A program made the translations under genes and the position numbers. Shown piece after piece: positions 1 to 64,000 of a DNA stretch of 64,000 nucleotides; positions within the stretch are counted from its first letter, which is position 1; the number at the start of each line of letters is the position of its first letter. The notes below the pieces were generated by a model. That model worked only from the letters and a program-made list of their open reading frames with translations. It was not told the DNA's origin and made no database searches. Origin of the DNA: Limnothrix sp. FACHB-406 (lineage in GTDB: Bacteria > Cyanobacteriota > Cyanobacteriia > CACIAM-69d); the NCBI RefSeq assembly GCF_014698235.1, contig NZ_JACJSP010000024.1, forward strand, positions 1 to 64,000. The letters run 5' to 3'.

Positions 1-78
1 TCGGAGACGAGCGAAGGGATGATCTACGGCTGCTTAATGCATTTGATGGTGAAACGATTAGCGGGGATGGCTGATTAA
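1..78 (+). CDS. 3' end of a truncated-by-window gene, function unknown
   Basis: Frame 1 is open from the window edge to a TAA at 76-78 and gives 25 residues ending in LAGMAD. It has no recognisable motif. It lies tail to tail with the broken acetyltransferase gene and stops only 8 bp from that gene's stop codon, so the rearrangement that removed the acetyltransferase 3' end may have been at this junction. The reading is only an open frame running off the window, so it may not be a gene. Confidence 0.35.
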   Translation, partial: SETSEGMIYGCLMHLMVKRLAGMAD

Positions 79-86
79 TATTGTCT

Positions 87-428
87 TTATAAATCAGCTC
101 TTAGGCAATAATCGCCAATTCGCACTTCACAAACATCCAGAATGATGAGATCAAAATTGGCATAGAAATGATTGCCCAAATGGATGTTATAGCCGTAGTC
201 ACATTTAAAATTCGGTTCAATATAAATTTCCGGTGGCGCTGTGCCTAAAAGATCGCGCAAAATGCTGAACCTTAGGTTGGGTTCTTCCTCGGTGGTGGCA
301 TTATAGCGACGGCAAAGTTGGCGGGCCCGGGCCCGTTCTTGGATGAGTTGGGAATCGGAGGCTAGGTATAGTTGCCCTGCGATCATTTTGCTTTTTTCGC
401 TATGTTCTTCGGCAAAATTAGCCATCAT
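87..428 (-). pseudogene. sugar O-acetyltransferase (maltose/galactoside acetyltransferase family), 3' truncated
   Basis: The 113-residue product matches the N-terminal half of the Maa/LacA/NodL acetyltransferases: an N-terminal Mac-type segment with KMIAGQLYLASD, then FKCDYGYNIHLGNHFYANF and the first left-handed beta-helix turns ending VRIGDYC. Family members have roughly 185-200 residues and continue into further hexapeptide turns that contain the catalytic His. Here the frame ends in an unrelated LRADL and a stop directly after IGDYC, so the acetyl-CoA-binding C-terminus and active site are missing. It should be inactive for acetyl transfer from acetyl-CoA to sugars. The start at 428 is an ATG ATG pair; either codon is possible. 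Confidence 0.75.
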
Positions 429-629
429 CAGCCTCCCAGAATCGATCGACCTTCATCAAAATCAAAATCCCAGGAGCGATTCACGAGTCATTGATCATCT
501 CCTGGGGTTCTATGAAATCTGCGCAGTGGTGGGATTAATCAAAACAAACCGATCGGCTCGCTCTGAAATGTCTTTTGATTCGATCGAGCTTTGCCCATTT
601 CAGGGTTGAATCGATCGAGAAACCGGGGC

Positions 630-989
630 TTAATCGGTGTACGTATAGGTTTCCCCACCGCAAATTGTGCCTGAACTGACCGAATCTGAGCCATCAGCAA
701 AGCGAGCCATGAAGTCATAGGTACAATCTTCACGGCCATCATCAATGGTGATGTCAACGGACTCGCCAGGGTTCAATACATCAACCCCCAAAATGTCCTC
801 TTCCCAAGAACTGGTACTGGGGGGCGAAGCATAGAAATGCGTCATGGTTGAGCTAGTGCCATTCACCAACGTGAAAGTCACTGACTCTGTGTCCGCTTTG
901 GCCATGGCTGCCGACAGGGCCACCATCGGGACTGCAATAGTGGCCGCCAAGGCCGATTTCAAGGTCGATCGCATTGTCCATTGAGTCAT
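630..989 (-). CDS. small exported protein, cyanobacterial family of unknown function
   Basis: The product has 119 residues. Residues 1-32 form a signal peptide (Arg/Lys near the start, a hydrophobic Ala/Val-rich core, and a probable cleavage site at AKA-D). The mature part, about 87 residues, is acidic and probably a small beta-sandwich; it contains HFYASPPSTSSWEEDILG, NPGESVDITIDDG and a pair of Cys residues (EDCTYDF and GTICGG) that could form a disulfide in the periplasm. I recall similar small secreted cyanobacterial proteins with the WxEDxLG and PGES motifs, but their role is not known. The start is supported by a GAGAG motif 8 bp before the ATG. It stands alone, with VWA genes on its 5' side. 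Confidence 0.7.
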   Translation of the reverse strand: MTQWTMRSTLKSALAATIAVPMVALSAAMAKADTESVTFTLVNGTSSTMTHFYASPPSTSSWEEDILGVDVLNPGESVDITIDDGREDCTYDFMARFADGSDSVSSGTICGGETYTYTD

Positions 990-1084
990 ATAAAATCTCT
1001 CAAGTTCTCAGAGGTGATGTGGAGAAATGGTCAAAAACCGAGGTTAAAAAATATTGGCTAGAAAACATTTCTCAGCCAACGATT

Positions 1085-1669
1085 TTAGTCTTGAATCGCA
1101 GCCAGCAGCAATTCCTCGATCGGGCGATCGCCAAAGGTACTGGCAGGGAACGTATCAACCACATCGAATTTGGCTCCCAACCCCATTAATTCATCATCCA
1201 AAAACTTTAAGAAGTTGGTTGCGCTCGGATCGTTCCCCACTTGGACAAAGCTAATGCCTAATTGTTCATCAACGGACATCTTTTTGGTGGCTGCGACGAT
1301 CGCTTGGGCCGCGGCGGCTTTGTCATCGGGCTGACCATCGGTAATCACCAATAGGGTCAAGGGAACTTCCGCTTGCCATTTTTTCAGCAAAACTGTATTC
1401 AAAAGCCCTGCCAAATTGGTGGAGCCAAAGGGTTCATTTTGGCTAAAAATTTCGGCCACCGTCGCCGCCGTTGCATTGCCAAATTCACGAATTTTGCTGG
1501 CAAAGGTGTAGACTTCAATTCCATCTGGATCTAGTTTTTCCACCGCTTGGGCCAGCCCAAAAGCCGCTTCAGCAACGGCAGCCCAGCGGGTTTGCCCATT
1601 GGGAAGGGTCATGCCCATGGAGCTGGAAGCGTCAATCGCCAAAATGTAATCACGCTTGAGGCTAATCAT
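1085..1669 (-). CDS. von Willebrand factor A domain protein (copy 1 of a tandem pair)
   Basis: The 194 residues form a single stand-alone VWA domain of the TerY-like bacterial type. The metal-ion-dependent adhesion site is intact: DASSS at residues 13-17, the conserved Thr in FGSTNLAG, and the Asp in VITDGQPDD. There is no signal peptide or membrane segment, so the protein is cytoplasmic and probably binds a partner through Mg2+-dependent contacts. It has the same length as the neighbour at 1846-2430 and closely similar sequence throughout (RDYILAIDASSSMG against RDYILAVDASSSMG; both end EELLLAAIQD or EEILLAAIQD), so the pair arose by tandem duplication. No TerD, kinase or phosphatase gene is adjacent in this window to suggest the partner. 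Confidence 0.85.
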   Translation of the reverse strand: MISLKRDYILAIDASSSMGMTLPNGQTRWAAVAEAAFGLAQAVEKLDPDGIEVYTFASKIREFGNATAATVAEIFSQNEPFGSTNLAGLLNTVLLKKWQAEVPLTLLVITDGQPDDKAAAAQAIVAATKKMSVDEQLGISFVQVGNDPSATNFLKFLDDELMGLGAKFDVVDTFPASTFGDRPIEELLLAAIQD

Positions 1670-1777
1670 GTCTCAATTTGATAGAAAAAAGGTGGTTAAA
1701 CGATCAGAGCGTCTAGAGAATTGATGCAACTATTGCCCATGGTTTTCAGGAAATTGGTCGCTGAATCATGACCCATT

Positions 1778-1816
1778 CACTGATCGTTTTCACTGATCGT
1801 TTTCACTGATCGTTGA
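1778..1816. repeat. 13-bp tandem repeat, 3 copies
   Basis: The unit CACTGATCGTTTT is repeated at 1778-1790, 1791-1803 and (last two bases diverged) 1804-1816. It lies in the spacer between the two VWA genes, near the 3' end of the upstream copy. It is one of many intergenic arrays with a 12-15 bp period in this window. Confidence 0.9.
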
Positions 1817-1845
1817 TGCTTGAACATTGCGCCCATTGATTTCTC

Positions 1846-2430
1846 TTAATCTTGGATGGCGGCAAGCAGAATTTCTTCAATTGATCGATTGCCAAATTCA
1901 CTAGCGGAAAAGGTATCGACCACATCGAATTTAGCGCCCAATCCCATTAACTCGTCATCCAGGAATTTCAAGAAATTGGTCGCACCCGGATCATCGCCAA
2001 TTTGGACAAAGGTAATCGCTAGTTGCTCGTCCGATTGCATTTTTTTGGTGGCGGCCACCAGGGATTGGGCGGCAGCAGCTTTGTCATCTGGTTGCCCGTC
2101 CGTGACGATAATCAAGGTGGTGGGCACTTCGGGAACCCACTTTTGCAGCAACACCAGGTTCAACAGTCCAGCCAAGTTAGTTGACCCAAATGGGCGATTT
2201 TGGCTAAACAAATTGGCAACGGTTTGAGCGTTGGCGTTGCCATGTTCCTTGACCCCAGAGGCAAAGGTATAAACCTGGATGCCATCGGGATCAAATTGCT
2301 CGATCGCCTGGGCCAGTCCAAAGGCTGCTTCGGCAACGGCGGCCCAACGGGTTTGACCGTTCGGCATCTGAATGCCCATGGAGCTGGAAGCGTCCACGGC
2401 CAAAATATAGTCTCGGGTTAGGTCAGTCAT
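1846..2430 (-). CDS. von Willebrand factor A domain protein (copy 2 of a tandem pair)
   Basis: The 194-residue VWA domain begins MTDLTRDYILAVDASSSMG. The MIDAS residues are present: DASSS at 13-17, the Thr of FGSTNLAG and the Asp of VTDGQPDD. A longer reading starts at a TTG at 2457, but the ATG at 2430 gives the same length and the same N-terminal alignment as its duplicate, so 2430 is preferred. The two genes run in the same direction with 176 bp between them, and either could be transcribed through the spacer. The biochemical role is unknown; stand-alone cytoplasmic VWA proteins of this sort usually assemble with an ATPase, kinase or phosphatase. Confidence 0.85.
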   Translation of the reverse strand: MTDLTRDYILAVDASSSMGIQMPNGQTRWAAVAEAAFGLAQAIEQFDPDGIQVYTFASGVKEHGNANAQTVANLFSQNRPFGSTNLAGLLNLVLLQKWVPEVPTTLIIVTDGQPDDKAAAAQSLVAATKKMQSDEQLAITFVQIGDDPGATNFLKFLDDELMGLGAKFDVVDTFSASEFGNRSIEEILLAAIQD

Positions 2431-2526
2431 GGTTTTACACAGGCAATTACTTTCCAATATCCTAGATACCGCTAATTCACCCTCATTGATCCCAATTTGC
2501 CCTATTGAATTAATGCTGCTTGAATT

Positions 2527-2604
2527 TTTTGGATCAATCTTTTGGATTAATCTTGTGGATCAATCTTTTGGATCAACCTCTTGAATCGATCTTTTGGATC
2601 AACC
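2527..2604. repeat. 13-bp tandem repeat, 6 copies
   Basis: Six contiguous 13-bp units related to TTTTGGATCAATC occupy 2527-2539, 2540-2552, 2553-2565, 2566-2578, 2579-2591 and 2592-2604 without gaps. Units 4 and 6 are identical (TTTTGGATCAACC), and the fifth is the most diverged. The array sits between the VWA gene and the lipoprotein gene. Confidence 0.9.
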
Positions 2605-2701
2605 TTAGATTGCATCCTAGGTATCAATGCTGGCTAACGGCGAAATCGGGTGAGATTTGGCAAGATTTGGATTAACCCAATCTCTGGTGGCTCAATGCTA
2701 G

Positions 2702-3385
2702 CTAGATATCTGTGCCAGGTTGATTGTTGGGTAGCGGATTGTTGGGCAATGAATCGCTAGGGGCTTGATTGTTGGGGGTGGATGGTGAATTGGCGGGGCG
2801 ATCGGGCGCGGCGGGGCTGGCGGCGGGGCTGGGTGACTCCAGCGGTGTGACCCATTGGAAGTCGATCGCGATTTTTTGGTCACCCACCTTCACTTGGGTC
2901 ACTTCAATTTCTCGGGTTCCGGCGGCCAGGCGCTGAAAACTATCCGCCAAAAGCTGATTCACGGTGATGATTCGAGGGTCAGCCAAGGTGATACAGGGGG
3001 AATCCACACGGGCAATTTTGGCTTCAAGCAGTTGCCGGGAGCTGGCTTGCAACACAAAATCGAGGCTTCCCGGTTCTAGGCGCTTGTCGGGACAAACGAA
3101 TTTGCCAAAGGCGCGCACCTGTCCCTCTTGAATTTCAAAGCGATCGATGGTTTCCACAAAGGAAGCGGGATCGCCTTTGAAACTGATGGGGCTTTGGTTC
3201 AGCAGGGTTTCGGAAATTTCGTAGCCGCTGTTCACCACCAAGTTACCGTTTTGGATGTCGGCTTTGAAGCTGAATCCACAGCCCACCAAGGGCAACAACA
3301 GGGCGATCGCCCCGAGGGTGGGAACGCCGGGCCGTGGCTGGAAACGGACTTGCGATAATCGAGATTGCCTAGCCGATCGATTCAC
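2702..3385 (-). CDS. predicted lipoprotein with Pro/Asn/Ser-rich tail
   Basis: The frame is open from 3514, but a GTG at 3385 preceded by a purine-rich GAGGGAGGGG about 8 bp upstream gives a normal lipoprotein N-terminus: basic residues (NRSARQSRLSQVRFQPR), a hydrophobic stretch (GAIALLLPL) and the lipobox LVGC. The mature domain of about 150 residues contains an IQNGNLVVNSG segment and a VDSPCITLADPRIITVNQLL region, followed by a low-complexity tail rich in Pro, Asn and Ser (NNPLPNNQPG). I do not recognise the family with certainty; the arrangement resembles membrane-associated DUF2993/LmeA-like proteins, but this is a weak resemblance. It should be an outer-leaflet or outer-membrane-anchored protein. 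Confidence 0.65.
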   Translation of the reverse strand: MNRSARQSRLSQVRFQPRPGVPTLGAIALLLPLVGCGFSFKADIQNGNLVVNSGYEISETLLNQSPISFKGDPASFVETIDRFEIQEGQVRAFGKFVCPDKRLEPGSLDFVLQASSRQLLEAKIARVDSPCITLADPRIITVNQLLADSFQRLAAGTREIEVTQVKVGDQKIAIDFQWVTPLESPSPAASPAAPDRPANSPSTPNNQAPSDSLPNNPLPNNQPGTDI

Positions 3386-3572
3386 GGCGATCGCCCCTCC
3401 CTCTGGGCTGGTTGCGGTGCGGAATGCTGAAAGATGGCTGTTGATCAGCCTGTTCGGTTCCCAACCTAGCGCGATCGCCCTAGGCAGCATCCACACCGGG
3501 AACCCGTACCGCATTCATCGGAAATCCGCTGGGGGGTTGATTTTGCCCTGAACAAACTGCCCGATCGCCTCC

Positions 3573-4583
3573 CTAGGGTTGGGGCGACAGATAGGGCGAG
3601 GCGATCGGGGCTTGGCGTTTTTGCCAAACCAGGGCTTGATAGAGCGCCACGGTCACATCCGCGCGGGTTGCTGGCCGCTGGGCATCCAGGCGATCGCGCA
3701 AGGGATAGTAAGTGACCAGGTTGCTTTGGCTGGCGGCGGCCACCTTGGGCTGGGCCCAGCGGGCCAGGGCCAAGCCGTCGCCGTAACGCTCCAGTTGCCG
3801 TTGGCGATCGGGCGGTTCCGGCAGCGGCAAATTCAGCCCAGAGGCGAGGGTGATATAGAGTTCAAGGCGAGAAATGGGTTGGTCGGGGGCGAATTGTCCA
3901 TTGGGATAACCGCGCATCAGCCCTAACACAACGGTTCGATCGACAGCGGATTTTGCCCAATGGTCGGCAGCCAAATCCGGGAAGGGCAGAGGAGATCGCA
4001 CCGTGGGCCCCGCCCAGGCATCTCGCAAAATGGCTGCCAGTTCGGCCCGGGTCACCGGTTGATCGGGCTTGAAGGAACCATCCTCAAACCCAGCAATAAT
4101 TTTGTCTTTCCGCAGTTTTTCAATGAAGGGATAGGCCCAATGTTGCCCGTCCACATCCTTAAAGGGCGCGGCCACTGGCTCCGAGGCGGCTGGCGCAAGG
4201 GCTGGGGCAACAGACGGCGCAGGGGCGATCGGCTGGGCTGGGGCGGCGGGGATGGGCGCAGGAGCCGCAGGAGCCAGGGTTTGGCTAGCCACCGGGGGAG
4301 CCGTGGGGGAGGCTGCTGGGGCCTTGGCGGGCGCGTCGGGTTGGGGCTTCGGGGCGATCGCCCTCGTGGGTTCTTTGCCTGTGCCCTTAGGCGCTTCAGG
4401 GGCAACGGGGCGCGATCGCAGCAAGCCCTGCCAACCCACTGGGATCGATTGGCGACTGGCAAACCACCAGAACAATCCCCCAAAGATTAGCAGGGCCACT
4501 AAGACCGCAATCCATTCGTCATTAGTCTCGCGGGCCGATCGCGATCGATCCTCGGGCAAGGGCCCATCCGGCAATTGAGACAC
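3573..4583 (-). CDS. membrane-anchored SLH-domain protein
   Basis: The product has 336 residues: an acidic, charged N-terminus, one transmembrane helix at about 24-44 (WIAVLVALLIFGGLFWWF), a Pro/Ala-rich linker at about 55-140, and then SLH units. Two SLH units are clear: FKDVDGQHWAYPFIEKL...GFEDGSFKPDQPVTRAEL and FPDLAADHWAKSAVDR...GYPNGQFAPDQPISRLEL. A third, degenerate one ends PATRADVTVALYQAL. SLH domains of this type bind secondary cell-wall polymer or peptidoglycan, so the protein probably links the inner membrane to the wall across the periplasm through its flexible linker. Its mRNA leader can form strong stems (4610-4675), which may regulate it. Confidence 0.85.
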   Translation of the reverse strand: MSQLPDGPLPEDRSRSARETNDEWIAVLVALLIFGGLFWWFASRQSIPVGWQGLLRSRPVAPEAPKGTGKEPTRAIAPKPQPDAPAKAPAASPTAPPVASQTLAPAAPAPIPAAPAQPIAPAPSVAPALAPAASEPVAAPFKDVDGQHWAYPFIEKLRKDKIIAGFEDGSFKPDQPVTRAELAAILRDAWAGPTVRSPLPFPDLAADHWAKSAVDRTVVLGLMRGYPNGQFAPDQPISRLELYITLASGLNLPLPEPPDRQRQLERYGDGLALARWAQPKVAAASQSNLVTYYPLRDRLDAQRPATRADVTVALYQALVWQKRQAPIASPYLSPQP

Positions 4584-4609
4584 GCACCACCTCCAAACTC
4601 AGGCCATGG

Positions 4610-4675
4610 CCGGGGTTTTCATCAACTCGCACCGGAGGCACGAGGTAACCCCGGGGCTTAACCGTTCCCGGCCCC
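4610..4675 (-). promoter_or_regulatory. structured 5' leader of the SLH gene, possible riboregulator
   Basis: On the minus strand, 27 nt before the SLH start codon, there is a nested hairpin. The outer stem pairs 4610-4617 (ccggggtt) with 4647-4654 (aaccccgg). An inner stem pairs 4626-4633 (ctcgcacc) with 4637-4644 (ggcacgag), with two G-U pairs and a 3-nt loop. A competing stem GGGGC/GCCCC (4653-4657 with 4671-4675) shares bases with the outer stem, so two mutually exclusive folds are possible. This could be a riboswitch, a protein-binding leader or an attenuator; I could not match it to a named class from sequence alone. Confidence 0.4.
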
Positions 4676-4762
4676 TTGAGGTTCGGTGGCGGCTAAGTCT
4701 CCGGACAGCCTAGCAAATGGCCCGCTGGGAGGCAAAATCAGGGCGCGATCGCAGCCGCGCTC

Positions 4763-6535
4763 CTAGGAGTCCCGCAAGTCCAAGGACTGATGACGACGCT
4801 GACGGCTCATTTCATAGAGCGCCATGCCCGCCGCCACCGAAGCATTCAGGCTGGGCGTGTGGCCGCTCATGGGAATGGACATCAACACATCGCAGGTTTT
4901 TTGCACCAACAGGCTCAGGCCATCGCCCTCTGCGCCAATCACCAGCACGATCGGGCCCGTGAGGTCTACCTTGTCGATCGGTTCGCTGCCTTCAGCGGCC
5001 AAGCCATGGATCCAGAAGCCAGCGGCCTTCAGGGTTTCCAGGGCTTGAACCAAGTTGCCCACCCGCGCGATATTCAAGTGTTCGATCGCGCCGGCCGCCA
5101 CCTTCACCACCGTGGAAGTTACGCCCACGGCCCGCCGTTGGGGAATGATGATACCCTTTGCGCCCAAGGCTTCGGCACTGCGGGCGATCGCACCCAAATT
5201 GTGCGGATCCGTCACCCCATCGACTGCTACCAACACGGCGCGATCGGTGGCCGCCTTGGCCTTTTCAATCACATCCGCCAAGTCCAAGTAATCGTAGGCC
5301 GCCGCCTGGGCTGCCACACCTTGGTGATTGCCCCCATCCGTCAGCCGCGCCAGTTGGCTATAGGTGGCTTCATCGATGATTGTGCCGTTGGTCTTAGCCG
5401 TTTGCAGCAGCCCCATGAACCGGGAATCGTAGCGCAACTGGGGCACGATCCAGAGTTTGTGCAGGGTGCGCTCGCTCTCTAGGGCTGCCAACACCGAATG
5501 ACGGCCGTAGATGATGTCATTGTTGGTTTCGGCTTCGCCCGTGGTTGGGTTGCCATTTTGGGTATTGCCATCAAAGGCATGGGCAGCGCGATCGCGCCCG
5601 CCGAAGTCCCGGCCTTGGCCGTCCCGGTGTTGCTCGCGGAACCCATCCCGGCGGCCGCCAAACTTGCCCCCTTCGGGACGGCGACTGAAGGCCGGGCGAT
5701 CGCCCCCGCGATCGAACCGAGGAGACCGATCCCCCCGTTCACCGCGATCACTGCGATCGATCCGTTCACCCCGATCGCCCCGGGGTGAGCCATAGTCACC
5801 ATCCCGACGCTCATCCCGGTTCCGCTCCGGCCGGTCAGGGCGATCGGGTCGATCGCCAAAGGGCCGACTGAACTTGCCTTGACCCTTGCCAAATTTCTTG
5901 CCCCGGAAGTCTGAACCCTCGCCACCGCGCGAGTCCCGGTTCTCTTCCCGGTTCCAATCGCCCCGAGGGCTAAAGGGTCGATCGCCCCCACGGTTCGGGC
6001 GATCGCCATCCCGGCCACGGCGCTCAAAGGACTGGCCGCCCTGACCGCCACCAAAAGGCTTGCGGCCAAAGGATTTACCGCCAAAGTCCCGGGACTCGCC
6101 ATCACGCTGGCCGGAGCCATAGCCCCGCGATCCTTGCGATCGATCCTGGGATCCCTGCGATCCCTGAGAGCCATAGCCCGATCGCCCCTGGGAACCATAA
6201 CCCGATCGACCTTGGGAGCCATAGCCCGATCGCTGGCCGCCGTAGTCCTTCTTTTCCTTGCCAAAGTCCCGGTCTTTGCCAAAATCCCGGCGCTCGCCCC
6301 CGTCATAGTTGCGGCGTTCCCGGTCTTCCCCGGAGAACCCGAAATCATCCGCGCGATCGCGCCGTCCCTCGTAACGCCCCTTCGAGCCTTCTCCCCCTTG
6401 GGAACCTTGATACCGTCCCTTGCCCTGAAACTGTCCGCCCTTAACCGGTTTCCCCGGACGCTCAAACTTGCTGGATTGACCGGCTTGGCCTGCTGAATTG
6501 CCGGTACGACCCTTACGATACGAAAAATCAGTCAT
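4763..6535 (-). CDS. rlmB: 23S rRNA (guanosine-2'-O-)-methyltransferase with long RG/D-rich N-terminal extension
   Basis: The last ~250 residues are a complete TrmH/RlmB SpoU-family enzyme: substrate-binding domain from [15 protein letters not shown], motif 1 [26 protein letters not shown], motif 2 [12 protein letters not shown] and motif 3 [22 protein letters not shown], the SAM-binding trefoil knot. RlmB methylates G2251 in the peptidyl-transferase centre. Residues 1 to about 340 are extraordinary: almost only Gly, Arg, Asp, Ser, Phe, Lys, with repeats such as GYGSQGRS (about four in tandem) and many GDR/RGDR boxes. This is an intrinsically disordered, RNA-binding-like RGG tail. The family is normally 240-300 residues; modest extensions of this composition are known in cyanobacteria. 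The start overlaps the mrnC stop by 4 bp, so the two genes are probably translationally coupled. Confidence 0.92.
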
Positions 6536-7050
6536 GATGAAGAGTTGCGATCTAAAGTCGCATGAGAGGAAACAGACGGCGACAAATCCAACCGGGCCAA
6601 CAACTCGGTCAGTCGGGACGGCTGGGTTAGGTAGAGATAACCCACCAAGGTTTCAAAGGCCGTGGCGGCCTGGTATATTCCACCCGCGAGCCGTTTTGGA
6701 CGCTTATCAGTGGCATTGCGACCGCGCCGAACTATCTCACGTTCAGCCTCGGTCAGGTGGGGCAGCAGCGCCTCTAGATGGCGGGCTTGGGTTTCAGCGC
6801 GAACTTGGGCAACCACGCGATCGTGATAGGTGCGGGTGCGTGATTGCGGCAAGAGGTAATAGCAGCGGATGTAAAGTTCGTAAACGGAGTCGCCTAAATA
6901 GGCCAAGGCAGCCGGCGACAGACGTTGAATTTCGGCTGCGGGAATTGACGAACTGAGGGGGAGGGGCGATCGCAAGGCCGCGGCGGCTAGCCAGCCTGCT
7001 TCGACACTCGGAGAATCCGTCGCGATCGCCGGTTGTAACTCCACAGCCAA
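6532..7050 (-). CDS. mrnC: Mini-ribonuclease 3
   Basis: The product has 172 residues. The core matches the RNase III-like domain of Mini-[28 protein letters not shown] contains the catalytic-type acidic signature (YLGDSVYE), followed by [31 protein letters not shown] and [16 protein letters not shown]. No double-stranded-RNA-binding domain is present, as usual for Mini-III, which trims 23S rRNA precursors. It starts with TTG at 7050, 2 nt after the STAS stop and with AAGG at good spacing; a GTG at 7044 is the alternative. The neighbour rlmB acts on the same rRNA, so the two probably form a 23S maturation operon with the STAS gene upstream. Confidence 0.9.
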
Positions 7051-7052
7051 TC

Positions 7053-7430
7053 TTAGCCTTGATTCGATTCAGAAACGCGCTTAATCGCCACTTCAACCGA
7101 ATCCTGGAGCGATAGGAAGCTTTCGAGACGCACGAGTTTAACGGTCTGGGTGACGCGGGGATTCGTCACAATCTGGAAACTACCACCTGCACTCTGGGCC
7201 TTTTTCGCCAGTTGCACCAGAGCGCCTAGCCCAGAACTATCTACAAAATCGATATGCGCTAGATCCAGCACCACATGGGGCGGGCCGTCTTCAACATACT
7301 GCCCCAGCTTTTTACGGAACGTGGGTTCCGAAAATGCATCGAGCAGCCCTGTGAGGCGGAACAGTTGACAATCTCCCTTAACTTCGCGCGTGCCTCGTAA
7401 GCTGACGGTTAGGGTAAGTTGCTCGGGAAT
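7053..7430 (-). CDS. STAS-domain protein (anti-sigma-factor antagonist type) with apparent ATT start
   Basis: The 125-residue STAS domain contains the strand LTVSLRGTREVKGDCQLFRLTG and the signature VLDLAHIDFVDSSGLGALVQLAKKA, whose DSSG Ser is the usual phosphorylation site in SpoIIAA-like proteins. It ends with VTQTVKLVRLESFLSLQDSV. No ATG, GTG or TTG exists in frame before the DSSG region except a GTG pair that would delete half the domain. An in-frame TAG lies 4 codons before the second of two ATT codons (7430), and TAGGAGGT lies 5 bp upstream of that ATT, so ATT is the likely start. It is the first gene of the STAS-mrnC-rlmB run. The partner sigma regulator or phosphatase is not in this window. 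Confidence 0.82.
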   Translation of the reverse strand: MPEQLTLTVSLRGTREVKGDCQLFRLTGLLDAFSEPTFRKKLGQYVEDGPPHVVLDLAHIDFVDSSGLGALVQLAKKAQSAGGSFQIVTNPRVTQTVKLVRLESFLSLQDSVEVAIKRVSESNQG

Positions 7431-7442
7431 AATGACCTCCTA
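7430..7442 (-). promoter_or_regulatory. strong Shine-Dalgarno deciding an ATT start
   Basis: The minus-strand sequence is TAGGAGGTCATT ending at 7431, followed by a second ATT at 7430-7428. GGAGG at 7440-7436 is fully complementary to the 3' end of 16S rRNA and is 5 bp from that second ATT. The TAG inside the motif closes the same frame upstream, which excludes any earlier start. Confidence 0.75.
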
Positions 7443-7594
7443 AGAACACCGTCGCAATCTAGACAACATCCCAATATAAGGATTCCGAGCCTGGTTGTCC
7501 ACTGAATTTTGTGCGGGTAGCCGCCCGGCTTCCAGGCCTTGGGTTCGTTCGGGAAAGTTTTGGGAAGGGGTTTTGCAGATTATGGGAGTTTTTA

Positions 7595-7619
7595 TTTTAG
7601 ATTCCCTGGGAATCTAAAA
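7595..7619. repeat. perfect palindrome with 12-bp arms
   Basis: Arms TTTTAGATTCCC (7595-7606) and GGGAATCTAAAA (7608-7619) are exact reverse complements around a single T. It lies between the divergently placed 5' end of the STAS gene and the 3' end of the inositol-phosphatase-like gene. It could be a bidirectional terminator (A/T tracts on both sides) or a dimeric repressor operator about 165 bp upstream of the STAS gene. Confidence 0.75.
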
Positions 7620-7705
7620 CTTGGGGATCAAAGACGGGATCGAAGATCTGAGACTTGGGGATCTCATGACCCAACTGCCCCCAACCGCCGCCAAATCAGA
7701 GGCCC

Positions 7706-8521
7706 CTAAATCCCGATCGCCCGGCGGAAAAAATCGCCCAAATCAGCCCGAGCCACCACCAGACAGGCATTAGAACGTTTGCCATAACTGTCGCCAGGGG
7801 TGAGCGGAAAGGGTGGATAGGCTTCTAGGGAAATCCAGGTGGCTCCGGCCGCTTGCAGGATGGGCCAAACGGCGGCAATATCCCAGGCTTTGGGCGTTAG
7901 CTCGTAGGCTCCCACCATGCTACCGGTGGCGACGGTGAGCAAGTTGTAGCTAGCCGACCCGATCGCCCGGATTTTGCAACAGAAGGGGCGTGGGGCCCGC
8001 TCAATGCTGCGGGTGCAAAAACTGAAGGTTTGGTTGGGGCCCGGGTCGGCGCTGGTGGTTCGGATCGGGCGGCCGTTGCGAAAGGCTCCTGGTTCGAGAT
8101 CCAATCCCGTTTCACCGGGCCAAAAGCCATAACAAGCTTCTTGGGTGGGGGGATAGTACAAATAGCCAAAGACGGGCCAGCCGCGATAGAGCAGCCCGAT
8201 CGAAATGCCCCAAACAGGGATGCCGTGGCTGAAATTGGTGGTTCCATCGATCGGGTCAATGATCCAACACCAATCCCGATCGGGCAAATCATGGTTGCCC
8301 TCTTCGCTGAGCAAGCCGTGATCGGGAAATCGATCGGTGATCGCCTGGCGCAGGGTGGCATCGGCCCAGGTGTCCGATTGGGTCAGCAAGGTTCCGTCGT
8401 CTTTTTCGGTGGTGGCTCGATCGCCCGCAAAGTCCTTCAGCAGTTGCTGACCCGTGCGCTGGGCCAGGTCGGCGGTGAAGGTTAAAACATCAGTCCAAAA
8501 GGTGCGATCGATGGCGGTCAT
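7706..8521 (-). CDS. inositol monophosphatase family phosphatase
   Basis: The product has 271 residues. The Mg2+-binding signatures are intact: LLSEEGN (first metal ligand Glu), WCWIIDPIDGTTNFSHG (motif A, D-P-I-D-G-T-T) and PKAWDIAAVWPILQAAGA (motif B, W-D-x-A). Members hydrolyse inositol-1-phosphate, histidinol phosphate or related sugar phosphates, and sequence alone does not fix the substrate; cyanobacteria carry several paralogues. The ATG at 8521 (MTAIDRTFW) gives the normal family length, whereas the frame stays open much further upstream without homology. The gene is divergent from the large glycosyltransferase gene, with 276 bp between the two starts. Confidence 0.88.
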   Translation of the reverse strand: MTAIDRTFWTDVLTFTADLAQRTGQQLLKDFAGDRATTEKDDGTLLTQSDTWADATLRQAITDRFPDHGLLSEEGNHDLPDRDWCWIIDPIDGTTNFSHGIPVWGISIGLLYRGWPVFGYLYYPPTQEACYGFWPGETGLDLEPGAFRNGRPIRTTSADPGPNQTFSFCTRSIERAPRPFCCKIRAIGSASYNLLTVATGSMVGAYELTPKAWDIAAVWPILQAAGATWISLEAYPPFPLTPGDSYGKRSNACLVVARADLGDFFRRAIGI

Positions 8522-8797
8522 GGCAAGAATTAGGCAGCGGAGGGCAAGGACAGAAGACGCAGGAACGATAATTGCTCGGGGCACAGGCAGCACACAGACA
8601 GGATAGCGACCGGCGGGCGATCGTCCAATGGTCAACACTGGCCAAGGAATGCGATGGCCATTGGCGGGCGAGCTGGGCATTCGGAGGGCCAGCCATTGGA
8701 GGGCCGGGCCGGTGTGGTATTTTTCCTGAGAACCCCACCGGTTCCCAGATGCACGCCCATTGCCACGCACCCGTTGTCGATCTTGCAACCCCCTCCT

Positions 8798-11700
8798 ATG
8801 ACTGAGCCGACTATTGCGATCGTTGCTGGACTGTTGCCGGTGGGATGCGATCGGGTGGCGGCGGCCCTCGAAGAGTTGGGCTGGCGACCGGTTTCCGTGG
8901 AACCCTGGCATCAGGCCGTATTGCGGGCCCAAGGTTTCCAAGAGTCCGGTTGGGTGACGCGGCAACCGGAGCCGGTTTCGGCCCTTTGGATCGATCGCTT
9001 GGGGCAGCTTTGTCGCCGCTGGCCCACGGGCCCGGTGGTGGTGGCGGACGCTTTGGCCACCTTGTTTTTGAGTGATTGGCAAACCCAGTTCCCCACCGCT
9101 CGGTTTGTGTTGGTGTCCTGTGCCCCTTGGGTGGGCGTTTCGGCCCTGTTTCGGGCGGCGGGCGATCGGGCCCTCGAAGATCCAGAATGGGCCCTGCGGG
9201 TTTGGCAAACCTACCACGAGGCGCTGTTGGTGGCCCTTGAGCAATTGGGCAATCGCGCCATTTTGGTGGACTTGGCGGCCGGGGCGGTGGAATGGGGGCC
9301 CGAAACCCTAATTTTGCCCGACTGGGAGGCGATCGCCGATGAACGCCAAGCCCTTTTCCAGCATTTTTATCCCACGGCCACCGCCCTTTATCAGCAGCTC
9401 AACGCCCGGGCCTTGGCTCCACACCCGCAATTGCCGATCGACCCCAGCGCGCCCACCGATGCCCTCACCTGGTTGCAGGATTGGGCCTTGGCTGAACAGA
9501 CCCGCGATCGCCAAGGGCAGTTTCGGCAACTGCAACAACAACTGGCCCAACTGCAACCGGCCTTGGCCCAAAGCCAATTTCAACTGGAGCAAACCCGCGC
9601 GGATCTCAGTCGCTATCAGGCCCGCGTCCTGACCGCCGAACAGGGGGCGATCGAGGGGCGATTGCAAGTGGATCAGTACCAAGCCCTGATTGGAACCTAT
9701 GACAGCCGGCTGCAATGCACAGAAGACCTGCTGCAAGCGGCTAATCAAGACCTAGAAAGCCTGCGGGATCAAATCGCCGACCTCCACGAGGAATTGGAAC
9801 TGGCGGAGTTGGAAGTGAAGCACGGTCGCCAGGCGATCGCCCGGGCCAACGAACTGCGGGATCACGCCAAGGCCCAAATCGCCGCCGCCCAAGATCAGTT
9901 TCGGGAGTTGCGATCGCGCCTTGAGGAAACCCGTCGCCTGTTAGACATCATTCGCAGTAGCAAGTTTTGGGCCCTGCGGAATTTTTGGATCAAGCTGAAA
10001 TACAAACTGCGGCCGCCAGCGGCCGATCACTTTGATCCGGAGCTGTTTGCGCGCACGCTGGTGGCTCTGTCGCAAATTCCCCCGGAACTGGCGATCGCCC
10101 CCGATCCGGCGGCCCAACAGTCTGCGATCTATGAGGCCATTAAGCGAGAGCTGCCCAGCCTGGACTTGCGCAAGCCCCACGCTCTCCTGCGGCTGTTTGA
10201 TGCGGCCTACTATCTGGAAACTCAGCCGGATGTGGCCAACTGTCTGCCCAATGCCACCTATAGCCAGGCCTTTACCCACTTTGTGGCCAACGGGGCAACG
10301 GAAGGGCGCGACCCCAGCCCCCTCTTCAAAACCCGCTACTACCTGGAAACCTACCCCCAGGTGAAAGCGCGATTGGCGGCCAAGGACTTCAACAGCGCGA
10401 TCGAACATTTTCTTGAAGTGGGAATGGCGGAGGGGCTGAATCCCAATCCCAACTTTGACAGCGAATTTTATTTGCAAACCTATGGCGACGCGGCCTTGGC
10501 GGTGGAACTGGGGCAATATCGCAGTGCCTTTGAGCATTTCCTGTTGGTGGGGGTGCGCGAAGGGCGTTTAGCAGCTCCAGTGAAGGTGCAAACGGCGGAC
10601 GATCGCCCGATCGGGATGTTTGCCTTCATCAGCGGCTGCGGCGGTGCGCCCTACCGCTACCGTTGCCTGCACCAGGCGGAAGCCCTGCGCTATTTGGGCT
10701 ACAGCGTTGAGGTCTACGACATTGCCCAATATCCTTACCGGGAATTGTTGGATCAATACCGAGTGGTGGTGATGCACCGGCCCACCTTCCATCCCAACCT
10801 GGAGTCCGCGATCGAGGAAGGGCGAAAACAGGGCGTGCGGTTTGTGTTTGAAACCGATGATTTGGTCTTTGATCCGGATCTGCTCTATCAGTTGGAAGAT
10901 GCCAACAGCGGCGAAGAAGAACTGCGGCAGGTTTACAAGGAGATGATGCACCAATACCAACGGGCGATCGCCCGGGTGGATGGGGTCAGCACCAGCACTG
11001 CCAACTTGAAACGGTCGATCGAGCAGCGATTCCCCGGCACTCCCGTGGCGCTACTGCCCAACCGAGCCAGCGCCGAAATGGAACGGCAAGCGGCCGAAAC
11101 CCTGGCGGCCAGAACCGATGAGCGCGATCGCTCCGTGGTGCGCCTGGGCTATCTCAGCGGCACCAAAACCCACCAGCGGGACTTTGCGGAATGTGAAGCC
11201 GCCTTGCAGGTCATCGCCACCCGCTATCCCCAAGCGCGACTGTTGGTGGTGGGGCATTTGGAACTATCGGCGGACTTCGCGGCAACCTGGGGCGATCGAC
11301 TGGAGCGGTTGCCGATTTTGCCCTGGGAAAAACTGCCGGAAGTGTATGCCCGTTTGGATATCAACTTGGCTCCCCTAGAGCGCGATCGGGAATTCACCGC
11401 CGGTAAGAGCGAGCTGAAATATTTTGAGGCGGCCCTGTTGGCCGTGCCCACGGTGGCCTCCCATTGGGGAACCTATGCGGAAGCCATTCAACCGGGAGTT
11501 ACGGGGTTCCTGTGTGGTGATTCGGAAGACTGGATCGCCACCTTGGGCCAGTTGATTGAGGATCGGGATTTGCGCGATCGCCTGGGGCAAGCGGCCAACC
11601 AAGCGGCCCGCCAGCGCTACCTCACCCGCGCCGCCTTGGGAGAAACCTGGGCCGGCTGGCATCACCTGTTAGCCCGATCGATCCCGGAACCCATTGCGCT

Positions 11701-12745
11701 GACCGTGGCCGTGGTGGTCTCTCTCGCAGCCAGCGACAGCGTGGAGGTCGATCGAATCGCCGCCCTGGCCCGGGCCCTGGATGCCCAAGGCCATGAGGTG
11801 CGGCTCGTGGTGCAACCCTTCGGAGCCAGTAGCAGCGGCCAAGTCCATCAGGCCTGTCGTGCTTGGGAAACCCAGTTGCAAGGCAGCGGTGTGCAGGTGT
11901 TGGAAGGCCAAACGGGGCTGCCGGCCTTGGATGTGGCCCTGGCCACCGATTGGCGATCGGCCTGTGCGGTGGCCGATTGGGCCACCGTGCGGCTGCGGGT
12001 GCGTTTGGTTCAAAACTGGGAAGTGGATTGCGAAGCCCCGGGCACTCTTGAGCGCGAAACGGCCCTCGGTTCCTGTGGGTTGCCGTTGCGGCCGATCGCC
12101 CTCGGCCAGGCCCTCGCCGATCGCTGGGAAACGGCCCGGGCCCTGCGAGTGCCGCCCCTGTGGTTAGAAGGCGGATTAACGGCAGACTTTTTGCCCGCCA
12201 CGCCCAATTGGGTACGCCACAGCGGCCCCGCCCGATCGATCCTTTGGTTAGACGATCGCGCCGCCGATGCCGACCAGCGATCGGCCATCATTGCCGGGTT
12301 AAGCCTCCTGACCACCCAGCAACCGGATCTCCAAATTCGCCGCTACGGTTCCCACGCGCCGGAGCCACTGCCCTTTGCTTGCGAGGAACTGGGCTGGCCC
12401 GATCAGGCCACCTTGGCCGCCGCGTTGCAAACGGCCCAACTGCACTTGGCCCCCTCCGCCGCCAACAGCGCCCTCCCCACCCTGCAAGCGATCGGCTGCG
12501 GTTGTGCGGCCCTGCTGGTGGGCGAAGATTTGCCCCTGCATCCCACCCTGTCCGCCGGGATTCACTACGGCACGGTGCTGCCCGTGGCCGAGTCGATCGC
12601 TCAAACCCTGCTGCAACTGACCACCGACGCAGTGTCGCGGGTGAACCTAGCCCAAACGGGACGAGCCACCGTGGAAACCCTCGGGATCGATCGCACGGCC
12701 AACGAACTGGAACAACTGCTGCGTCGTCTGCTGTTTTTAGAGTAG
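8798..12745 (+). CDS. very large multidomain glycosyltransferase with sulfotransferase-like N-terminus and coiled coil
   Basis: There are 1315 residues from the ATG at 8798. About 1-190: a sulfotransferase/kinase-like segment (MTEPTIAIVAGLLPVGC, then VVVADALATLFLSDW). About 227-404: a Gln/Glu/Leu/Arg coiled coil ending SSKFWALRNFWIKLKYKL, a motif common just before polysaccharide glycosyltransferase modules. About 464-590: three copies of a 45-50-residue repeat (FDAAYYLETQPDV..., FKTRYYLETYPQV..., FDSEFYLQTYGDA..., each closing with an HF-x-xxG-x-x-EGR type end). About 600-960: a GT4-like glycosyltransferase (FETDDLVFDPDLLYQ, VALLPNRAS, LKYFEAALLAVPTVAS). About 965-1315: a second, diverged transferase-like domain (ADWATVRLRVRLVQNW, TLQAIGCGCAALLVG). 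Probable role: surface-polysaccharide assembly at the inner membrane face. The usual first-Gly-rich motif of the N-terminal domain is degenerate, so its activity is doubtful. Confidence 0.8.
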   Translation: MTEPTIAIVAGLLPVGCDRVAAALEELGWRPVSVEPWHQAVLRAQGFQESGWVTRQPEPVSALWIDRLGQLCRRWPTGPVVVADALATLFLSDWQTQFPTARFVLVSCAPWVGVSALFRAAGDRALEDPEWALRVWQTYHEALLVALEQLGNRAILVDLAAGAVEWGPETLILPDWEAIADERQALFQHFYPTATALYQQLNARALAPHPQLPIDPSAPTDALTWLQDWALAEQTRDRQGQFRQLQQQLAQLQPALAQSQFQLEQTRADLSRYQARVLTAEQGAIEGRLQVDQYQALIGTYDSRLQCTEDLLQAANQDLESLRDQIADLHEELELAELEVKHGRQAIARANELRDHAKAQIAAAQDQFRELRSRLEETRRLLDIIRSSKFWALRNFWIKLKYKLRPPAADHFDPELFARTLVALSQIPPELAIAPDPAAQQSAIYEAIKRELPSLDLRKPHALLRLFDAAYYLETQPDVANCLPNATYSQAFTHFVANGATEGRDPSPLFKTRYYLETYPQVKARLAAKDFNSAIEHFLEVGMAEGLNPNPNFDSEFYLQTYGDAALAVELGQYRSAFEHFLLVGVREGRLAAPVKVQTADDRPIGMFAFISGCGGAPYRYRCLHQAEALRYLGYSVEVYDIAQYPYRELLDQYRVVVMHRPTFHPNLESAIEEGRKQGVRFVFETDDLVFDPDLLYQLEDANSGEEELRQVYKEMMHQYQRAIARVDGVSTSTANLKRSIEQRFPGTPVALLPNRASAEMERQAAETLAARTDERDRSVVRLGYLSGTKTHQRDFAECEAALQVIATRYPQARLLVVGHLELSADFAATWGDRLERLPILPWEKLPEVYARLDINLAPLERDREFTAGKSELKYFEAALLAVPTVASHWGTYAEAIQPGVTGFLCGDSEDWIATLGQLIEDRDLRDRLGQAANQAARQRYLTRAALGETWAGWHHLLARSIPEPIALTVAVVVSLAASDSVEVDRIAALARALDAQGHEVRLVVQPFGASSSGQVHQACRAWETQLQGSGVQVLEGQTGLPALDVALATDWRSACAVADWATVRLRVRLVQNWEVDCEAPGTLERETALGSCGLPLRPIALGQALADRWETARALRVPPLWLEGGLTADFLPATPNWVRHSGPARSILWLDDRAADADQRSAIIAGLSLLTTQQPDLQIRRYGSHAPEPLPFACEELGWPDQATLAAALQTAQLHLAPSAANSALPTLQAIGCGCAALLVGEDLPLHPTLSAGIHYGTVLPVAESIAQTLLQLTTDAVSRVNLAQTGRATVETLGIDRTANELEQLLRRLLFLE

Positions 12746-12798
12746 GCAATCGCTGAAATTTCGCTATCCTGGGGCCATTGGGACAATTTTGCTCAATC

Positions 12799-12821
12799 AG
12801 GAGTCCAAATAGGAGTCCAAA
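12799..12821 (+). promoter_or_regulatory. duplicated Shine-Dalgarno before the antitoxin-like gene
   Basis: AGGAGTCCAAA occurs at 12799-12809 and again at 12811-12821, directly before the ATG at 12822. The second AGGAG is 6 bp from the start codon and is the functional site; the first is an exact extra copy 12 bp upstream. Confidence 0.75.
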
Positions 12822-13025
12822 ATGGTTCGTAAAATGGTGATGAGCTGCCGCATTCTCAACATGAAAGATGATCAGGCAGCCAAAGCAAGCGACCTAGCCT
12901 ATTGGCGCAGTCAACCCGCCGAGGCCCGTTTGGCCGCCCTCGAAGAAATTCGCCGCGAATATCATCAATGGGCCTATGGTTTTGAACCCCGATTTCAGAG
13001 AGTTTATCGAGTGCTTAAACGCTAA
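12822..13025 (+). CDS. small antitoxin-like protein paired with nucleotidyltransferase toxins
   Basis: The product has 67 residues; the core SDLAYWRSQPAEARLAALEEIRREYHQW followed by EPRFQRVYRVLKR is the pattern of the small protein that precedes AbiEii/MNT-type nucleotidyltransferase genes in many cyanobacteria. The next gene's fragment starts inside this one (ATG at 12976, 50-bp overlap), as in intact pairs. The partner is truncated (12976-13128), so this is an orphaned half of a type IV or MNT-type toxin-antitoxin-like module. The ribosome-binding site is excellent. The protein itself appears intact. Confidence 0.7.
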   Translation: MVRKMVMSCRILNMKDDQAAKASDLAYWRSQPAEARLAALEEIRREYHQWAYGFEPRFQRVYRVLKR

Positions 13026-13128
13026 CCAAGTTCGCTATCTCGTTGTGGGTGGCTATGCCGTAGCATTCCATGGACACCCTCGATACACCAAAGATTTAGA
13101 CATTTGGAACTATGAGCTTATTAGGTAA
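12976..13128 (+). pseudogene. nucleotidyltransferase (MNT/AbiEii-like) gene remnant
   Basis: ATG at 12976 opens 50 codons whose first ~44 residues match the N-terminus of the cyanobacterial nucleotidyltransferase family: NPDFREFIECLNANQVRYL, VVGGYAVAFHGHPRYTKDLD. It contains the GG nucleotide-binding turn and the first catalytic Asp pair (DLD at 40-42). After DIW the frame runs into the start of yccF and stops at 13128, so the remaining ~100-130 residues of the family are missing. The junction is sharp at about 13108, suggesting a deletion that fused the remnant to yccF. Confidence 0.8.
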
Positions 13129-13492
13129 CATCATTTGGCTGATTTTCGGTGGACTCATCAGTGGGCTGGGCTACATCATCGGCGGTCTCAGCATGTGTTT
13201 GACGATCGTGGGAATTCCCTTTGGTCTTCAACAGGTTAAGGTTGGTTTGGCAACCATGACACCCTTCGGTAAAGAAGTGGTGGCGGTGGAAAATGCCGAT
13301 AGCCCTTTGCGGGTGATTTTGAATGTGATTTGGGTGTTTTTCTTTGGTTGGGCGATCGCCCTTTCACATCTGATCCATGGCGTGATTTTGGCGATCACAA
13401 TCATTGGTTTGCCCTTTGCTAAACAACATTTCAAGCTGTTGGTGATGGCGCTGTTGCCCTTTGGCCGAGAACTCAAGGAAGTGGGGCGTTAA
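13112..13492 (+). CDS. yccF: YccF-family inner membrane protein
   Basis: The 126-residue product is a complete YccF (DUF307) protein built of two similar halves. Each has a membrane segment followed by the family motif: LTIVGIPFGLQQVKVGLATMTPFGKEV in the first half and ITIIGLPFAKQHFKLLVMALLPFGREL in the second. The biochemical function is not established. The start codon lies inside the tail of the nucleotidyltransferase remnant; no better start exists downstream because MSLLGNIIWLIFGG is the usual N-terminus. A weak GGA lies just before the ATG, so its original ribosome-binding site or promoter may have been replaced by the deletion. Confidence 0.9.
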   Translation: MSLLGNIIWLIFGGLISGLGYIIGGLSMCLTIVGIPFGLQQVKVGLATMTPFGKEVVAVENADSPLRVILNVIWVFFFGWAIALSHLIHGVILAITIIGLPFAKQHFKLLVMALLPFGRELKEVGR

Positions 13493-13593
13493 TTCAGAAA
13501 CACCGCGAGGCGAGGATGATGAATCCTCGGGGCATCATTCTGGGCGGGCCCTGAAGCGATATACTGCTCACGGCATAGGGCTAATCAACAGGT

Positions 13594-15474
13594 ATGGCGA
13601 TTGCGCGGTTGGCCAGTTGGCCCGGACGAGCTTGGCGGTTGTGGCAACGAGGCGGCCTGGGGGCGATCGCCCAAAAATTGCGCACCAAACTCCGGCGGCG
13701 ACTGTTGGGAGAACGGGCCCAACTGGCCGCTTGGGATCAATATCGCCGGGGTCTGTCGCCCGAGAATCGACGGCGATTTGCCGATCGAGCGGCGGCCCTG
13801 GAAAATCCGCCCCAAATCTCGATCATCATGCCCGTTTACAACACGCCAGAGCGCTGGCTGACGGAAGCGATCGAGTCTGTGCGGGCCCAAATTTATCCCC
13901 ATTGGGAGCTGTGCATTGCCGATGATCGATCGCCCGATCCCCAGGTGAAGGCCACGCTCGATCGACTCGCGGCCGAGGATTCCCGAATCAAAGTGACCTA
14001 CCGCGATCGCAATGGGGGAATTTCCGCCGCCTCCAATTCGGCCTTGGCCTTGGCCACCAGCGATTTTGTGGTGCTGATGGATCATGATGATCAACTGCCG
14101 GAACATGCCCTGCTGCGGGTGGCGGAAACTATCTTGGCCGATGATCCAGACTTGTTTTATTCCGATGAAGTGCTGGTGACTCCCGAAGGCGAGCCGATCG
14201 AGTTTGCTTTTCGGCCGGCCTTTTCGCTGGAGTTGCTGCGATCACACCCCTACATCGTGCATTTGGTGGGGTTCCGGCAGTCTCTCTTGCAGGAAATTGG
14301 CGGGTTTCGGGAGTTTTTGACCGTTTCCCAGGACTACGACCTGATTTTGCGGGCCTGTGAGCGGGCCAAACGAATTAGCCACATTCCCGAAATTCTTTAC
14401 CTGTGGCGACAACACCTGACCAGCACCGGCAATCAACGGCGATCGGATGTGTTGGAGATTTCACGGGCCGTTTTAAGCGAACATTTAGATCGATCGGGCG
14501 ATCCGGGTGAAGTGCAAACGGGATTTCGGTTTAATTATTTCCGAGTGCGCTATCCCCTCCAGGGCCCCATCCGCATCGCGATCGTGATTCCGACCAAAAA
14601 TTGCGGAGAGTTGGTTAAACAATGCATTGATAGCATTGCCAAAACCGTGCATCAGGTCGCCTACGAAATTGTTTTGATCGATCACGATTCCAATGATCCG
14701 AAATCCATTCGCTATTTTCGATCCCTTAAGGATCAACATCGCGTCTTAAATTATTCTGGCCCTTTTAATTTTTCAGCGATTAATAATTGGGCCGTTGCCC
14801 AGTTGCCGCCCGGGCATTTCACCCACTATCTCTTTTGCAATAACGATATTGAGGCGATCGAGGATGGGTGGTTGGAGCGAATGGCAGAATTTGCCCAAAA
14901 ACCAGACATTGGCATCGTGGGCGCTAAGTTGCTTTATCCCGATCGCTGCTACATCCAACATGCGGGCGTTTGTGTGGGAATGCATGGGATGGCGGAACAT
15001 TTCGGCAAATTCATGCGGGATTCCTTGCCCTCTGGAGAGGCAGAACCGGGCTATATTGGCGCTCTAATTTCCTGTCGCGAAATGTCCTCGGTCACGGCCG
15101 CTTGTTTGCTGATGCGGGCCGATACCTTCGCCAAAATTGGTGGCTATGACGAGTCTTTGGCCGTTGGGTTTGGGGATGTGGATCTGTGTTTGCGGGCCCG
15201 AGAAGTGGGTTATCGGGCGGTTTTTTGTGCCGATGCCACCTTGGTTCACCACGAATCCTACACAAGGGGCAAAACCTTTGAAGGGGATCCACACCCGGAA
15301 GATTCCGCCAAGTTTTTTAAACGCTGGAAATCGATGATTCAAGCAACCGATCCCTACTTCAATCCCAATTTGGATATTACGCGCCAAGATTGGGCCATGA
15401 AGGAGTTGGAAATTCCCGAAAAACCCCGATCACGCTGTTACGACACCCAAACCCACCAGTTCCGATCGCTCTAG
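13594..15474 (+). CDS. double-domain family 2 glycosyltransferase
   Basis: There are 626 residues with two GT-A (GT2) domains. The first begins at about residue 75 (ISIIMPVYNTPERWLTEAI) with nucleotide-sugar/metal-binding acidic motif VVLMDHDDQLPEHAL near 160 and an Arg/Trp-rich acceptor end (QDYDLILRACERAKRI, LYLWRQH). The second begins at about 327 (IRIAIVIPTKNCGELV) with FCNNDIEAIEDGWLERM and GFGDVDLCLRAREVGYR. Such proteins, similar to rhamnosyl- and galactofuranosyl-transferases, build O-antigen or exopolysaccharide repeats from nucleotide sugars at the cytoplasmic membrane face. A basic N-terminal stretch precedes domain 1. Together with the 1315-residue transferase and the GT4 gene at 18058 it forms a polysaccharide region. 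Confidence 0.9.
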   Translation: MAIARLASWPGRAWRLWQRGGLGAIAQKLRTKLRRRLLGERAQLAAWDQYRRGLSPENRRRFADRAAALENPPQISIIMPVYNTPERWLTEAIESVRAQIYPHWELCIADDRSPDPQVKATLDRLAAEDSRIKVTYRDRNGGISAASNSALALATSDFVVLMDHDDQLPEHALLRVAETILADDPDLFYSDEVLVTPEGEPIEFAFRPAFSLELLRSHPYIVHLVGFRQSLLQEIGGFREFLTVSQDYDLILRACERAKRISHIPEILYLWRQHLTSTGNQRRSDVLEISRAVLSEHLDRSGDPGEVQTGFRFNYFRVRYPLQGPIRIAIVIPTKNCGELVKQCIDSIAKTVHQVAYEIVLIDHDSNDPKSIRYFRSLKDQHRVLNYSGPFNFSAINNWAVAQLPPGHFTHYLFCNNDIEAIEDGWLERMAEFAQKPDIGIVGAKLLYPDRCYIQHAGVCVGMHGMAEHFGKFMRDSLPSGEAEPGYIGALISCREMSSVTAACLLMRADTFAKIGGYDESLAVGFGDVDLCLRAREVGYRAVFCADATLVHHESYTRGKTFEGDPHPEDSAKFFKRWKSMIQATDPYFNPNLDITRQDWAMKELEIPEKPRSRCYDTQTHQFRSL

Positions 15475-15527
15475 TAGCATGACAGGCTTAATACATTGGG
15501 TCAAAGTCCCGGAGCCAGTCGTGGTAA

Positions 15528-15573
15528 CAAGGGGCTTAAGCCCCTTGCTGCTTAACGATCAGGTGACGGTAGC
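15528..15573 (-). repeat. dispersed 46-bp palindrome-containing repeat, copy C
   Basis: The core at 15528-15547 is the perfect 20-bp palindrome CAAGGGGCTTAAGCCCCTTG. On the minus strand it is preceded by a 26-bp arm that aligns without gaps with those at 52646-52671 and 55541-55566 (shared TACC or CACC..GATCGTTA, ..AGCAG blocks). It lies 53 bp after a glycosyltransferase stop codon. Confidence 0.85.
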
Positions 15574-15725
15574 AGCCACGTCTTTCAGCCCAACGAATTA
15601 AGGCAGCCACGCTACTAGGATAGCCATGGGGGCGATCGCCGGGAGAATTTCCCTCAATCTGATCCCGATCGGGGTAATTTTGGGCAAGGTGTACCTAGAG
15701 ATCTGACCGATCTGAGAGATCTACA

Positions 15726-15781
15726 GAGATCTGATCAGCGAAATCTGACCAGCAAAATCTGATCAGCGAGATCTGACTCAG
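15726..15781. repeat. 14-bp tandem repeat, about 4 copies
   Basis: Units related to GAGATCTGATCAGC lie at 15726-15739, 15740-15753, 15754-15767 and 15768-15781, the last with a one-base change of phase. More degenerate relatives extend upstream to about 15697. Confidence 0.8.
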
Positions 15782-15933
15782 CCCCCTCAATTCCACTTCA
15801 AAGGGGCCAGCCCCGAAGCCCCGGTGGCCGATGAGGGTCTGAAGACAGGGTTGCAGACAGGCTCCCGATCGCGGCTGCCCCGATCGCGGCCGTCCTGTGG
15901 CATTGGTTGTTTTGTGGCATTGGGTGAACGCGG

Positions 15934-16674
15934 GTGAACGATCGACCCCAAATTACGGTGGTGTTTGCCATCACCGCTGACGGCAAAATCAGCGATGCGC
16001 ATGGGTCGCCGGGACGCTTTGGCAGTCCGGCCGATCGCGCGCATTTGGAAAAACAAGTGGCCCAAGCCGATGCGGTGTTGATGGGAGCCGGAACCCTCCG
16101 CTCGGAAGGGTTGGCCATGCCGGTTCTGAGTCCAGAACTCATTCAGGGGCGAGTTGACCAGGGCAAACCTCCGCAACCCACCCAAATTATCTGTTCTGCC
16201 TCCGGGGCGATCGACCCTGGCTATGGCTTCTTTCGCCAGGCCGTGCCCCGATGGCTGTTGACCACGGAAGCCGGATCTCGGCAATGGCTCGATCGCTGGT
16301 CTGCCTCAGGAGATTCCGAGGATCCATCCCCCCATTCAAAAGCAGCCAATGGATTTGATCGGATCTTGCTCGGCCCGTTGGGCGATCGGGATTTTCAATG
16401 GCCCGAAATTCTCGCCCAACTGGCCCAGGAAGGAATCCAACAGCTCGCCGTCTTGGGTGGTGGGAACTTGGTCGGCTCCCTATTGTCAATGAAAGCGATC
16501 GATCACCTGTGGCTGACGGTTTGCCCCCTGTTGGTGGGTGGAGCCGCCGCCCCCACGCCCATGGATGGTGTGGGTTTGCCGCTTCACGAGGCCCAGTGGC
16601 TCAATTTGGTCAGTGCCGAAGCCCATGGCCAAGAAGTGTTCTTGCATTACCAGCGGCGCGACACCGAACCTTAG
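15934..16674 (+). CDS. RibD C-terminal (reductase) domain protein
   Basis: There are 246 residues of one dihydrofolate-reductase-like RibD_C domain: RPQITVVFAITADGKISDAHGSPGRFGS at the start, ADAVLMGAGTLRSEGLAM for NADPH binding, then LAVLGGGNLVGSLLSMKAIDHLWLTVCPLLVGG. Proteins like this reduce the ribosylamino-pyrimidine in riboflavin synthesis when fused to a deaminase, but a stand-alone copy without the zinc deaminase may have another substrate. The start is GTG at 15934; no ATG is available in frame before the conserved region. A Ser/Asp-rich insertion is present at about residues 125-150. It is unrelated to the genes on both sides, so likely its own transcript. Confidence 0.82.
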   Translation: MNDRPQITVVFAITADGKISDAHGSPGRFGSPADRAHLEKQVAQADAVLMGAGTLRSEGLAMPVLSPELIQGRVDQGKPPQPTQIICSASGAIDPGYGFFRQAVPRWLLTTEAGSRQWLDRWSASGDSEDPSPHSKAANGFDRILLGPLGDRDFQWPEILAQLAQEGIQQLAVLGGGNLVGSLLSMKAIDHLWLTVCPLLVGGAAAPTPMDGVGLPLHEAQWLNLVSAEAHGQEVFLHYQRRDTEP

Positions 16675-16738
16675 CGCCCGGTGGGTTTCTGCTTCTTGTT
16701 CTGCTGTTTGTTGCCCTTCCCCGAACCCGAGGTTTCCT

Positions 16739-17437
16739 ATGCCTGCCTCTCGCCGTTGTCCCCGTCCCGATCGTTTATTGCAATTTCTGAGTCAATCTCG
16801 GAGCCAATCTCGGAGCCAAACAATCCATTGGCTGTTGGCCCAAACCCTGCGCCATCGCCAGGCAACCCCGCAACCAACCGCACGATCGGGCTTTACCTTG
16901 CTGGAACTGTTGGTGGTGCTGTTGATGGTGACCATTCTGATGGCCATTAGCGCGCCCGTTTGGCTGTCGATGGTAGATGGCCAACGGCTCGGAGCCGCCC
17001 AAGACGATGCGTTTCGGGCCCTGCGATCGGCCCAATCCAAAGCCAGGCAACAACGACGACCCTGGGAAGCCTGTTTTCGCACCAACCCAGAGGACAAGCG
17101 TGCCATTCAATATTCTGTGCATCCCGCCGTGGGCGCAAAATGCAGCAAAGCCGTTTGGCGGCCCCTGGGAGCCGAAGCATCGACCTATGCCGCGATCGAC
17201 GGCGGGAAATCAGACTTCACTCGCGACGGTGGGAGTTATGTGGTGCAGTTTAATGGTCGCGGCTGGCTAGCTTCTTCTCAGGACGGCGCGGAATACAAAG
17301 GCAATGACGACAATGCTGGGAATCGCATTACCTTCCAAATGGCAGGCCGTCCTGATTTGACCGATCGAAGCTGTGTTTATGTGGAAACCTTGCTGGGTTC
17401 CCTGCGAGCCGGGCGCAATGATCGTTGTGACGACTAA
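16739..17437 (+). CDS. type IV pilin-like / GspH-family prepilin
   Basis: There are 232 residues from the ATG at 16739. The prepilin-peptidase site is R-S-G|FTLLELLVVLLMVTILMA at about residues 50-70, with the invariant Glu at +5 and the hydrophobic stalk. The leader of about 50 residues is long (RSQSRSQ repeats), and shorter starts inside it cannot be excluded. The mature part has a GspH-like minor pseudopilin look: QDDAFRALRSAQSKARQQRRPWEACF and a C-terminal Cys pair (RSCVYVETLLG...NDRCDD) that may form the D-loop disulfide. Acts in type IV pili or a transformation pseudopilus in the periplasm and outer membrane. No other pilus gene is near. Confidence 0.82.
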   Translation: MPASRRCPRPDRLLQFLSQSRSQSRSQTIHWLLAQTLRHRQATPQPTARSGFTLLELLVVLLMVTILMAISAPVWLSMVDGQRLGAAQDDAFRALRSAQSKARQQRRPWEACFRTNPEDKRAIQYSVHPAVGAKCSKAVWRPLGAEASTYAAIDGGKSDFTRDGGSYVVQFNGRGWLASSQDGAEYKGNDDNAGNRITFQMAGRPDLTDRSCVYVETLLGSLRAGRNDRCDD

Positions 17438-17449
17438 GCAACCACTCAG

Positions 17450-17863
17450 CTACTCAACCACATCACGGGCATATTCTTCATTCACAGCCCGACGGGGAAT
17501 GGTGCAAAAACGCTTGACCGTCAGGGCAATTGTCTTTTTAGGAACGCCGCCCTTGAGATAAATGTCATATTCCATGGCCAAGGTTTTTTCGGAAGCAATA
17601 TAGGCCTTGACCATAATATATTCACTGTTAATGGCATTCACGCACTCCAAACATTGGGCGCGGGTGGCCGTTTCCGCAATGCCAAAAAGAGTCAGCAATC
17701 GCACCCGATCCTTGTTCTCGCTCAGGAACACATAGCACTTGATTTCTTCCTGAATCAGAATGTCGCCATCGTCATCGATCGAAACATCCATCAGCGCTTC
17801 ATCAAAGATGGATTGCAACAGAGCTTTTGAAGCATTATCAGGTGTGACTAGCTCTTCGTTCAT
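17450..17863 (-). CDS. YbjN-domain protein
   Basis: There are 137 residues from the ATG at 17863 (MNEELVTPDNASK); an upstream ATG at 17926 would add 21 residues with a His/Asn-rich, unlikely-looking sequence. The domain has the YbjN/T3SS-chaperone-like fold features: DDDGDILIQEEIKCYVFLSEN, then ECVNAINSEYIMVKAYI and YDIYLKGGVPKKTIALTVKRF. The family is common in cyanobacteria and its role is not defined (YbjN is linked to stress and motility regulation in enterobacteria). It is convergent with the prepilin gene and stops 12 bp from its stop. No ribosome-binding site is strong at either start. Confidence 0.72.
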   Translation of the reverse strand: MNEELVTPDNASKALLQSIFDEALMDVSIDDDGDILIQEEIKCYVFLSENKDRVRLLTLFGIAETATRAQCLECVNAINSEYIMVKAYIASEKTLAMEYDIYLKGGVPKKTIALTVKRFCTIPRRAVNEEYARDVVE

Positions 17864-18057
17864 AATTTTGGCCTGCGATGAATGGATGTGATGATTGTTG
17901 TTGGCCGAGTGGTGGTTAAAAGTCATTCAGCAAGATCAATTCAGAAGGATTAATTGAGGACTGTGGCCAACAGGATGTTGAGTCCGTTCTTGTTTCGGCC
18001 TAATCTTAACAAGCGAAAGTGGGGACTGATGGCGTTGTGGTGGCGGGCAGATCGGCA

Positions 18058-19248
18058 ATGCGGTTTTTAGTAGAAGGTTGGCTGTCGGCTCCCCACTCCT
18101 ACACAACGGTGAATCAGTTCCAATGTTTGGCGCTGCTGGAGCGATCGGGGCTGCAACTGTTTCATCGCGAGCAACCGTTGGCTCATGGTTGGCAGCCGAT
18201 CGCGGGGCAATTGGATCCGGAGCGATCGCGTCGATTGGCCCAAATTCCGGCCCCCGATGGCGACCCGGTGGATGGACTGTTGCGGATCGATTCGCCCTAC
18301 CGATTGCAGCCAGACCCGATCGCCCGTCGATCGTTTGTGTTTGCCACGGCGGAATTTGGCAAGCTGCACCATGAATATTGGCAATGGATGGGGTGCGCCC
18401 AAAAAACGGGCAAATGGGCGGCGGCCGGGGGCGATCGGGGAGCCGTGGTGCTCACCCCTTCGGCCTGGTCGCGACAGGGGCTAATCCACAGCGGTGCAGC
18501 GCCCGATCGGGTCGTGGTGTTGCCCCATGGGGTCGATCCCCAGATTTATCACCCCTTGGCAGCGGCCGATCGGGCGGATCTGCGGCGGGCCTGGGGTTGG
18601 GAGGGTTGCCAAGTCCTGCTGAACGTGGGGGGCACGATTCCCCGCAAGGGTGGCGATTTGTTGATTTTGGCGTTGGGGGCAGTGATGGAGCGATCGCCCC
18701 AATTGCGCTGGGTTTTGAAGGCCAATGACGCGGTTTATGGACGCGATCGGGGGCGAGCCGCCTGGGTGAATCAGGTGCGATCGCTGTTGCCGACCGATCG
18801 GGCCCAACGGTTGCTCGATCGAACGATTTATCTCAACAAATTTTTGTCCTACCAAGACATGGCCAAGCTTTATCAAGCGGCCGATGGTTATGTGTCGCCC
18901 TACCGCGCGGAGGGGTTTAACCTGCCCGTGCTGGAAGCGATCGGCTGTGGGTTACCGGTCATTTGCACCCAAGGTGGGCCCACCGATGAATTCACCAACC
19001 CCGCCTTCACCCTCCCGATCGCCAGCCAACTGATTGAGAAACCCGTTCAATACCCGGATGGCGTTTCCGAAACCGTTTGGATGTGGGAGCCGGATTGCGA
19101 TGCCCTGGTTGATTGTCTCGAAACCTGGCTCGATCGCCCCCAATGGCAAACGGCCGCCCGGGCGGCCGGCCCCGCTTGGGTGCAAAGCCGGTTCACCTGG
19201 GATCACGCCGTGGATAAACTCCTGAGCCTGGTGGCCCAGCAACCCTAG
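18058..19248 (+). CDS. GT4-family glycosyltransferase
   Basis: There are 396 residues from the ATG at 18058 (MRFLVEGWLSAPHSYTTV); a start at 18019 adds 13 residues without typical character. The C-terminal Rossmann half carries VVLPHGVDPQIYHPL, LLNVGGTIPRKGGDLLILAL, and the donor-binding signature EGFNLPVLEAIGCGLPVICTQGG (E-x7-E motif). Such retaining transferases use nucleotide-activated sugars to extend glycans or lipid-linked saccharides. It is convergent with the methyltransferase and overlaps its stop by 4 bp. Part of the polysaccharide region with the other two transferases. Confidence 0.9.
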   Translation: MRFLVEGWLSAPHSYTTVNQFQCLALLERSGLQLFHREQPLAHGWQPIAGQLDPERSRRLAQIPAPDGDPVDGLLRIDSPYRLQPDPIARRSFVFATAEFGKLHHEYWQWMGCAQKTGKWAAAGGDRGAVVLTPSAWSRQGLIHSGAAPDRVVVLPHGVDPQIYHPLAAADRADLRRAWGWEGCQVLLNVGGTIPRKGGDLLILALGAVMERSPQLRWVLKANDAVYGRDRGRAAWVNQVRSLLPTDRAQRLLDRTIYLNKFLSYQDMAKLYQAADGYVSPYRAEGFNLPVLEAIGCGLPVICTQGGPTDEFTNPAFTLPIASQLIEKPVQYPDGVSETVWMWEPDCDALVDCLETWLDRPQWQTAARAAGPAWVQSRFTWDHAVDKLLSLVAQQP

Positions 19249-20177
19249 TGCGCCCGAGCCACCAAAGCCCGGTGACGCACCGTAGTGGATTGGACAGTGA
19301 TCAGCTCAAAGCCCGCTTGCTCGATCGCCTCGCCCAAATCCAGCGCAAAGTACTGATCCAAAAACGGCTCCGTACTCTTGAGCAGGGTCAGGATATAGGG
19401 CGGCATTTGGGCATAAATCTGGGATTTGGGGTTCATGTCCATAATTCCCAGATAGCCGCCGGGCTTCAGCAACCGCCGGGCCTCTTGCAAAATCGCGATC
19501 GCCGCCGTCTGGGGCAGCTCATGGTATAGCAGGCAAGCCGAAACTAAGTCATAGCTCGCGGCCGGTAAGCCGGTGTTTTCCGCTGCCGCATGAATCCAGC
19601 GGGGCTGGGCCCGATCGGGATTCATCGGGGAATGGTGAGTGTTGTAGGCGGCCACCGCCAGGAAATTCGGCGACAGATCCACCCCCGTCAGTTGGGCTTG
19701 GGGATAAATTCGCTGCAAGGCAAAGGTGCTCATCCCCACGCTGCATCCCAAGTCCACAATCTCCCGAGGCTCGATCGCCACCGTGGCCTTCAGCACATCA
19801 TGGTAAGCGGCCCGCAATTTTGCGTCCCCTTCCGGGGTTTTTTCGCCAAAAATGGTGGAATGCACCGAATAGGCCGCCACTTCCACCTCGCTGGCCGGCT
19901 CCCAGCCCAAATTCCCCTCAGGATAGGCGTGGAAAGGATTGAGGTAATAGTCTGGATAGGTGAGGTTGGGGTTGCTGACCTGGGCCAGCTCCGCCGACCA
20001 ATCCCGACTTTGCAACTCAGCGGCCGTCTTGCGCCAGGGAATGCCCATGCTTTCGGCCCGCTCAATCATCATCTTGCGGGCGCGGCTACGAGCAAAATTA
20101 GCCAGGGGTTTGATGGACAGCAGCCCATTCACCAAACGCGAGGCGGGGCCGGGTTTCACAAAGGCAGTGGCGGTCAT
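19245..20177 (-). CDS. class I SAM-dependent methyltransferase
   Basis: There are 310 residues. SAM motif I is EIVDLGCSVGMSTFALQRIYP at about 140-160, motif post-I is LTGVDLSPNFLAVAAYN, motif II is YDLVSACLLYHELPQTA, and motif III is EARRLLKPGGYLGIMDMNP. The N-terminus has a long helical region (ARSRARKMMIERAESMGIPW) that may contact a membrane. The substrate is not readable from sequence; candidates include sugars, lipids or quinone precursors, since it faces the glycosyltransferase. The ATG at 20177 is preferred over a TTG at 20192. The stop codons of this gene and the glycosyltransferase overlap by 4 bp. Confidence 0.85.
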   Translation of the reverse strand: MTATAFVKPGPASRLVNGLLSIKPLANFARSRARKMMIERAESMGIPWRKTAAELQSRDWSAELAQVSNPNLTYPDYYLNPFHAYPEGNLGWEPASEVEVAAYSVHSTIFGEKTPEGDAKLRAAYHDVLKATVAIEPREIVDLGCSVGMSTFALQRIYPQAQLTGVDLSPNFLAVAAYNTHHSPMNPDRAQPRWIHAAAENTGLPAASYDLVSACLLYHELPQTAAIAILQEARRLLKPGGYLGIMDMNPKSQIYAQMPPYILTLLKSTEPFLDQYFALDLGEAIEQAGFELITVQSTTVRHRALVARAH

Positions 20178-20226
20178 GGAAAGGTCAGGCAATAGTTATT
20201 TGGGTTAAAGCTTTTTTGAGTTAAAG

Positions 20227-20296
20227 CTTTGGGATGGAATTTTTAGGGTGAAATCTTTGGGATGGAATCTTTGGGATGGAATCTTTGGGGCTAATT
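20227..20296. repeat. 14-bp tandem repeat, 5 copies
   Basis: The 14-bp unit CTTTGGGATGGAAT recurs exactly at 20227-20240, 20255-20268 and 20269-20282, with diverged copies at 20241-20254 and 20283-20296. It lies within the 352-bp spacer (20178-20529) upstream of the methyltransferase. Beyond it the spacer is T-rich with a GATTGAGTTTTGAGG stretch, and I found no gene in it. Confidence 0.88.
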
Positions 20297-20529
20297 GAGT
20301 TTTTGGAAGTTTTTTGAATTTCTTTGAATTTTGAAGATTGAGTTTTGAGGGTCGGATTTGGATTTTTTGGATATTGTATCAGTCCTCACGGTTGCGGTTC
20401 GATCGCCCCACCACCAGGACGACTGAATCGCACAGGGCGATCGCGCAGTTGGTCGCTTCCCAAGCCGTGAGCTATGATGCTGCCTGAATTTGCGAAAACC
20501 GCCGCCCAGGGAAGAAACCCTGAATCTTG

Positions 20530-20730
20530 ATGCGATCGCCCAACCCAGAAACCTTGAGCATGGTGCTGAAAGTCGCGGTCTTGTCCGTGGTGCTGTCGGT
20601 GGCCATCAAGCTAACTGCCTATGGATCGATCGGCACGCCGCCAGACTGGGTGGCTTGGGTCATGATCCTGTTGCCATCGCTGATTTTGGCAGGTTGGATG
20701 TGGCAGCAGAGCAAACCCGATCGCCCGTAG
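20530..20730 (+). CDS. small conserved membrane protein
   Basis: The ATG at 20530 gives 66 residues: a short polar N-terminus, then two hydrophobic segments (MVLKVAVLSVVLSVAIKLTAYG and VAWVMILLPSLILAGWMW) with PPDW between them and a basic tail. The pattern of VLK-AVLS near the start and two helices resembles a small cyanobacterial membrane family of unknown function. It stops 147 bp before the perM-like gene in the same direction, so they might be one transcript. There is no strong ribosome-binding site. Function unknown. Confidence 0.6.
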   Translation: MRSPNPETLSMVLKVAVLSVVLSVAIKLTAYGSIGTPPDWVAWVMILLPSLILAGWMWQQSKPDRP

Positions 20731-20828
20731 ATCGCCCGTAAGTCATCCGTAAATCACCCCAACATCTATAAGATCACCCCAACAACTGCCCCGTAAATCA
20801 CCCCGCAAGTCGCCCAGACAGTTACACG

Positions 20829-20864
20829 GGAAATTGCACAGGAAATTGCACAAGAAATCGCACA
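20829..20864. repeat. 12-bp tandem repeat, 3 copies
   Basis: GGAAATTGCACA lies at 20829-20840 and 20841-20852, and the close relative AGAAATCGCACA at 20853-20864, just upstream of the AI-2E family gene. A looser CCCGTAAATCACCCC-type repetition precedes it from about 20735. Confidence 0.85.
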
Positions 20865-20877
20865 GGACGCTCGGTTC

Positions 20878-22050
20878 ATGACCCTCGGACGCTGGTTAGG
20901 CTTACTGGTTTTTATTGCGGCCCTGTATGTGCTGTGGGCTGTGCGGCAGTTGGTGCTGATGATTTTTGGGGCGATCGCCATTGCCGTTGCGATCGACCGG
21001 TTGGCCCGCGCCCTGCTCACCCTCCAGTTTCGGGGGCGCAACCTGCTCCAAGATCGAACCAAGGCAATTTTTGGGGCGATCGGGCTGTTGGTGGCTTTTT
21101 TCTTGGGGGCCATGTTGTTGGTTGTTCCCCCCTTTGCGGCTCAGTTTCGGGAGCTGACCGAGTTGGTTCCCGTGGCGCTCGATCGCCTCGATACCTGGTT
21201 CAGCAACCTTTCCCAACAACCCTTGGGCCAGTGGTTACAAACGGTTCTCCCCAACCCCGACTTCCGCAGTTTGCTCACCCAGGCCCAACCGGCCATTAAT
21301 CCGCTCTTTCGGGGTGGGTTTGCCCTGTTTGCCAGCACCCTGGGCGGGTTCTTCAACCTGCTGTTGGTGACCATCTTGGCCTTGATGATGCTGTTCGATC
21401 CATTGCCCTATCGCAATGCCTTCGTGCAGCTCTTTCCCTCCTTCTATCGGCGGCGGGTGATCACGATTCTCGATCGCTGCCGTAATTCTCTCGATGCTTG
21501 GCTGCTGGGCATTTTGTTGAACATGTCGATCATCGGTGTCCTCAGCGGCACGGGGTTGGCCTTGATGGGGGTGAAGCTGGCCCTGGCCCACGGGGTTTTG
21601 GCGGGTTTGCTGACGTTCATTCCCAATGTGGGGCCGGTGTTGAGCGTGTTGCCGCCAATGTTGGTGGCGCTGTTGGATGATCCGCTCAAGTCCCTGTTGG
21701 TGCTGGGTTGGTACGTGATTGTGCAGCAGTTGGAAACCAATTTGCTCACGCCGATGGTGATGTCCAAGCAGGTGTCCCTGTTACCGGCCGTGACACTGAT
21801 TGCCCAAATCTTTTTTGCGACCTTTTTTGGGTTCACGGGGCTGGTGTTGGCGTTGCCGCTGACCGTGGTGGCCCAAGTTTGGTTCCAGGCATTGTTGGTT
21901 GAGGATGTGCTGGATCATTGGGATCAGGGGCCGCGTTGGCTGCGATCGAGCCGCGAAGGAGCGATCGACCCCGACCCTGAAAAGGCGCTACCGGCGGCCG
22001 TGGCTGTGGGCGGCGATGATTCTCAGACTCCTGAGCCATCAGACTCCTGA
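20878..22050 (+). CDS. AI-2E family / PerM-like membrane transporter
   Basis: There are 390 residues with the layout of the PerM/YhhT/TqsA family: two N-terminal helices (LGLLVFIAALYVLWAVRQLVLM and AIFGAIGLLVAFFLGAMLLVV), an amphipathic region (QFRELTELVPVALDRLDTWF), a helix at LLVTILALMMLF, and the conserved C-terminal block LTFIPNVGPVLSVLPPMLVALLDD ... VQQLETNLLTPMVM with two last helices. Family members transport small molecules, such as quorum-sensing AI-2, or Na+ for H+ exchange; substrate here is unknown. The acidic C-terminal tail of about 50 residues is extra. ATG at 20878 follows directly after the 12-bp repeat array. Confidence 0.88.
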   Translation: MTLGRWLGLLVFIAALYVLWAVRQLVLMIFGAIAIAVAIDRLARALLTLQFRGRNLLQDRTKAIFGAIGLLVAFFLGAMLLVVPPFAAQFRELTELVPVALDRLDTWFSNLSQQPLGQWLQTVLPNPDFRSLLTQAQPAINPLFRGGFALFASTLGGFFNLLLVTILALMMLFDPLPYRNAFVQLFPSFYRRRVITILDRCRNSLDAWLLGILLNMSIIGVLSGTGLALMGVKLALAHGVLAGLLTFIPNVGPVLSVLPPMLVALLDDPLKSLLVLGWYVIVQQLETNLLTPMVMSKQVSLLPAVTLIAQIFFATFFGFTGLVLALPLTVVAQVWFQALLVEDVLDHWDQGPRWLRSSREGAIDPDPEKALPAAVAVGGDDSQTPEPSDS

Positions 22051-22227
22051 GCGACATGATTGGCGATCGCGACCCATACAGCACCTTGGATTGTTGAGTT
22101 GAATTTTTGATCAAAACAGCCCATCATCCCCCACCGCCGCGAAACCCAGATCGCGCGATGGCAGCCACCCGGCTAAAATGGCAACAACTCACCACTTGCT
22201 CATGGTTGGGGCAAGTGCTTGCGCTAC

Positions 22228-23301
22228 ATGGCCTTTAGCGACAGTCGGCGCTACTATCAAATTTTGGAACTGGAACCTGGCGCTTCAGCCGAGGAAGTGA
22301 ACCAGGCTTACAAAGACCTGGCTTTCGTTTGGCATCCTGATCGGATCCCAGACGACAATCCCCGTTTGAAAGCCAAGGCCCAAGAGAAGCTGAAGCAGCT
22401 CAATGAAGCGCGGGGCTTTTTTCGGGCCCATTTTCGGCAGCGGCCCAACAGCGGGGCCCCAACGGAACGAACCACCGCCCAACCCCACGGGCGATCGACG
22501 GCCCATCACCACAAAAATCCATACCATGCCGGTGTGCATCACCAAGGGGCTAGCCATAGTGCCAGCCACGGTGCGAATCACAGCGCAAACCACGGCGCGA
22601 ACCATAACGGCTCCGCTCAAGGATTTGGGGCCAATGGGCAATCAACCCCCAAGGCGGGGGCCTATGGATCCAGTGCCAATGGTTCCGGTGGATATAGCAC
22701 CTATGGATACAGCACCCAAGGCCCATCAACGGGTTCGGTTCCTGGCCAAGGCATCCATCCCGAACCGGAACCGTTCGCTTGGAAAACACCACGCCGATCG
22801 CCCTTTAATAGCCATCCCCCCGGTGACCCCACGGCGGAAACGACCGCCAATCGATCGCCCGAACCACCCCCAAGACGACCGCGCCCCCCGATCGTGCCGC
22901 CCCAATGGCAAGATCAACCGCCGCCTCGTCCCGCTGCCGATTTGAGCGGAGCCAAGATGCGCGGGGCCAACCTGCGGGAACGGGATTTTGCGAGCCGAAA
23001 CCTCAGCGGGGCTGACCTCGCGGGAGCTGATTTGACGGATGCCTTTATGCACCGCGTGAACCTGAGCGGGGCCAACCTGAGCGGGGCCCGGTTGTTTCGG
23101 GCCAATCTGCTGCAAGCGAACCTGAGCGGGGCCGACCTGAGCGGCACGGACTTGATCGGGGCTGACCTGAGTGGGGCTGACCTCCGGGGAGCCAATTTGA
23201 CCAATGCCAAAATGACCGTCGGTGGGCGGCTGATGGTGCGGTTAACGGGGGCCAAGCTGGATGGGGCGATCGTTCCGGCGGATCTGAGGCGATCGCCCTA
23301 G
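22228..23301 (+). CDS. J-domain protein with C-terminal pentapeptide repeats
   Basis: There are 357 residues from the ATG at 22228. Residues 8-70 form a J domain (YYQILELEPGASAEEVNQAY) with the HPD tripeptide at 36-38 needed to stimulate an Hsp70. Residues ~75-235 are a low-complexity linker rich in His, Ala, Asn, Gly and Ser, including a run of HGANHSANHGANH-like units. Residues ~238-350 are pentapeptide repeats of the A(D/N)LSGA type forming a right-handed beta-helix. No zinc finger or DnaJ C-terminal substrate-binding domain is present, so this is a type III J-protein. The beta-helix may be the cargo-binding part. No dnaK gene is near in the window. Confidence 0.88.
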   Translation: MAFSDSRRYYQILELEPGASAEEVNQAYKDLAFVWHPDRIPDDNPRLKAKAQEKLKQLNEARGFFRAHFRQRPNSGAPTERTTAQPHGRSTAHHHKNPYHAGVHHQGASHSASHGANHSANHGANHNGSAQGFGANGQSTPKAGAYGSSANGSGGYSTYGYSTQGPSTGSVPGQGIHPEPEPFAWKTPRRSPFNSHPPGDPTAETTANRSPEPPPRRPRPPIVPPQWQDQPPPRPAADLSGAKMRGANLRERDFASRNLSGADLAGADLTDAFMHRVNLSGANLSGARLFRANLLQANLSGADLSGTDLIGADLSGADLRGANLTNAKMTVGGRLMVRLTGAKLDGAIVPADLRRSP

Positions 23302-23338
23302 AAACGGGTCAGGATTGCCCCCAGTCCCGGAATTGCAC

Positions 23339-23959
23339 CTAAGCTTCCCAATCCGGACAAGCACCCTCCGTCCAACCAAAGGGATACATCCCGCAGATCA
23401 GCAGCGTGCCGTTGTAGACCCGGCCATGGTAGTGACGACAGCCCACACAGGCGGCATGGCGGTCAACCGGCGGCACTTTGGGGTTGAGTTGGTCGTAAAG
23501 CGCATCGTATTGGTTCAGGGTCGGCGGGGCCAAAGCTGCCCGATCGCCCTCCGATTCCGGTTCTTCGGTGGTGAAAGGATTGGCCGGAAAACCGGTTTCC
23601 GCCCAGTCTGACCACAGGGGCGCTAACCAATCGTTCACCTCGGTGGCCCACTGTTCGATCGCCCCGTCCACCTCCTGGCACAGTCGATCGACCTCAATTC
23701 CCCACTGTTCAGCCAAATGGGTTTCCACTTGCTCCTGAAGGTCAAGGGCCGTTTGCTCCAGTTCCCGGGCCGAATCCGTCAGCCATTGATCCACCTGGGT
23801 CACGGTTGATTCCACCGACTCGGCCATGGTGATGATCACTGCATCCAACGTGGCTTCCACTTCCCGGGCGATCGGCTCCCAATCCCGGGCGATGGGAGTC
23901 AACCACTGTTCAAGATTCTTAGCCCAGTTCCCGGCCCAATCATCTTTCCAATCGTCCAT
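23339..23959 (-). CDS. acidic helical protein with C-terminal Cys cluster, cyanobacterial, unknown
   Basis: There are 206 residues. The first ~150 are acidic and helical with a strong Trp periodicity (MDDWKDDWAGNWAKNLEQWLTP), a possible membrane-peripheral coiled coil. The C-terminal ~45 residues carry four cysteines: CVGC near VDRHAACVGCRHYHGRVYNG, then LLICGMYPFGWTEGACPDWE. The CxxC-x(n)-C-x(n)-C arrangement may bind zinc or an Fe-S cluster; I recall the RHYHG..(Y/H)G W motif in other cyanobacterial proteins, but its function is not known. It is convergent with the J-domain gene (37 bp between stops), and upstream of it is the 13-bp array at 24096. Confidence 0.72.
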   Translation of the reverse strand: MDDWKDDWAGNWAKNLEQWLTPIARDWEPIAREVEATLDAVIITMAESVESTVTQVDQWLTDSARELEQTALDLQEQVETHLAEQWGIEVDRLCQEVDGAIEQWATEVNDWLAPLWSDWAETGFPANPFTTEEPESEGDRAALAPPTLNQYDALYDQLNPKVPPVDRHAACVGCRHYHGRVYNGTLLICGMYPFGWTEGACPDWEA

Positions 23960-24095
23960 TCATATCTCCGCGTTTCCGCTTGGGGCCCCATGTCACCAAC
24001 TGCCGCCACCTCGGTGACGCGATCGAGGGGCCAACTTGAGGGGCTATTCCCAGCTTAAGAGCTGGATCCCGATCACTGCCAAGGGGGGCCCTCTA

Positions 24096-24152
24096 AATTC
24101 CTGGGGGTAATTCTTGGGGGTAATTCCTGGGGGTAATTCCTGGGGGCAATTC
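24096..24152. repeat. 13-bp tandem repeat, 4 copies plus partial
   Basis: Units of AATTCCTGGGGGT lie at 24096-24108, 24109-24121 (one change), 24122-24134 and 24135-24147 (last base C), followed by AATTC. They are in the 339-bp spacer (23960-24298) between two divergent genes, which otherwise holds no recognisable gene. Confidence 0.9.
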
Positions 24153-24298
24153 CGAGAGACGATCGGTTATCTCCTCAAAGCGGGACAGGATCCCGATCGC
24201 CCCGCCACGGGTGTTTGCGCCTATGATGCCTACTATGATGTGCGTTGCACTTTTGCGCTGCTGCCTTTGAAGGCGCGATTTTTTTCCGGTACTTGCCC

Positions 24299-24574
24299 AT
24301 GGATACTTCAATCAACCTGCTGGCCAACACCATCCTGCAATTCGTCAATATCTATACGCTGGTGATCTTCATTCGGATTCTGCTGAGTTGGTTTCCGAAT
24401 ATCGATTGGTTCTCCCAGCCCTTTGCCACGGTGGGGCAGTTAACCGATCCTTACCTGAACCTGTTTCGATCGATCATCCCCCCCCTGGGTGGCTTAGATT
24501 TTTCGCCCATGCTGGCCATTTTGGCGCTGCAATTGCTGTCCCAATTAGTCAGCAGCGCTGTGATGGCCTTGTAG
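24299..24574 (+). CDS. YggT-family membrane protein
   Basis: The ATG at 24299 gives 91 residues, the normal YggT length: an N-terminal hydrophobic helix (LLANTILQFVNIYTLVIFIRILLSWFPN), the family core IRILLSWFPN....P.LNLFRSIIPPLGGLDFSPMLAIL and a second helix at the C-terminus. YggT proteins are inner-membrane proteins linked in plants and cyanobacteria to assembly of haem in cytochrome b6 (CCB3) and in bacteria to osmotic/K+ stress, so a chaperone role in membrane complexes is plausible. The frame is open 54 bp further upstream, but that part lacks the family pattern. Confidence 0.88.
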   Translation: MDTSINLLANTILQFVNIYTLVIFIRILLSWFPNIDWFSQPFATVGQLTDPYLNLFRSIIPPLGGLDFSPMLAILALQLLSQLVSSAVMAL

Positions 24575-24598
24575 CCAAAGGGCCCGGTCACCAATGGC

Positions 24599-25279
24599 TC
24601 AAAGCTGGCCCGGAGACGAGGGGCGATCGGGCTGGTGTTGTTGCTGGCGATAGAGACCATAGCCAATGGCGAAGGGTTTCAGCAGCCCATACAAACCAGC
24701 CAACACGCCCCAAATCAACCCAATCACCAGGGCCGGACGATGGGCCGCCAAGTCATTGGCCATCCGCTCCAGCAGGGTATGGGGCTGGGTGAACAAGTCC
24801 CAACTGTTGAAGCGCCAAAACCGACCCACAAACACCCCCACCGCCGACAGGCCATGGAGCAACTGTTCCATGAGCGGAATCCAGCGGCTGCGCCCGATCG
24901 CCCGGAGCCATCCATCCAGCCACACCAGCGACCAAACATAGGCCCCAAAGCCCACGGCCACAAACAGAACGTATTGCGGAATCACGATCATCACCGTGGC
25001 CCAAAGGGACGTGTAGCGATAGCGAATGTCATTGACCAGATGAATCAAATCGGTCAAGACATAGGGCGCATTGGGTAAAAACAAAATGAACACGATCGCC
25101 AGCCCCCACCATAGGGGCGATCGGGGCGATCGAGCGGGGCGGTGTCGAAAAAGCCAAGCGGCAATTCCCAAAGGGACAATGGCCAAAAATAAATTCCAAG
25201 CCATCCAATAGCTGTTATCGGCCCAGAGTGCGATCGTAATCCGCAGCCACTGCGCCAATGTTTTGAGAAGGGGTTCCAT
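24599..25279 (-). CDS. DUF1361-family membrane protein
   Basis: There are 226 residues with about six membrane segments. The family marker is LPNAPYVLTDLIHLVNDIRY after helix 3, together with NSYWMAWNLFLAIVPLGIA at the N-terminus and RFWRFNSWDLFTQP in the second half. DUF1361 is conserved in Firmicutes and cyanobacteria with unknown function. The stop is 24 bp from the stop of the yggT-like gene, tail to tail. The start region is preceded by a 14-bp tandem array (25342-25439) on the gene's 5' side. Confidence 0.85.
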   Translation of the reverse strand: MEPLLKTLAQWLRITIALWADNSYWMAWNLFLAIVPLGIAAWLFRHRPARSPRSPLWWGLAIVFILFLPNAPYVLTDLIHLVNDIRYRYTSLWATVMIVIPQYVLFVAVGFGAYVWSLVWLDGWLRAIGRSRWIPLMEQLLHGLSAVGVFVGRFWRFNSWDLFTQPHTLLERMANDLAAHRPALVIGLIWGVLAGLYGLLKPFAIGYGLYRQQQHQPDRPSSPGQL

Positions 25280-25341
25280 AGCCGATCGCCTTGATCAGAA
25301 ACGTGTGAGATCAGAAGCGTTTAAAAACGGATCAGATTGAG

Positions 25342-25439
25342 TCAGGCAGATTGCATCAGGCAGATTCAACCGGGCAAATTTAACCAGATAGATTCAACCA
25401 GATAGATTCAACCAGGCAAGCTAAACCGGGCAAATTCAA
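25342..25439. repeat. 14-bp tandem repeat, 7 copies
   Basis: Seven contiguous 14-bp units in register at 25342, 25356, 25370, 25384, 25398, 25412 and 25426, related to TCAGGCAGATTCAA / CCAGATAGATTCAA / CCGGGCAAATTCAA. Units 4 and 5 are identical. It fills the space between two minus-strand genes. Confidence 0.9.
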
Positions 25440-25478
25440 TCGAGCAAAACCCGACCCAAATCCTCTCGGGAAGACCAA

Positions 25479-27563
25479 TCAAGAAGACTGAATCAGGGTT
25501 TGTAATCGATCGGCCGCCGGTTGGTCTCCCAAGGCCAAGTAAAGATCTCGGGCCTGTTTCAGATGCTCGATCGCCTCAGCAGAACGGTGTTGAGATCGAC
25601 GTAGACGGGCAAGCACCAGGTGTGGCTCCGGGTCGTGAGGATTATGGGCGATCGCCTGCTCCAGTTCCTTCATTGCCTCGTCCCACTGTTCCTGTTGGAT
25701 CAGCACCCCAGCCCAGGCCACCCGATAGGCCGCCTGATCCGGGTCAAGCCCCCTTGCTTGCCAAGTCTGTTCAATCGCCTTAGCCGCTTCGCCACGGCCT
25801 TGATAGGCGTAAAGATCTCTCGCCGCGATCGCCGCTTGCAGGGCCTGGGCCTGTGCGCCGTGGGCCTCCAGGGCCTTCGCCAGAGCCAAATGGGCATCGG
25901 GATCGCTGGGATGTTGCCGAATCGCCGCCTCCAGCAGGGGAGCCGCTTCCGCCGGTTGGTCACTGTCCAGCAGCGCAATGCCCGCCATCAGAGGCGATTC
26001 CGTCAAAGATGAAGCATTAAACGCGCTGCTGCCGCCGGTTTGAACCGTTTCCGCGATCGCCCGTACTTGCTCCAACTTGCCCAGGGCCCAACTCGCAGTC
26101 TGTTGCACCTGTTGATCCGGGTCGCGGGCCGCCATGCCCATCATTTGGCTGAGGCGAGTCACTTGTTCATAAACCTGCGTTAAATCCCGAATCGCATTGG
26201 TGCGCACTTCCGGATTCGGATCCCGCAGGGCCAGGGCCATCGCCTCCAGGGTGGGTTCCAACACCCGCGACCCGATCGAGGTTAAAGCCGCGATCGACAG
26301 GCTTCGTTGCTTGGAATCCCCATTCAGCAACACATCCATCAGGGGACGCAGGGCCCGAGAGTCGCCCCGTTGTCCCAATTCCCAAATAGCCTTGCGGCGA
26401 TCGGCCGCGTTGTCGCTGCGGAGATTTTGAATTGCCCGCTCAATCAGGCTCGGTTGCACTACCCGAGTAGGCGCAAGGGCCGTTGGGCTGGGCAAAGGAG
26501 CCGTCGGGTTGGGTGCGGCATTGGGTGTGGCATTGGGTGCGGCTTTCGGCGCAGCCGCATTAGCCGCCGGATTGGGCAAGGGCGCAGGCGTGGCCGGTTC
26601 AGGCGCTTTGGATTCCGCAGGAGCCGGAGCCGCCGCCTCTGAAGGGTCGGCAGAGAGTTCGGAATCGGCTGCCGGGGTTAGTTTTTGCCAGGGAAACAAC
26701 CGGCGACGGGGTTTTGACTCTGGTTTGGATTCCGACTTGGATCCTGGCTTGGAGTCGATCGGGGCGGCCGTTTCCAGCGCCATGGCATTTTGACCATTGT
26801 GGGCTGCCGCACTGTGGGCATCGAGGGTGGGGCCCACATCCCGGGGCCGGGTCGATCGCGCCGCCGAAGCCAACGGAGCGCCCCAAGGGTCGATCGCCTC
26901 CAAGCCCTCTACGGCATCTGGATCCGCCAAAGGATCAAAATCCGCCTCTGACTCCGCATCCGCTTCATCCCAACCAAAATGCTCATTATTCCGAACTTGG
27001 CGAACAAACCAAACCAAGCCCCCCAACAAACCAAGCCCCCCAATTCCCGCCGCCCCCAACAACACAATTCGGCGCTGGAAGGCCCGTTGATCGTTTTTGG
27101 GTTTTTTGGGCTTTTTATTCTGTTGGTTTTGATTATTATTCTGATTATTGTTTTGAGTATTGCCTGAATTGCCTGAATTATTAGGCTGATTATTTTGATT
27201 ATTCTGGCTATTGGAATTATTACTATCAGAATTATTATTTGAACCGTTGTTGGAATTGCCTTGATTGCCCGAATTGTTTTGCCCAGAATCTTGCCCAGAA
27301 TCTTGCCCAGCATTCGCCGGTTGAGATTCATTGGGAGCCGCCTGGGCAACGGGCATCGATGCGGAGGATGGCGAAGACTGGCTAGAGCTGCGGTTGGGGC
27401 CGCTGATGGCCGGTTGAACTTGGAGCAAGGCTTGGGCCACCGTTTCCGTGGCCGCCAGTCCACCGCCGGGAGTGGCCAAACTGCCCAACATCACGATCGC
27501 CATGGCCCGGGCTGCGCGATCGCGGGTGCGGGATTTGGCTCCTGTCCAACTAGCTCGCTTCAT
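25479..27563 (-). CDS. exported/membrane-anchored HEAT- and TPR-repeat protein with Asn-rich linker
   Basis: There are 694 residues from the ATG at 27563 (MKRASWTGAKSRTRDRAARAM); the frame stays open 72 bp further, but this ATG gives a proper signal peptide. Then come a Ser/Gln/Pro region, an Asn-rich low-complexity stretch (GSNNNSDSNNSNSQNNQNN), a Lys-rich block and a transmembrane helix (RRIVLLGAAGIGGLGLLGGLVWFV). Next an acidic and Pro/Ala/Asn-rich linker, HEAT-like repeats from about residue 390 (NAADRRKAIWELGQRGDSRALRPLMDVL, RNPNPEVRTNAIRDL) and TPR-like repeats to the end. It probably works as a scaffold with the repeats in the cytoplasm or periplasm, orientation unclear. Partners are unknown. 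Confidence 0.78.
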   Translation of the reverse strand: MKRASWTGAKSRTRDRAARAMAIVMLGSLATPGGGLAATETVAQALLQVQPAISGPNRSSSQSSPSSASMPVAQAAPNESQPANAGQDSGQDSGQNNSGNQGNSNNGSNNNSDSNNSNSQNNQNNQPNNSGNSGNTQNNNQNNNQNQQNKKPKKPKNDQRAFQRRIVLLGAAGIGGLGLLGGLVWFVRQVRNNEHFGWDEADAESEADFDPLADPDAVEGLEAIDPWGAPLASAARSTRPRDVGPTLDAHSAAAHNGQNAMALETAAPIDSKPGSKSESKPESKPRRRLFPWQKLTPAADSELSADPSEAAAPAPAESKAPEPATPAPLPNPAANAAAPKAAPNATPNAAPNPTAPLPSPTALAPTRVVQPSLIERAIQNLRSDNAADRRKAIWELGQRGDSRALRPLMDVLLNGDSKQRSLSIAALTSIGSRVLEPTLEAMALALRDPNPEVRTNAIRDLTQVYEQVTRLSQMMGMAARDPDQQVQQTASWALGKLEQVRAIAETVQTGGSSAFNASSLTESPLMAGIALLDSDQPAEAAPLLEAAIRQHPSDPDAHLALAKALEAHGAQAQALQAAIAARDLYAYQGRGEAAKAIEQTWQARGLDPDQAAYRVAWAGVLIQQEQWDEAMKELEQAIAHNPHDPEPHLVLARLRRSQHRSAEAIEHLKQARDLYLALGDQPAADRLQTLIQSS

Positions 27564-27919
27564 AAACAACCGATCGAAAGGGGGCGCGAAATTTGCAGAA
27601 AACTTGCGGAAAACGCCTGGAACAGACGCTTGCAAGAGCCTAAAGGCTAAGGCTCCTATTCATCATTCCCTGAGATGCCACAAGCAAGACAATCGTAGGC
27701 CAGGAGTTTCAGATTCTTTGCTGATTTCCTGAATGCACCCATCCAAACAGGTTTGCATCTTCTAGACCCATGGGAGCGGAGCCGTTTACCGATCCGTTGG
27801 CTGACGTTGGCTCGCGGCCGCGATCGATACGTCTAGCAATACATCTCCTGTCGAGACTTCCGTTGATATCTCCATTGTGGCATTGGTGCTTGTGGCATTG
27901 GTGCTCGCTCTCCATCCCC
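27564..27919. other. 356-bp intergenic region without a recognised gene
   Basis: The stretch between the HEAT/TPR start and the lipoprotein stop contains no frame with family features. A direct repetition, GCATTGGTGCT (CATTGTGGCATTGGTGCTTGTGGCATTGGTGCTCG at 27874-27908), is visible, but no hairpin long enough to call a terminator. Confidence 0.5.
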
Positions 27920-28669
27920 CTAGGGTCGCGGTGTGCCGGTGGGGCTGGGATTGCTTTGGGCGGGCGCTGCATTAGGTTTACGTGGCTCCGTGGGCGACAT
28001 CAGTTGAATTGAGTCAAAAAAAGCCTGCACCTGGGGAACCTTGAGTTTGCCGTCTTCGGCCGCCACAATGGCCCGATACCAAATTCCGTTGGCATAGAAA
28101 ATTCGCACCCGGGCCGCGAAACCGCCCGATCGCGACAATTCCAGATCGCGCCCCTGAAAACCACTTTGTTGCAAGGGTTTTTCGGAAACCACCTTGGCGG
28201 AAATGCCCTTGGCGATGCTGTCGCGACTGGCATCCAGAGCCTTGGCCACATCCACCCCCGTGCCCGCCGGAACCGGAAAGCGATTGTGAGCAAACAGATA
28301 AAACCGCTTGGCCGGTCGGTCTTGGTAACGGAGCATAATCACTTCCGCCGGGCCCACTTCGGTGGGGACGCGGCTGGTTTCTTCCTGGGGCTTGGCGGGA
28401 AACGCCACGGAAAAGCCGGCCTGGGGTGATTGGTAGCGTGGCCAGGTTTTCAGTAATCCGGCGATCGTGTTGGGGGTGGCGGAAGGGCTGGGCAACAGGG
28501 CCGCTGGGGCCATATCCGGCAGTGTGATGCCTCCCGGTTGGGCGGCGGGCTGGGAGGTGGTGACTTGGTTGGTGCAGCCGATCGAGAGGCTACCCAGACC
28601 CAAACTGAGCAGGATCGGCCCGATCGGGCGAAACCAGTGAACGGACAACGGAAGAATGCGATCGAGCAT
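27920..28669 (-). CDS. predicted lipoprotein, unknown function
   Basis: There are 249 residues from the ATG at 28669. The N-terminus has Arg residues, a hydrophobic core (RPIGPILLSLGLGSLSI) and the lipobox SIGC-TNQ. The mature part begins with a Pro/Ala-rich linker (TTSQPAAQPGGITLPD) and then a compact domain: RYQSPQAGFSVAFPAKPQEETSR, RFYLFAHNRFPVPAGTG, and GRDLELSRSGGFAARVRIFYANGIWYRAIVA. The block 'FSVAFPAKP...' is typical of a family of cyanobacterial and planctomycete secreted proteins of unknown function. The C-terminal tail is Pro/Asn-rich. No clear partner is adjacent; the upstream rRNA methyltransferase gene is transcribed in the same direction. Confidence 0.68.
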   Translation of the reverse strand: MLDRILPLSVHWFRPIGPILLSLGLGSLSIGCTNQVTTSQPAAQPGGITLPDMAPAALLPSPSATPNTIAGLLKTWPRYQSPQAGFSVAFPAKPQEETSRVPTEVGPAEVIMLRYQDRPAKRFYLFAHNRFPVPAGTGVDVAKALDASRDSIAKGISAKVVSEKPLQQSGFQGRDLELSRSGGFAARVRIFYANGIWYRAIVAAEDGKLKVPQVQAFFDSIQLMSPTEPRKPNAAPAQSNPSPTGTPRP

Positions 28670-28759
28670 GGAACGCCGACAGTGAAACAGCAAAAAGGCT
28701 TGGGCCCGAAACGCCCTCCATTATGCGTTGCTGATTGCCCTGCTGCTAATTGGATCGGT

Positions 28760-29845
28760 TTAGATCGGCTTAGATCGGTCTGATCGCCAACGAATTAGGG
28801 ACTGCAAGGCTTCGTGATCACCGAATAAGCTCGATCGCCCTGGATTGGCTGGCTCTGGATTGGCCGGCTCTGGATTGGCTGGCCCATTTCGCCCATCCCG
28901 CAGCAGCACCACAAAGGAACCGGCCCCCAATCCTTCCTGGGGAAACATTCGATAGCAGGGAAAAGCCCCGTGGGTCGATCGCCAAGGCTCTAGGGCCGGA
29001 ACGGGTTGCGGTTCCAGGCGGGGAAAGCGATCGAGCAGCCATTGGGTGGCCCCTTCGTTTTCCTCGATCGCGTAGGTGCAGGTCATGTAAGCCAACCAAC
29101 CACCAGGAGCCACCAGGGCCGCCGCGTTGGCCAAAATCCGTTTTTGGCGATTGGCATTTTTCCCGATCGTCAGGGGATGGAAACAGCCGGGATTTTTCTC
29201 CCCCTTCGCCAGCAGGGATTGGCCCGAGCAGGGCGCATCCACAATCACCAAATCCGCCCAACTGGGAATCGCCTGGGCCAAGGTTTCCGGGTCGGCACAA
29301 GTGGCGATCGCCGGGTCAAGGCCACAGCGCTTCAGGTTGCTGACCAACATACCGATCCGTTTACCGATCGCCTCATTAGCCACCAGCAGCGACGGTTGCA
29401 GCGCCCGCCAAGCAAAAACACTCTTGCCCCCCGGCGCGGCACACAGATCCACCAGCCGATCGACCCGATCGGGAATCGCCAGCAAGGCCGAAGCCGCAAA
29501 CACCGAGGAAAAATCCAGACAATAGAACGCCCCCGCCTCATGCAGGGGATGCTTGCCGGGTCGCCGATTGGCCGGTTGGTCGGCGGTCAAATCGAGCCGA
29601 TCGACCCAGGCCGGCTGCATCGCCAAGGGAGGCAGGGCCGCGAAGGGAAACGGATCGGGGCGATCGGCCAGCCACAACAAACAGGGCGCAAACCGCTGGG
29701 CTTGGCCGAGGTTCTGGACAAAGGCCGCGCGATCGGCCGCTTCCCCAAACAGGCGATCGGCTAGCTTCAGCAACAGGCGCGACGGCTCCGTTGCGATCGC
29801 CTCCGATGCCGCTGGTTTAGCCGATCGCTTCTTCGATTTGCCCAT
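28760..29845 (-). CDS. RsmB/NOP2-family RNA m5C methyltransferase
   Basis: There are 361 residues. The SAM loop is VDLCAAPGGKSVFAWRAL at about 140-160; the two catalytic cysteines are both visible, in VDAPCSGQSLLAKGEKNPG (motif IV) and YMTCTYAIEENEG (motif VI), as required for cytosine-5 methylation. The N-terminal antiterminator NusB-like domain of RsmB is absent, and the PUA-like or RNA-binding part is short, so the target (16S rRNA C967 or C1407, or another RNA) cannot be assigned. Near the C-terminus the run NPEPANPEPANPGRS reflects an imperfect 15-18 bp tandem repeat at about 28838-28885. Upstream lies a dispersed palindrome (29874-29893). Confidence 0.85.
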   Translation of the reverse strand: MGKSKKRSAKPAASEAIATEPSRLLLKLADRLFGEAADRAAFVQNLGQAQRFAPCLLWLADRPDPFPFAALPPLAMQPAWVDRLDLTADQPANRRPGKHPLHEAGAFYCLDFSSVFAASALLAIPDRVDRLVDLCAAPGGKSVFAWRALQPSLLVANEAIGKRIGMLVSNLKRCGLDPAIATCADPETLAQAIPSWADLVIVDAPCSGQSLLAKGEKNPGCFHPLTIGKNANRQKRILANAAALVAPGGWLAYMTCTYAIEENEGATQWLLDRFPRLEPQPVPALEPWRSTHGAFPCYRMFPQEGLGAGSFVVLLRDGRNGPANPEPANPEPANPGRSSLFGDHEALQSLIRWRSDRSKPI

Positions 29846-29873
29846 TCCCCATCTATCCCCACCGAGACGGAGA

Positions 29874-29893
29874 CAAGGGGCTTAAGCCCCTTG
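29874..29893. repeat. dispersed palindrome core, copy D
   Basis: CAAGGGGCTTAAGCCCCTTG, a perfect 20-bp inverted repeat, 53 bp after the lysyl-tRNA synthetase stop (29946, minus strand). Only the core is shared with the longer copies; the flank GGGAG next to it resembles the copy at 62621. May act as terminator of the synthetase transcript. Confidence 0.85.
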
Positions 29894-29945
29894 CTCCCAG
29901 GATTGCCACAAGCAGTGCCGCGCTAAATGAGTCCCTAATTAGGCC

Positions 29946-31559
29946 CTAAACCGCCGCGCGATTCAGATCCAACACCGCTTGCAGGCGATCGAGCACCAGT
30001 TGCCGATCCAAATAGGACAGCAGCGGCCCCGCCTTCGGGCCCCGTTCCTTGTTCAAAAACGCCAGATAAATCGCCGAAAAGGCCACCGGCATTTTCAAAT
30101 CCAGCTCCCGCGTGGTGGCAAACAGCGCCGTTTGCAGGGATTCGCCGTCCCAGCTTTCCACCGTTGCCAGCGTTTTCAGCAAAGCTTCCACATAGCCGAT
30201 TTGTTCCGGCGAAAGTTGATTCGCCCGCTCCGGAATCGTATCCAGATAAAGCACCAACTTTTCTTCTTCATCGGCGTAGTCATTCAGCCACTTTTGGGCG
30301 GCCGAAATCCGTTCGCGAGCAATTTGCCAATCGTAATCGCTCAAAGGTTCAGCCGATCGCGCTGCCACTTCCTTTTCCACATCCAAATGGGGCACTTGCA
30401 GCAGGGAAATTGCTGTGCTCAATTCAAAGGGTTGGTAGGGCTGAATTTCCCCATCCAACTGGGCATAAAACAGCGCCATCCAGTCTTCATTCAGTTCCGG
30501 CGGGTTGCCCCCACTGGCGATCGTTTCCCGGCGATATTTGTCGATCAAGTTGTCGTAATCGCGGAACACGCGCGTAATGCTTTCGTAGTTGGGCGCAAAA
30601 TTAATGGCTGTGCGGGGTGGTGTGCGCAACATCAAAAAGCGCAGCAACTGCGGCGGCAATAGATCAGCAATTTCGCGGGCGCTGGAGCCGATCCCCTTGG
30701 AAGAACTCATTTTCGTGCCATTGACCAAAATGAATTCGTAGGGCGAGTGGAAGGGCGGTTGTTGACCCAAAACCTTGCGGGAAATGGCGTTGGCCACGTC
30801 GCGGGAGCCGCCCTTTTGGGAGTGGTCTTTACCGGCTAGCTCGATCGTCACGCCCAGCAATTCCCACTTGGCCACCCACTCGACTTTCCAGGGCAGTTTG
30901 CCGTTGCCATCGAAGGGCGAAACCCAACCGGAATGGCCACAGCCTTGGGTGTAGTCCGTGGCGTTGGGATCGCAGGTGTAGAACACCTTGCCATCTTGAT
31001 AGTCGGTGACTTGGGTAGTGGCGATTTTGCCACAATGTTCGCAAATCACCTGGAAGGGATACCAGTTGCTGGGGCGATCAGCCTTGCTAACTTCTTTATA
31101 GGCTTCGCGCACCAAATGGGCGTTTTTCAAGAAGCGATCGATCGCGGGATTCAACTTGCCCGATCGATACAAATCCCGCAGGTAATAAATCTCGGGCCGC
31201 ACACCCAAATACTCAAACACATCCAGAAATTCGCCCATGAAATACTTGGCGTAATCACTGGCGCGATCGCCCGGCGCGGTGTCATCGGGCGAGGGCACAT
31301 TGCAGAGGGGCCAGCCCAAATAGCGCTCAAACTTTTCCCGATCCAAATAGCGCGGCACGGTGTCCAGCGCGTCGTAATCATCCACGCCGTAGATGAATTT
31401 CACGGGCTTGCCGGCCTGTTTCAGAGCGCGATAGATCGTGTCGTGAATCACGACTCCCCGCAAGGAGCCAACGTGAACACGCCCCGATGGCGTTTTGGAA
31501 TCGTTAACGATCTGTGGACCCTGTGCGTCGGCGGCGATTTTATCTGCCCAGAAACTCAT
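29946..31559 (-). CDS. lysS: lysine--tRNA ligase, class I type
   Basis: There are 537 residues matching the class I (LysK) lysyl-tRNA synthetase, not the class II enzyme. The HIGH-like motif is SGRVHVGSLRG at about 25-35, the KMSKS-like motif is NGTKMSSSKGIG at about 280-290, and cysteines HCGK (about residue 175) and CGHSG can bind zinc. The order of blocks (IYGVDDYDALDTVP, GPLCNVPSPDD in the connective part, EVADLLPPQLLRFLMLRTPPRTAINF) is typical. Class I LysRS dominates in archaea and is found in some bacteria, such as spirochaetes; most cyanobacteria use class II, so this is a likely horizontal acquisition. It transfers lysine to tRNA-Lys. It stands alone. Confidence 0.9.
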   Translation of the reverse strand: MSFWADKIAADAQGPQIVNDSKTPSGRVHVGSLRGVVIHDTIYRALKQAGKPVKFIYGVDDYDALDTVPRYLDREKFERYLGWPLCNVPSPDDTAPGDRASDYAKYFMGEFLDVFEYLGVRPEIYYLRDLYRSGKLNPAIDRFLKNAHLVREAYKEVSKADRPSNWYPFQVICEHCGKIATTQVTDYQDGKVFYTCDPNATDYTQGCGHSGWVSPFDGNGKLPWKVEWVAKWELLGVTIELAGKDHSQKGGSRDVANAISRKVLGQQPPFHSPYEFILVNGTKMSSSKGIGSSAREIADLLPPQLLRFLMLRTPPRTAINFAPNYESITRVFRDYDNLIDKYRRETIASGGNPPELNEDWMALFYAQLDGEIQPYQPFELSTAISLLQVPHLDVEKEVAARSAEPLSDYDWQIARERISAAQKWLNDYADEEEKLVLYLDTIPERANQLSPEQIGYVEALLKTLATVESWDGESLQTALFATTRELDLKMPVAFSAIYLAFLNKERGPKAGPLLSYLDRQLVLDRLQAVLDLNRAAV

Positions 31560-31813
31560 GGCGGTGGGGCGGTGATGACGAGGTAATGGTTACAGAAAAA
31601 GATGGGTGCAGAATGCCAAGGTTGCAAAATGCCTATTCATTTTAGGGACTTGGGGCCTTTTACGCGCGATCGCTCCGAAAGGATGCTGAAAAAGCTTTAT
31701 CTAGAAATTGATCAGGTTGAACCAGTTAACCCCGCCCCTTCAACACCCCCAGTCCAAACCAGCCGATCGGCCATTGGCATAATGAGACCAATCGCAATCT
31801 TGAGGAAAAACCG

Positions 31814-32491
31814 ATGGTTGCTCAAATTCCCCCCAGTGAGCCGGGAAAAGTCCAGCCCAAGCCGATCGAATATCCCGACAGTGACGGCCAGCCGATGGCA
31901 GACAACACAAAGCAATTTCACTGGATCCAAACTATTCAAAGCAACCTCGCCACCATTTTCAGTGACGATCCGCAGGTGTTTGTGGCCGGTGATTTGCTTT
32001 GGTATCCCCTGGAAGGCAGCAACACCATTCGCCAAGCGCCCGATGTGATGGTTGTTTTTGGGGTTCCCAAGGGCGATCGGGGTTCCTATATGCAGTGGCG
32101 CGAACACAACATCGCCCCTCAAGTGGTGTTTGAAATTTGGTCGCCGGGCAATCGCTTTGGGGAAATGCTGAAAAAGCAGATGTTCTATAACCGCTATGGC
32201 GTTGAGGAATATTACATCTATGACCCCGATCGCAATGAATTGAACATTTTGACGCGGGGAGACAGGGGCGATCTGGAACCTGTTGAGAATCCCCAAAACT
32301 GGGTCAGTCCTCGGCTGGGCATTCGCTGCCAACTAGATGAAGAAACTCTCACCCTGTTTGGGCCCGATGGCCGGCCCTTTTCCACCTTGCTGGAAGAGCG
32401 GCAACGGGCCGATCGGGAACGGGAGCGGGCCGATCGGCTGGCGGCCCGGTTGCGGGAACTGGGCTTGGATCCTGACGCGATCGCTCCCTAG
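31814..32491 (+). CDS. Uma2-family (DUF820) restriction-endonuclease-fold protein
   Basis: There are 225 residues. The core has the PD-(D/E)xK arrangement seen in cyanobacterial Uma2 proteins: LLWYPLEGSNTIRQAPDVMVVFGVPK (Asp within APD), then VVFEIWSPGNRFGEMLKKQMFYNRYGVEEYYIYDP (Glu and Lys pattern EI..P.N...K). The C-terminus is a charged coiled-coil tail of Arg/Glu heptads (RQRADRERERADRLAARLREL). Such genes are very abundant in cyanobacteria and are of unsettled function; some are thought to be transposon-like or defence-related endonucleases. It sits alone between the lysS start and the amidase. Confidence 0.85.
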   Translation: MVAQIPPSEPGKVQPKPIEYPDSDGQPMADNTKQFHWIQTIQSNLATIFSDDPQVFVAGDLLWYPLEGSNTIRQAPDVMVVFGVPKGDRGSYMQWREHNIAPQVVFEIWSPGNRFGEMLKKQMFYNRYGVEEYYIYDPDRNELNILTRGDRGDLEPVENPQNWVSPRLGIRCQLDEETLTLFGPDGRPFSTLLEERQRADRERERADRLAARLRELGLDPDAIAP

Positions 32492-32576
32492 GGCCTTGAG
32501 CGATCAGCCCGAGTAACCACCATCAGCGATCGCAGCCATCGGGATTGTGGCCAATATCACCCCTACAGCATCACCC

Positions 32577-33908
32577 CTACAACAGCCCAGACACCTCGTA
32601 GAGCTGGCGCGTGCGGGACAAAATCTTATCGCCATAGTTCATATCCGCCTCCCAACGCCCACTCAGCAGCGCCACCGTGGGAGCCACGCCGCGCGGCACA
32701 AAGCTAAACCGAGGATCCACCACCGCATTCGCCAAGGGTTCCGTGCTGGCGTAGGCCTTGAGGTGTTGGATGTGGGCCCGCACCCCCAGCCGCGCACTGG
32801 CAAAGGAAGCCCCCTCGGGATTGCCCCCCAAGGCCCCCAGCCCCCCAAAGTTGTTTTGGCTGGATTTGGTGGGGCCCGGAAATTGCAGAAAGTCCGTTTC
32901 CACACACATTTGGGCAAAGGCTAGATCAAAATTGACCCCCTCGGCGATCGCCTCTTCGCGGTAAAGGCGCGGTAAATCGGGAAACTGGCTACCCGCATTG
33001 GGGTTAAAGGCCCTCAGAAAGGTCAGCATTTGGGCATCAACGGTGCTGCCCAGTCCCATAATTTGCCCCTTCAGGGTGTTGGAAACCAAGAGGTTGGTGC
33101 GGAGGGTGACGGCGCGAGTTTGGCTGTTCCAACCCACAGAGATGTTGTATTGCCGCAGGTCGATCGCCTTGAAGTAAACGATGTTTTGGTAGCGTACCCG
33201 GACGATTTGCGGGTTGGTGGCCACTTTGATTCCCAGGCGATCGGCCAGGTCGATCGGGATGTAGGAATTGCCATTGATCAGCACACCCCGCTCGGGATAG
33301 CGCTGATTATTCACCTCGATTTGAATGCTGCTGTAGGGCTGGGCGGGGAATTCCAGCAAAATTTGTTGCAGGCCATCGCTGAGGCCGGTGGCAATGCCCC
33401 AACCTTGATTTTTGAGAATCGTGCGATCGGTCTCGTTGGTTAAAAAGCCCACTTCCACCAACAGCGAAGGAACCGTGAGTTGACGACAAAACAGCCGATT
33501 CCCCAACCCCGTGGCCGTGTCGGGCAATGCCCCCCGCGAAAGGAGTTGGGGAACCCGCGCCAGGGTCGATCGCAACAGAATTTCTGCCTGGGTTTGGCGC
33601 ACCTGATTATTCGCAATGAAATAGACCGTCGTGCCTCGGGTGGCGGGGTTGCTGGAACCATCCAGGTGAATTTCCAAGGCCACATCTCCGGTGCGTCCTC
33701 GGGCATTGATCCAAGCGATCGTCTGTTGCAGGCTCAAGTCATCGGGAACCGTCAGCACTTCAATGCCCCGCCGTTGCAGGGTTTGGGCCGTGGCTTCCCG
33801 CAGCCAAATCATTTCCCGGGCTTCGGTGGTTCCTGCCGCCATAATGCCAGGATCCAAAACCCCGTTTTCATAGCCCCCATGGCCCGCTGAAAGGAGAACC
33901 CGCCCCAT
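32577..33908 (-). CDS. peptidoglycan amidase (Amidase_3) fused to glucosaminidase-like domain
   Basis: There are 443 residues. The N-terminal domain is an N-acetylmuramoyl-L-alanine amidase 3: VLLSAGHGGYENG (zinc His), AREMIWLREATAQTL (zinc Glu), ALEIHLDGSS (zinc His) and LVEVGFLTNETD (catalytic Glu). A middle segment, about residues 200-270, is reminiscent of a copper-amine-oxidase-N-like wall-binding domain (SYIPIDLADRLGIKVATNPQ). The C-terminal ~150 residues look like a lysozyme/glucosaminidase fold: YREEAIAEGVNFDLAFAQMCVETDFLQF (catalytic Glu in CVETDF), NFGGLGALGG, and GVRAHIQHLKAYAS. No signal peptide is evident. Together it could cut both stem peptides and glycan strands. Confidence 0.85.
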   Translation of the reverse strand: MGRVLLSAGHGGYENGVLDPGIMAAGTTEAREMIWLREATAQTLQRRGIEVLTVPDDLSLQQTIAWINARGRTGDVALEIHLDGSSNPATRGTTVYFIANNQVRQTQAEILLRSTLARVPQLLSRGALPDTATGLGNRLFCRQLTVPSLLVEVGFLTNETDRTILKNQGWGIATGLSDGLQQILLEFPAQPYSSIQIEVNNQRYPERGVLINGNSYIPIDLADRLGIKVATNPQIVRVRYQNIVYFKAIDLRQYNISVGWNSQTRAVTLRTNLLVSNTLKGQIMGLGSTVDAQMLTFLRAFNPNAGSQFPDLPRLYREEAIAEGVNFDLAFAQMCVETDFLQFPGPTKSSQNNFGGLGALGGNPEGASFASARLGVRAHIQHLKAYASTEPLANAVVDPRFSFVPRGVAPTVALLSGRWEADMNYGDKILSRTRQLYEVSGLL

Positions 33909-34206
33909 GAATTACTCTCGATCGAACTTCGACCAATGCTAGATCACCCGATTCCAAAAAATCACTAGGATGCGGTGCTGTTCAGAATCATCCCGAGGGC
34001 GATCGCGCGGCTGATTCGCGCAAGAGGTCTATGGGGTGACCGACTTGGGATTTGGGTTGCGATTTGAGTTGCGATTTGAGTTGGAATTTGGGATTGTCCA
34101 CCCCGTGCTCGAAATTTGCCGTTTTGGAGCCGCAAGCAACGGAGCCGGCGGCCGTCCGGTACACTGCATAGAGCCGTTGTCGGGTCGATCGCCCGGTTTG
34201 CTGATC
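33909..34206. other. 298-bp spacer between divergent genes
   Basis: This holds the presumed promoters of the amidase and minC. I saw only a 12-bp array (34049-34084) and no other gene or obvious operator. The open frame that continues upstream of minC through this array has repetitive composition and is not considered coding. Confidence 0.5.
34049..34084. repeat. 12-bp tandem repeat, 3 copies
   Basis: GATTTGGGTTGC (34049-34060), GATTTGAGTTGC (34061-34072) and GATTTGAGTTGG (34073-34084), followed by a weaker AATTTGGG. It lies upstream of minC. Confidence 0.85.
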
Positions 34207-35658
34207 ATGGTTGAAGCTGCTGCATTTTCTGAGCACCCACATCCTGAAGAATCAGAGAATTTAGAGAATTTAGAAAGTTTAGAGAATTTAGAAAGTTTAG
34301 AAACCCTTGCAGAAGAAAACCTGGAAGCCTTAGAAGATTTGCCAGAGCCGGAGGAATTACCCGATCGGCCGGTGGCCCACGGCGATGACTTGCCCGATGA
34401 TTTGGTGTCGGCCTTGGCGATGCCCTTGCGGGGAGCCAAATTGCCCTCCACATCCGCAACCACCCAGCAGCCGGCCGAACAGCCTTCAACTGCGCATGAC
34501 CCGGCTGAATCGCCCACCGAAACCGGCTCGGAAACCGGCAGCGAAGTTCCTGTGGCCGAGTTGCCGCCCCTGTCGCCAGAAGCGGCCAAGCTGGCGCGAG
34601 AATTGCTGACGGGAGCCGATCGCCCCGTGGCGGATCTGACTGGGGAACGGGGGCCCCAAGTGCGCCTTTGGATTCCGGGCTGGGCTGAATTGACTGGATC
34701 TACTGGATCTATTGGATCTCTCGAATCTGCGGAGACAGAACCCGCGACGGGTCGGGAATCGCCGCCAGAATCCCCAGCCGAATCCCAGCCAGAAGCGGCG
34801 GCTCCTGAGGCGATCGAACCTATCCCGGCTGCCGAGATCAATTCTTCTGCCCAAACGCTCTCCGAGGCCAAACCCTCCGAGATTAAAACCAGCAACACCA
34901 AAGACAGCCAAGAAAGCAAAGAAAGCGCCGATCGAACCCAACCGGTGCGCCTGGTGCTGCCGCCGGACTTTGTGGCCGAACAGCCCGATCGGGGCTTGGC
35001 CTGGACCGATTTGTGGCAGCAATTGATGCATCGGCTGTATGGGGGGGAGCGGGGCTGGACACCCGACGGGCCCGTCACGCTGCAAGCGATCGATCGCACC
35101 TTGGAAGCCAGGCAACTGAAGGCGATCGCCGATGCCCTTCAGGAGGTGCAATTGCGGCTGACCCGGGTGGAAACCAACCATCCCGCCACCGCAGCCCTGG
35201 CGATCGAAATGGGCTATGCCCTTCAGTTCACACCGCCCGAACCCACCCAGGAACCGATCGCGGCCGATCCTGACCTCGACCTTGCGCCCGATTGTTTGTA
35301 TTTGGACAAAACCTTGCGATCGGGGGTGGAAATTCGTTATCCGGGCACGGTGGTGATTCGCGGCGATGCCAACCCCGGCAGCGCGATCGTGGCCGGGGGC
35401 GACATTCTCGTTTGGGGGCGGCTCTGTGGCGTGGCCCACGCGGGCATTAATGGCAACGAAAGCGCCATCATCATGGCCCTGAACCTGGCGACCAATCAGG
35501 TGCGCATTGCCAGCCGCACGGCCCGGGTTCCCGAGTCCAAGCTCGATGTGCCCTGTCCGGAAGTGGCTTACATTTCCGGAAAAGGGATCCGAATCTCACC
35601 GGCCGCCGACTTTGCCAAAAATGAAGTGCGATCGCGCCTGGGGGAACCACCCGCCTAA
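34207..35658 (+). CDS. minC: septum site-determining protein MinC with long acidic N-terminal part
   Basis: There are 483 residues from the ATG at 34207. The C-terminal ~110 residues are a canonical MinC beta-helix: LYLDKTLRSGVEIRYPGTVVIRGDANPGSAIVAGGDILVWGRLCGVAHAG, then NLATNQVRIASRTARVP. MinC inhibits FtsZ assembly away from mid-cell and is recruited by MinD. Residues 1 to about 270 are acidic and low-complexity: ENLENLESLENLESLETL, encoded by 12-bp-period DNA repeats, followed by Pro/Glu/Ser/Thr-rich sequence. The middle part near LWQQLMHRLYGGERGW (about 275-345) is the MinC N-terminal-like segment. It is the first of minC-minD-minE, with 161 bp to minD. Confidence 0.9.
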   Translation: MVEAAAFSEHPHPEESENLENLESLENLESLETLAEENLEALEDLPEPEELPDRPVAHGDDLPDDLVSALAMPLRGAKLPSTSATTQQPAEQPSTAHDPAESPTETGSETGSEVPVAELPPLSPEAAKLARELLTGADRPVADLTGERGPQVRLWIPGWAELTGSTGSIGSLESAETEPATGRESPPESPAESQPEAAAPEAIEPIPAAEINSSAQTLSEAKPSEIKTSNTKDSQESKESADRTQPVRLVLPPDFVAEQPDRGLAWTDLWQQLMHRLYGGERGWTPDGPVTLQAIDRTLEARQLKAIADALQEVQLRLTRVETNHPATAALAIEMGYALQFTPPEPTQEPIAADPDLDLAPDCLYLDKTLRSGVEIRYPGTVVIRGDANPGSAIVAGGDILVWGRLCGVAHAGINGNESAIIMALNLATNQVRIASRTARVPESKLDVPCPEVAYISGKGIRISPAADFAKNEVRSRLGEPPA

Positions 35659-35819
35659 ACGCTTGCCTCCACCCCCCGACAGATAGTCAAATCGCCCTTT
35701 GATCGCCATGCTAAATTGAGGTGTCTTTTCGGGTTCCGCCCGATCGCACCGCCCTTGGCCGTTCTGAATCCACCCTTCTCGATCGACCCTTCAGCCGTTG
35801 TCAACTATCAGGCAATCCC

Positions 35820-36629
35820 ATGAGCCGCATCATCGTAATCACCTCCGGCAAAGGTGGCGTAGGCAAAACCACCTGCACCGCCAACTTGGGCATGGCCCTG
35901 GCGCAACTGGGGCGAAAAGTGGCGCTAGTGGATGCCGACTTTGGCCTGCGTAACCTAGACCTGTTGTTGGGTCTGGAAAATCGCGTGGTCTACACCGCCG
36001 TGGAATACCTGGCCGGTGAGTGCCGCCTGGAGCAGGCCCTCGTGCGCGACAAACGACAGCCCCGATTGGTGCTGATGCCCGCCGCCCAAAACCGCACCAA
36101 AGAATCGGTCACCCCCGACCAAATGAAAGCGTTGGTTTTGACCCTGGCCAAAAGTTTTGACTATGTGTTGGTGGACTGTCCAGCGGGCATTGAAATGGGC
36201 TTTCGCAACGCGATCGCCGCCGCCCGCGAAGCCATCATCGTCACCACTCCCGAAATTGCCGCCGTGCGCGATGCCGATCGGGTGGTGGGTCTGCTGGAGG
36301 CCGAGGGCATCAAAAACGTTCGGTTGGTGGTGAACCGGCTGCGGCCGCAAATGGTGCAAGCCAACGACATGATGTCCGTGGACGATGTGCGCGAAATTTT
36401 AGCGATTCCGTTGGTGGGAATTTTGCCCGACGATGAACGGGTGATCACCTCCACCAACCGAGGGGAACCGCTGGTGCTGTCGGAGCAAGTCTCCGTGCCC
36501 AAGATGGCGTTTAGTAACATTGCCCGCCGTCTGGAGGGTCAAAACGTGGAATTTTTAGATCTCACCGCCAGCCACGATTCCTTGCTGAAGCGGCTGAAGC
36601 GCTGGCTGAAGGGTAGCCCTCGCGGTTAG
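35820..36629 (+). CDS. minD: septum site-determining protein MinD
   Basis: There are 269 residues from the ATG at 35820 (MSRIIVITSGKGGVGKTT); the frame is open upstream, but this is the conserved start. The deviant Walker A is GKGGVGKTT at 10-18, the Switch I region is ALVDADFGLRNLDLLLG, Switch II is VLVDCPAGIE, and the C-terminal amphipathic membrane-targeting helix is LLKRLKRWLKG. MinD is an ATPase that cycles on the membrane and recruits MinC. It sits between minC and minE, as in other cyanobacteria. Confidence 0.96.
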   Translation: MSRIIVITSGKGGVGKTTCTANLGMALAQLGRKVALVDADFGLRNLDLLLGLENRVVYTAVEYLAGECRLEQALVRDKRQPRLVLMPAAQNRTKESVTPDQMKALVLTLAKSFDYVLVDCPAGIEMGFRNAIAAAREAIIVTTPEIAAVRDADRVVGLLEAEGIKNVRLVVNRLRPQMVQANDMMSVDDVREILAIPLVGILPDDERVITSTNRGEPLVLSEQVSVPKMAFSNIARRLEGQNVEFLDLTASHDSLLKRLKRWLKGSPRG

Positions 36630-36882
36630 CCTGGATGGGCGAGCCGCTCCCGATCGGCCGCTGGAAGCTTCCCTGACCGCTGGCTCAACCTTGGCCAAGC
36701 TGGTCTCATCCCTTGGGTGGTGTGTCTTGACTGCAAGGGCTGTTGCGATCGCCCGGGGCCCATGACCGGCACAAAACCAAGCAACCGGGCGGTTTTGGCT
36801 CCGTTGGCAACCAGCCCTCAACCCACAACTCGTTTTTTCCCTCAGATCGCCCTTCGATCCAGCGCGCTGCGTTATCTGCGTC

Positions 36883-37281
36883 ATGTTAAGCGAACTTCTC
36901 GATAAACTTTTTGCCCGCGATCCCGACAGCCGCAGCGTGGTGAAACAGCGGTTGCAATTGCTGTTAGCCCATGACCGAACTGATCTTTCGCCGCAGTCGC
37001 TCGATCGAATGCGCCAAGAGATTTTGGATGTGATTTCTCGCTATGTAGAAATTGATAGCGAGGGATTGCAATTCATGCTGGAAAACGACCTTCGCACCAC
37101 GGCGTTGATTGCCAATGTGCCCATTCGGCGGGTGCGCCCGGACAATGAACCCTCGGAGGAAGCGGCCGCAGCCATGGAAACCCCGATCGAGAGTGTGATC
37201 CCGGAAGCCCCTTCCGAAACGGACGAAATCATCGATTTGGAATCCTTGCCCCTTGATGGGCCCACGGAAATTACCCCCTAG
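36883..37281 (+). CDS. minE: cell division topological specificity factor MinE
   Basis: There are 132 residues from the ATG at 36883. The core aligns with Min[57 protein letters not shown]. This is the anti-MinCD and topological-specificity part that drives MinD off the membrane. A C-terminal extension of about 45 residues is acidic and Pro/Glu-rich ([20 protein letters not shown]) and unlike the usual ~90-100-residue length. The upstream minD-minE gap is 253 bp with no gene in it. The 3' end overlaps the next gene's most upstream start. Confidence 0.93.
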
Positions 37282-38077
37282 CAAGGTGAATCAGCCAGTG
37301 TTGGGTAATGGCGATGCGGCAGACCCCCTGAAACCGCAGGAAGGCAGTCAGTTCCAATCGGGGGAGCCATTGGACAAGGGGGAGACAACGACCTTGGCAA
37401 CGGTGCGATCGCGCTGGGTGCAGCGGCTGCGGCACGATCGCGCGATCGCCGTGATTCGATCGCACAACTGGCTTCAGGGGCTGGCCATGGCCCAGGCGGC
37501 CGCCGAAGGGGGCCTGCGACTCATTGAAATTACTTGGAACAGTGTTCGGCCGGCGGAATTGGTGGCCGAACTGCGCGATCGCTTGCCCCACTGTCAAATT
37601 GGGGCCGGCACGCTGCTGGATGCGGCCATGGTGCGGGAAGCGGTGGCGGCGGGGGCCCAATTTGGTTTTGCGCCCTTTGGCGACTCGGGGGCGATCGCGG
37701 CGGCGGTGGCGGCCGGCATTCCGATCGTGCCGGGAGCCTTGACCCCCACGGAAATTGCCCAGGCTTGGCGGGCCGGAGCCAGCAGCGTTAAGGTGTTTCC
37801 CATTTCGGCGGTCGGCGGAGCAGCCTACGTGCGATCACTCGTGCCCGTGTTGCCCATGCCGCTGATTCCCACCGGGGGGGTCACTTTGGCCAATGCGGCG
37901 GAATTTTTGGCGGCCGGGGCGATCGCGATCGGCCTGTCGGGGGAACTGTTTCCAGCGGAAGCCGTGGCCGCTGGTCGTTGGGATCAAGTGCGCGATCGGG
38001 CCCGTCGCTTGGCTGAACAGGTGGCCCCCCACTGTCTTCCAGAGACGACCCCGCCGCTCGAAGATCTCCGCCCCTAG
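37256..38077 (+). CDS. eda: bifunctional KHG/KDPG aldolase family protein
   Basis: There are 273 residues if the ATG at 37256 is used, overlapping minE by 26 bp; a GTG at 37286, just after the minE stop, is an alternative and gives 263. The 2-keto-3-deoxy-6-phosphogluconate aldolase fold is clear from about residue 55: [34 protein letters not shown] (catalytic-base Glu), [31 protein letters not shown] (Schiff-base Lys in the VKVFP motif) and [21 protein letters not shown]. The enzyme splits KDPG to pyruvate and glyceraldehyde-3-phosphate in the Entner-Doudoroff pathway. A 45-residue N-terminal extension ([17 protein letters not shown]) is not typical. It follows minE closely in the same direction, so co-transcription is likely. 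Confidence 0.88.
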
Positions 38078-38235
38078 ACCAACCGCCCGGCGACAGTCTG
38101 GCCAATTAACCGGATACAGCAGAAAATCAACTGGGAAACCGATTATCTTTCAAGCACTTCGTGGCCCCAATCATTGGCCCCACGAAAATTGCCCGGTTAA
38201 AATGCGAAACAATCTGCCTGCTCGATCGCTGTGCT

Positions 38236-38273
38236 GCGGACTTGGCAGATTTTTTGCAGACTTGGCAGATTTT
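38236..38273. repeat. 20-bp direct repeat upstream of the L,D-transpeptidase gene
   Basis: GCGGACTTGGCAGATTTTTT (38236-38255) is followed directly by GCAGACTTGGCAGATTTT (38256-38273). This lies between eda and the ATG at 38297, within the likely promoter or leader. Confidence 0.85.
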
Positions 38274-38296
38274 GCAAATTTTTTTTAGGAACCTCC

Positions 38297-39049
38297 ATGA
38301 CAGGGCTGCTGGCAAAACTCGATGACACCCGCGATCGAGTGGTCGATCGTACCCGAGAACTCAGACAACGGCCGCCCCAGTGGTTACGTCGGCCCAAGTT
38401 TTTGATTGCGGGGGCACTGGTGACCTTTGCCGCCTCCTGGGCCGGGGCCCAATCCAGTGCCGCTCACTACTACTTCGATCAGTGGGAGCGGGCACAACTG
38501 ACCAAAACCCTGGCCGTTTTGAACCAGCCCACGCCCGACCAACAACCCCGCTGGGCTGCCATCACCGATCAACGCTGGAGCTTTTTGGAGCGATCGACCC
38601 GGGCCATGGCCCAAGCCGCCAGCACCGGCCTGGTGAATTTCAAAGAGCTGCCCTTTAATCCCAAGGCATCGATGGCGATTCTGAAGCGGCTGGATAATGT
38701 TCGTTGGCTCCAAGTCGATATCGGCAACCAACGCTTAACCGCCTGGGAAGGAAATCGCCAAGTCCGCACGGATGCGGTTTCCACCGGCAAAGCCCGCACA
38801 CCCACCCTGCCCGGCACTTGGACGATTTACACCAAGCTGCGATCAACCCGGATGCGTGGCCCCGGCTATGACGTGCCCAATGTGCCCTACACGATGTATT
38901 ACGACGGGGGCTATGGCATCCATGGAGCCTACTGGCACAACAACTTCGGCACACCCATGAGCCACGGTTGCACCAATCTCCCGGTATCCACCTCCCGCTG
39001 GTATTTCAACTGGGCAGAGGTGGGCACGCCCGTGGTGGCCCATCGCTAG
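38297..39049 (+). CDS. L,D-transpeptidase (YkuD family)
   Basis: There are 250 residues from the ATG at 38297, with AGGA 9 bp upstream. The N-terminus has a basic part (DRTRELRQRPPQWLRRPK) and a membrane anchor or uncleaved signal (FLIAGALVTFAASWAGAQSS). The catalytic domain begins at about LDNVRWLQVDIGNQRLTAWEGNRQVR, continues AVSTGKARTPTLPGTWTIYTKLRSTRMRG, and has the active-site region GYGIHGAYWHNNFGTPMSHGCTNLPVS with the nucleophile Cys in SHGC and the preceding His. It makes 3-3 crosslinks in peptidoglycan or attaches lipoproteins. The stop overlaps that of the convergent gene at 39046 by 4 bp. Confidence 0.9.
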   Translation: MTGLLAKLDDTRDRVVDRTRELRQRPPQWLRRPKFLIAGALVTFAASWAGAQSSAAHYYFDQWERAQLTKTLAVLNQPTPDQQPRWAAITDQRWSFLERSTRAMAQAASTGLVNFKELPFNPKASMAILKRLDNVRWLQVDIGNQRLTAWEGNRQVRTDAVSTGKARTPTLPGTWTIYTKLRSTRMRGPGYDVPNVPYTMYYDGGYGIHGAYWHNNFGTPMSHGCTNLPVSTSRWYFNWAEVGTPVVAHR

Positions 39050-39684
39050 GGCCGATCGGGGCTGGTTGGCTCTGGATCCCGTACCCACAGGGCCAGGCCG
39101 CCACTGCGCCCCCGAGCCGCCAGCCCCGATTCACCGGCCCAGCAGAACGCAAAAAAGGGCAAATAGCCGATCGCCCGGCGGTTAAATGGCTCCTGGGTTA
39201 GGGCCTTTGTGGCCGGCCGCTCGCCCCGAACCGGGCCGCGATAAACCACCCGATCGCCAATCCCGATCGCCAGTTCCAAAAAATCAAAAGCCAGCAAATT
39301 CCGCTGGCCCACCCACCGGGCCGGGCCAGAAAACTCCATAAAAATCGGCCCCACCTGCACTCGGTTCTTGATTCGGGCGATCGCCCCCGTGGCTTCGTTG
39401 GCCAAAAAGGTCAGATAGGCCGGGGCAAAAGCCGGAAAATAAAACCCCCGATCGCGCTGGGCCGACTTTTTGGGCGACACCACCCCCAAACGCCAGCGAC
39501 CCACCAGCGACCCTTCCGAGAGCTGCACCCGATCGCGGCGGGTTTGGGTTTCCACGGTTTTCATCGCGGTCACCACGGCAGCGGGTCGCGGACGCTCAGG
39601 CTCGGTCTGGGGATTTTGGATCGATCGCGCCGTCTGTTCCAGCAGTTGCGCAGCGGCCGGTTGCATTGCGATTTCGGTTGCCAT
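39046..39684 (-). CDS. conserved cyanobacterial protein, function unknown (fibrillin/PAP-like resemblance weak)
   Basis: There are 212 residues from the ATG at 39684 (MATEIAMQPAAAQLLEQTARSI); an ATG at 39741 would add 19. The protein begins with a helical segment, then SEGSLVGRWRLGVVSPKKSAQ, FYFPAFAPAYLTFLANEATGAI, NRVQVGPIFMEFSGPARWVGQRN and LLAFDF in a beta-rich lipocalin-like pattern, ending with a hydrophobic PFFAFCWAGESGLAARGRSGGLALWVRD. The opening of this domain resembles plastid lipid-associated/fibrillin proteins, but I would not assign it without a profile search. It is expected to be thylakoid- or lipid-associated if the likeness holds. Confidence 0.65.
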   Translation of the reverse strand: MATEIAMQPAAAQLLEQTARSIQNPQTEPERPRPAAVVTAMKTVETQTRRDRVQLSEGSLVGRWRLGVVSPKKSAQRDRGFYFPAFAPAYLTFLANEATGAIARIKNRVQVGPIFMEFSGPARWVGQRNLLAFDFLELAIGIGDRVVYRGPVRGERPATKALTQEPFNRRAIGYLPFFAFCWAGESGLAARGRSGGLALWVRDPEPTSPDRP

Positions 39685-39913
39685 GATGGTGCCAATCAAC
39701 GGATGGAGCGTTTGGGAAGCCGGAAACCTCAATGGCTCCAATATTTGGCTTCAACGATGGCTGCAACCCATGAAGATCACTCAATGGGTCACAGTCGATA
39801 GCCATAGTCAATAATAGTTCTGCCCTATCGTTCTGCGCTTCGGGATTCCAACGGCTCCCGGCCACCCCTCCTCGATCGGCTATTCCTTCTCGATCCGCCA
39901 TGCATATCTCGCC

Positions 39914-40744
39914 ATGAATATTTTGATTAGCAACGATGACGGGATTTTTGCCCTGGGCATTCGCGCCCTTGCCAATGCCTGCGCTGAAGCGGGTCACCAA
40001 GTGACGATCGTTTGTCCCGATCGGGAGCGTTCCGCCACAGGGCACGGCCTGACGCTTCAGGATCCAATTCGCACGGAACTGGTTCCTAACCTGTTTCACC
40101 CCAGCGTCACCGCTTGGGCCTGTTCTGGAACGCCCGCCGATTGCGTCAAGCTGGCCCTGGGGGCCCTGCTCGATCGCAAGCCCGATGTGGTGCTGTCGGG
40201 CATTAACCACGGCCCCAACCTGGGAACCGATGTGCTCTACTCGGGAACTGTTTCGGCGGCCATGGAAGGCCTGCTGGAGGATATTCCCAGCTTTGCCTTC
40301 AGCCTGGCCAAGTTTGGTCATCTTGACTTCAGCGCCGCCGCCGAGTTTGCCGTGCAAGCGGTGGCCCAACTCATTGCCCAGCCGCCCGCCCGGCCAATGC
40401 TGCTGAATGTGAATATCCCAGCGCCCGACGGCCCGATCGCGGGTGTGCAGCTCACCAAACTCGGCTTCCGGCGCTATCACGACCTATTTGAAAAGCGGGT
40501 GGATCCCCGTGGCCGCACCTACTATTGGCTGTCGGGAGAAGTGCTTGAAGAAATTGACCCGGAAACCATGCCCGGAGGCCAAACTTCGCCCCTGATCACC
40601 GATGTGCAGGGGATTCGGCAAAACTACATCACCCTCACTCCTTTGCATTTCAACTTGACCGATTGGGCGGAGATGACCCCCTGGCAACCTTGGATCGATC
40701 GACTGGCCGAGAGCTATGGGCCAGCCCCCAATCCCGCAGCCTAA
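39914..40744 (+). CDS. surE: 5'/3'-nucleotidase SurE
   Basis: There are 276 residues. The divalent-metal site is formed by [15 protein letters not shown] near the start (Asp-Asp), Ser in [12 protein letters not shown] and Asn in [25 protein letters not shown]. SurE dephosphorylates nucleoside monophosphates and polyphosphate and supports stationary-phase survival. The C-terminal part is [22 protein letters not shown] as usual. The start at ATG 39914 matches the usual [10 protein letters not shown]. An IS982-like remnant begins 4 bp after the stop codon. Confidence 0.94.
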
Positions 40745-40748
40745 GCCA

Positions 40749-41128
40749 ACGTCAGTTCGGAATAGGGGAAGCAGCAGAAAGACGGGACTGGTTAAGCTGA
40801 GGTGTTAATCCAAACCAGCCTTAACCCAACCCCGTCGTGCTCAGGTTAGAAGCTCTGTTCTGCAAAATCGACGACTTCTGCCAAGATTTTGAAACGTAAT
40901 GGATGCGACACTTGCTCAAGGATGGTTTCAAGCAACACCAGCGTGAGCACTCCATGAGTTTCAATCTCAAGAACCGTTACCAGATTGAACACTCTCGTCA
41001 CTGCAGTCCGGTCAATTGTTGTGTGTATCTGCCCAGTGAACTGATTGCCTACTGTCATCAACCCCAGAAACCGTCCCTCGATTTGGCTGTGTTGGGAATT
41101 GAGCTACACGATTAACCCGAACTGACGT
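40749..41128 (+). mobile_element. internally deleted IS982-like element (MITE-like, 380 bp)
   Basis: The 12-bp sequence ACGTCAGTTCGG at 40749-40760 is repeated in inverted orientation (CCGAACTGACGT) at 41117-41128. Between them lies a transposase relic with matches to both ends of IS982-family transposases and no middle. The element begins 4 bp after the surE stop. I saw no clear target-site duplication outside the inverted repeats. Left (AATAGGGGAAGC) and right (GTTAATCGTGT) inner flanks differ, so the terminal repeats are short or partly degraded. It cannot make transposase but could be moved by a full-length relative. Confidence 0.75.
40837..41115 (+). pseudogene. IS982-family transposase remnant
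   Basis: From the GTG at 40837 the frame reads LRLEALFCKIDDFCQDFET, the usual N-terminus, and is then interrupted by TAA at 40897-40899 where the family normally has Gln. The same frame continues [19 protein letters not shown], and then jumps directly to [36 protein letters not shown], the C-terminal part. The catalytic DDE core, around 200 residues, is absent. So this is a deletion derivative plus at least one nonsense mutation. Confidence 0.75.
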
Positions 41129-41202
41129 GTACTGAATTCGGCAAGGCAAAAGCTGTAGATTTTCCTTGAATTTGCGCGATCGCCTCCCCTCATAACTCAG
41201 CC

Positions 41203-41288
41203 GTATAACGCCTCTAGTCAGCGGAGGCCAGTCACCTTCTCATCTGCCGATAGCCTCTTTTCCATCCGCTGTAATATGGTTGTTAGAC
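41203..41288 (-). other. attC-like recombination site downstream of the subtilase gene
   Basis: Read on the minus strand (the direction of the subtilase gene), it begins GTCTAAC (an RYYYAAC box, 41288-41282), followed by AACCATATTA, CAGCGGA (41271-41265), a ~38-nt middle, TCCGCTG (41225-41219), ACTAGAGGC and GTTATAC (a GTTRRRY-like box with one mismatch, 41209-41203). The two outer boxes and the two inner 7-mers pair as in integron attC hairpins, and the order gene-stop then attC matches gene cassettes. The spacer lacks the classical aadA-like sequence, so it could be a solo attC or a chance fold. Confidence 0.55.
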
Positions 41289-41329
41289 ATCGGTTTGACT
41301 GTGATTATAGTAGGGGGATTAATATTACC

Positions 41330-43963
41330 TTAGGAGATACTCAAACGCACCTCTTGCTGCACTTGTAGAGGTTGCTGAACCTGAACAAACGCATCATAAA
41401 TTGCAATTTTCGAGTTGATAGCTTCAAAACTGACAACTAAAGAGTAAGGAACAGTGGCCTCTGAATTCTGATTCCACCCTTCATGCCCTACTACAGCGAC
41501 ACAGAACCCCTCACGCAAATCATAAGATTGAACTAATGCCCAGTCTTTCTGGACGGTTCCTGCACTTCTAGAAACCTTTTTCACGATTCCATCAATTCCT
41601 TTGGGTTTTCGCTGATCATCACCATTAGATCTGAACTGTCTCTTGCCAAGAGTCCAACGAAATAAACCTTCACCTTCATCAGCATCTTCTGGAGCTTCAT
41701 TGTGTTCCTTGAGTACCCTGTCTAAAAACTTTTGAGGATCTTCTCCTTTTTTACTGCATGTCCAATCAAGCCATGTTGATAGATATTTCCTCCGATGTCG
41801 ACGAGTACGGCGAGGTTCAGCAACATAGGACAAAGTAATTTCAATCAAAATCTCAAAACCTTCACCTTCCCTTAAAAGACTTTCTGGTATTTGTACTTGA
41901 TAAATTTTGGCTTGCCGAGCGCGGATAACTTCATTGCCTTGAGTTGTCAAAGTTACACGATTGGGAGAATTACCCAACGCTCTATCAAGATTGGGAATTC
42001 CATAGCCCATTGTTCTAATTCCTTGATACAGTTTTGCGGCGGACTCATTTGTCCAATTGGGTAAGCGTGCTGACTGAACAATAAGTGCACGATACAATAA
42101 AGTACTTTCTTGGGGAAATATTGTCGCTAAAGTGGCTGCAATATGAGTTACTTTCGGGGCAGCAAAAGAAGTGCCGACAGCATCAGAACTGATAACTTTA
42201 CCACCGTAAAGCGTAGATCTTACTAGCTCAGGACAAACTGGCTCTGGTTTAGTGAAGCTTGGCGAAGTAGGTGAGTCAATTACATAATCTCCTCCGTACT
42301 CTACTACTTCTGGTTTGATAGTGTCCCAAATCCCTAACCCTGAACAAGAAAAGGAAGAAGGATAATCTACTTCTGCCACTGATTTAAGTGGAGGATTTTG
42401 ATAAGTAGTATGAGCAACTGAACCTACCGTCAATGCTTGAAAACTTTGGGCAGGATTTGCAACTCGTGCAGAGGGAGTTAATAAATACTGTGGATAAGGC
42501 CGCCCAGCCTTCATATGTGCATATATAGATAGCCGAGTGACAAAGCTCGAATTCGCTTCAATATTTCCCGCAGCGACAATAAATAAAATATCTTTTTCCC
42601 AAGTCAACTTATCTATTGCGGCTGCCCAAGGAGTCATAGATTGGGTTCGACAGGGAGCGATTCCTGCAACTGAATGATTGAAAATTCGAGTTCTGGTACG
42701 GTGATGGTAAAATTCTACAATTTCTTCCAGCACTTCAGGTGGAAATAGTTTTTTAGGTAGCTGATTGCTACCATCAAGAATTCTAGCGTTCTGAATCCAA
42801 CATATTGCTTGCTGACGACCTGTAGTAGGAATACCGCGAGGATAAAGAACAGCACCAGAAACTCTGGTACCATGTCCACCTCCTCGAACATAGTCAGCAG
42901 TCATATCAAGTTCTCCAGGCACCCATGATTTGGAATACTGTGAATCAATCGCAACCCGTAATTTGGGGTGAAGTTCTTGAATACCACTATCGATCACACA
43001 GACCTTAGGCGCATTAGGATCGGGAGGTTCTAGCGTAAACAGTTCCCGGTCGGATTCAGATCCATTGGGTGTCACTAAAAGAGGATTAAATTCATCAGGT
43101 TCACTGACATCAAAAATATACGGAAAGTTGAGGACAAGATCTTTCAACCCTTTTCCAAGAATCCGAATACGACAAGAAAAGCTATCTGGTAAACGTGAAA
43201 TTCCTATTTCTTCACCAGCTATATTTCTAAGAATTTCACCATTGTATTGGTTAATGAATTTTTGAAGTTGATCCGTTCGTTCTGAATATAAGTCATCCCA
43301 TTCTTCAGGAGACAAATTGTGCTTGTCTAACCATTTATTTACTCGTTGCTGATATTTTTCATTTCCTTCATTTTTCTTACGTTTAGGGCATCTTGAATAT
43401 TGCTCTTGTATATTGATACAAGCAATGCCGATGTCTACTATATACTCCTGTTGCTCTAGAATCCGTTCCCATTCTGTTTTAAGACTTTCAGAAAGAATAT
43501 ATTCTGGGCGTTGAGTTCCTTCTAGAATTTCCCAAATTGCAGGAATCTTTGTCTTCCCCTTACCTTCCTGAATCAGCTTTTCAATCTTTTTCTTAAGTTC
43601 TGATAGCCCTGTATCAGATGAAGCTCCAATGATATATCCCTGCTCAAGATCAGCAACAACCTCAATACCAAAGCTCTTGAGATCATCTGCATCAAATAAA
43701 TCAGGATCTACTTGTAGGATAAAGGATACTGCATCTGGCAATTCAGGTTTGCCCTCTTCCTCTCGTCTTTTCTTCTCCTCTTGCCAATTTGTAGTGATGA
43801 GATCAACTGAAGATTTCAGCTTGTTACCATGTCCACATGCATCTCCCCTGTTAGCCAAGGTAGTTGCTGAAACTCTGCCACCACCTCCTGGTGGAGCAGA
43901 GGCTATCCCTTCTTTAACAAGGTGAAGTGAAATGTGAGGAAAATTTTCGGAGCTATCAGGCAT
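41330..43963 (-). CDS. ietS: subtilisin-like S8 serine protease, IetS-type partner of the AAA+ ATPase
   Basis: There are 877 residues. The catalytic triad of peptidase S8 is intact: Asp325 in VCVIDSGIQE, His364 in GGGHGTRVSG and Ser599 in AVGTSFAAPK, with oxyanion Asn467 in FIVAAGN. The first ~315 residues are a charged, helical, Glu/Lys-rich region (WQEEKKRREEEGKPELPDAV) of unknown fold, and ~240 residues after the catalytic domain are beta-rich and end with FEAINSKIAIYDAFVQVQQPL. No signal peptide, so it acts in the cytoplasm. The 8-bp overlap with the ATPase gene and the same orientation match the ietA-ietS pair known for plasmid incompatibility and reported as an anti-phage module. It is AT-rich relative to its neighbours, which supports transfer. 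Confidence 0.85.
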   Translation of the reverse strand: MPDSSENFPHISLHLVKEGIASAPPGGGGRVSATTLANRGDACGHGNKLKSSVDLITTNWQEEKKRREEEGKPELPDAVSFILQVDPDLFDADDLKSFGIEVVADLEQGYIIGASSDTGLSELKKKIEKLIQEGKGKTKIPAIWEILEGTQRPEYILSESLKTEWERILEQQEYIVDIGIACINIQEQYSRCPKRKKNEGNEKYQQRVNKWLDKHNLSPEEWDDLYSERTDQLQKFINQYNGEILRNIAGEEIGISRLPDSFSCRIRILGKGLKDLVLNFPYIFDVSEPDEFNPLLVTPNGSESDRELFTLEPPDPNAPKVCVIDSGIQELHPKLRVAIDSQYSKSWVPGELDMTADYVRGGGHGTRVSGAVLYPRGIPTTGRQQAICWIQNARILDGSNQLPKKLFPPEVLEEIVEFYHHRTRTRIFNHSVAGIAPCRTQSMTPWAAAIDKLTWEKDILFIVAAGNIEANSSFVTRLSIYAHMKAGRPYPQYLLTPSARVANPAQSFQALTVGSVAHTTYQNPPLKSVAEVDYPSSFSCSGLGIWDTIKPEVVEYGGDYVIDSPTSPSFTKPEPVCPELVRSTLYGGKVISSDAVGTSFAAPKVTHIAATLATIFPQESTLLYRALIVQSARLPNWTNESAAKLYQGIRTMGYGIPNLDRALGNSPNRVTLTTQGNEVIRARQAKIYQVQIPESLLREGEGFEILIEITLSYVAEPRRTRRHRRKYLSTWLDWTCSKKGEDPQKFLDRVLKEHNEAPEDADEGEGLFRWTLGKRQFRSNGDDQRKPKGIDGIVKKVSRSAGTVQKDWALVQSYDLREGFCVAVVGHEGWNQNSEATVPYSLVVSFEAINSKIAIYDAFVQVQQPLQVQQEVRLSIS

Positions 43964-45002
43964 GAGAAACTAAAATGTCTTGGATTGACTCTTCTAAATG
44001 TTCTTGAATGACTAGCTCTTCACGATCTAGAATGGCTCGTTTTGCGGCATCCTGAGCAACCCTCGTAACTTGTGCAGCCGAAAAATTCACCATTTTATGC
44101 ACAACTAAATTCCAATCGATTGAGCCAACTTCAACTGAAGAGAGGGTCTGTTTAAGAATAGCTTCAATTTCTGGTTCTGTTGGCTTTGGCACTTCAATAG
44201 CATCATCAAATCTTCGCCAAACAGCTTCATCAAGAAACTTGGTCAAATTAGTTGCAGCCACAAGTAAGCCGTTTGAGACTTCGTACTCATCAAGTAGTTG
44301 GAGGAATGTATTGACTACACGCTTAATTTCACCAACCTCTTGGCTATCCTCACGCGATTTAGCCAGTGCGTCACATTCGTCAATAAAAAGTAAACAAGGA
44401 GAAGCAACAGCAGCTTCAAATACTTCACGCAAATTGGTAGCGGTTTCTCCTAAATACGAGGAAACCATTGCATCAAAGCGAACTTTAACTAAGGCTAAGC
44501 CGGTATTCCAAGCAATACGTTCGGCTCCCATCGTTTTACCGCACCCTGGAGAACCATAAAGCAAAATCTTTTGGCGATAGCGCAACCCATGATGGGCAAG
44601 TCGATCACGAGCAGCATATTCCCGTTCAATACGGCGAAATCGTGTTTCTATGGCATCGGCAAGGATCATATGATGCCTCAAACTGTCACGAGGAATCGTA
44701 ACAATAAACGGATGATTGAATCTATGTTTACTCGATAAGAGGGTGAGAGTATGTGTTTCGGATGCTTTAGGCGTGGCTCTCTCTGAAGAAGTTGCAGGGC
44801 TTTCTCGTACAGAATCTGATGATGAATTTTCGGGTTTGACAAGATGGGCGCTTTTCCGCAGAATGCTTTCGAGTTGATTAGCAAGGGTGGTATGCCCTAG
44901 CTTGCGTTCTTCCTCTACCACGATGGACAACATGCTTTGTATCGCCTGTGAGTCATCACTGGCAACAGCACGGAATAATCGCTTTAGCACTTCTCCTTTC
45001 AT
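43956..45002 (-). CDS. ietA: AAA+ ATPase, IetA-type partner of the subtilase
   Basis: There are 348 residues. Walker A is GSPGCGKT at 150-157, Walker B is LLFIDECD at 204-211, sensor 1 is LLVAATNLTKFLDEAVWRRFDD, and the arginine finger region is EAVWRRFD. The order matches classic AAA proteins such as spastin/FtsH-like. Residues 1-90 are a Ser-rich and helical N-terminal part (RESPATSSERATPKASETHTLT). It shares an 8-bp overlap with the protease gene, so the two are translationally coupled. In the model this suggests, the ATPase recognises or unfolds a substrate that the subtilase cuts. As with the protease gene, the base composition is low in GC and I found no GCGATCGC octamer. Confidence 0.85.
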   Translation of the reverse strand: MKGEVLKRLFRAVASDDSQAIQSMLSIVVEEERKLGHTTLANQLESILRKSAHLVKPENSSSDSVRESPATSSERATPKASETHTLTLLSSKHRFNHPFIVTIPRDSLRHHMILADAIETRFRRIEREYAARDRLAHHGLRYRQKILLYGSPGCGKTMGAERIAWNTGLALVKVRFDAMVSSYLGETATNLREVFEAAVASPCLLFIDECDALAKSREDSQEVGEIKRVVNTFLQLLDEYEVSNGLLVAATNLTKFLDEAVWRRFDDAIEVPKPTEPEIEAILKQTLSSVEVGSIDWNLVVHKMVNFSAAQVTRVAQDAAKRAILDREELVIQEHLEESIQDILVSHA

Positions 45003-45606
45003 TCTTGAACCTGTTGCCTACAGCCAAATATCCCACTTTTACAATACCTAAATCTCTTGAAATCTTATGAAAACTTTACAAAATTAAAATATGCTCTCTT
45101 ATAAATTGGGTTGACAACGATGTCTGACTAAGTAGCGTCTGCGAAGTAATGATACTAATTGCACAGCAGTCATCCACAAGTACTACCTAGTCCATTTTCA
45201 CTAAATCTGGCTTTCCGAATCAGCTAGCACCCTAGAAGTTATTACTTCTAACTGAGGAATATCTTCTTAAGCCGCTTTCTAGGCGATTTCTATATCTGTA
45301 TTGAAATAATCATGAACCAACTGATCTCGCATCTCGGCAACATCTCGCCAGGGAACATCAGGATAGTGGCTTCTTGCTGAATCTGGAATGTACTTCACAG
45401 CTTCGCCAATAGCTTTGGTCGCCCTTGAAACCGCAAGTACCTTCTCCAAATTTTGTGAGAAGACTTCAGCCAGAATGCCCGCTGTAAACTGGATAGTGCC
45501 GTAATCATGATGAGCAGGTGAGAGCGTCTTTGAGCAAGCAATCTTTCACTGAAAATCATCACTGCACAGGCACTACCCTTGCTCCCACGAATCCTAGAGA
45601 TGCAGG
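45003..45606. other. 604-bp region upstream of the ietA-like gene with a decayed toxin gene
   Basis: The part from 45003 to 45200 is AT-rich and should hold the ietA promoter on the minus strand; there is no confident -35/-10 call. The remainder holds the hepT remnant described separately and then joins the gyrB 3' end. Taken together it is the left boundary of the AT-rich island, since GC-rich sequence resumes at gyrB. Confidence 0.55.
45201..45500 (-). pseudogene. hepT-like (HEPN, DUF86) toxin remnant
   Basis: Reading the minus strand from about 45500 gives QFTAGILAEVFSQNLEKVL, AVSRATKAIGEAVKYIPD, SHYPDVPWRDVAEMRDQLVHDYFNTDIEIA. The last part contains the HEPN signature R-x4-H-x-Y (RDQLVHDY). 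After IEIA come TAG (45282-45280 region), KAA, TAA, then EDIPQLEVITSRVLAD, and a final stop at 45203-45201. The usual ~30 N-terminal residues are unclear and no start codon is found, so this is a decayed HepT. The normal partner antitoxin MntA (a nucleotidyltransferase) is not present at this locus. Confidence 0.75.
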
Positions 45607-47544
45607 CTAAATATCCAGGTCGGTGAGGTTCAGCTTGGCCCCGTAGGTTTCGATAAATTCCCGGCGGGGAGCCACCCGATCGCCCATCAAGATTGTGAAG
45701 ATTCGATCGGCCTCGGCCGCATCATCAATTTCCACCCGTTTCATGGTGCGGGTTTCCGGGTTCATGGTGGTGTCCCAAAGCTGATCGGGCATCATTTCAC
45801 CCAAACCTTTGAACCGCTGAATGTTGTAGTTGGCATTGGCCGGGAAGCCCGCCAAAATCTGCTGCAACTCCCGATCGCTGTAGCAATATTGATGATTCCG
45901 GCCGCGCTCCACCTTGTATAGGGGCGGGCAGGCAATATAGATGTGACCTTGCTCCACCAATTCCCGTTGATAGCGATAGAAAAAGGTCAGCAGCAGGGTG
46001 CGAATGTGGGCACCGTCCACGTCCGCATCGGTCATCAATACCACCCGGTGATAACGCAGTTGAGAAACATCAAATTCCTCGCCTTTGATACCTAATCCCA
46101 GGGCAGAAATTAGTGACTGAATTTCGGTGTTTTTATAGATCTTGGCATCGTCGGTTTTCTCGATGTTTAGGATCTTCCCACGCAGGGGCAAAATGGCTTG
46201 GAATCGACGGTTTCGTCCTTGCTTGGCGGAACCGCCTGCCGAGTCTCCTTCCACAATAAAAATTTCTGATTCGGACGGATCCTTCGAGCTGCAATCGGCT
46301 AATTTACCCGGCAAGGGCGACGATTCCAACACCGATTTCCGGCGCACCAATTCCCGGGCCCGGCGAGCCGCTTCGGCCGCATTAAAGGCCTGAATCGCCT
46401 TTTCCAAAATGGAGTCCGCCACGCCGGGCCGGAACTCCAAATATTCCGTGAAAACTTCCCCCACCAGGGAATCCACAATGCCGCGTACCTCGGGGTTGCC
46501 GAGTTTGGTTTTGGTTTGTCCTTCAAATTCTGGATCGGGCACTTTCACGGAAATAATCGCCGTCAAGCCTTCCCGAATATGTTCGCCGCCCAGGTTGGCA
46601 TCGCCATCTTTCAGCTTGTTGCGCTTGCGGGCGATCGCGTTCATGGTGCGGGTCAAAACGGCCTTCAACCCTTCCAGGTGGGTTCCGCCATCCACGGTGC
46701 GGATGTTGTTGGCAAACCCGAATAGGTTGTCTGTGTAGGCATCGATCGACCATTGCATGGCCACTTCCACATGCACCCCGTCGCGCTCCCCTTGCACGTA
46801 GAGAATTTCCTCGTGGAGGGGCAGGCGATCGCGGTTGATATAGGCTACATATTCCCGAATGCCGCCTTCGTAGCAGTAGGTTTCAACCTTGGGTTGCTCG
46901 GTACGCAACAGCTCCAGCCGGTGATCGCTGAAGGTGATTTTCACGCCCGCATTCAGATAGGCCAGCTCCCGCAGCCGACTGGCGAGGGTGGCGTAGTCAA
47001 ATTCTGTGCCGGTGATGAAAATTTCGCGATCGGGCAAAAAGGTGACCCGCGTGCCCGTTTGGGCATCGTCGCTGGGTTCGCTGGTCAGGGGCCCTTGGGG
47101 GATGCCTCGGCTGTAGCGTTGAACGTGCCGTTGGCTCAGGCGCTTAACTTCAACAATCACTTCTTCCGAGAGGGCATTCACCACGGACACGCCCACGCCA
47201 TGGAGACCGCCGGATACTTTGTAGCCACCGCCGCCGAATTTGCCGCCCGCGTGCAGCACGGTCATCACGGTTTCGAGGGCGGACTTGCCGGTTTGGGGGT
47301 GAATGTCAACGGGGATGCCGCGGCCGTCGTCGGTGACGGTAACGGAGCCGTTGGCATTCAGATCCACTTCAATGTGGGTGCAATAACCAGCAAGGGCTTC
47401 ATCGATCGAGTTGTCCACCACCTCGTAAACTAGATGATGGAGACCGCGCGGCCCAGTGGAGCCGATGTACATTCCCGGTCGCTTGCGGACAGGTTCAAGC
47501 CCTTCAAGAACCTGAATTTGATCTGCCCCATAGTTGCTGGTCAT
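45607..47544 (-). CDS. gyrB: DNA gyrase subunit B
   Basis: There are 645 residues from the ATG at 47544, which has GGAG 5 bp upstream; a GTG 6 bp further out is possible. The GHKL ATPase begins [43 protein letters not shown], with [22 protein letters not shown] and [12 protein letters not shown]. The transducer and TOPRIM domain follow: [29 protein letters not shown] and [22 protein letters not shown] with the metal-binding DxD. The end is [12 protein letters not shown]. GyrB works with GyrA to introduce negative supercoils. It lies next to the accessory island but is itself typical GC-rich chromosomal sequence. Confidence 0.97.
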
Positions 47545-47772
47545 GCTCACTCCGCTCCAGATTGGACATCTTAGGCAGGTTAAATTTGCCTAAAGCCCTA
47601 TAACTTCAAAACATTCCAAGATTTTAGCACAAACGGGTTCTAGGAGTTGCCAGGGTACGCTTGTTATGAATTTGGGCTTGGGATTGATTGACCTTGAAAA
47701 ATGCCTGGAAAGGTCACTAACAGCCCTAGAAATTTGCCTTCCTAAGGTTGCAGCGGGGAGCCATTTCCCCCC

Positions 47773-49017
47773 TTAGGCTCCTGGGGGAATGGCCGATCGC
47801 AAGGCGGCCATGAGTTGAGCTAAATGTTCGGGCTGGTGGGTGGCCATCAGGGTCAGGCGCAGGCGGCTGGTGGGCACGGTGGGCGGTCGAATGGCTCCGA
47901 CCCACAGGCCGGCTTCCGTGAGCGATCGCCCCAATTGGCTGACGGTGGCTGGGTTGGGCACTTGCAAACAGAGAATAGGCGATTCGCTGGGCAGTAGGCG
48001 ATAGGCGCGATCGCCCTGGGTGAGTTCGGTGGACTGGGTGGCTAACCAATCCTGAAGGGCTTGACGGAGCGATCGGGTATTGTGCCAAAGGGCGGCCCGT
48101 CGATCGGGTTCTTGGTTCACAATCCGAATGGCAGCCAGGGCGGCGGCCGTGTCGGCGGGTGACAGGCCCGTGGTGTAAATCCAACTGGCGGCGCGGTTGC
48201 GCAAAAAATCGACGAGGGTGGCCGAGCCGGCCACATAGCCCCCCAAGCTGCCCAGGGCCTTGCTGAGGGTTCCCATCTGAATCAGCGATCGCCCGCTGCA
48301 CCCCAGGGCCTCCACGCAGCCGGCCCCCGTGGCCCCGAAAACCCCCGTCCCATGGGCCTCATCCACCAACACCATGGCGGAAAAGGCCTCCGCCAAGTCC
48401 AGAATTTCCGGCAGGGGAGCCAAGTCCCCATCCATACTAAACACCGTGTCCGTGAGGATCAGGCAGCGGCGATAGTGGGAACGGTGGCTTTGGAGCCGAT
48501 CGCCCAAATCCTGCAAGTCGCCATGCCGATAGTCCACCACCGTGGCTCCACTGAGTTTGGCTCCGGCTAGCAGACTGGAATGGTTATAGGCATCGTTCAA
48601 AATCAAATCTCGCGGGCCCACCAAGGCGGCGATCGTGCCCAGATTGGCTAAATACCCGGAACTGAAGACGATCGCGTCTTCGGTCTGTTTTAGTTGGGCG
48701 ATCGCCTGTTCTAGCTCTCGGTGCAACGCTCGTTGGCCAGTAATCAGCCGTGAGCCAGTGCTGCCGGTTCCATTGGTTTGAATCGCCTCGATCGCAGCGG
48801 CCATTAACCGGTCATCGCCCGCCAACCCCAAGTAGTCATTACTGGCGAAGTTAATCAGGGTGCGGCCGTCGCGCTCCACCACGGCCCCCGGCCGGCCGCT
48901 CAGGATCTGGGGCGATCGATGCCAATGGGCCCGGTGAATCGTCTGGAGGGCCTGGGCCATCCAGTCGTAGGGGGACTCGGTTGAGGAAGGACTGGGGGCG
49001 GTCTTAGGAATGGGCAT
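47773..49017 (-). CDS. bioF: 8-amino-7-oxononanoate synthase
   Basis: There are 414 residues from the ATG at 49017; the frame continues upstream to 49080 with a Pro-rich N-terminus that overlaps the cyclase gene more heavily. PLP-dependent alpha-oxoamine synthase features are complete: [61 protein letters not shown] and the Schiff-base Lys in [19 protein letters not shown]. The enzyme condenses pimeloyl-ACP and L-alanine in biotin synthesis. The 2-amino-3-ketobutyrate ligase family is close, so the assignment rests on the family as a whole. It overlaps the upstream cyclase gene end by 14 bp, so the two are likely co-transcribed. Confidence 0.85.
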
Positions 49018-51259
49018 CGGTGGCGCGATCGACGGCATGGCCAGCCCCGGAGCGGGCCGGATGGGTAGGGGTCTGCCCATTATGATCGATCGAATTCAAA
49101 TCCTTGGGATCAACCTCCGGATCAAAGTCCCCGCGCTGACTGCCCGCCACTGGCCGATCGTCGGCTGGATGATCACTCCCCGCCGCACGATCAGGGTCAA
49201 AGTCACCCGGATTAGAATCACGAAAATTATTCAGATGATTCATCCTGGGGTCATCAGCTATTTCACCGGCTCTTTCGGCAAAATCGGGATCCGGCACTGG
49301 CGGTCGCTCGCCCACCAGCCAGTAGGTGAGCATTTCCCCGCGTCCTCGCACTTGCCAGGGGCCACGCGGCTCTAGAACAAACTGATCGCCCAACAGGGCC
49401 GCCGTGGAAGCCGTCACCTGAATTTTGGCTGCTTCCCCCTGGGACTCCATCCGGCTGGCAATATTCACCGTGTCGCCCCAGAGATCATAGATAAACTTGC
49501 GAATGCCAATGACCCCCGCCACCAAGGGGCCCGTATTCAGCCCAATTCGCAACTGAAAGGTTTGCCCATTTTTGCGTTGAAACTGCCCGATCGCCTGCTG
49601 CATTTCCAACGCCATCCGCGCCGTGTTGATGGCATGGTTAGGATGCGCCGAAGGCACGCCCCCCACGGCCATGTAGGCATCCCCGATCGTCTTGATTTTT
49701 TCAACCCCATAGCGTTCAGCAATGCGATCGAACTCCGAAAAAATGTCATTCAAACAGGACACCAACTCCGCCGCTTGAATTTGGGAAGCCCATTCCGTAA
49801 ACCCCACAATGTCCGCAAACAGCACCGTTGCCGACTCGAAGCGATCGGCCATGGCCGTCTGTTGCATTTTCAGGCGCTGAGCAATTTTCTGGGGCAAAAT
49901 ATTCAGCAATAATTGCTCCGATTGTTGCCGTTGTTGTCGCAATTCCAGCTCTGTTTTGCGACGTTCGGTAATCTCTTGCACCATGCCTTCAAAGTAAAGA
50001 AACTTGCCCCCAGCGTCATAAACACTACGAACGGTTTCAGAAATCCAAATTCGCCGGCCATCTTTCCGGTAAACTTCCGACTCAAAATTGGATACTTCTC
50101 CGTATTGAGCCATGTAAGCCAAAAACTCTTCGCGCCGGTGCGATCGCACGTAAAGCTGCTGACCCACATTGGTGATTAATTCCATCATTTCCTGAGGCGA
50201 TCCATAGCCACAAATGCGGGCCAAGGTTGGATTCACACTCATAAATCGCCCTTCCCAAGTGGCTTGAAAGATCCCTTCTAGGGCATTTTCAAAAATACTG
50301 CGATAGTTTTCCTCCGCCTGTTGCAGGGCATCGGCCGCCAACTTGCGATCGGTGATGTCATCCAAAACCCCTAAAACCCCAATCACTTGCCCCGCTTCGT
50401 CGCGAATCGGTACACGGTAGCAATCTAGCCAGATGGGCTGACCCCCTTCAGCGTGACGATATTTTCGTAATAGTTGATGGGAAATGGGTTGATTAGTTTC
50501 AATCACGCGGCGATCTTGGGCCCGAAATTGTTCGGCAATGGCTGGATCTTCAATTAAGTCCTGATCGGTTTTGCCAATCACACTTTCGGGATCCCCTAAA
50601 CCGGATGCTTCTGCCCAACTTCGATTGCAACCCAAGAAAACTAAGTCAGCATTTTTCCAAAAAATTTGCTGAGGAATATTGTCTAAAATAATGCGTAAAT
50701 ATTGCTTTTGTTCTTGCAAAATAGCGGCGGTTTTTTCATGTTCCGCCACTTCCGCTATTAGCCGCTGGTTTTGTTCGGCAACCAGCTTGGCAGCTCGCTG
50801 AATTTTCAGGTGTGTATTGACTCGAACCAAAACTTCTTCAAGGGCAAAGGGCTTGATTAAATAGTCAACGCCACCCACCTTGAAGGCTTGAATTTTATCT
50901 AAGTTGCCATTGGAGCCGCCATCAGAGCTGCCAGTAAAAATAATCGGAATATCGGCAGTTTTTGGGTTGGCTTTCAGCTCCTCGCAAAGGGCAAAGCCAC
51001 TGCGATCGGGCAGATACACATCCAATAGGATGAGGTCAAAGGTATGGTGCTTCAGTTGCTGCCAAGCCTGATGGGCATTATCCGCCAGCAGGATGTGATA
51101 GCCCTCACGCGCTAGAAGTCGATGCAAAAGAGTGCGATCGTCCGTTCGATCGTCCACGATCAACAGACTGGAGCGGGCCACCGACCAATCAGGACGCAGA
51201 ACGGGTCTCTCTGCACCGTCGGGCAAACTCTCGGCAGACGGGTCGATCGAGAAAGTCAC
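49004..51259 (-). CDS. response regulator / PAS-PAS / class III adenylate cyclase
   Basis: There are 751 residues from the GTG at 51259, with GAGGAG 8 bp upstream; a longer reading from 51307 lacks such a site. Residues ~30-150 are a receiver domain ([32 protein letters not shown] with the phospho-Asp, [14 protein letters not shown]). A coiled coil follows, then two PAS domains (about 190-310 and 325-440, the latter with [18 protein letters not shown]). Residues ~490-660 are the cyclase: [17 protein letters not shown] (metal Asp), [16 protein letters not shown] (adenine-specific Lys in KTIGD), [16 protein letters not shown] (adenine-specific Asp). It makes cAMP in response to phosphorylation and ligand or redox input. 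The C-terminal ~70 residues are polar and disordered. Confidence 0.9.
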
Positions 51260-51770
51260 AAGGCTCTCCTCAAAAGCTGAGGCGCAAACGAAGCCGCATC
51301 GCGGCAAACTACCAATATCTTATCGCTGACCCAGCTTCTGGCGAGGAAGCATTCTTGGATCATTTTCCGCATAATCACGGTTATGGTTTGGCTGATTATG
51401 CTTGCCCCTAGTCGCTATTCTTGCGAAGAAATAGATATTTTCGGGTCTAATATGACCAAATTGCAACGCAAAGAGCGCTCCACAGCATCTTCAGACCCCA
51501 AAGTCAGCCAGGTAGCAATTAATACGGTGCTTTGAAAATACTCGATCGACTGTGAGCGAAGCGTGAACATTGGCCCTGGCCCGGGCGGCAGTTTTGGGCG
51601 GGTTCGGGGTGGCTTGCCGGTCTTTGCTGGCTGATTTTCGGGGGCTGACAAATTTTCAGGGGTTGGTTTATGGCAGGAGTTTGTTTTAGGTTGCCCATTT
51701 GTTTTAGGTTGTTGGTCTTGGTTGGCTTGATTTGGTTGACTGATTCTGTTTGTCTTTAACGCGGCGGTGA
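51260..51770. other. 511-bp intergenic region upstream of dapB
   Basis: I recognised no gene. It contains the presumed promoters of the cyclase gene (minus strand) and dapB (plus strand). The part at 51590-51770 is G/T-rich on the plus strand with repeated GTTTTAGGTTG and GGTTGG blocks, low complexity rather than coding. Confidence 0.5.
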
Positions 51771-52604
51771 ATGGGCATGACTCAAAATTCCCCAATTCCA
51801 GTAGTGGTGGTTGGTGCGGCTGGCAAGATGGGCCGTGAGGTGGTGAAGGCGGTGGCGGCTGCGCCCGATATGACCCTCATTGGGGCGGTCGATCGCGCGC
51901 CGGAGCTAGTGGGCCAGGATGTGGGCGAAGTGGTCGGCTGCGGCCCCTTGGAAGTGCCGATTTTGGATCAGCTAGAGGCGACTTTGGCCATGGCGGCCCA
52001 AGAGCGACAGTTGGGCGTGATGGTGGATTTCACGCACCCCAGTTCGGTTTATGAAAATGCGCGATCGGCGATCGCCTATGGCATTCGACCCGCGATCGGC
52101 ACAACGGGGCTGAGTGAGCAACAGGTGCACGAGTTGGCAGAATTTGCCGACAAGGCCAGCACCGGTTGCGCCATCATCCCCAACTTCTCGATCGGGATGG
52201 TGTTGCTTCAGCAGGCTGCGGTTCAAGCCTCCCAATATTTCGATCATGTGGAAATCATTGAGCTGCACCACAACCAAAAGGCCGACGCACCCAGCGGCAC
52301 GGCCCTGCAAACGGTGCAACTGATGTCTGGATTGGGCAAAACCTTCAATCCGGCACAGGTGGAAGAAAAGGAATTGATTCCCGGTGCGCGGGGCAGCTTG
52401 GCCGGCGACAATATCAATGTTCACAGCGTTCGCTTGCCGGGTCTCATTGCTCACCAGGAGGTGATCTTTGGTGCGCCGGGCCAAATCTACACGCTGCGCC
52501 ACGACACGAGCGATCGGGCCTGTTATATGCCCGGTGTGTTGCTGACAATTCGGAAGCTGATTGACCTGAAGTGCTTGGTTTATGGTCTTGAAAAACTGCT
52601 GTAG
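51771..52604 (+). CDS. dapB: 4-hydroxy-tetrahydrodipicolinate reductase
   Basis: There are 277 residues from the ATG at 51771; a second ATG at 51777 is close. The Rossmann nucleotide-binding motif is [18 protein letters not shown] at 11-28. The DapB signature is [20 protein letters not shown] with the catalytic HHNQKxDAPSGTA residues. The C-terminal catalytic domain ends in [15 protein letters not shown], typical of DapB. It reduces dihydrodipicolinate to tetrahydrodipicolinate in the lysine and meso-diaminopimelate pathway. It is monocistronic by appearance, followed 42 bp on by a dispersed palindromic repeat that may terminate it. Confidence 0.93.
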
Positions 52605-52645
52605 CAGCGCGACAACCTGATGTCGATCGGTCAAGGCCAATGGCC

Positions 52646-52691
52646 GTTGCCGTTACCTGATCACTAGGCAGCAAGGGGCTTCAGCCCCTTG
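52646..52691 (+). repeat. dispersed 46-bp palindrome-containing repeat, copy A
   Basis: The arm GTTGCCGTTACCTGATCACT and AGGCAG precede the core CAAGGGGCTTCAGCCCCTTG (52672-52691), a 20-bp inverted repeat with one central change. It lies 42 bp after the dapB stop. Ungapped to copy B at 55541 and copy C at 15573-15528. Confidence 0.88.
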
Positions 52692-52787
52692 TGAGGGCGA
52701 CTGGTGTTGCCCTCCGATGGCTTAACCTTGTCCACTCGCCTCAGTGACTTCCTCAGAAACTTCCTCAGAACCGCCTCCGAACAACCT

Positions 52788-53651
52788 ATGCTGGTTCCGC
52801 TGACCCGTGACGCTTTCGATCGCCTAATTCCCTCGATCGCCACCTATCCGCAATACCAATTCTATTGGGGGCGGCCGGCGGACTTCATTCGCCGCCTAGC
52901 CATTTCCGTGGTGGGCATGGTGGTGACCTGGTTGGGCAGCCTAGCCACGGGCGATGCGACGGGCCCCATTTGGTTTGTGCTGGGCTTTGCGGCAGCGCTC
53001 TATTGGTTTTGGGCCCCCATCTATTGGGCCAGCCTCCGCAATGGCAAAGTGCGCAAATTCGGCTATTGCGGTTTTTGGGAAGGTGAAATTCTGGATGTTT
53101 ACGTGACCGAAGAACTGGTGGGTCAAGAGGAAACGGTGAACCGCCAGGGCGAGTTGGTGATTGTGGAAAACCGGGAGCGTTGCCTCAACTTGGAAGTGGG
53201 CGATGAGACGGGATTTGAAACCCGTTTGCAGGCTCCGCTGCGTCGCGAGCACAAGGGCATTAAGCCGGGAATGCGGGCCCAAACCCTGATTTTGTCCGAT
53301 CGCCCCGATTTGGGACGAGTGGCCCAAGTGGCTGATTTTTATATCCCTGATCGCCAAGTTTGGATCAGTGACTATCCCCTGTTGCAACGGGAAGCCTTTG
53401 AGGAGGTGAGCCGGGAGCTGAGCGACCCACCGCCAAATCGTCGATCGCGTCGGCCCAGCCGTCCGGCCCCAAGCCAGGAGACCGGCTTAGCCCGCCGCCC
53501 GGATCCGCGCGATCGGGCCCTGGCCCGTTATGATCGGCGTGATGCCTCCGAGGGGCGCGGGCGGTTTGATGATCTTGAAGATGACTTTGAGAACAACGAT
53601 TTCGAGAACTTTGAGGACGATCGCCGCGATCGCCCCCGTCGCCGCCAATAG
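52788..53651 (+). CDS. conserved cyanobacterial membrane protein with charged disordered tail
   Basis: There are 287 residues from the ATG at 52788. The N-terminal half has about two membrane segments (RLAISVVGMVVTWLGSLAT and GPIWFVLGFAAALYWFWAPIYWASL), preceded by the conserved-looking RDAFDRLIPSIATYPQYQFYWGRP. It continues NGKVRKFGYCGFWEGEILDVYVTEELVG and a beta-rich domain (QAPLRREHKGIKPGMRAQTLILSD). The C-terminal ~70 residues are Arg/Asp-rich and low-complexity (RRSRRPSRPAPSQ, DDLEDDFENNDFENFEDDRRDRPRR). I recall relatives labelled 'phosphate ABC transporter permease', which this does not look like; the function is unknown. It follows dapB and the repeat in the same direction. Confidence 0.7.
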   Translation: MLVPLTRDAFDRLIPSIATYPQYQFYWGRPADFIRRLAISVVGMVVTWLGSLATGDATGPIWFVLGFAAALYWFWAPIYWASLRNGKVRKFGYCGFWEGEILDVYVTEELVGQEETVNRQGELVIVENRERCLNLEVGDETGFETRLQAPLRREHKGIKPGMRAQTLILSDRPDLGRVAQVADFYIPDRQVWISDYPLLQREAFEEVSRELSDPPPNRRSRRPSRPAPSQETGLARRPDPRDRALARYDRRDASEGRGRFDDLEDDFENNDFENFEDDRRDRPRRRQ

Positions 53652-53951
53652 AACCTGAAAACGGCCCCAACAACACAAAAAAGCCCCAACCGTCGATCAA
53701 AGTCGATCAAAACAGACCCTACTGCCCAGAATGCTCGCTAAATCCCAGGAACTGCTGACAGTTGGGTCAATTTGTCGGCTAGGGAATTGACGGAATGGGT
53801 TGAGCTTGGTATTCCTGATGTCAACATGAGCGTGCTTGACTGACCCTAACGATCCCCGATCGCCCCTTGTCACCCGAAACCGCTCGATCGCCTAACCTCG
53901 CTGAATTCCGTCTTTTGGATCCCTATCGCGCGTTAGCTCGTCGATCAGCCT
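53652..53951. other. 300-bp spacer without a recognised gene
   Basis: Between the membrane protein and the TPR gene I see only short frames without family features. A GTCGATCAAA direct repeat (53693-53712) follows AAAAAAGCCCC. Confidence 0.5.
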
Positions 53952-55403
53952 GTGGAACCCCTATCCTTTTCCGATCCGTTTAATGGTGCATCGTCGCCCG
54001 GGGTGACCCTATTTGGGCCGCCACATCTTGCGCCCGGGGCAATTGGGGGAGCGGATTGGTTGCCCCCAGTGCCCCCAGAGGAGATGGTTAGCGAAGTAAC
54101 CGTCATGCCCGAGCATTCTGCGGACTGGTTGTTGCAGCAGTGGTTGGATCTGGGGCTTCAGCAGCTCGAAGCCAGCAATTATCCTGGGGCGATCGAAGCC
54201 TTTGAACGGGCCCTCGATATCCAATCTGACTTAACCGTTGCTCGCCACGGCCGGGCGATCGCCCTAGTGGGAGCCAAGGCCTATGCCGAAGCTCTCCCGG
54301 AACTGGAGGCACTCCTGCAACAAATTCCGCACCAAATGGATCTTTGGGGGAACTATGGCCATGCCCTCGCTGCCATGGAGCGTCACGAGGAAGCCCTCGC
54401 CGCCTATCGCCACATCCTGGCCATTGATCCCAACGTTGTCAATGCCTGGCTCGATTGTGGGCGGTTGCTGCAAACCCTAGACCGCTGGGGCGAGGCCGCC
54501 GCCGCCTATGAACGGGCTTTGGAGTTGCAACCCACCGCCAGCACGGCCTGGTTCGCCCGGGGAATGCTTCAGAAAAAGCTCGGTCAACGGGCCCAAGCCC
54601 TGGAGTCCTTTGAACGCACCCTTTCGATCGATCCCCATTGCAAGGAAGCCTGGAACTATCGTGGCAACTTGCTCGAAGATTTGGGCCGCACCCAGGAAGC
54701 CCGCGAGGCCTATCAACGGGCGATCGACCTGGATCCTCAATATGCCGAAGCTTGGAATAACCTAGGCATTGCCCTCGATAGCCAACAGGCCCACCAGGAA
54801 GCCCTGGAAGCCTTTCACCAGTCTTTGGCCAGCGATCCGAATAATCCCGATGTGTGGAATAACTGTGGCCTCACCTTGGACAGTCTGGGGCAATTAGGCG
54901 AGGCCGTGACCGCGTTCGATCGCGCCTTGGCACTCACCCAAAACAGTCACTGGAAATCCTGGGCAAATCGGGGCTGTGTCCTTTGGCGGCTCCACGGCTA
55001 TGCGGCCGCCCTCAAAAACTGGAATCAGGGCATCGACTCCCTCGATCGCCAAGCCCCAGACTATGCCCTCGGTTGCGGCATTTTGCACTATCACAAGGGT
55101 CGGGCCCATGTGGATGAAGGCCAGCGCCACTCCGATGCCTTCCCCTACTTGCAAGAGGCGCGGCTCTGTTTTGAGCAAGCCCTCAATTTCCTCACGCCCG
55201 ATCGCCATCCAGATTGGTATTTAGAAGCGGCCCAAGGGGCGATCGACACGTATCGGGCCCTGGGTAATGCAGACCAAGCCCAAGCCCTGATGTATAGCGC
55301 CACGGAACTGCTGCGCCGTCGAATGCGCGAAACGGACTGCACCAGCCAAAAAATGGCCCTCGCGAACAAGCTGGCTAGCTTCTACCAAAACGGGCGATCG
55401 TAG
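53952..55403 (+). CDS. tetratricopeptide-repeat protein
   Basis: There are 483 residues from a GTG at 53952. After a polar N-terminus it has about eight TPR units from residue ~60 onwards, each with the usual W/L-G-Y-A-F-A-P pattern: LDLGLQQLEASNYPGAIEAFERALDIQ, VVNAWLDCGRLLQTLDRWGEAAAAYERALELQPT, CKEAWNYRGNLLEDLGRTQEAREAYQRAIDLDPQ, YAEAWNNLGIALDSQQAHQEALEAFHQSL and others. The last ~130 residues diverge and contain a Trp/Cys-rich unit (NSHWKSWANRGCVLWRL). Such proteins are scaffolds, and in cyanobacteria often help assemble photosystems or pili; partner unknown. No signal peptide. Confidence 0.85.
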   Translation: MEPLSFSDPFNGASSPGVTLFGPPHLAPGAIGGADWLPPVPPEEMVSEVTVMPEHSADWLLQQWLDLGLQQLEASNYPGAIEAFERALDIQSDLTVARHGRAIALVGAKAYAEALPELEALLQQIPHQMDLWGNYGHALAAMERHEEALAAYRHILAIDPNVVNAWLDCGRLLQTLDRWGEAAAAYERALELQPTASTAWFARGMLQKKLGQRAQALESFERTLSIDPHCKEAWNYRGNLLEDLGRTQEAREAYQRAIDLDPQYAEAWNNLGIALDSQQAHQEALEAFHQSLASDPNNPDVWNNCGLTLDSLGQLGEAVTAFDRALALTQNSHWKSWANRGCVLWRLHGYAAALKNWNQGIDSLDRQAPDYALGCGILHYHKGRAHVDEGQRHSDAFPYLQEARLCFEQALNFLTPDRHPDWYLEAAQGAIDTYRALGNADQAQALMYSATELLRRRMRETDCTSQKMALANKLASFYQNGRS

Positions 55404-55514
55404 CGCCTGGTCGTTGGAATGATTAATCCCTTAGCCAGAATTATTATTTGTAGTTACAGCCTTTACCTAGAACGATTGGTACGTCATATTACAGATGCCA
55501 TAAAGCAATTATGA

Positions 55515-55531
55515 GGTGGGCACTGCCCACC
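55515..55531. repeat. 8-bp perfect inverted repeat
   Basis: GGTGGGCA (55515-55522) and TGCCCACC (55524-55531) around a single C, a type of short G-rich palindrome that is common in intergenic regions of many cyanobacteria. It immediately precedes the dispersed repeat copy B. Confidence 0.8.
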
Positions 55532-55540
55532 CTACTAGCT

Positions 55541-55586
55541 GTTGCTGTTACCAGATCGTTAGACAGCAAGGGGCTTAATCCCCTTA
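55541..55586 (+). repeat. dispersed 46-bp palindrome-containing repeat, copy B
   Basis: The arm GTTGCTGTTACCAGATCGTT and AGACAG precede CAAGGGGCTTAATCCCCTTA (55567-55586), a slightly decayed core. It is 138 bp after the TPR gene stop and aligns without gaps with copies A and C. Confidence 0.85.
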
Positions 55587-55953
55587 TTACTATGACTGAG
55601 GTTTTCAACAAAAAAACTGCGATCGCCCGATCACAGTTCGTCAAAAAGGTGAGGATAAAAGAACGAAAAAATCATTCAAGAATTGGGCAGCGATGATTCC
55701 ATGAATGATTGGGAATTTGGACAAAATCACGGGTCGTGAGTCGATCGAGCCACTGGATATTTAGCAACCGCCATTGATCCGGCTTCAGCCGATTTCAGCA
55801 GTTTCCACAACACCAATCACCTAAATCGCTTCTCCCCTGTAATTCGGGTCATCATCCGGTTTGTGCTCAAGTTTTGTGCTCAAGTTTAACGATCGAACCA
55901 TTCGCCCCAATTGATCGTTCAAACCCTGATTTTGGGTCAGGAGCACCAGGAAC

Positions 55954-57621
55954 CTAGAAACTGAACTCGGTGCGCACCACGCCCAAGATGGCCGTGTTGT
56001 TGTCGTTGCCCGTGTCCGCATTGAACACCGCAATCACCCCCGGAGTGATCGAAATGAAGTCGTTCACGGCCCAGCGGTAGAGCGCTTCCACGTGGATCGG
56101 TGTTTCGTCATCCTCTTCCACGCCATCCGCACTGATCACCGTCGGCGGCTGACCCACCAACAAGGATCCCAGGTTGCCTTCTTTGCCCAAGTCAGGGAAG
56201 ACCAAACCCACAGCCCAGTTCAGCACGTCGATGCTGTCGTCGCTTTGGGCATCTTCCGCCTTGGTGTAACCAACCCAACCGTTCAAGCCCACCTTGGGCG
56301 AGAACAGATAGTTAGCTTGCAGGCCAACACTGTTGCTGATCGCGGAATGGTCGCCAAAGGGGTTGATTGTGCGTCGCGTGCCGGTGCGACCCAACAGGCC
56401 CAAGTCTTCGTCGGCGTATTGGTAATCGTCGTTGGAGTAGTAGCTGTGGGCAAAGAACAGGCCGGCGCTGAAGCGGCTGTCACTGCTCTTGTAGTTCAAG
56501 CTGGCGCTGGCGCTGTAGCTACCGCCGAAAAGACCGCTGCCATCGCTGGGGCTGGCGGCGTTGCCGGCCATGTAGGCGGCCCCGATCGACCATTGATCGC
56601 TGGGACTCCAAACAAAGCCCACCCCAGCATCGGCCGGTTGACGCAACACGGGCGGCCGATCGCCAAATCGCGACAGGGCCCCGGAACCATCGCCATAGAG
56701 GAAGGGGTTGTGGGTGTCGTGGATGTCATCCAAATCCAACCCGGTGGTTCCCACCAGGGCTTCCACTTTTTCCCCGATCGGGAAGCGATAGCCCAAATAG
56801 GTCAGGCTGATTTGGTTGCTGTTGCCGTCGCCGTAGCTCAGGGAACCCAAGCCCGTCACATCGTTCAGCGGATTCTGAACATTGTTGGTTTCCAAACGGG
56901 TGGTCAGGGTGTCTTGGCCCGTGAAGCTGGTGTTGAACACCAGTCGCACCCGATTGCTGAAGGTGACGTTTTCGGCGTTGCTGTCGTCGTCATCGCCCGT
57001 GAGGGTTCCCCCTTGCAAACCAAGGATGGCGTTCCCGGTCAACTTGGTGGTGGTGGAGAATTGGGTTTTCTCCAGGTAAGAAATCCGACCTTCCAGGGTG
57101 TCTACGCGACCCCGCAGGGCGGCCAGCTCGGTCTTGAACATGTCCTGCAATTTCTTCAGGACTTCTAGATCGGCTTTGGTGGCGTAGTCGGCCACGTTGG
57201 TCACGAGCAATTCTTGGATTCGATCGAGGCAAGCATTCAAACCGGCCGCGAACTCGTAGCGGGTCATGGCCCGGTTGCCCTTGTAGGTTCCGTCGGGATA
57301 ACCGGCAATGCAACCGTAGCGCTCAACCAGCGATTGCAGGGCTTGGAAGGCCCAATCGGTGGGTTGCACGTCCGACAGTTGCGAGACGGAGGTGACCTGA
57401 TCGGCGCTGCTGGCGCGGCGGTTGCGTCCCTCTTGGCCGTATTGGTTGAGGTCGTTGATCAGCTCGCTGGTGTCGGCCACGGCCCCGATCGAGTCGGGAT
57501 TGGCCAAGTCAGGGCTAGTGGAATTAACGGATTGGGCCAAGGCCGGTGCAGCAGGAGCCGCCGCCAACAGGGCCAGGGCAGCGATCGGGGTTAAGCGCGA
57601 TCGCCAATGGAACCGAGACAT
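55954..57621 (-). CDS. iron uptake porin / SLH-containing OprB-type outer-membrane channel
   Basis: There are 555 residues from the ATG at 57621 (GAGG 7 bp upstream). A signal peptide (RFHWRSRLTPIAALALLAAAPAAPALA) is followed by the SLH region VTSVSQLSDVQPTDWAFQALQSLVERYGCIAGYPDGTYKGNRAMTRYEFAAGLNACL, a coiled-coil segment (EVLKKLQDMFKTELAALRGRVDTLEGRISYLE), and a long beta-barrel part (KLTGNAILGLQGG, TTRLETNNVQNP) ending in the typical C-terminal aromatic strand NNTAILGVVRTEFSF. This is the cyanobacterial porin type that carries an SLH domain to bind peptidoglycan and is reported for iron and nutrient uptake. A Fur-box-like element lies ~150 bp upstream. Confidence 0.9.
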   Translation of the reverse strand: MSRFHWRSRLTPIAALALLAAAPAAPALAQSVNSTSPDLANPDSIGAVADTSELINDLNQYGQEGRNRRASSADQVTSVSQLSDVQPTDWAFQALQSLVERYGCIAGYPDGTYKGNRAMTRYEFAAGLNACLDRIQELLVTNVADYATKADLEVLKKLQDMFKTELAALRGRVDTLEGRISYLEKTQFSTTTKLTGNAILGLQGGTLTGDDDDSNAENVTFSNRVRLVFNTSFTGQDTLTTRLETNNVQNPLNDVTGLGSLSYGDGNSNQISLTYLGYRFPIGEKVEALVGTTGLDLDDIHDTHNPFLYGDGSGALSRFGDRPPVLRQPADAGVGFVWSPSDQWSIGAAYMAGNAASPSDGSGLFGGSYSASASLNYKSSDSRFSAGLFFAHSYYSNDDYQYADEDLGLLGRTGTRRTINPFGDHSAISNSVGLQANYLFSPKVGLNGWVGYTKAEDAQSDDSIDVLNWAVGLVFPDLGKEGNLGSLLVGQPPTVISADGVEEDDETPIHVEALYRWAVNDFISITPGVIAVFNADTGNDNNTAILGVVRTEFSF

Positions 57622-58129
57622 ATGCAAACCTCACACGAAAAATCTGAGTCCATTGCAAACTGAATTCATCCCCAGCCTTTAACCATCAAAAGCTGGCAGC
57701 AATTCCTCAAAATCACTGCCCTCCCAAGGTCGCCAGCCCAGAGCCAAATCCCTTCGCATTGATCAGAACGATAATGATTCTCAATCTGATTTATGAAAAG
57801 ATAATTAAGCGGCGATGAATCAGTTTTGATCGTCATTCTAGCGAATTCTAGATCGATCTAAGGCAGAACAAAGACAAAATATTATTGATTTTAGATCTCA
57901 ATAGAGTGATGTAAATTCTACGTGAAATTACTGGGATCAAGCGTTCAAAATTACAAAACAACCCCCGTAACAGCAAGTCCCCAGCCGACAGGTGCAGCAG
58001 GTTCCAGGGCATGAATTTTGATTGGATATGGAGCCGATCGAACCGTTTCAAGCGATCGACCCCTTCGCGCCGCTCAACCCGATCCAGCCGATCAGCGATC
58101 TTGGCCCCAGGGCAACGGCGCAATTGGCC
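57622..58129. other. 508-bp promoter region of the porin gene
   Basis: This contains the Fur-box-like site at 57769-57783 and otherwise AT-rich sequence; I saw no gene in it. It is bounded by the yvcK-like gene's 3' end (58130, minus). Confidence 0.55.
57769..57783 (-). promoter_or_regulatory. Fur-box-like site upstream of the iron uptake porin
   Basis: The minus-strand 15-mer TGAGAATCATTATCG matches the Fur 7-1-7 consensus TGATAATnATTATCA at 12 of 14 specified positions. It is about 150 bp upstream of the porin start codon. Fur-type regulators repress iron genes in iron-replete cells, so this would let the porin rise under iron limitation. It is a sequence match without experimental support. 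Confidence 0.5.
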
Positions 58130-59593
58130 CTAAGAATTCTCGAGATTGTGGGCAGCAGCGCGATCGAACCAACGGAGCAGCACGCGGGCTAACTTGCCCG
58201 AATGGTGGCGAATCAGGCCCGTGTGGGGATCTTCGTCAATGACGTTGGCAATCACAATCCGGCGACCCAGACGCGCCACCGCTTCCCGATCGAGCTGAAT
58301 GGGGTGGCTATGTTCGCGGGCATAGCGATCAAGGGTTTTGGGGGATGGGGGATTTTTTTGCACCAACACCGCATCAAACAATTTGTGACCACAGGCCTGG
58401 TCGATCGCCCGGATGTGATCCGAAACGGTGTAGCCCTCCGTTTCTCCCGGTTGGCTCATCACGTTGCACACATAGATTCGAGGAGCCGGACAACGGGCGA
58501 TCGCCTCAGTAATTTCTGGAACCAACAGATTGGGGATCACGCTGGTGTAGAGGCTGCCGGGGCCAATGATAATGTAGTCCGCCGACTCGATCGCCTCGAT
58601 CGCCCGAGGCACGGCCCGAGGATTAGACGGCGTGCAACCAATGCGGGCAATTTGCCCATGGGCCTCGCTGATGTTCGACTCGCCCTCCACGTAACGGCCA
58701 TCGGTTAGCTCAGCCCAGAGCACCACATCCTCCAGCGTGGCCGGCAACACCCGCCCCTGCACCGCCAGGACTTGGGAACTGGCATCGATCGCCTGTTCCA
58801 AGTCTCCCGTGATGTCGCTCATGGCCGTCAAAAACAAATTGCCAAAGCTGTGGCCCGCCAACCCGCTGCCGGTGGTGAAGCGATATTGAAACAACGCCGT
58901 CATCAGCCGCTCTTCCGCCGACAGGGCCGCCAAGCAATTGCGAATATCCCCCGGTGGCAGCACCCCAAAATCGCGCCGCAGCCGTCCTGAAGATCCGCCA
59001 TCATCCGCCACCGTCACAATGGCCGTGATGTTGGCGCTGTATTGCTTGAGGCCTCGCAACAGGGTTGAGAGACCCGTGCCACCCCCGATCGCCACAATGC
59101 GCGGCCCCCGATTCAGCCGCCGATGGGTCAAGAGGCGATCGATCAACTCCTCATCCCCATCGGGCATCAGCACTTCCGCGATCGTTCCCAGGGTGCGCGT
59201 TTGTCCCCACAACACCAGCCCCAACCCCCCCGCCAACACCAGCGGCCCAGAAACATTATTGGGAATTAGGGTGGCCAAGCGCCCCACAAACTCTTGCAAA
59301 AACTGAGTGGTGTAAAACACCGGGGTTTGCTTTGTCCAAATGGCCGCCCCAAACCACACCAACACCGCCCCGCTCGCACTGGTCAGCAGCCAGCGCTTGA
59401 CCAACAAACCCGGCGCAAGCCACTTCACCCATTGGTTAACCCGTTTGGGAGCGCGACGCTGCAAAATGGCTCGCGGTAGGTTGCTGAGCCAGTGAACGGT
59501 TGAGTAGGACAGTCGATTCTTCAAGGGAAAGGTGGGGAAAAACGGACAAACGAAGCCAAGGCAAGCAGAATCAACAACAAGCACTGGGGCCAC
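58130..59593 (-). CDS. yvcK: YvcK/CofD-like gluconeogenesis factor
   Basis: Up to 487 residues if the ATG at 59593 is used; TTG or GTG starts further in (such as GTG at 59428) are possible, and the start is not settled. Two N-terminal membrane segments ([20 protein letters not shown] and [16 protein letters not shown]) are usual for the cyanobacterial form. The YvcK/CofD fold follows: [56 protein letters not shown], and later [20 protein letters not shown] and [13 protein letters not shown]. YvcK binds UDP-GlcNAc and is needed for cell shape and growth on gluconeogenic carbon. Divergent from the ABC ATPase gene. Confidence 0.88.
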
Positions 59594-60108
59594 AACGGCG
59601 GCAACGGCAGCAGTTACCGGGACGCAGGGGAATTAAACCATTGGTGGGGGATCGGGTTCTGGCCAATGGCTACCGTCTCCTTCAAGCACGTATTCAAGAA
59701 CGTCTTTAAGGACGTAGGCTTAACACCCATGGATCTCCGTTGTTGGCGGTGATTGAGCCGGTGATTAAGCCGGTGATTAAGCCGCTAATCCTGAATCCCG
59801 ATCGACCCAGCCTGGATCCGCAAACGGGCGGGCTAAAATGGCGAGCAACGGAATTAACCGTTTCCAACCGTCGTAATTTCCATGAGGATAGCGCGTTGCG
59901 GATTGGATCCCGGGATGAGTAGCCCGCTCGGTGGGCTGGCATGGCTGGGAATGCTGGCTGCTGGTCAGTCGGTCTGGTTCGTGCGGCGAGACCAGTTCAA
60001 CCCATCGATCGCAACCCATTGGTCGCAACCCATCAACCGCCAAATTTGCCGCGATCGGATCCAAAACAGCAAGCAATCACAGCAAGCAATCACCCAATCA
60101 TTCCAGCC
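59594..60108. other. 515-bp divergent promoter region, yvcK and mlaF-like gene
   Basis: No other gene is supported. It has a small hairpin ACGTC/GACGT (59700-59715), the 12-bp array at 59748-59783, and a 13-bp direct repeat AGCAAGCAATCAC (60068-60080, 60081-60093) just before the mlaF-like start. Confidence 0.55.
59748..59783. repeat. 12-bp tandem repeat, 3 copies
   Basis: GGTGATTGAGCC (59748-59759), GGTGATTAAGCC (59760-59771) and GGTGATTAAGCC (59772-59783), between yvcK and the mlaF-like gene. Confidence 0.88.
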
Positions 60109-60948
60109 ATGTCTCAATCCCTGGTTTGTGGCGGATCGGCGAACCCGCTGCCCCTTAATCGCCCCTTGGTGGAACTGCGCGGGGTCAGCAAAACGCTAGG
60201 CGATCGCAAAATTCTCGATCGAGTGGATTTCGCCATTTATCCCAACGAGGCGATCGCGATTATTGGCCCCTCCGGCACGGGAAAATCAACCATCTTACGG
60301 GTGATTAGTGGCCTGTTGGAACCCGACGAAGGCGAGGTTTATTTGTTAGAAGAACCCCGCCAAGGCCTGCTGGGCGACAGCCACGAACCGGAGGGGGTAG
60401 AAATCAAGTTGGTGTTTCAGCAAGCCGCCCTGTTTGATTCCCTGACGGTGGGCGAAAATGTGGGGTTTTCCTTGCTGGAGGCGGGTCAGTTGCCCCCGCA
60501 CGAAATTCAAAAATTGGTCGATCGCGCCCTGGAGCGGGTGGGGTTGCCGTCCATTGCCGATCGCTACCCGGCGGAGTTGTCGGGCGGCATGAAAAAACGG
60601 GTTAGTTTTGCCCGCGCCATCATTGAAAATCCTGCTCCCGATGGCACACCCATTCCCGAAGTGTTGCTCTATGACGAGCCAACGGCTGGCCTTGACCCGA
60701 TCGCCTCCACAATTGTGGAAGACCTGATGCGGGAACTAAGCCAAAAGGTCAATTTTTGCTCAACCTATGTGGTCGTGACCCACCAGGACAGCACCATTCG
60801 CCGCACAGCCGATCGGGTGGTATTTTTGTATGATGGGCGCATTCGTTGGCAAGGGAAAATCCAGGAAGTTGACACCACTGATAATCCCTATGTGCGCCAG
60901 TTTTTCAACAGCGCGATCGAGGGGCCTATTCAGGTGGTCACCGCCTAG
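60109..60948 (+). CDS. Mla-type ABC transporter ATP-binding protein
   Basis: There are 279 residues from the ATG at 60109; the frame stays open upstream through repeats, without homology. Walker A is IIGPSGTGKSTILRVI, Q-loop FQQAALFDSLTVGENVGF, signature LSGGMKKRVSFARAI, Walker B VLLYDEPTAGLDPIAST, H-loop VVTHQDSTI. The 'GGMKKRV' signature and 'ALFDSLTV' pattern are typical of MlaF/MCE-associated ATPases that move phospholipids between inner and outer membrane. The permease and MCE partner are not adjacent, which is common in cyanobacteria. It is 71 bp from the convergent 2TM gene. Confidence 0.88.
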   Translation: MSQSLVCGGSANPLPLNRPLVELRGVSKTLGDRKILDRVDFAIYPNEAIAIIGPSGTGKSTILRVISGLLEPDEGEVYLLEEPRQGLLGDSHEPEGVEIKLVFQQAALFDSLTVGENVGFSLLEAGQLPPHEIQKLVDRALERVGLPSIADRYPAELSGGMKKRVSFARAIIENPAPDGTPIPEVLLYDEPTAGLDPIASTIVEDLMRELSQKVNFCSTYVVVTHQDSTIRRTADRVVFLYDGRIRWQGKIQEVDTTDNPYVRQFFNSAIEGPIQVVTA

Positions 60949-61019
60949 TTAAAACCCAGGTTTAGTAGCTCTAATTGATCCGAGATTCAGCCAGAATTCA
61001 GCCAAAATTGGGAGTCGCT

Positions 61020-61535
61020 TTAATCCCAGTCATCCACGGTTTTTTGCTGAAGTTGCCATTTTTGGAACCGTTTTTCAAAGTCTTCCGTATCCGGTTGCAA
61101 AGACTTCCAAGCATCCAGGGCAATGAACATTCCCCACCCCAAACCCAAGGTGAGCGACCAGCCCAAATGGCCCGAGGAAACCAAGTCAATCAGTAATAAA
61201 AAGCCGTTGACGATGCCAAATTTACCGAGGTTTAACTTGAGGCGCTGCCGTTGGGCGGCCACGAATTGTTGGCGTTGCGATCGATCCCCATTTTGAGCCA
61301 ACCAACGCTGTTCGGCTGCATACAAATCAGTGCGATCGATCCCAATTTCATCGGCCAATTCCAGAAGCTGACTGCGGGAATATTGCTCAATATCTTGGCG
61401 ACGGGCGATCGCGAGTTGCAAAATTTCCTGCACCGCATCCCGATCGTAATTATCGCGGGTGGGCACATCGATGAAGCGGGAGTCGGAACCGCGTGCATCA
61501 GGATTGGCTAAGGGCGATCGATCAGCGTTAGTCAT
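61020..61535 (-). CDS. 2TM-domain protein
   Basis: There are 171 residues. The first ~85 are soluble: an acidic region, then YDRDAVQEILQLAIARRQDIEQYSRSQLLELADEIGIDRTDLYAAEQRWL, a helical DUF1707/SHOCT-like segment. The C-terminal part has two membrane helices (KLNLGKFGIVNGFLLLIDLVSSG and LGWSLTLGLGWGMFIALDAWKSL) in the 2TM pattern, then a Gln/Lys-rich tail. Function unknown; the family is frequent in cyanobacteria. It is convergent with the ABC ATPase gene. Confidence 0.78.
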   Translation of the reverse strand: MTNADRSPLANPDARGSDSRFIDVPTRDNYDRDAVQEILQLAIARRQDIEQYSRSQLLELADEIGIDRTDLYAAEQRWLAQNGDRSQRQQFVAAQRQRLKLNLGKFGIVNGFLLLIDLVSSGHLGWSLTLGLGWGMFIALDAWKSLQPDTEDFEKRFQKWQLQQKTVDDWD

Positions 61536-61727
61536 AGGTGGGTCATATCTGGTCTGGGCCGTTGTTTATTGAACAGGCGGGGCCGCCTGCGATCGGGCGA
61601 TGAACTCGGCGATCCAAAATTTCAGCAATCTCACTCGGCGATCTCAACCGAACTAGACGATCTAACTCGGCCATCGAACTACGAATCATAATATCGATGT
61701 TCCTATGGTAATGAGGTTGATCAACCG

Positions 61728-62606
61728 TTGGCTGCTTCTGAACAGGCCCCAGCAATTCCTCAAGCCATCCCGCAAGCACTCCATGTGGAAACCCGCGGTC
61801 GGGGGCTGCCGCTGTTGTGTTTGCATGGTCACCCCGGCTCTGGGCGCAGTATGCAAGTGTTTACGCGCCATTGGGCCGATCGATTCTGGACGATCGCGCC
61901 GGATTTGCGGGGATATGGCCGCAGTCGATCGGGGAGTGACTTTGCCATGGAAGCCCACATTGCGGATTTGGTGGCCCTACTCGATCGACTCCAAATTGAC
62001 CAAGCTCTTGTCTTGGGTTGGTCTTTGGGGGGAATTTTGGCCCTGGAGTTGGCCCTGCGACATCCCGATCGAGTGCAAGGGCTGATTTTGATTGCCACGG
62101 CGGCCCGCCCCCGCAGCGCCCCCATGCCCAGCCAACGATGGGACTTGGCCTACACCCTGATTGCAGCTCTGTTGAATGGGGTATGGCCCGGTTGGGCTTG
62201 GAATATTCGGCAATTTGGCGAGCGATCACTCCTGCGCTACCTGATTCAACGCCACACCCCCGAAACCTATCGCTACTTGGCTGAATCGGCGGTGTGGGAT
62301 GTGTTGCAAACCTCAGGGGCGGCCACCCGATCGCTGCGTCAGGCGCTTCAGGCTGGATACGATCGCCAGGCGGATTTGGTCAAAATTCGCTGCCCCGCAC
62401 TGGTGATGGCCGGAGCGGGCGATCGCCACATCACCCCGATCGCCAGCCTGGAAACCGCCACCGGCTTACCCCGCAGCCAGTGGCACTGTTATGACGGCGT
62501 GGCACACCTGTTTCCTTGGGAAATTCCCGATCGGGTTTTGGCAGATATCGATCACTGGCTTCAGGAACAGGGTTTTGGGCAACTCGATTCATTCCAGCAA
62601 CGCTAG
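61728..62606 (+). CDS. alpha/beta hydrolase
   Basis: There are 292 residues from a TTG at 61728; no ATG or GTG is in frame nearby and a short overlapping frame starting at 61711 is out of phase. The fold is plain: LPLLCLHGHPGSGRSMQVF (oxyanion HG), DLRGYGRSRSG, the nucleophile elbow VLGWSLGGILALELAL (Ser), the catalytic Asp in VMAGAGDRHITPIAS and the His in YDGVAHLFPWEIPD. Substrate is unknown; esterase, dehalogenase-like or lyase activities are possible. AGG lies 11 bp before the TTG, a weak ribosome-binding site. It is followed 14 bp after its stop by a dispersed palindrome. Confidence 0.85.
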   Translation: MAASEQAPAIPQAIPQALHVETRGRGLPLLCLHGHPGSGRSMQVFTRHWADRFWTIAPDLRGYGRSRSGSDFAMEAHIADLVALLDRLQIDQALVLGWSLGGILALELALRHPDRVQGLILIATAARPRSAPMPSQRWDLAYTLIAALLNGVWPGWAWNIRQFGERSLLRYLIQRHTPETYRYLAESAVWDVLQTSGAATRSLRQALQAGYDRQADLVKIRCPALVMAGAGDRHITPIASLETATGLPRSQWHCYDGVAHLFPWEIPDRVLADIDHWLQEQGFGQLDSFQQR

Positions 62607-62620
62607 TCGTCGTGGGGGAG

Positions 62621-62640
62621 CAAGGGGCTTAAGCCCCTTG
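62621..62640. repeat. dispersed palindrome core, copy E
   Basis: CAAGGGGCTTAAGCCCCTTG, perfect 20-bp inverted repeat, 14 bp after the hydrolase stop. It is followed by a near-tandem duplication of CTTGTCTATGCTGATCGAT / CTTGTCTGTGCCGATCGAT (62636-62654 and 62663-62681). Confidence 0.85.
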
Positions 62641-62824
62641 TCTATGCTGATCGATGGGGCTTCTTGTCTGTGCCGATCGATGAGGCCCAACAGCTAGTTG
62701 TGGCTTTTCAGACATCCTCTCCGGCCCACAGTCTGGGAACGCGGAGGCGAGTGATAGGATACAAATTCGACTAATCAGCGCCACTCCACAGGCCGATCGC
62801 ACCGCCGCACCACACAAAGTCACC

Positions 62825-63925
62825 ATGGGCAACACGTTTGGACATCTGTTTCGGATCACCACCTTTGGCGAGTCCCACGGTGGTGGGGTGGGCGTTGTGA
62901 TCGATGGTTGCCCGCCCCGGTTGCCCCTAACGGCCGAAGAAATTCAAGTGGAACTCGATCGCCGCCGGCCCGGCCAAAGCAAAATCACCACGCCTCGCAA
63001 GGAAACCGACCAGTGCGAAATCCTTTCGGGTGTGTTTGAGGGCAAGACCCTGGGCACGCCGATCGCGATTTTGGTGCGCAACAAGGACACCCGGCCCCAG
63101 GACTACGACGAGATGGCCAAGACCTATCGCCCGTCCCACGCCGATGCGACCTACGACGCGAAATATGGGTTCCGTAATTGGCAAGGGGGCGGTCGATCGT
63201 CCGCGCGGGAAACGATCGGGCGGGTGGCCGCCGGAGCGATCGCCAAGAAGATCCTGCGGCAATTTGGCAACATCGAAATCGTCGGCTACGTGAAGCGAAT
63301 TAAGGATCTGGAAGCGGCGATCGACCCGCTGACCGTGACGACGGAGCAGGTAGAAAGCAATATTCTGCGATCGCCCGATGGGGACTTTGCGGAACGGGCG
63401 ATCGCCCTGATTGAATCAATCCGCGATGAGGGTGATTCCGTCGGCGGCGTGGTGGAATGCGTTGTGCGGAATGTGCCGATGGGCTTGGGTTCGCCCGTGT
63501 TCGATCGCCTGGAAGCCGATCTGGCCAAGGCGGTGATGTCCCTGCCCGCCACCAAAGGGTTTGAGGTGGGGTCGGGTTTTGCGGGCACGTTGCTGAAGGG
63601 CAGCGAACACAACGACGAGTTTTACACGGACGAAGCGGGCAAACTGCGAACCACAACGAATCGATCGGGCGGAGTCCAAGGCGGCATCAGCAACGGCGAA
63701 CCGGTCGTGATCCGGATTGCCTTCAAGCCCACGGCCACGATCCGCAAGGCCCAAAACACCGTCGATCAAACCGGGGAAGCCAAGGTGCTGGCGGGCAAGG
63801 GTCGCCACGATCCCTGTGTGCTGCCCCGGGCCGTGCCGATGGTGGAGGCGATGGTGGCGTTGGTGGTTTGCGATCATTTGCTGCGCGATCGGGCCCAGTG
63901 CCACACCCTCGAAGATTTGGCATAG
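62825..63925 (+). CDS. aroC: chorismate synthase
   Basis: There are 366 residues from the ATG at 62825, the usual family length. Family signatures are [26 protein letters not shown] at the start, [44 protein letters not shown], and [24 protein letters not shown] toward the end. The enzyme removes the phosphate of 5-enolpyruvylshikimate-3-phosphate with reduced FMN to make chorismate for aromatic amino acids and quinones. It has a short leader and is followed by a 15-bp tandem array. Confidence 0.96.
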
Positions 63926-63940
63926 CGTAGAGATTGCGTT

Positions 63941-63994
63941 GAGATCAGCCAAATCGAGATCAGCCAAGTCGAGATCAGCCAAGTCGAGATCGGG
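63941..63994. repeat. 15-bp tandem repeat, 3 copies plus partial
   Basis: GAGATCAGCCAAATC (63941-63955), GAGATCAGCCAAGTC (63956-63970 and 63971-63985), then GAGATCGGG. It starts 16 bp after the aroC stop and runs to near the window edge, so the array may continue. Confidence 0.88.
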
Positions 63995-64000
63995 TATGTC

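Follow-up and report, generated by a model that had tools for sequence, protein, structure and literature searches.

Within the window, by which we mean the whole 64-kb stretch of DNA that was analyzed, two adjoining and co-oriented genes lie on the reverse strand, ietA followed by ietS, with a short overlap (Table 1). This is the layout of the IetAS family in the wide sense. A preliminary description had reported overlapping genes for an AAA ATPase and a subtilase, and their coordinates, strand, overlap and lengths were all confirmed exactly. Its identification of the pair as ietAS was upheld by PADLOC profile searches (IetS, 9.2e-57; IetA, 6.6e-80), by gene order and overlap, and by intact motifs. 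Pfam models match IetS (Peptidase_S8 at residues 318-640, E 1.6e-27) and IetA (AAA at 146-272, E 1.5e-30).

Table 1. Features of the ietAS locus (positions are those of the window)
Feature	Position	Strand	Remarks
ietS	41330..43963	(-)	877-aa subtilase, putative toxin
ietA	43956..45002	(-)	348-aa AAA ATPase, putative antitoxin
ietA/ietS overlap, 8 bp	43956..43963	(-)	also 8 bp in plasmid copies of Leptolyngbya and Synechocystis
IetS parts			N-terminal arm 1-72; propeptide-like ~73-300; S8 catalytic ~308-664; C-terminal jelly-roll-like ~665-863
Catalytic Asp325 of IetS	42989..42991	(-)	invariant in 34 relatives
Catalytic His364 of IetS	42872..42874	(-)	invariant in 34 relatives
Catalytic Ser599 of IetS	42167..42169	(-)	invariant in 34 relatives
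IetA domains			N-terminal helical domain 1-53; disordered linker ~55-94; AAA module 99-348
Walker A of IetA, residues 150-157 (GSPGCGKT)	44532..44555	(-)	invariant in 42 IetA relatives
Walker B of IetA, residues 204-209 (LLFIDE)	44376..44393	(-)	D208/E209 invariant in 42 relatives
Arginine fingers R263/R264 of IetA	44211..44216	(-)	invariant in 42 IetA relatives
Transferred unit	41218..45125	(-)	87% DNA identity to G012 copy (other cyanobacterial family); both genes plus ~110-120 bp each side
Whole island between surE and gyrB	40749..45597		no counterpart at either gene in close relative G001; rearrangement junction
Decayed HepT-like toxin gene, upstream of ietA	45280..45515 (approximate)	(-)	translation with stop; Pfam HepT-like E 5.6e-15
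Probable insertion-sequence remnant	40749..41135		terminal inverted repeats by eye; 81% partial copy on contig C3; no Pfam match

The window proteins are nevertheless not members of the NCBIfam equivalogs for this family: IetS scores 124.3 bits against the 900-bit cut-off of NF042956 (IteS), and IetA 228.7 bits against the 510-bit cut-off of NF042959 (IteA). Identity of the window IetS to canonical forms is only about 25-30%. Because both proteins fall far under the equivalog cut-offs, we assign the pair, by sequence, to a divergent and mainly cyanobacterial IetAS clade. Compared with the nearest relative, dN/dS is 0.12 for ietS and 0.11 for ietA, and both genes are therefore under purifying selection.

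The catalytic triad of the protease, earlier described as intact, and the Walker motifs of the ATPase are invariant across relatives (Table 1). The regions flanking the catalytic domain of IetS had been described as of unknown fold and as possible sensors. The former has to be corrected, in that the predicted model of the whole protein matches ProN-Tk-SP along residues 107-863 and KP-43 as far as residue 846. The suggested sensor role finds no support; in this model the N-terminal part is propeptide-like and the C-terminal part jelly-roll-like. These two proteins are the best structural matches, sharing with the IetS model the catalytic core and the N-terminal propeptide-like and C-terminal beta-rich parts. 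However, ProN-Tk-SP and KP-43 are secreted enzymes, whereas IetS has no sign of export on inspection by eye, a longer N-terminal region and an AAA partner encoded with it. In structural comparison, the AAA module of IetA resembles PAN and FtsH (Z 25-26). Among the matches listed, the solved structures found by sequence were just general subtilases and p97-type ATPases. An apparent splitting of IetS into two parts in L052/L061 was dropped, as it reflects a 1-bp frameshift in a metagenome-assembled genome whose contig title gives a coverage of 3.9.

The pair is horizontally acquired and moves between families, as is indicated by low GC content, a gap in HIP1 sites, patchy presence and high identity across families. 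GC content is 0.39-0.44 over 41-45 kb, compared with mostly 0.55-0.62 around it (overall, ~0.42 against ~0.58). The HIP1 octamer occurs at 79 sites in the window, where shuffled sequences predict 2. The preliminary description had seen no octamer in the AT-rich pair, and our count agrees: there is none in the 5.4 kb of 41184-46630, where the overall density of the window would predict about 6.7 (Poisson P about 0.001). Rather than conserved synteny with normal base composition, the proposed comparison of presence and absence in close relatives found the pair to be missing from all five nearest genomes compared (two of the same genus and three of the same family), and surE and gyrB to lie 102 kb apart in the close relative G001. 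IetS proteins in other families are 85-95% identical to that of the window, while GyrB there is only 63-81% identical; for the pair, protein identity across families is 83-95%. We found no clean empty site, the surE and gyrB flanks mapping to other contigs of G000.

Related copies occur in defense or mobile contexts. The nearest is adjoined by a C5 methylase gene and a REase_II-like gene, a Leptolyngbya plasmid copy is flanked by HmaB and HmaC, and IetS matches are present in 463 plasmid records. The two genes are exchangeable: they have recombined, and the breakpoint lies where one gene meets the other. Synechocystis-type operons encode an ATPase that shares 83-87% identity with that of the window, yet their protease shares just 55-57%, and the drop in identity coincides with the gene junction. 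The IetA and IetS trees disagree (AU p 2e-11 for IetS and 0.003 for IetA), and within the same operon pair the synonymous distance is 0.46 in ietA versus 0.73 in ietS.

In several phage lineages IetA remains intact although ietS is destroyed or missing. These phages are metagenomic contigs. Cyanophage contigs encode an intact IetA without IetS, and in two of them ietS is interrupted by a stop at its third codon and has lost most of its length, whereas ietA evolves under purifying selection. A search for IetS on 10 whole contigs with a lone IetA found none, with two controls positive. Terminase genes are present on all three contigs whose lone IetA is full-length (G390, G391 and G392) and on G394, and three of the four also have tail genes. 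The lone phage proteins (L095, L096, L097 and L100-L103) matched IetA models and have intact ATPase motifs, L100 being truncated at its N terminus; among diverged phage copies, dN/dS is 0.06-0.15. Mapped onto the IetA tree, lone IetA implies no fewer than 4 changes. Pairs kept together are commoner in viral loci than lone IetA, with 74 of 88 loci having IetS. In the viral contigs searched, the window's own IetA subtype was not seen as a lone gene and no close relative of the window's IetA was present; what the phages show therefore applies to sister subtypes. We found no report of phage-borne IetA in the open-access literature searched.

Some candidates were not counted as lone IetA. In L113, L119, L145 and L147 the contig ends at or just past ietA, and in the phage records PV036426 and MT836043 IetS lies next door. 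Rhodobacter phages have IetA-like AAA genes, and large Pseudomonas phages FtsH-like ones; both groups were left out as uncertain members of the IetA family.

For G391, one of the two phages with the codon-3 stop in ietS, a likely encounter with the cognate system can be traced. Its nearest host, G367, has an intact operon whose ietA region is 98.8% identical. This host assembly is fragmented (about 1110 contigs, with ietAS on a contig of 5.1 kb), and it has a CRISPR array of 57 repeats, in which 13 of the 56 spacers match G391. These spacers have zero matches to six other phages compared, and the reversed-spacer control also gave zero. For G391 only, a toxin-free antitoxin is thus found on a phage that meets hosts with the cognate system.

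The explanation that we favor, and which we regard as fairly probable, is that the acquired, divergent IetAS consists of a protease toxic when free and an ATPase that restrains it, that infection releases the protease, and that phage-borne IetA acts as counter-defense. IetS would be a cytoplasmic subtilisin-type protease and IetA a classic AAA ATPase keeping it harmless. Infection might disable, titrate or divert IetA; freed IetS would then degrade proteins and abort the infection, unless IetA supplied by the phage restored the restraint. In the related SGI1 sgiAT (PMC5006074) and Mycoplasma TA132/3 (PMC8562856), cells are killed by the protease and saved by the ATPase. Anti-phage activity of the divergent clade is assumed from its family, and the lone phage IetA looks like a phage antidote. 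With slightly better than even confidence, we further propose that phages have on repeated occasions taken ietAS from the cyanobacteria they infect, that the protease gene was then lost or wrecked, and that the ATPase was retained specifically to counter IetAS; death or survival of an infected cell would depend on how much free IetA it contains. Given that very similar ATPases occur with proteases sharing only ~55%, a single phage IetA may neutralize several IetS subtypes.

It might instead be that the lone phage genes are decaying leftovers of captured operons with no role in counter-defense. Toxin remnants are indeed visible in L095, L096, L114/L115 and L158, and decaying copies occur in bacteria; in the viral contigs L114 and L158, what persists of IetS next to IetA is residues 1-95. 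However, all cyanophage copies retain full catalytic motifs, in contrast to the visibly broken lone copies of the bacteria G003 and G340. Moreover, L095 and L096 differ by 35 synonymous and 8 replacement changes, and the toxin-free L100-L103 lineage, present on several contigs, by 14 and 7 (the L102/L103 pair differs too little to bear on this). We judge this reading somewhat unlikely. A phage could also have picked up an IetA copy that was already free of its toxin, since a lone IetA with a decayed IetS occurs in a bacterial genome (G244). Against this, the stop codon is common to both phage copies and absent from intact hosts.

Also unlikely, and a little more so, is that IetAS serves purely for addiction, stabilizing its carrier element as on pTiC58 and SGI1, with no anti-phage role. 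Stabilization is the founding function of the family, sgiAT stabilizes its island, plasmid copies are many, and the neighboring HepT remnant hints at a stretch where toxin-antitoxin genes accumulate. The window copy, however, is on a chromosomal stretch, and pure addiction does not predict phages with the antitoxin alone beside a wrecked toxin gene, nor an intact-operon host targeted by such a phage, although neutralization of a resident addiction element could predict them. Least probable, in our view quite improbable, is a proteolytic machine in which IetA would unfold substrates and pass them on to IetS, like FtsH, Clp or the PAN-proteasome. The structural likeness of the AAA module and the joint encoding of ATPase and protease fit such a machine; yet the IetS model best matches stand-alone secreted subtilases, proteases of homologous systems are toxic when the ATPase is missing, and phages retain the ATPase alone.

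As a putative antidote, phage IetA offers a direct way to test the working of a poorly understood system, whose mode of action against phage is in the literature still given as unknown (PMC11878078). The retention of a solitary antitoxin by phages, the adjoining toxin wreckage and a host linked to its phage through CRISPR spacers point to IetA as the control point. The analysis thereby yields a candidate inhibitor, a host and a phage that match, and a natural series of swaps, in which one ATPase type occurs with two protease types, for finding the interface.

The window pair has gene order, close overlap and the combination of AAA ATPase and S8 protease in common with pTiC58 ietA-ietS and with the anti-phage IetAS set, but its own clade is mainly cyanobacterial, and there the two genes have been exchanged. 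With SGI1 sgiAT and Mycoplasma TA132/3 it shares the domain pairing and the antitoxin gene in first place, although the sequence similarity is distant and toxicity in the window's clade is only putative. Phages are known to carry antitoxin mimics against toxin-antitoxin defense, such as the DarTG mimic (PMC11481870) and TifA (PMC10853763), and plasmids carry orphan antitoxins (PMC11541004). Phage IetA resembles these in being the neutralizing half on a mobile element that has no toxin; it differs from them in that, on some contigs, the wreckage of the toxin gene still lies beside the antitoxin.

The AAA ATPase (IetA) and subtilase (IetS) genes of the window overlap by 8 bp and carry the Pfam domains AAA and Peptidase_S8, respectively. 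Both match PADLOC models (IetS 9.2e-57, IetA 6.6e-80). Because the scores for the narrow NCBIfam equivalogs fall far under the cut-offs (124 of 900 bits for IetS, 229 of 510 for IetA), we regard the pair as IetAS in the wide sense, not as the annotated iteAS equivalog; it is a further member of an already known system type. The D325/H364/S599 triad of IetS does not vary in 34 diverse relatives, nor do the ATPase motifs of IetA in 42. Relative to the nearest relative, dN/dS is 0.12 for ietS and 0.11 for ietA, so both genes are maintained.

IetS matches occur in 43 of 390 genomes of the class and fall into two groups, the window's clade (~51-100% identical) and the canonical one (~30%). Many relatives' copies are located on plasmids, and a C5 methylase gene and a type II REase-like gene adjoin ietAS in relatives. 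On the Leptolyngbya boryana plasmid pLBX, HmaB-like and HmaC-like genes flank ietAS, one on each side, as if the pair had inserted into an Hma defence system.

Composition, distribution and identity comparisons support horizontal acquisition of the window's pair, over which GC drops to 0.39-0.44. The HIP1 octamer, whose absence from these genes was remarked on in the preliminary description, occurs 79 times in the window (shuffling expectation ~2) and at no site within 41184-46630. IetS is lacking from both genomes of the same genus and all three of the same family that were examined. In a close relative whose gyrB DNA is 97% identical to the window's, surE and gyrB lie 102 kb apart, and the sequences downstream of the two genes have their counterparts on two further contigs of the genome to which the window belongs. 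A copy in another family shares 87% identity with window DNA 41218-45125. IetS identity to the window's protein is higher than GyrB identity in three genomes: 89 vs 81% (G012, of another cyanobacterial family), 85 vs 63% (G093) and 90-95 vs 76% (G306). No MNT partner was seen for the HepT-like remnant at 45280-45515.

Coordinates and contents of the loci and contigs discussed (L, locus; G, genome or viral contig; C, contig of a genome)
Feature	Location	Strand	Size	Remarks
ietS	window, 41330-43963	minus	877 aa	
ietA	window, 43956-45002	minus	348 aa	
Island	window, 40749-45597			at rearrangement junction, with a probable IS remnant and a HepT-like toxin remnant at opposite sides
HepT-like toxin remnant	window, 45280-45515			in-frame stop; between ietA and gyrB
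IetS with N-terminal ~290 residues in tandem	L060, 637-4059		1140 aa	
IetS with N-terminal ~290 residues in tandem	L073, 598-3804		1068 aa	
ietAS between Hma-like genes	L080, 1810-13661			plasmid pLBX
Lone IetS relative	L083, 5905-8460			Planctomyces sp. SH-PL62 plasmid pPL62-2
Lone IetA relative	L236 (G003, contig C55), 4338-5159			N-truncated
Open frame for only first ~95 IetS residues	L114/L115, 5882-6290			beside IetA, viral contig
Open frame for only first ~95 IetS residues	L158, 2576-2900			beside IetA, viral contig
CRISPR array	L252 (G367, contig C324), 63-4210		57 repeats, 56 spacers	holds the G391 matches
Phage contig	G391		100 kb	terminase, tail fibre J, DnaB helicase, clamp genes
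Phage contig	G390			terminase, portal, minor tail
Phage contig	G394			terminase, portal, major head, tape measure
Phage contig	G392			terminase, endolysin; many transposases

The two genes have exchanged partners. In operons of Synechocystis plasmids and other cyanobacteria (L065, L069, L070 and L081), IetA is 83-87% identical to the window's protein, but IetS only 55-57%. These loci group with the window's group in the IetA tree (support 100/98) and with Leptolyngbya plasmids in the IetS tree (100/100), and AU tests reject each alternative topology (p 0.003 and 2e-11). DNA identity to the window falls steeply ~1.05 kb past the ietA start, which is the gene junction; for L081 it passes from 82-95% across most of ietA to 42-70% in ietS. 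Differences in rate fail to account for the identity gap: one and the same operon pair has a synonymous distance of 0.46 in ietA against 0.73 (saturated) in ietS, and replacement distances stand in a ratio (S/A) of 2.7-4.9 in three of the exchanged operons but of 0.8-1.6 in the ten others measured.

In the structural model of IetA (pLDDT 81), a disordered linker joins a three-helix N-terminal domain to an AAA module that most resembles PAN and FtsH (Z 25.8). The IetS model (pLDDT 85, pTM 0.89) resembles the unprocessed subtilase ProN-Tk-SP (Foldseek 1.3e-21; in VIA, Z 26.6, with rmsd 6.0 for 465 aligned positions across model residues 107-863) and KP-43 (Z 29.2, with rmsd 2.8 for 384 aligned positions reaching residue 846). 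From these whole-protein comparisons, we read the predicted layout as a catalytic core with a propeptide-like N-part before it and a jelly-roll C-part behind. The N-part (~residues 1-290) shows the lowest conservation within IetS and is tandemly duplicated within a single open frame in two relatives, and so behaves like a module.

Some phages carry IetA alone. A scan of viral contigs with an IetA alignment gave 80 loci. IetS is present at 74 of 88 viral loci examined; among the other 14, four are uninformative, since the contig breaks off at ietA or shortly behind it, and ten have room. An IetS profile built from the cyanobacterial clade, which recognised two positive controls, found no match with E of 1 or less anywhere along these ten contigs. 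The lone phage proteins L095, L096 and L097 are full-length and L100-L103 lack the N-terminal domain; all retain Walker A, Walker B and the arginine fingers and match the PADLOC IetA model. At L114/L115 and L158, a canonical IetA (E 3e-129 and 2e-148) is followed by just the first ~95 residues of IetS, an N-terminal arm that may be the piece bound by IetA. Three of 390 cyanobacterial genomes were noted in which IetA lacks a full IetS partner, with an intact IetA and an IetS fragment (G244), a truncated IetA (G340) or broken IetA motifs (G003). In the last, a same-family genome, Walker B is broken and the pore loop missing. On plasmid pPL62-2, an IetS relative with an intact triad lies directly behind parA-parB and no IetA was found; it is a lone protease, the phage situation reversed.

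The intact operon L067, from genome G367, shares 98.8% identity (1146 bp) with the phage ietA region L096 and 95% with L095. At the ietS start both phages have ATG GTT TAA, in place of the ATG GTT CAA seen in the hosts (L067 and L072); homology of L095 to L072 ends 33 bp inside ietS, and L096 retains 28 bp of ietS and a separate 48-bp piece. Because the IetA tree places L096 with L067 and L095 outside (99/94), the common stop arose either twice independently or through phage-to-phage exchange. Lone status requires at least four changes on this tree. L095 and L096 differ by 35 synonymous and 8 replacement changes (dN/dS 0.06), part of which may have arisen in hosts; L100 and L102 differ by 14 and 7 (0.14), and L102 and L103 by three in all, too few to be informative.

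We compared one 20-kb stretch of phage G391 with the 390 cyanobacterial genomes, and only G367 held a cluster of short near-identical matches. Thirteen of its 56 CRISPR spacers match G391, on either side of the lone ietA; none of the 56 matches any of the six other phages compared, and reversed spacers gave no match. G391 is thus an intensively targeted cyanophage; its DnaB and the one from Aphanizomenon phage CL131 share 74% identity. The closest intact ietAS also belongs to G367, so a phage with IetA but without IetS meets hosts bearing the cognate pair, with the fragmented G367 assembly as the weak point of this link.

In homologues from SGI1 (PMC5006074) and Mycoplasma (PMC8562856), the protease is lethal and the ATPase rescues, and the anti-phage mechanism of IetAS has been described as unknown (PMC11878078). 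On this basis we propose that IetS would be held in check by IetA, as demonstrated in the homologues only, that infection might set it free, and that phage-supplied IetA could act as an antidote. Counter-defence by phage-borne lone IetA was not found in the limited library of open-access literature searched; phage antitoxin mimics are already known, against other systems.
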